Assembly (NCBI GenBank): GCA_903889845.1
Contig: CAISZB010000470.1
Location: 1 to 12,121, forward strand
DNA length: 12,121 bases
Direction of reading: 5' to 3'
Source: an uncultured Verrucomicrobium sp.
Lineage (GTDB): Bacteria; Verrucomicrobiota; Verrucomicrobiia; Methylacidiphilales; GAS474
The translations under genes and the position numbers were made by a program. Under the pieces are notes generated by a model that saw only the letters and a program-made list of their open reading frames with translations, was not told the origin of the DNA and searched no databases. Shown piece by piece: positions 1 to 12,121 of the stretch. Each line of letters begins with the position of its first letter. Position 1 is the first letter of the stretch.

Positions 1-607
1 CCGCACCGACACTCAGGAAGGGAAGCGTGAGGCCATCGTCTCCGCTCAGGATCGCAAAGGAATCGGGCAGCGCCTGCCGAAGCTGCGTAACGCGATCGAC
101 GGAGCCGCCCGCCTCCTTGATCGCAATGATGTTCGGGCAGGCCGCAGCGAGGCGCGCCACCGTCTCGACGCCGATCTCGATCCCACACCGTCCTGGGATG
201 CTGTAGAGGATAATCGGAATCTTCACCGCCGCCGCGATCTTCGTGAAATGCTGGAAGAGGCCTTCCTGCGTCGGCTTGTTGTAATAGGGCGCGACAAGGA
301 GGAGGCCGTCGGCGCCCAGCTTCTCCGCCTCGATGGAGAGGTAGATGGCTTCCTTCGTGTTGTTCGATCCGGTCCCGGCGATGACCTGGGTCCGCCCCTT
401 CGCGACCTTCACCGAAAGCTCGATGACGCGGAGATGCTCGTCGTAGTCGAGCGTCGGCGATTCCCCCGTCGTGCCAACGGGGACAATCCCGGCGACACCC
501 CCGGCGACCTGGGCCTCGATCAAGGCAGTGAGGGCCGCTTCGTCGACCTTGTCGTCGCGAAACGGAGTAACGAGGGCGGTGTAGACGCCCGAAATCTTTA
601 AGGACAT
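1..607 (-). CDS. dapA: 4-hydroxy-tetrahydrodipicolinate synthase (partial, C-terminus off the left edge)
   Basis: DapA condenses pyruvate with aspartate semialdehyde, the first committed step of the diaminopimelate/lysine pathway, in the cytoplasm. The 202 visible residues start MSLKISGVYTALVTPF and follow the (beta/alpha)8 family pattern: GTTGES with the Thr pair at 46-47, PYYNKP near 107-112, Tyr135 in the LYSIPGR stretch with Arg140, the Schiff-base lysine Lys164 in IAIKEAGG, then the SGDDGLTLPF segment. Family proteins are about 290-300 aa, so roughly 90 residues are missing past the window edge. The ATG at 607 overlaps the dapF stop by 10 nt, which indicates an operon and probable translational coupling. 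All catalytic positions expected in the visible part are present. Identity is very secure. Confidence 0.96.
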   Translation of the reverse strand, partial: MSLKISGVYTALVTPFRDDKVDEAALTALIEAQVAGGVAGIVPVGTTGESPTLDYDEHLRVIELSVKVAKGRTQVIAGTGSNNTKEAIYLSIEAEKLGADGLLLVAPYYNKPTQEGLFQHFTKIAAAVKIPIILYSIPGRCGIEIGVETVARLAAACPNIIAIKEAGGSVDRVTQLRQALPDSFAILSGDDGLTLPFLSVGA

Positions 608-1428
608 TCAATCTCTCCAGTGAAAACGGCGACGGCGGGCCCTTGGAGGACGACGTTGCCCAGCTTGCCGCCCTGCTCGTCGAAGTCGACGGTGAGGACG
701 GCCCGGCCTTCGACGCGGACGCGGACCGGCTTCGCCACGCCGTGGACGGTGTGGGCCAGGATCGCCGCGGCGGCGACGCCGGTGCCGCAGGCCAGGGTCT
801 CCGCCTCGACGCCCCGCTCGTAGGTGCGGATGCGGATCGAGTCGGCCCCGGTGATCTGGGCGAAGTTCGCGTTGGTTCCCTTCGGGGCGAAGACCGTGTT
901 GTAACGGACCTCCGCACCGAGCTTCGGCAAGTCGATCTTCTCCACGTCGGGGACGAACTGGACGGCGTGGGGGACCCCCGTATTGACGAAGCCGACCGTG
1001 ATCGTCCCGGCGCTCGTCGTCGGAACGGCCTTCGCCCGCTCCAAACCCTGCGGCGCGGTGAGAACGATGGAGACCTCCTCCCCGATGTACCGGGCGGTGA
1101 TGATCCCCGCGAGGGTCTCGAAGCGGATCGCGTCCGACTTAATCGTCTTAGTCGCCCCCAGGAGGCGGGCGAACTGCGCGAAGCAGCGCGCGCCATTCCC
1201 GCACATCTCGGCCTCGCCGCCGTCGGCGTTGTAGTAGCGCATCCGGAAGTCGGCGGCCTGCGGATCGGCGGGCGGCTCCAGCAGGATCAGTCCGTCCCCG
1301 CCGATGCCGAAGTGGCGGTCGCACAGGGCGGCGATCTGGGTCTGCGGCAGGAAGAGGGTGCAGGCACGGTTGTCGATCATGACGAAGTCGTTTCCGGCTC
1401 CCGTCATCTTCGTGAAGGGAATCTTCAT
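598..1428 (-). CDS. dapF: Diaminopimelate epimerase
   Basis: DapF interconverts LL- and meso-diaminopimelate without a cofactor, using two cysteines as acid and base. The protein is 276 aa, the usual family length, and starts MKIPFTKMTGAGNDFVMIDN. Both cysteine motifs are visible: Cys76 in EMCGNGARCF and Cys214 in LACGTGVAAA. NADGGEAE (about 68-75) and GTNANFA (184-190) also fit the family. The reading frame stays open far upstream inside lysA, but homology begins at this ATG, whose first bases form an ATGA overlap (1425-1428) with the lysA stop. The stop at 598 lies inside the dapA start. It is the middle gene of lysA-dapF-dapA; no separate promoter is apparent. Identity and start are both secure. 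Confidence 0.97.
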   Translation of the reverse strand: MKIPFTKMTGAGNDFVMIDNRACTLFLPQTQIAALCDRHFGIGGDGLILLEPPADPQAADFRMRYYNADGGEAEMCGNGARCFAQFARLLGATKTIKSDAIRFETLAGIITARYIGEEVSIVLTAPQGLERAKAVPTTSAGTITVGFVNTGVPHAVQFVPDVEKIDLPKLGAEVRYNTVFAPKGTNANFAQITGADSIRIRTYERGVEAETLACGTGVAAAAILAHTVHGVAKPVRVRVEGRAVLTVDFDEQGGKLGNVVLQGPAVAVFTGEIECP

Positions 1429-2702
1429 GCCGTCTCCCCCCGGATCAGATCGACCAACGCCTCCCGCTTCCGGGCCAGCTTCACCTTCGTCCCCTCGACG
1501 AGGATCTCCGCGGCGCGGGGGCGGGTGTTGTAATTGGACGCCATCGTGAAGCCGTAGGCCCCGGCGCTGAGGAAGGCGATCCGGTCTCCGGTCTTCAGCG
1601 CGGGCAGCGGGCGGTCCTTCGCGAAGGTGTCGCCCGACTCGCAGATCGGCCCGACGACGTCGGAGGGGATCGTCTTCCCCGTCCGGGCCCGGAGCGGGAC
1701 GATCTCGTGATAGGACTCGTAGAAGGCGGGACGGATCAGGTCGTTCATCGCCGCGTCGACGATGACGAAGTTCTTCTTCCCCGTCTTCTTGATGAAGAGG
1801 ACCTCGCTGAGGAGGACGCCCGCGTTGCCGACCATGAAGCGGCCCGGCTCGACCAGGATCTTCAGCCCCAGGGTGCGGAGCTGCGGCGCCACCGCCTCCG
1901 CGTAGACGGCGGGGGTGAGGGGCGCGCCCTTCTTCTTCCACCACTCCGGCTGGCCGCTGGCCAGCGCGTCCTCGTAGACGATGCCCAGGCCGCCGCCGAC
2001 GTCGAAGAACTCCAGCCGGTGACGGCGGTGGAGCTCCCGGACGAGGGGGAGCATCTTCTTCACCGCGGCGGCGAAGGGGGCCGCCGTCGTGATCTGGGAG
2101 CCGATGTGCATCTGGACCCCCCGCAGCGTGATGTGCTTCAGCTGCGTGGCACGATGGTAAAGCGCGGGAATCTCCTCGATGGCGATGCCGAACTTGTTCT
2201 CGTAGGTCCCCGTCGTGATCTTCGCGTGGGTGTGCGCATCGACGTTCGGGTTCACCCGGACGGCGACGGGGGCGATCTTCCGCAATCGCGTGGCGACGTC
2301 GTTGATGAAGGTCAACTCCGCCTCGCTCTCGACCATGAAGGAATAGATCCCGGCGCGGAGGGCCTGTTCGATTTCGGCGCGGGTCTTCCCCACCCCGGCG
2401 AAGGTACACTTCCCGGGATCGCCCCCGGCCTGCTGGACGCGGAACAACTCGCCCCCGCTGACGAGGTCGAACCCGGCGCCCTGCCGCGCCAGGAGGCGGA
2501 GGAGGGCCAGCGTCGAGTTGGCCTTCATCGCGTAGCAGATCAGGTGGTCGAGGGGCTTCAGGGCCTCGTCGAGCCGCCGGTAGTGTTCCAGCACGGTCTG
2601 TCCCGAATAGACGTAGAGAGGGGTTCCGTATTCTTCGGCCAGCGCGTCGAGGGAGACGCCCTCGGCGTAGAGCTTGCCGCCCCGGTAATGGAAGTGATGC
2701 AT
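1425..2702 (-). CDS. lysA: Diaminopimelate decarboxylase
   Basis: LysA is a PLP enzyme that decarboxylates meso-diaminopimelate to L-lysine, the last pathway step. It is 425 aa, the usual length, and is an alanine-racemase-type TIM barrel followed by a beta domain. Visible residues are the PLP lysine Lys60 in CYAMKANS, the LVSGGE segment (80-85), HIGSQ with His199, the phosphate-binding DVGGGLG (234-240), EPGR (285-288), and the dimer-interface catalytic CESGD with Cys354 and Glu355. GAYG with Tyr383 follows near the C-terminus. The start at 2702 gives MHHFHYRGG, a normal family opening. It heads the operon with dapF and dapA, and the four-base ATGA overlap suggests coupled translation. No lysine riboswitch is recognisable in the short 125-bp upstream spacer. 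Confidence 0.97.
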   Translation of the reverse strand: MHHFHYRGGKLYAEGVSLDALAEEYGTPLYVYSGQTVLEHYRRLDEALKPLDHLICYAMKANSTLALLRLLARQGAGFDLVSGGELFRVQQAGGDPGKCTFAGVGKTRAEIEQALRAGIYSFMVESEAELTFINDVATRLRKIAPVAVRVNPNVDAHTHAKITTGTYENKFGIAIEEIPALYHRATQLKHITLRGVQMHIGSQITTAAPFAAAVKKMLPLVRELHRRHRLEFFDVGGGLGIVYEDALASGQPEWWKKKGAPLTPAVYAEAVAPQLRTLGLKILVEPGRFMVGNAGVLLSEVLFIKKTGKKNFVIVDAAMNDLIRPAFYESYHEIVPLRARTGKTIPSDVVGPICESGDTFAKDRPLPALKTGDRIAFLSAGAYGFTMASNYNTRPRAAEILVEGTKVKLARKREALVDLIRGETA

Positions 2703-2827
2703 CGTGTATGTGGGAAAGAGCCCGTACCATTACCAAACTTCGCCCCTGAACGCAAATCAGATACACAGAGGGCTGGATCGCCATTCCCACTTGTCATCCC
2801 CGGACCGGATCGCCATTCTTCGCCCCC
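2703..2827. promoter_or_regulatory. Divergent intergenic region between lysA and the amidase gene
   Basis: These 125 bp must hold both divergent promoters. Reading toward the amidase, TTGTCA at 2791-2796 is five of six against a -35 box, with a weak CATTCT (2814-2819) 17 bp later. That would put the transcript start almost at the ATG. Toward lysA only weak matches are seen, for example TTGCGT with TAATGG 17 bp on. A perfect 12-bp direct repeat, GGATCGCCATTC, lies at 2775-2786 and 2807-2818, a spacing of 32 bp or about three helical turns. No Shine-Dalgarno sequence precedes either start. The promoter calls are tentative. Confidence 0.35.
2775..2818. repeat. 12-bp perfect direct repeat, 32-bp period
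   Basis: GGATCGCCATTC occurs at 2775-2786 and again at 2807-2818 in the spacer between lysA and the amidase gene. The second copy overlaps the weak -10 candidate for the amidase gene. Placement on one helix face would suit an operator, but no regulator is known. Confidence 0.6.
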
Positions 2828-4186
2828 ATGCCGCTTTTCCGGGTCCATTTTCGTTCCCTTTCCCTGCCGTTTTTGGCGCTCATGGCCCTGACCGCCGCCT
2901 TGACCGGATGCCATGCGCAATCCTCCCCGGCCACGTCCGCCGCCGCGCCGACCTCCCTCCCCCCCGCCCTCGTCACCGACCATCCCGAGGCCTGGGCCTG
3001 GCTCCAGCGCTACGACGGGACGATGACCCGCGCCGAGTTCGAGGAAACCCTCCGCCTCTTCGACCTGAAAGGGGCCCTGCTCAAGCAAAGCACCCTCGAC
3101 GACGACGGTCTCGCCGTCTTCCCCGGCCCGGAGAAAACGGGGGAACCCGACGTCCGGATCGCCTTCGCCCCCCCGGGGCAGGAAAAGAAAAGAGCCCTCC
3201 CGGAGTTCCGCACCCCGGCGGCCTTCCGCGCCCTGCCGAAGCCCGCCGACCGGCCCCTCGCCGGCCTCCGGATCGCCATCGACCCCGGCCACATCGGCGG
3301 CGCCTGGGCGCAGATCGAGGACCGCTCCATCGAATACGGCGGCATCGGCCGCCTCCAGGAGGGCGACCTCAACCTCATCACCGCCGCGATCCTGACGCGG
3401 CAGTTGACCGCCCTCGGCACCACCGTCTTCCCGACCCGGACCACCCCGGAACCGGTCACCGACGCCCGCCCCGAGAACCTCCTGGCCGAGGCCCGGGAGA
3501 CGATCCTCAAGAAGCACCCCGACCTGACCTCCATCTCCCCTTCCCGCCTCGAACTGATGAGCCACATCCTCTTCGAGCGGAAGTACGAATTCCTCGCCCG
3601 GGGCGCCAAGATCCGCAACGAATTCCCGAAGGCCGACCTCACCCTCGTCCTTTACATCAACGCGACCCCCTCCAGCGGCTACGGCCACCTCATCGGGCCG
3701 AATCAGAACATCTTCTTCGTCGAGGGGGCCTACCTCCCGGACGAGGTCGCCGATCCCGACATCCGCTTCCGGATGCTCTACAAGGCCTTCGCCCGCGTCG
3801 CGCCGACCGAATACGACGTCGCCGCCGCCATCGCCCGCGCCTTCAAGAAAGAGACCGGCCTTCCGCCCGTCCCCTACGGCGACTCCCCCACGACCCGCCT
3901 CGTCCACGACAACAACTTCGACGTCGTCGCCCGGAACCTCGGCGCCAGCCGCCAGGACGACGGCCCCGTCGTCACCACGGAGCCCTACTTCATGAACAAC
4001 CGCACCTCGGCGAAACGCTTCATCGCCGGGGACTACGAGGGCGAGCGGGACTTCGACGGCCGCCGTTACCAGAGCATCTTCCGGGAATACGCCGGATGCA
4101 TCGTCCAGGGGCTGATCGAGGCGTATGGGCCTCCCGGGTCAGCTATGGCTGGGACTGCGCCTGCAGCGCCTCCAGCCGCCCCATAA
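2828..4186 (+). CDS. Lipoprotein of the N-acetylmuramoyl-L-alanine amidase (Amidase_3) family, third zinc ligand apparently replaced
   Basis: This family cleaves the amide bond between MurNAc and the peptide stem of peptidoglycan. The 452-aa product begins with a hydrophobic signal ending in lipobox LTGC (Cys28), so it is probably a lipid-anchored envelope protein. An Ala/Pro linker and a helical segment (about 50-145) precede the amidase fold. IAIDPGHIGG supplies the first zinc ligand, His155, and QEGDLNL supplies Glu178. The TTEPYFMNN stretch matches the family's EtgFmsN motif, with catalytic Glu385. The strand that normally reads SIHANA reads LYINA here, so the usual His is Tyr276; His287 nearby might substitute. 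An insertion (about 205-265) makes it longer than simple amidases. It ends in a low-complexity APPAAP tail that overlaps the convergent gene by 44 nt. Family assignment is good, activity is uncertain. Confidence 0.82.
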   Translation: MPLFRVHFRSLSLPFLALMALTAALTGCHAQSSPATSAAAPTSLPPALVTDHPEAWAWLQRYDGTMTRAEFEETLRLFDLKGALLKQSTLDDDGLAVFPGPEKTGEPDVRIAFAPPGQEKKRALPEFRTPAAFRALPKPADRPLAGLRIAIDPGHIGGAWAQIEDRSIEYGGIGRLQEGDLNLITAAILTRQLTALGTTVFPTRTTPEPVTDARPENLLAEARETILKKHPDLTSISPSRLELMSHILFERKYEFLARGAKIRNEFPKADLTLVLYINATPSSGYGHLIGPNQNIFFVEGAYLPDEVADPDIRFRMLYKAFARVAPTEYDVAAAIARAFKKETGLPPVPYGDSPTTRLVHDNNFDVVARNLGASRQDDGPVVTTEPYFMNNRTSAKRFIAGDYEGERDFDGRRYQSIFREYAGCIVQGLIEAYGPPGSAMAGTAPAAPPAAP

Positions 4187-5591
4187 GGTCGAAGTACCCC
4201 GCGAATTCCCCCCGGCCCGCCTCGCCTCCGGAGCGGCGATTGACCTCGAACCAGTTCAGGTAATCGGTGACCCGCGCCGCCAGGCCGCCCAGCCTCGCCT
4301 CCGCCGCCGAGGCCGCAGCCAGCCGCGCGGGATAGCTTGCCACCACGGCGACGTCGGACTGGAGCAGGACGGAGAGCGCGTCCCGATAGAGCGCGATCAC
4401 CGGCCTCCAGGCGAAGTTCGCCCGCATCTCCAGGACGATCAGCTTGTCGATCCGGTCCCGCAGCGTCGCGCCGAAGAGGGGATGCCCGGCCTCCTGCGGC
4501 AGGTCGGCCAAGGCCAGCGTCGCGGCCTTCCACTCCGTCGGGACGGGCGGCGGCACGGGGCCGGGTTTCGCCGCCTTAGCGGAGACCGCGCCCGGAACCA
4601 CCCCCGTCTTTGAGGAAGAGGAAGAGGAAGTGGAAGAGGCCGACGAGGATGTCGCCGTCGCGGCGGCGGTTGAAATTGAAGACGCCACAGAAGCCGCAGG
4701 AAACGCGACCGTCTTCAGCGCCTCCAACTCGCTCCGGCTACGGTCCCAGGAATACAGGTCCGAGGGGGAGACGAGGGCATCGTGCTTTTCCCCGAGGGTC
4801 TTCTGGAACTCGACCCACTCCCGCTCGACCACCTTGCCCGCCGGGATCGGAACGTCCCCCGCAGGCAAGGAAGCAAACCACCGGTCAAGGTCGCCGACGT
4901 GCCCCGACGCCGTCTGGTAGAACAGGTAGAGCCCCCAGCAGAACGCCCCGCGCCAGCCCTGCGTGACGGGATCGGCAAGGCCATCGGAGACCGGCGCATC
5001 CCCCCATCCGATCACCGTCTCCACCAGGGGCACCTTGCCCAGGGTCCGGGCTCGCCGGGAGACGGCGAGGAACGTCTCCTCGTTCCGTCCCAGGACGGTC
5101 TGGTAGGCCCCCTCGACAAGCCAATAGGGGAGCGGCGGCGGCGGCCCCTCCGCGTAGCGGGCGCCAAGCATCGCCGCACGGCGGTAGAGAAGGCCCCGGA
5201 CGATCGCCCGCAGCCACCCGTCGAGCGGTGCGGGCGGCCCGACGAAGACCGTGACGCGGACGTCGGCCCCCTTCTTGCGCGGGATGCAGGCGATCACGGC
5301 CTCCTGCGGGACGGCGCCCGGGTCCTGCGGTTCCATGTGGACCGTCAGGTGCGTCGGGGGGAAGTCGGTTCCCGCCCCCTCTGCGGGGAGGAGGATCGAG
5401 GCGAATTGGTCGACCACGCCGAAGACGTCGTGGACCGGCAGGCCATTGACCCCCTCGACGACCAGCCCGCCGCCCGGGCCAGCTTCGGTGACGAGGTCGG
5501 CATGCGTGGGGGGGATTGAGGAAAAGAGCGCGAGGAGGAGGAGCGGGAGGAGGAGCTTGGGACTGACCACTTTGGAAAAGGGCGGATTCAA
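4143..5591 (-). CDS. Secreted protein of unknown function, resembling a gluzincin peptidase without the HExxH motif
   Basis: I do not recognise a named family. The 482-aa product has a Sec signal peptide (basic start, Leu-rich core about 12-23, probable cleavage after THA at 29-31), so it should be exported. Residues 127-161 have the layout of peptidase-MA-like gluzincins, a helix followed by LPYWLVEG, but the position expected to read HELxH reads VRGLLY (131-136). WLVEG (157-161) keeps the downstream glutamate pattern. A Ser/Thr/Ala linker (about 299-328) leads to a helical C-terminal part (about 352-480). The TTG at 5591 gives the full signal peptide; GTG at 5570 is an alternative, and neither has a well-placed Shine-Dalgarno sequence. 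It starts 12 bp after the kinase stop, so it is probably cotranscribed with it. The role is unknown; a non-catalytic binding protein is one possibility. Confidence 0.72.
   Translation of the reverse strand: MNPPFSKVVSPKLLLPLLLLALFSSIPPTHADLVTEAGPGGGLVVEGVNGLPVHDVFGVVDQFASILLPAEGAGTDFPPTHLTVHMEPQDPGAVPQEAVIACIPRKKGADVRVTVFVGPPAPLDGWLRAIVRGLLYRRAAMLGARYAEGPPPPLPYWLVEGAYQTVLGRNEETFLAVSRRARTLGKVPLVETVIGWGDAPVSDGLADPVTQGWRGAFCWGLYLFYQTASGHVGDLDRWFASLPAGDVPIPAGKVVEREWVEFQKTLGEKHDALVSPSDLYSWDRSRSELEALKTVAFPAASVASSISTAAATATSSSASSTSSSSSSKTGVVPGAVSAKAAKPGPVPPPVPTEWKAATLALADLPQEAGHPLFGATLRDRIDKLIVLEMRANFAWRPVIALYRDALSVLLQSDVAVVASYPARLAAASAAEARLGGLAARVTDYLNWFEVNRRSGGEAGRGEFAGYFDLMGRLEALQAQSQP
4613..4641. 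repeat. Purine-rich simple repeat (GAAGAG-like)
   Basis: A short run of GAGGAA/GAAGAG units on the plus strand encodes, on the minus strand, part of the Ser-rich linker of the secreted protein. Such tracts can change length by slippage; here the frame is intact. Confidence 0.55.
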
Positions 5592-5603
5592 CGTGACTGG
5601 ATA

Positions 5604-7826
5604 TTACTCCGCATCCGAAACCTCGTCGATCGGGGTCACGAAGCGGAAGGCGGAGCCGTGGCCCGGCTCCGATTCGAGCCAGATGCCTCCTCCCATCGCC
5701 TCGGAGAGGCGGCGGCAGATCGCCAGGCCCAGGCCCGTGCCGCCGTAGCGGCGCGTCGTCGAGGAGTCGGCCTGGATGAAGGGCTGGAAGAGGATCTCGT
5801 GCTTGTGCTTCGGGATGCCGATGCCGCTGTCCCGGACACTCCACTCGACGAAGCGTTCCGCCCCAGCCCGGAGGGTCGGCAGCTCCGGCAATTCCGCCCG
5901 GGCGGCGAGGCGGACCGAGACCTCAATCCCGCCCGACTCGGTGAACTTCAGCGCGTTCCCCACGAGGTTCAGGAGGATCTGCCGCAACCGCGTCGGGTCG
6001 CCCACCAGGATCTCCGGCAGCAGTTCATCGACGACGAGGCGGAGGTAGAGCTTCTTCTCCCGCGCCTGCCCGGCGCAGAGGTCGATGAACTCGTCGAGGT
6101 TGTGCCGGAGGTGGAAGGCGCTGCTCTCCAGGACGAACTGCCCGGCCTCGATCTTCGAGAAGTCGAGGAGGTCGTTGAGGATCGTCAGGAGCTGCGTGCT
6201 GCTGAGGCCGACGAGCTGGACGTAGTCGCGCTGCTCCCGCGTCAGCGTCGTCCCGGCCAGGAGGTTCGTGAAGCCGATGATGCCGTTCATCGGCGTCCGC
6301 AACTCGTGGCTCATCATCGCCAGGAAGCTGCTCTTCGCCCGCGTCGCCTCCTCCGCGCTTGTCTTCGCGGCGCGGAGGTTTTCCTCCGACTGGCGGCGGA
6401 TCGTCGTGTCCTGGTGGAGGCCGACGACGCGCAGGGGCGCCCCGCCGGCGTCCCGGGCGACGATCCGCCCGCGGTCCAGGACCCACTTCCATCCCCCGGA
6501 GGCAGTCTTCATCCGGTACTCGGCCTCGTAGAGGGAACTCTTCCCGCTGAGGTGGTCCTCCCACCGCTGCCGCACATGGGCCGTATCGTCGGGATGGATC
6601 AACTGGATCCAGGTCGCCTGCCCCGGCTCGAAGGCATCCGGGGCGTAGCCCAGCATCGTGAGGTAGCAGCGGTTCCAGATGAAGCGGCCCGTCTTCAGGT
6701 TCGCGTCCCAGAGGCCGTCCTCGGCCGCGTCGAGGGCGTTGCGCAGCCGCTCCTCGCTGCGGTAGAGCTCCTCCTCCGCCGCCTTCTTCTCCGTCACGTC
6801 GGAGAAGGAGACGACGACGCCCCCGTGGTTCGCCTCGCCCTCCTCGCGCAGGGGCTGCGTGTTGAACTGGAACCAGCGGCGCTGGCCCCGGTCATCGACG
6901 AAGCCGAGGACGCCCCCGCTCTGCGCCTGCCCCGTGGCCAGGGTGACCATGAAGGGCAGCTCCGCCGTCCCGATCCGGCGGCCCTCCTCGGAGAACCAGT
7001 TCCACCGCGTCTCGAAGTGGGGGACGGTGGCCAGTTCCGCCTCCGGGAGGCCCAGAAGGCGGGAGGCGCTGGGATTGCAGCCGACGACGCGCCCGCCCAG
7101 GTTGAGGATCACCACGCCGTCGTCGAGGGCCAGGAAGACCGTCCGGTAGCGGGCCTCGCTCCGCAGGAGGGCGTCCTCGGCGCGGCGGCGGTCGGCCGAT
7201 TCCCGCTTCAGGTCGGCACTCTTCCGGATCACCTCGTCGGTGCGGATCTGGACGAGTTCCTGGAGGTGCTCGTTGTAATGCTTCAGCTCCCCGAGGAGGC
7301 GGAAGTTCTCCAGCGTGTAGGTCAGGCCCAGGAAGACGATGGAGATGAGTTCCCGCGCGTTCTCGATCAGCCGCACCCGGTCGGGCGGGAGGAGTCCGGC
7401 GAACATCCCCAGCGTCCGCGTCCGCGTCGTGAGCGCGGCGAAGTAGAGGCCCTTCCCCGTCCGGGCATTCGTCACGACGATCGCGCGCGTCTGCTTCAGC
7501 GCCCAGGCGAAGGTCCCCGCCTCGATCTCCTCCTCGACGATCTTTTCAATCTCGGCCCCCTCCTCCGAGAGGCGGGCGTGACGGAGGACGAAGTCGAAGG
7601 TCTCCGGATCGGCGATCCAGAAGCCGGCCTCCTCGAACGGGACGAGGCGGAAGACGTGATCGGTCGCGATGCGGAAAACCTCCCGCTCCTCGGAGCATTC
7701 CCGGATCTGGCGCTGGAAGGTCTCCAGCGACGACATCTTCCCCAGGAGCTCCTCATAGGCGTCCCGCCGCGCCGCGGAATGCCAGAACTCCTGCCTGAAA
7801 CGGATATCGTTTTCGACTTCAGCCAT
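5604..7826 (-). CDS. Soluble GAF-like/PAS/PAS sensor histidine kinase
   Basis: The 740-aa protein should autophosphorylate on a histidine in response to an internal signal and pass the phosphate to a response regulator; none is in the window. Domains in order: an N-terminal GAF-like region (about 45-170), a coiled-coil helix (about 172-222), PAS1 (about 223-345), PAS2 with the PAC-type segment YRMKTASGGWKWVLDRG (about 356-478), a HisKA dimerisation domain with His507 in MSHELRTP, and HATPase_c. The ATPase shows the N box (616-628, LLNLVGNALKF), G1 DSGIGI (666-671), the F box FQPFIQ and G2 GGTGLGLAI (695-703). There is no transmembrane segment and no attached receiver domain, so it is a cytoplasmic, non-hybrid kinase. 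It follows the HDOD gene by 52 bp, suggesting a shared pathway. Ligand unknown. Confidence 0.93.
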   Translation of the reverse strand: MAEVENDIRFRQEFWHSAARRDAYEELLGKMSSLETFQRQIRECSEEREVFRIATDHVFRLVPFEEAGFWIADPETFDFVLRHARLSEEGAEIEKIVEEEIEAGTFAWALKQTRAIVVTNARTGKGLYFAALTTRTRTLGMFAGLLPPDRVRLIENARELISIVFLGLTYTLENFRLLGELKHYNEHLQELVQIRTDEVIRKSADLKRESADRRRAEDALLRSEARYRTVFLALDDGVVILNLGGRVVGCNPSASRLLGLPEAELATVPHFETRWNWFSEEGRRIGTAELPFMVTLATGQAQSGGVLGFVDDRGQRRWFQFNTQPLREEGEANHGGVVVSFSDVTEKKAAEEELYRSEERLRNALDAAEDGLWDANLKTGRFIWNRCYLTMLGYAPDAFEPGQATWIQLIHPDDTAHVRQRWEDHLSGKSSLYEAEYRMKTASGGWKWVLDRGRIVARDAGGAPLRVVGLHQDTTIRRQSEENLRAAKTSAEEATRAKSSFLAMMSHELRTPMNGIIGFTNLLAGTTLTREQRDYVQLVGLSSTQLLTILNDLLDFSKIEAGQFVLESSAFHLRHNLDEFIDLCAGQAREKKLYLRLVVDELLPEILVGDPTRLRQILLNLVGNALKFTESGGIEVSVRLAARAELPELPTLRAGAERFVEWSVRDSGIGIPKHKHEILFQPFIQADSSTTRRYGGTGLGLAICRRLSEAMGGGIWLESEPGHGSAFRFVTPIDEVSDAE

Positions 7827-7828
7827 AT

Positions 7829-7848
7829 TAGCCCTAAAATAGCCCTAA
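7829..7848. repeat. Two tandem copies of TAGCCCTAA just upstream of the kinase start
   Basis: The 9-mer occurs at 7829-7837 and 7840-7848, an 11-bp period or about one helical turn. It ends three bases before the kinase ATG on the minus strand. It occupies the place of a ribosome-binding site yet looks nothing like one. Function unknown. Confidence 0.55.
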
Positions 7849-7855
7849 TCCAGAC

Positions 7856-7876
7856 CCGCTCCCCCCCGGGGAGCGG
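7856..7876 (-). other. Intercistronic GC-rich hairpin between the HDOD and kinase genes
   Basis: A perfect 9-bp inverted repeat (CCGCTCCCC / GGGGAGCGG) with a 3-nt loop begins three bases after the HDOD stop codon. On the transcribed strand no U-run follows, so it is not a standard intrinsic terminator. It may protect the upstream message from 3' decay or attenuate kinase expression. Confidence 0.5.
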
Positions 7877-7878
7877 CC

Positions 7879-8775
7879 TTACCGCTTTCCCGATTCGAGG
7901 AAAATCTTCACCACATCGACGAACTGCCGATCGATCTCCCGCATTGCTCCCCCGAAGATCGTCGGCTTCAGATTGACCCGCTTCCACGCGTCGGTCGAGA
8001 GCGGCGGGACGAAATCGATCCCGCTCGACCCCAGTTCCATCGCGTGCGCGAGGAGGTCGGCCAGGTGGACGAAGGAACACTCCAGCGGGAACCGGAGCGC
8101 CATCCCCGGGCGGTGATGGTAGGCCGCGGCGGCGGAGAGGCTCTCCGGCAGGTCCCACATCTCCATCAGCGACGAGCCGACGTCGGCGTGGTCGAAGCCG
8201 ATGACCTCCCTCTCCGCCCGGTAGAGGAACGTCTTCTCCGTCCGGGCCTTGGCCAGGGCCTCGCTCATGTGCTGCGCCATGCCCAGGCAGAGGACCAGCC
8301 GACCGATGTCGTGGAGCAGCCCGGCGACGAAGAAACGCTCCACGTTCGGTTCCCGGTGATAGGAGGCCAGGACGCGGGCCGTAATCCCGCAGCCGATGCT
8401 GTGCTTCCAGAACGCCTTCGTGTCGAAGAGCTCCTCGGGAATCCCTTCAAACATCTCGATCACCTTCGTGCAGAGGGCCAGGTCGCGCACCTGCTTGAGG
8501 CCGATCACGGAGACCGCCTCGGAGATCGTCTCGATCCGGCGGGGGAAGCCGAAGAAGGCGCTGTTCGCCAGGCGGAGGAGCCGCGCCGTGAGGCTCTGGT
8601 CGCGGCTGATCACCTCACCGATCTGCGCGATGGAGGAATAGGGGTTGTCGACCTCCCGCTTGATCTCCAGATAGATCTCGGGCAGAGAGGGGACCTCCGC
8701 CAAGTCCGTGATGAGGCGGCGGATCGGATCGCCCGGGGAGGCGGGGGTCAACGACGCGGGAGGCTCGATCGGCAT
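7879..8775 (-). CDS. HDOD-domain signalling protein
   Basis: HDOD proteins are HD-superfamily regulators linked to bacterial signalling; many lack enzymatic activity. The 298-aa product is almost entirely HDOD: LAEVPSLPEIYLEI (25-38) and ISRDQSLTARLLRLANSAFF (56-75) are the hallmark opening, and AVSVIGLKQVRDLAL follows. The putative metal-ligand set is unusually complete: His125 (FWKHS), His155-Asp156 in LLHDIGRL, His196 in FDHADVG, His220-His221 in AYHHRP and Asp240 in HLAD, so phosphohydrolase activity cannot be excluded. The start at 8775 is a plain ATG without a clear Shine-Dalgarno sequence. The upstream 34-bp gap holds a C6T6 run on the coding strand. Its neighbours, a small HD-associated domain upstream and a histidine kinase downstream, suggest one signalling operon. 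The domain call is secure, the cellular role is not. Confidence 0.92.
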   Translation of the reverse strand: MPIEPPASLTPASPGDPIRRLITDLAEVPSLPEIYLEIKREVDNPYSSIAQIGEVISRDQSLTARLLRLANSAFFGFPRRIETISEAVSVIGLKQVRDLALCTKVIEMFEGIPEELFDTKAFWKHSIGCGITARVLASYHREPNVERFFVAGLLHDIGRLVLCLGMAQHMSEALAKARTEKTFLYRAEREVIGFDHADVGSSLMEMWDLPESLSAAAAYHHRPGMALRFPLECSFVHLADLLAHAMELGSSGIDFVPPLSTDAWKRVNLKPTIFGGAMREIDRQFVDVVKIFLESGKR

Positions 8776-8809
8776 AGGAAAAACGGTTATCAGAGAAAAA
8801 AGGGGGGAA

Positions 8810-9136
8810 TTAGATCGGGATGGTCCGCGCCTTGCGCATCGCGCTCTGCCGGAAAATCTCCTGCATGACCGGATCGGCCAGAGAAACCTTCGAGAAACGG
8901 AACTTCAGCGCCCCCTCGGCCCAGGCATAGGCTTCCGGGCTCACGTCGATCGGTTCCCCCTTCGGCTTTTCCTCGCCACGGACAACGATCTCCGTCACGC
9001 CCCAGGAACGGATCAGCGTAAGGTGCCGGTCCTTCAATTCCATGCCGGCGCGAATCAGCACCTGGCCATGGCTGTTCTTCACATCCTTTTCGAGGACCAT
9101 CCCGGCTTGAACTTCTTCCGTGCTGATGAGTGCCAT
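8810..9136 (-). CDS. Small protein similar to domains accompanying HDOD/HD-GYP regulators
   Basis: The 108-aa product begins MALISTEEVQAGMVLEKDV and continues NSHGQVLIRAGMELKDRHLT and WGVTEIVVRGE. This beta-rich pattern (GMvL..DV...G..L...G..L...h...l...GV) is what I recall as a short module found beside, or N-terminal to, HD-type signalling domains. Residues 62-108 form a helical tail with several basic residues. There is no signal peptide, membrane segment or catalytic motif, so a cytoplasmic adaptor or small-molecule-binding role is plausible but unproven. It is the first gene of the run toward HDOD and the kinase, with a 34-bp gap to HDOD and a candidate promoter at the end of moeA. Coding status is secure; function is inferred from context and remembered similarity. 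Confidence 0.8.
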   Translation of the reverse strand: MALISTEEVQAGMVLEKDVKNSHGQVLIRAGMELKDRHLTLIRSWGVTEIVVRGEEKPKGEPIDVSPEAYAWAEGALKFRFSKVSLADPVMQEIFRQSAMRKARTIPI

Positions 9137-9199
9137 GGTTCCGTGTTTCTTACTGGAAATAGATTAAAAAAACCACCTCTTACATTGGGTTTTACGCCT

Positions 9200-9229
9200 A
9201 TTTTAGGGCCACCACACCAAGCGAGCCAA
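9200..9229 (-). promoter_or_regulatory. Candidate promoter for the small-protein/HDOD/kinase operon
   Basis: On the minus strand TTGGCT (9229-9224, four of six against TTGACA) is followed after 18 bp by TAAAAT (9205-9200, five of six against TATAAT). The -10 box contains the moeA stop codon. The predicted start lies about 60 bp upstream of the 9136 ATG, leaving an AT-rich leader with a run of seven T. The fit is moderate, and read-through from moeA is the alternative. Confidence 0.35.
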
Positions 9230-10432
9230 ATTGTTTTCGGTCCTTGCTCCAGACTTCATCGAAGACCCCGCCCCGGGCATCAGCATCCCGTTGGCTCCCA
9301 AAAGACTGACCAGATGGCCCGAACTCGTCCAGTGCAAAACCCGCACATCCACCCGTCCTGCGTCAATCTGCCAGTGACAGGGATGATAGGTCTCCCGGCC
9401 TCCACTCCCCCGGACCGAAACAGGGGCGTCCCACTCGACCTCGGCCTCCCGCTCCGCCGCCTCCTGCCGCCCCCCCTGCAGAGCCAGGAGTGCCCGCCGG
9501 ACGAAAAGCTGGAACGCCACGTAATGGGAAAGGGGATTCCCCGGCAGGCAAAAGGCGGGGACTCCCTCTTTCAGGGCAAAAATCGTCGGCTTCCCGGGCC
9601 GCATCCCCACCCCGGCGAAGGCGATCCCGAAACCCGCTTCCTCCAAGGTCCGGCGTCCGAAATCGGTCTCCCCCTCCCCGGCTCCTCCCGAAATCAAAAG
9701 CAGATCGCTTCCCTCCGCCGTCGCCTGCCCCACCTCCCGCCGCAGCGCCTCCCCATCGTCCCCCACCCGGACCTGCCGGACCAGCGCCGCCCCCGCCCGG
9801 GCGATCAGCCCGGCGACGAGGCTCGAATTCGAATCGCGGATCTGCCCCGGCCTCGGCGTCCCGTCGGGCGGCACCAGCTCCCCACCCGTCACCACGTGCG
9901 TCACCCGGGGCCGACGCCCCACCCACGGCAACGCCGTCCCGCCCATCGCCAGGACCGACGCCTCCACCGGGCCGACGCGTGTCCCCTCCCCGATCAGGCG
10001 GCCCCCCCGACGATATTCCTCCCCCCGGCGACGCAGGTAGAGCGGGCGTCCCTCCTCCAACGCCCCGGGCGAAAAGACGACCGTTTCCCTCTCCGCCTTC
10101 GACTCCTCCTGCATCACCACCCGGATCGTCCCCTCCGGCACCGCCGCCCCGGTGAAAATCCGGACACACGTCCCGGGCCGCAGCGGGACCTCTCCCGAAT
10201 ACACCTCCCCCGCCCGGACCGATCCGACGACGCGAAAGACCCCCTCCCCCTCTGCCACCGCATACCCGTCCATCGCGGAGCGGTCGAACGCCGGGCTGTC
10301 CGCATCGGCCTCGACGTCCTGGCGGAGCGTCCTTCCCTCGGCCAACGCCGTCTCCAGCGGCACCCGTTCCGGGGGCAACGGTACCACCCCGGAATCGATC
10401 CTCGCCTTCGCCTCCGCAACCGTGATCAACAT
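9203..10432 (-). CDS. moeA: Molybdopterin molybdenumtransferase
   Basis: MoeA inserts molybdate into adenylylated molybdopterin, completing molybdenum cofactor. From the ATG at 10432 the protein is 409 aa, the family length. Visible are PPERVPLETAL (20-30), FDRSAMDGYAV (49-59), RIFTGAAVPEG with Thr94 (91-101), TGGELVPPDG with Glu185 (182-191), and the MoCF core SGGAGEGETD with Asp257 (248-257). GMRPGKP (276-282), LPGNPLS (296-302) and a domain IV (about 321-409) follow. The frame is open to 10525, but the added residues would lie antisense to the riboswitch and do not fit the family, so the ATG is preferred. No Shine-Dalgarno sequence is adjacent; AGGAGG lies 23 nt upstream. No other cofactor gene is present, apart from a MoaD/ThiS-like start on the far side of thrC. 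It is transcribed divergently from thrC. Confidence 0.95.
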   Translation of the reverse strand: MLITVAEAKARIDSGVVPLPPERVPLETALAEGRTLRQDVEADADSPAFDRSAMDGYAVAEGEGVFRVVGSVRAGEVYSGEVPLRPGTCVRIFTGAAVPEGTIRVVMQEESKAERETVVFSPGALEEGRPLYLRRRGEEYRRGGRLIGEGTRVGPVEASVLAMGGTALPWVGRRPRVTHVVTGGELVPPDGTPRPGQIRDSNSSLVAGLIARAGAALVRQVRVGDDGEALRREVGQATAEGSDLLLISGGAGEGETDFGRRTLEEAGFGIAFAGVGMRPGKPTIFALKEGVPAFCLPGNPLSHYVAFQLFVRRALLALQGGRQEAAEREAEVEWDAPVSVRGSGGRETYHPCHWQIDAGRVDVRVLHWTSSGHLVSLLGANGMLMPGAGSSMKSGARTENNLARLVWWP

Positions 10433-10442
10433 AGGAACACTA

Positions 10443-10470
10443 TTGACAATCGAGGCCTCCTGAGCAACAT
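10443..10470 (+). promoter_or_regulatory. Promoter for the SAM riboswitch-thrC transcript
   Basis: A perfect consensus -35 TTGACA (10443-10448) is followed, after 16 bp, by a weak -10 CAACAT (10465-10470). The start would fall at about 10477, one or two bases before the aptamer's first helix, which supports the call. The elements sit in the short leader of divergent moeA, so the two transcription starts are very close. Confidence 0.55.
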
Positions 10471-10478
10471 TCCTCCCA

Positions 10479-10616
10479 CTCTTATCGAGAGCGACGGAGG
10501 GACTGGCCCTAAGATGTCGCGGCAACCGGGAAGCGATTTCGATCCCTTCCGACAGGTGCTAATCCCAGCATTGGAGAGGGAAAGAAAGACTTTCCCCGCC
10601 CGGTGAAGGATAAGAG
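10479..10616 (+). ncRNA. SAM-I (S-box) riboswitch aptamer
   Basis: The aptamer binds S-adenosylmethionine and normally turns its gene off when SAM is plentiful. P1 pairs CTCTTATC (10479-10486) with GATAAGAG (10609-10616), eight perfect pairs. P2 pairs GCGAC (10491-10495) with GTCGC (10516-10520) and carries the kink-turn strand GGAGGGA (10496-10502) and loop CTGGCCC. The conserved GGCAACC lies at 10521-10527. P3 pairs 10527-10533 with 10546-10551 with one bulged G, capped by GAT-TTCG-ATC. The signature GGTGCTAATCCC lies at 10555-10566. P4 pairs CATTGG (10569-10574) with CCGGTG (10600-10605), then a 3x3 internal loop, then GGGAAAG with CTTTCCC (10578-10584, 10590-10596). Every core element of the class is present and in order. 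Confidence 0.95.
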
Positions 10617-10751
10617 GTGCGGAAACTTTGGTCGCGGAGCCCCCATGGGATTCCCTCTCGATCGCAGGCTTCCCCTCCTCTCCTCCTTCCCCGTTTCTCC
10701 CATGCCGGGCTTCCCGAGCGGAGGAAAAGCAACCGATTGACGACTAACCAC
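10617..10751 (+). promoter_or_regulatory. Riboswitch expression platform and thrC leader
   Basis: This 135-nt stretch joins the aptamer to thrC. No terminator (stem plus U-run) is visible, so translational control is likelier. TTTCTCC (10694-10700) can pair with the purine-rich GGAGGAAA (10720-10727), enclosing a CGGG-CTT-CCCG mini-hairpin (10706-10716), and would mask that ribosome-binding-like sequence. Separately, CTCT/ATC at 10655-10663 could compete for the 3' strand of P1. A pyrimidine tract at 10671-10690 offers further anti-Shine-Dalgarno pairing. These folds were found by eye. Confidence 0.5.
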
Positions 10752-12017
10752 ATGGGAACGGAATTTTTCAGCAACCTGAAGTGCCGCGAGTGCGGCCGCC
10801 TCTACGAGAAGAAGGCGATCCACGTCTGCGAGTTCGACTTCGGCCCCCTGGAGGCCGCGTACGACTACGCCAAGATCAAAAAGAGCATCAGCCGCCAGGC
10901 CATCGCCACCCGCCCCCACAGCATGTGGCGATACAGAGAGCTTCTTCCCATTGATGGCGACCCCACCGTCGGCCTCCAGGTCGGCTTCACGCCCCTGGTC
11001 AAGGCCGACCGCCTCGCCAAGGCCCTCGGCATCCGGGAACTCTACGTCAAGAACGACGCCGTCAACTACCCCACCCTCTCCTTCAAGGACCGCGTCGTCT
11101 CCGTCGCCCTCTCCCGGGCGCGGGAACTCGGCTTCGAGATCGTCGCGTGCGCCTCGACCGGGAACCTGGCGAACAGCGTCGCCGCCAACGCCGCCAGCGC
11201 GGGCCTCAAGAGCTACGTCCTCATCCCCTACGACCTGGAACGGAGCAAGGTCCTCAACAGCCTCGTCTACGGCACCAACGTCGTCGGCATCCGCGGCGCC
11301 TACGACCAGGTGAACCGCCTCTGCTCAGAGATCGCCGGGAAATACGGCTGGGGCTTCGTCAACGTCAACCTCCGCCCCTACTACGCCGAGGGATCGAAGA
11401 GCATGGGCTTCGAGATCCTGGAACAGCTCGGCTGGAAGTTCCCCCGCCACACCGTCGTCCCGATGGCCAGCGGCTCCCTCCTCACGAAGATCACGAAGTC
11501 CTACCAGGAGGCGATCCAGGTCGGCCTCCTCGACGAGGCCCCCTTCACGATCCACGGCGCCCAGGCCACCGGCTGCAACCCGATCACCGCCGCCTTCAAG
11601 GCCGGGACCGACATCATCCGGCCCGTCCCGAAGCCCGACACCATCGCGAAGTCCCTCGCCATCGGCACCCCCGCCGACGGCTACTACGCCGTCAACGCCA
11701 TCCGCGCCCACGGCGGCGGCTCCGAGGACGTCACCGATCCGGAGATCATCGAGGGGATCAAGCTCCTCGCCGAGACCGAAGGCATCTTCACCGAGACCGC
11801 CGGCGGCGTCACCGTCGCCTGCGCAAAGAAACTCATCGCCTCCGGCCGCATCCCCGCGAACGAGTCGGCCGTCCTCTGCATCACCGGCCACGGGCTGAAG
11901 ACCGCCGAGGCCGTCGCCGACCACATCGGCGCCCCCCGGATCATCAACCCCAGCATGCGCGAATTCGACGGCCTGCTTCACGACAACAGCGACACCCCCG
12001 CCCCTGCCGCTGCCTGA
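10752..12017 (+). CDS. thrC: Threonine synthase family PLP enzyme
   Basis: Threonine synthase turns O-phosphohomoserine into threonine. From the ATG at 10752 the protein is 421 aa. An N-terminal zinc-ribbon-like segment, CRECG (11-15) to HVCEFDFGPLE (24-34), has Cys11, Cys14 and Cys26, but the usual fourth Cys position reads Asp29. The fold-type II core shows the PLP lysine Lys112 in LSFKDR, the CASTGNLANS loop (133-142), MASGSL (238-243) and ETAGGV (348-353). An alternative TTG start at 10737 lies 12 nt after GGAGG and would add MTTNH. Far upstream GTG codons are excluded because they fall inside the riboswitch. The stop is 24 nt before a sulfur-carrier-like gene. SAM-riboswitch control and this neighbour suggest a link to homocysteine/methionine synthesis rather than only threonine. 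The family is secure, the exact reaction less so. Confidence 0.9.
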   Translation: MGTEFFSNLKCRECGRLYEKKAIHVCEFDFGPLEAAYDYAKIKKSISRQAIATRPHSMWRYRELLPIDGDPTVGLQVGFTPLVKADRLAKALGIRELYVKNDAVNYPTLSFKDRVVSVALSRARELGFEIVACASTGNLANSVAANAASAGLKSYVLIPYDLERSKVLNSLVYGTNVVGIRGAYDQVNRLCSEIAGKYGWGFVNVNLRPYYAEGSKSMGFEILEQLGWKFPRHTVVPMASGSLLTKITKSYQEAIQVGLLDEAPFTIHGAQATGCNPITAAFKAGTDIIRPVPKPDTIAKSLAIGTPADGYYAVNAIRAHGGGSEDVTDPEIIEGIKLLAETEGIFTETAGGVTVACAKKLIASGRIPANESAVLCITGHGLKTAEAVADHIGAPRIINPSMREFDGLLHDNSDTPAPAAA

Positions 12018-12028
12018 TTTCAAAAACC

Positions 12029-12036
12029 AAAGGAAA
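12029..12036 (+). promoter_or_regulatory. Ribosome-binding site of the sulfur-carrier-like gene
   Basis: AAAGGA sits 7 nt before the ATG at 12042. It is the clearest Shine-Dalgarno sequence in the window and fixes this start. Confidence 0.7.
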
Positions 12037-12041
12037 CCACC

Positions 12042-12121
12042 ATGCCCACCCCCGTCACCATCCCCACCCCCCTGCGGAACCTCACCGGGAACCAGGAAAC
12101 CGTCTCCGTCGATGGCGCGAC
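12042..12121 (+). CDS. ThiS/MoaD/CysO-like sulfur-carrier protein (partial, C-terminus off the right edge)
   Basis: Only 26 residues are visible. MPTPVTIPTPLRNLTG, then NQETVSVDGA, matches the first strand, the IPTPLR-x-x-TGG-like turn and the second strand of the beta-grasp carriers of the MoaD2/CysO type. These carry sulfur as a C-terminal thiocarboxylate and feed cysteine, homocysteine, thiamine or molybdopterin synthesis. The complete protein would be about 90 aa and end in Gly-Gly, which lies outside the window. It follows thrC by 24 nt with a good ribosome-binding site, so both are probably on the SAM-riboswitch-controlled message. MoeA lies on the other side of thrC on the opposite strand, so a molybdopterin-synthase small subunit is the main alternative. 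The call rests on a short segment. Confidence 0.72.
   Translation, partial: MPTPVTIPTPLRNLTGNQETVSVDGA

Follow-up and report, generated by a model that had tools for sequence, protein, structure and literature searches.

A SAM-I riboswitch precedes a metM-type gene and a sulfur-carrier gene with a predicted role in homocysteine synthesis in an uncultured Verrucomicrobium sp.

The stretch of DNA analyzed here (the window; 12,121 nucleotides) is the complete contig C470 of an uncultured Verrucomicrobium sp. and carries a riboswitch followed by two genes on the plus strand. The SAM-I (S-box) aptamer at positions 10479 to 10616 matches the RF00162 covariance model from end to end (model positions 1 to 108 of 108) with 75.9 bits and an E value of 9.2e-17, the gathering score being 44.4 bits, and it is the sole SAM-I match found in the organism's own assembly, where 150 of 228 first-look candidates were scored. 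The ThrC-like open reading frame begins at the ATG at 10752, ends with the stop codon at 12015 to 12017 (gene 10752 to 12017, plus strand) and encodes a fold-type II PLP enzyme of 421 amino acids (PALP, E value of 1.5e-64). It is followed by the 5′ end of a metO-type sulfur-carrier gene, from the ATG at 12042 to 12121 on the same strand, while a molybdotransferase-like moeA/glp gene (9203 to 10432) is divergent from the riboswitch and metM unit. A complete S-box aptamer, a ThrC-family PLP enzyme and a ThiS/MoaD-like start 24 nt after it had all been described in a preliminary description of this DNA, and all three were borne out.

The leader between the aptamer and the start codon (10617 to 10751, plus strand) shows neither a terminator-like site on the plus strand nor a strikingly stable fold (z-scores of −1.42 and −0.68), and the expression platform was therefore not identified. 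An SD-masking platform was considered and rejected: GGAGGAAAAG at 10720 to 10729 does pair in the fold, yet its end is 22 nt 5′ of the ATG, too far away for such a claim.

Because the window is the complete contig, the carrier open reading frame stops after 26 codons (MPTPVTIPTPLRNLTGNQETVSVDGA). This stub scores 28.9 bits against a profile of the relatives' carriers, a score that is not independent since the profile contains its closest relative. In that relative, genome G002 of the same genus, the full carrier has 91 amino acids (L050:6608-6880:-), terminates in AIAGG and matches ThiS in Pfam with an E value of 3.1e-17; its top PDB match is 3dwg_C (E value of 1e-19), which we take to be CysO. 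The family is broad, with ThiS, SAMP1 and MoaD models all matching. A carrier was detected in 34 of 37 loci from relatives and 33 of these 34 end exactly in Gly-Gly, the exception (L067) having a 7-residue tail. Judging from these relatives, the window's own carrier would also end in Gly-Gly, beyond the end of the contig.

The ThrC-like enzyme belongs to a group distinct from canonical threonine synthases. A single branch with a support of 100 separates 90 MetM-type from 15 ThrC-type proteins, and the window enzyme falls inside the MetM group, together with a protein from the actinomycete Nonomuraea gerenzanensis (52% identical) and nine cyanobacterial rows, none of them from Microcystis; the presumed link to the characterized MetM of Streptomyces albulus goes through these Nonomuraea and cyanobacterial rows. 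At 29 diagnostic columns, defined without the window sequence, the window enzyme has the MetM-type residue at all 29, many residues conserved in ThrC being replaced, compared to 27 for Nonomuraea and 0 for two canonical ThrC proteins, rows that themselves helped to define the columns. The closest PDB matches of the window enzyme are threonine synthases and MetM is absent among its PDB matches; Streptomyces is not named among the 120 proteins listed of 6122. Nearly all source names for the relatives' metM gene read threonine synthase, with two entries given as hypothetical protein. The organism also encodes a canonical ThrC, an intact 358-aa open reading frame on contig C90 that adjoins homoserine dehydrogenase; apparent stops inside it were dismissed, as the match merely ran beyond the stop of the reading frame. 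Within the window's order, 35 of the 40 genomes encode both ThrC-like types.

No complete conventional route to homocysteine was found in the organism's own metagenome-assembled genome (MAG; 82.7% complete), which contains a MetY fragment and no MetX. The fragment sits at the end of contig C363, so a second route is possible in this organism. In G002 the conventional route was likewise not found, with MetX-model matches that are partial and at most 25 bits and no PF01053 match above 31 bits. Using thresholds of 300 bits for MetX and 100 bits for PF01053 (MetB/C/Y/Z), 14 genomes of the order that are at least 95% complete have MetM and no match above either threshold. As far as searched, the conventional route is thus missing from several near-complete genomes. 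A strong PF01053 match is present in 16 of the 40 genomes, 8 of which also have MetX, and these matches, like the MetY fragment, weigh against the reading preferred below. The DUF39 (HcyBio) route was ruled out, with no DUF39 match in any of the 40 genomes. An E1 enzyme of the ThiF family was found in 39 of 40; that of the organism itself is a MoeB-type open reading frame of 278 amino acids (L049:1180-2016), in which a sulfurtransferase domain was not seen. MetE-like and MetH-like genes are also encoded in its genome.

Among 80 named loci, distributed over ten named phyla, a carrier match lies within the locus in 78, SAM-I upstream in 46 and an E1-type open reading frame in 23, the last in none of the Verrucomicrobiota loci L068 to L097. 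SAM-I accompanies 27 loci out of 29 in the window's order; the two without it are L019 and L020. N. gerenzanensis has SAM-I, metM and a metO ending in AVAGG in the same order. The symbiont Xiphinematobacter, with a genome of 0.92 Mb, has kept metM-metO while the riboswitch and the NIL gene described below are gone. MetY queries gave only weak matches there (25 to 30% identity over 115 to 125 amino acids, E values of 0.001 to 0.003), which we took for other PLP enzymes; the MetH and MetE queries of this search were pieces of 826, 337 and 329 amino acids. According to the Xiphinematobacter papers, methionine is the exception among the essential amino acid pathways retained.

A third gene, encoding a NIL-domain protein, lies in the same locus as metM in 50 of the 80 named relatives. 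Based on its matches (Pfam NIL, E value of 5e-12; 3dhx_A, E value of 9.8e-10) and on a structure model (pLDDT of 91.7, TM score of 0.80 to 3dhw_C), the predicted protein has the fold and the sequence family of the MetN C2 domain. The position equivalent to MetN N295, an asparagine needed for L-Met binding, is Asn in 39 of 42 proteins, Ser in 2, including that of G002, and Asp in 1; Methylacidimicrobium has the Asn type and Verrucomicrobium sp. GAS474 the Ser type. The NIL protein likely senses methionine, which would add feedback at the protein level. We found no earlier description of a NIL gene in a metM-metO locus, nor of a NIL domain joined with a sulfur carrier, among the papers listed from the literature searched, with Hasebe et al. 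2024 itself outside that search. Of these papers, PMC5764234 (on DUF39) and PMC12068725 contain both NIL domain and threonine synthase, PMC11466899 is the one naming a NIL domain among 20 listed of 305, and none does so among 20 listed of 69.

Such fusions occur in 7 loci, where NIL is placed behind the Gly-Gly of the carrier, and in 5 of these a JAMM gene is also present. JAMM-type open reading frames, identified through their motif and with a profile made from eight motif hits, share the locus with 9 of 26 capped carriers versus 2 of 50 carriers ending in Gly-Gly (Fisher p of 7e-4), the remaining loci of the 80 compared being 2 without a carrier match and 2 with a truncated carrier; for loci longer than 9 kb the counts are 7 of 18 and 1 of 27. 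As the loci are not independent and an independent-pairs test had only 2 usable pairs (median p of 1), the link between JAMM and capped carriers is only suggestive. The L121 protein, the sole one checked by NCBIfam, scores 63.5 bits with the desampylase model, below the cut-off of 130. A Mec/JAMM protease had been expected in the preliminary description, and in this lineage the expectation did not hold: no Prok-JAB match at an E value of 1e-3 was obtained in the organism's own MAG, in G002 or in any of the 8 genomes of family f8. JAMM dependence was rejected for G002 and family f8. Prok-JAB passes the cut-off in 10 of the 40 genomes; G001, which belongs to the window's genus, has a single match that does not reach it.

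We consider it very probable that the products of metM and metO make homocysteine from O-phosphohomoserine under SAM-I control, with the carrier thiocarboxylate as the likely sulfur donor. A MoeB-type E1-like enzyme would charge MetO, and the sulfur of its C-terminal thiocarboxylate would then displace the phosphate of O-phosphohomoserine on MetM, giving homocysteine for methylation by a MetE- or MetH-like enzyme. High SAM would switch the operon off through the riboswitch, and the NIL protein, encoded by the third gene in most close relatives, probably adds methionine feedback on the protein level. The thiocarboxylate idea of the preliminary description is thus well supported. It was to be abandoned if the carrier lacked Gly-Gly or if this were the only thrC beside a full conventional route; as far as tested, the relatives' carriers keep Gly-Gly, a second thrC was found, the search for metX, metY, metB and metZ gave no complete route in the MAG or in G002, and the E1-like adenylyltransferase that it called for is present. 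The idea is not new: Hasebe et al. 2024 (AEM e01247-24) reported it for Streptomyces as the MetM/MetO route, and S. albulus also has a SAM riboswitch according to PMC12172450. The two systems have in common the ThrC-like PLP enzyme, the neighboring carrier gene, the upstream SAM riboswitch and O-phosphohomoserine as the acceptor, but the window comes from another phylum, its close relatives mostly add a NIL gene, and some distant ones fuse NIL to the carrier.

A less favorable reading sees in the enzyme a second threonine synthase, with a riboswitch that does no more than keep the threonine and methionine branches in balance; high SAM would then lower the formation of threonine from O-phosphohomoserine. 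The window enzyme scores 279.8 with NCBIfam TIGR00260 (threonine synthase), above the cut-off of 167.1. PMC12172450 describes, in Microcystis aeruginosa, a MetM-type ThrC sharing 51.6% identity with S. albulus MetM that converted O-phosphohomoserine to threonine in vitro, also deaminated threonine, gave with sulfide only an unidentified peak near methionine and, when highly expressed in cells, did not raise methionine. Both the family score and the behavior of this homologue speak against homocysteine synthesis. However, a canonical ThrC already stands beside homoserine dehydrogenase in the same genome, many ThrC-conserved residues are exchanged in the window enzyme, a carrier gene that threonine synthesis does not need is present in nearly all named loci, and the gene is kept in genomes in which no conventional homocysteine route was detected, and we regard a second threonine synthase as unlikely.

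It is more improbable still that MetM takes free sulfide together with O-phosphohomoserine while the carrier feeds another sulfur pathway (Moco, thiamin or tRNA). The breadth of the carrier family, the adjacent moeA/glp gene and the lack of a JAMM match in G002 and family f8 would fit this, but metM and metO stay paired over ten named phyla and in the small symbiont genome, a lasting association that is hard to explain without a shared function. That the pair is instead a SAM-controlled cysteine synthase of the CysM/CysO type, as suggested by the presumed CysO match of the carrier and by the fold-type II PLP enzyme of both systems, is highly improbable given that the window enzyme is far nearer to ThrC, with threonine synthases as its top PDB matches, and that metM in L108 and L121 stands next to distinct CysM/CysK-like genes, identified only by eye.

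The predicted homocysteine synthesis by MetM and MetO has parallels in several known systems. Mycobacterium tuberculosis CysO/CysM/Mec makes cysteine from O-phosphoserine using a carrier ending in Gly-Gly, a MoeB/MoeZ-type E1 and a fold-type II PLP enzyme, all of which recur here, but the product there is cysteine, whereas the window's lineage has a ThrC-type enzyme, and neither G002 nor f8 gave a Mec-type match. In Wolinella succinogenes, a protein thiocarboxylate reportedly donates sulfur for homocysteine through HcyS/HcyD/HcyF and MetY, HcyD being the JAMM protease that trims the carrier. The thiocarboxylate donor is shared with the route proposed here and a carrier-trimming JAMM protease may be, but the Wolinella enzyme is of the MetY type (PF01053), while that of the window is of the ThrC type, with no JAMM match in its own MAG, G002 or f8. 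A protein thiocarboxylate pathway is only mentioned in PMC5764234, which describes a DUF39 homocysteine route involving NIL/ferredoxin and COG2122. A NIL domain thus takes part in a homocysteine route there too, but DUF39 is missing from the 40 genomes and NIL is here stand-alone or fused to the carrier. With the C2 (NIL) domain of the MetNI importer, the NIL proteins share the modeled fold, the sequence family and mostly the asparagine, but they are free-standing or carrier-fused, and the asparagine is replaced by serine in G002.

More tentatively, these elements may form a widespread three-part system that places homocysteine synthesis under two feedback loops: SAM would act on the RNA, and methionine, via a NIL protein of MetN-type stock, on either the enzyme or the carrier. 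The fused carrier would be a pro-protein cut by JAMM, and Xiphinematobacter, not needing feedback, would have dispensed with both the riboswitch and NIL. Carriers with an internal Gly-Gly are reminiscent of ubiquitin precursors and would require a cleavage step; if the pro-protein reading is true, methionine could gate the maturation of a sulfur carrier in some distant lineages.

Three methionine systems, MetM/MetO, the MetNI importer and the DUF39 route, are linked by the NIL gene, which puts the old question of NIL function outside transporters directly within reach of a test. In the window's order, the metM gene looks like a homocysteine synthase despite its annotation as threonine synthase, and this annotation could mislead automated reconstructions into scoring these bacteria as methionine auxotrophs. 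In Xiphinematobacter, the homocysteine step would have a specific candidate in MetM-MetO.

At the end of the window, which is the entire contig C470 of a metagenome-assembled genome (MAG) of 2.89 Mb and 82.7% completeness, the preliminary description had placed a SAM-I aptamer, a ThrC-family gene, and the start of a carrier-like gene, and all three were confirmed. The aptamer (positions 10479 to 10616) scores 75.9 bits, the metM-type gene (10752 to 12017) encodes a fold-type II PLP enzyme of 421 amino acids, and a metO-type open reading frame (ORF) begins 24 nucleotides later, at 12042, running for 26 codons before the contig ends. No expression platform was recognized between the aptamer and the metM ATG. 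A moeA/glp-type gene lies divergently upstream (9203 to 10432, minus strand). The lysine-branch genes dapF and lysA (2 to 2702, minus strand) share the contig with the SAM-controlled methionine-branch gene, and within the same interval and strand a dapA-like ORF was seen by eye at the contig edge.

The window enzyme is not the only ThrC-type protein of this MAG. The search for a second thrC that the preliminary description proposed found an intact canonical ThrC of 358 amino acids (TIGR00260, 318.5 bits) on contig C90, immediately behind a homoserine dehydrogenase gene. Among 40 genomes of the order, the window's own MAG included, the window type occurs in 36 (70 to 91% identity, self excepted), the canonical type in 38 (35 to 40% identity to the window enzyme), and both together in 35; the four genomes lacking the window type are 68 to 80% complete. 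A tree built from 90 window-type and 15 canonical rows is split into the two groups by a single branch with a support of 100, several long branches joining at the split and the position of single rows, such as Nonomuraea, being less certain. At 29 diagnostic columns, conserved in 95% or more of the other window-type rows and matched by no more than 10% of ThrC rows, the window, whose row was not used to define them, carries the MetM letter 29 times; among rows that helped define the columns, the count is 27 for Nonomuraea, 28 for Xiphinematobacter, 29 for a cyanobacterium, and 0 for each of two canonical ThrC proteins. The NCBIfam threonine synthase model fails to separate the two types. Judged by its sequence, the window enzyme is distinct from the canonical threonine synthase of its cell. 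Among 288 sampled Verrucomicrobiota genomes, the enzyme was found at an E value of 1e-90 in only 12, eight from the window's order (own MAG included) and four others.

Other routes to homocysteine were searched for in the 40 order genomes with a MetX model, PF01053 (MetB, MetC, MetY, and MetZ), and DUF39. MetX-model matches above 300 bits occurred in 9 genomes, all under the model cut-off of 500, as were the controls, PF01053 matches above 100 bits occurred in 16, and the two occurred together in eight; PF01053 matches below 40 bits, present everywhere, were taken for other PLP enzymes, and DUF39 had no match in any of the 40. At these thresholds, 21 of the 40 genomes have MetM and neither a MetX nor a PF01053 match, and 14 of these 21 are at least 95% complete; G002, the closest relative, is among them. 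The same search, which the preliminary description had proposed, was divided in the window's own MAG, where a MetY fragment of 238 amino acids lies at a contig end and no MetX match was found at 82.7% completeness. Because the MetY fragment is present, a mixed situation with a second homocysteine route beside MetM is conceivable there. A sulfite/nitrite reductase-like gene, recognized by eye, adjoins the fragment. This MAG also has a MetE-like and a MetH-like gene.

Since the window's own carrier is cut by the contig end, its expected Gly-Gly terminus was checked in relatives. A carrier gene was present in 30 of 33 order loci, all 30 with an exact Gly-Gly end, and with four loci from outside the order added the counts were 34 of 37 and 33 of 34; L031, one of the three loci without a carrier, stops within metM. 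The full-length G002 carrier belongs to the ThiS family, and its nearest PDB entry is 3dwg_C, which we take to be CysO. A scan of genome contigs gave at least 590 stretches, of which the best 80 loci were analyzed; a carrier matched in 78 of these and an E1-type ORF lay within the locus in 23. The anticipated E1-like adenylyltransferase is encoded elsewhere in the window's own MAG as a MoeB-type protein (L049:1180-2016) that matches the adenylyltransferase part only of MoeZ-type models. It has 278 amino acids, whereas open frames of ∼400 are usual in the order; the sulfurtransferase may be a separate protein, or the frame may be shifted. Three loci carry a tandem pair of differing carrier ORFs after metM (L077:5217-5819, L081:4972-5903, and L097:5221-5871), the first ORF of the pair ending divergently in IIPSIAGG or IIPAFAGG.

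In the proposed mechanism, the E1 enzyme would adenylate and then thiocarboxylate MetO, MetM would form an aldimine with O-phosphohomoserine and, after phosphate loss, take sulfur from MetO-COSH to yield homocysteine, methionine synthase would complete methionine, and SAM would shut the operon via the riboswitch. The thiocarboxylate route put forward in the preliminary description is supported by the second ThrC, the Gly-Gly-ending carriers of relatives, and the MetM-only genomes. It is of a known kind and had been found before: the same MetM/MetO route was reportedly described in Streptomyces by Hasebe et al. in 2024.

PMC12172450 describes MetM as a homocysteine synthase that has cyanobacterial homologues, and it notes a SAM riboswitch upstream of S. 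albulus metM and, in Microcystis, a MetO-like gene beside a ThrC 51.6% identical to MetM. According to the same source, the Microcystis protein made threonine and deaminated it, gave just an unidentified peak near methionine when supplied with sulfide, and did not increase cellular methionine; these results are the main evidence against a general homocysteine role of MetM.

By Rfam, SAM-I is present at 27 of 29 order loci (absent at L019 and L020) and, in further genomes, in G014, G019, G027, and G029 but not G009. In the best 80 named loci, scored with a model built from 18 aptamers, SAM-I lies upstream of metM in 46, including 26/29 Verrucomicrobiota, 6/6 Planctomycetota, 1/13 Nitrospirota, and 0/9 Cyanobacteriota, the last being consistent with the remark on Microcystis in PMC12172450. 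At L098 and L106, SAM-I is more than 1 kb upstream.

In relatives, metO is as a rule followed by a gene of ∼80 amino acids with a NIL domain, which is present in 27 of 33 order loci and matched anywhere in 35 of 40 order genomes. Within the fetched stretches it occurs in 50 of the best 80 named loci, which cover Verrucomicrobiota (21/29 with NIL), Nitrospirota (13/13), Omnitrophota (5/6), Pseudomonadota (3/3), Thermodesulfobacteriota (2/3), Myxococcota (2/3), Cyanobacteriota (0/9), Planctomycetota (0/6), Kiritimatiellota (0/1), and Elusimicrobiota (0/1), with 4/6 in loci without phylum assignment. Its placement differs at L071 (upstream, opposite strand) and L106 (ahead of metO). At L007, L009, and L010 (genomes G015, G036, and G032, family f9), NIL is not beside metO and matches on another contig in all three genomes. 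The window's own MAG has no NIL match elsewhere, and C470 ends before the expected position. The actinomycete Nonomuraea gerenzanensis shares the order SAM-I, metM, metO with the window; no NIL-like ORF was seen behind its metM-metO.

Against the PDB, the NIL profile retrieved MetN chains alone at E <0.001 (six sequences), and the G002 NIL protein, modeled at pLDDT 91.7, most resembles this MetN domain (TM 0.80 to 3dhw_C). PMC12357092 states that L-Met inhibits MetNI, to whose C2 domains it binds, and that the N295A variant shows no L-Met binding. In the column aligned with N295, 39 of 42 NIL proteins from the metM-metO operon have Asn, and that of G002, a member of the window's genus, has Ser, so that methionine sensing is likely for most of these proteins and less sure in the window's own genus.

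Seven of the best 80 named loci encode MetO and NIL as a single ORF (L098:6639-7151, L101:5282-5794, L108:5269-5781, L112:5242-5760, L114:5280-5792, L121:5275-5787, and L123:3032-3472, the last cut by the contig end). The internal Gly-Gly is kept in all seven and invariant in the six aligned; in the L121 model (overall pLDDT only 80.6; six sequences), residues 88 to 92, with the Gly-Gly, are poorly ordered (pLDDT <50) between two folded parts. Nineteen further carriers have tails of 1 to 20 residues past Gly-Gly. A JAMM-type ORF shares the locus with five of the seven fused carriers, four of the 19 with tails, and two of the 50 that end in Gly-Gly, as raw locus counts with too few pairs for a tree-aware test. 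In Wolinella, the JAMM protein HcyD is said to free the carrier C terminus, and by analogy we infer that JAMM proteins free the C terminus of capped carriers. The Mec/JAMM protease anticipated in the preliminary description was not found in G002 or in any of 8 family f8 genomes; in such cases, with a carrier already ending in Gly-Gly, homocysteine would have to be released without JAMM. At L140 (Thermodesulfovibrionia, 1024 to 6929), one gene row holds both ThrC-type enzymes: homoserine dehydrogenase-like (by eye), TusA-like (below model cut-offs), E1, JAMM-type, metM, metO with a 7-residue tail, NIL, and canonical ThrC. Two family f2 genomes, unlike most of the order, have a JAMM gene beside a ThiF/MoeB gene (L148, G033:C225; L149, G021:C83).

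Two MetM-bearing genomes of one genus, G074 and G093, measure 0.92 Mb each, and the MetM of G074 matches its counterpart in "Ca. Xiphinematobacter sp. Idaho Grape" at 100% identity. G074 retains metM and metO (locus L063, G074:C1:450082-454302), an E1-like match (62%), and a canonical ThrC (34%). Across the whole genome, MetX, MetE, MetH, and NIL are unmatched, MetY queries give weak matches only, and our own aptamer model finds no SAM-I; the metM locus of G093 has neither SAM-I nor NIL either, and no MetE or MetH is found in that genome. The joint disappearance of the riboswitch and NIL, with metM-metO kept, fits a regulatory role of NIL, although in two larger genomes (L066 and L067) SAM-I is kept and NIL is missing beside metO. 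In the open-access literature searched, covering part of the matching papers, we did not find a description of the NIL gene, the carrier-NIL fusions, or the Xiphinematobacter case. Of two published studies (PMC4607532 and PMC7857533), that of 2015 states that Xiphinematobacter keeps most of the steps leading to essential amino acids, methionine excepted, and that of 2021 that several genes are missing for methionine, histidine, and leucine. Judging from gene content, the homocysteine step that is missing could be carried out by MetM-MetO, and Xiphinematobacter might provide homocysteine to its nematode host; if so, the last methylation would be left to the host or to an unrecognized enzyme.
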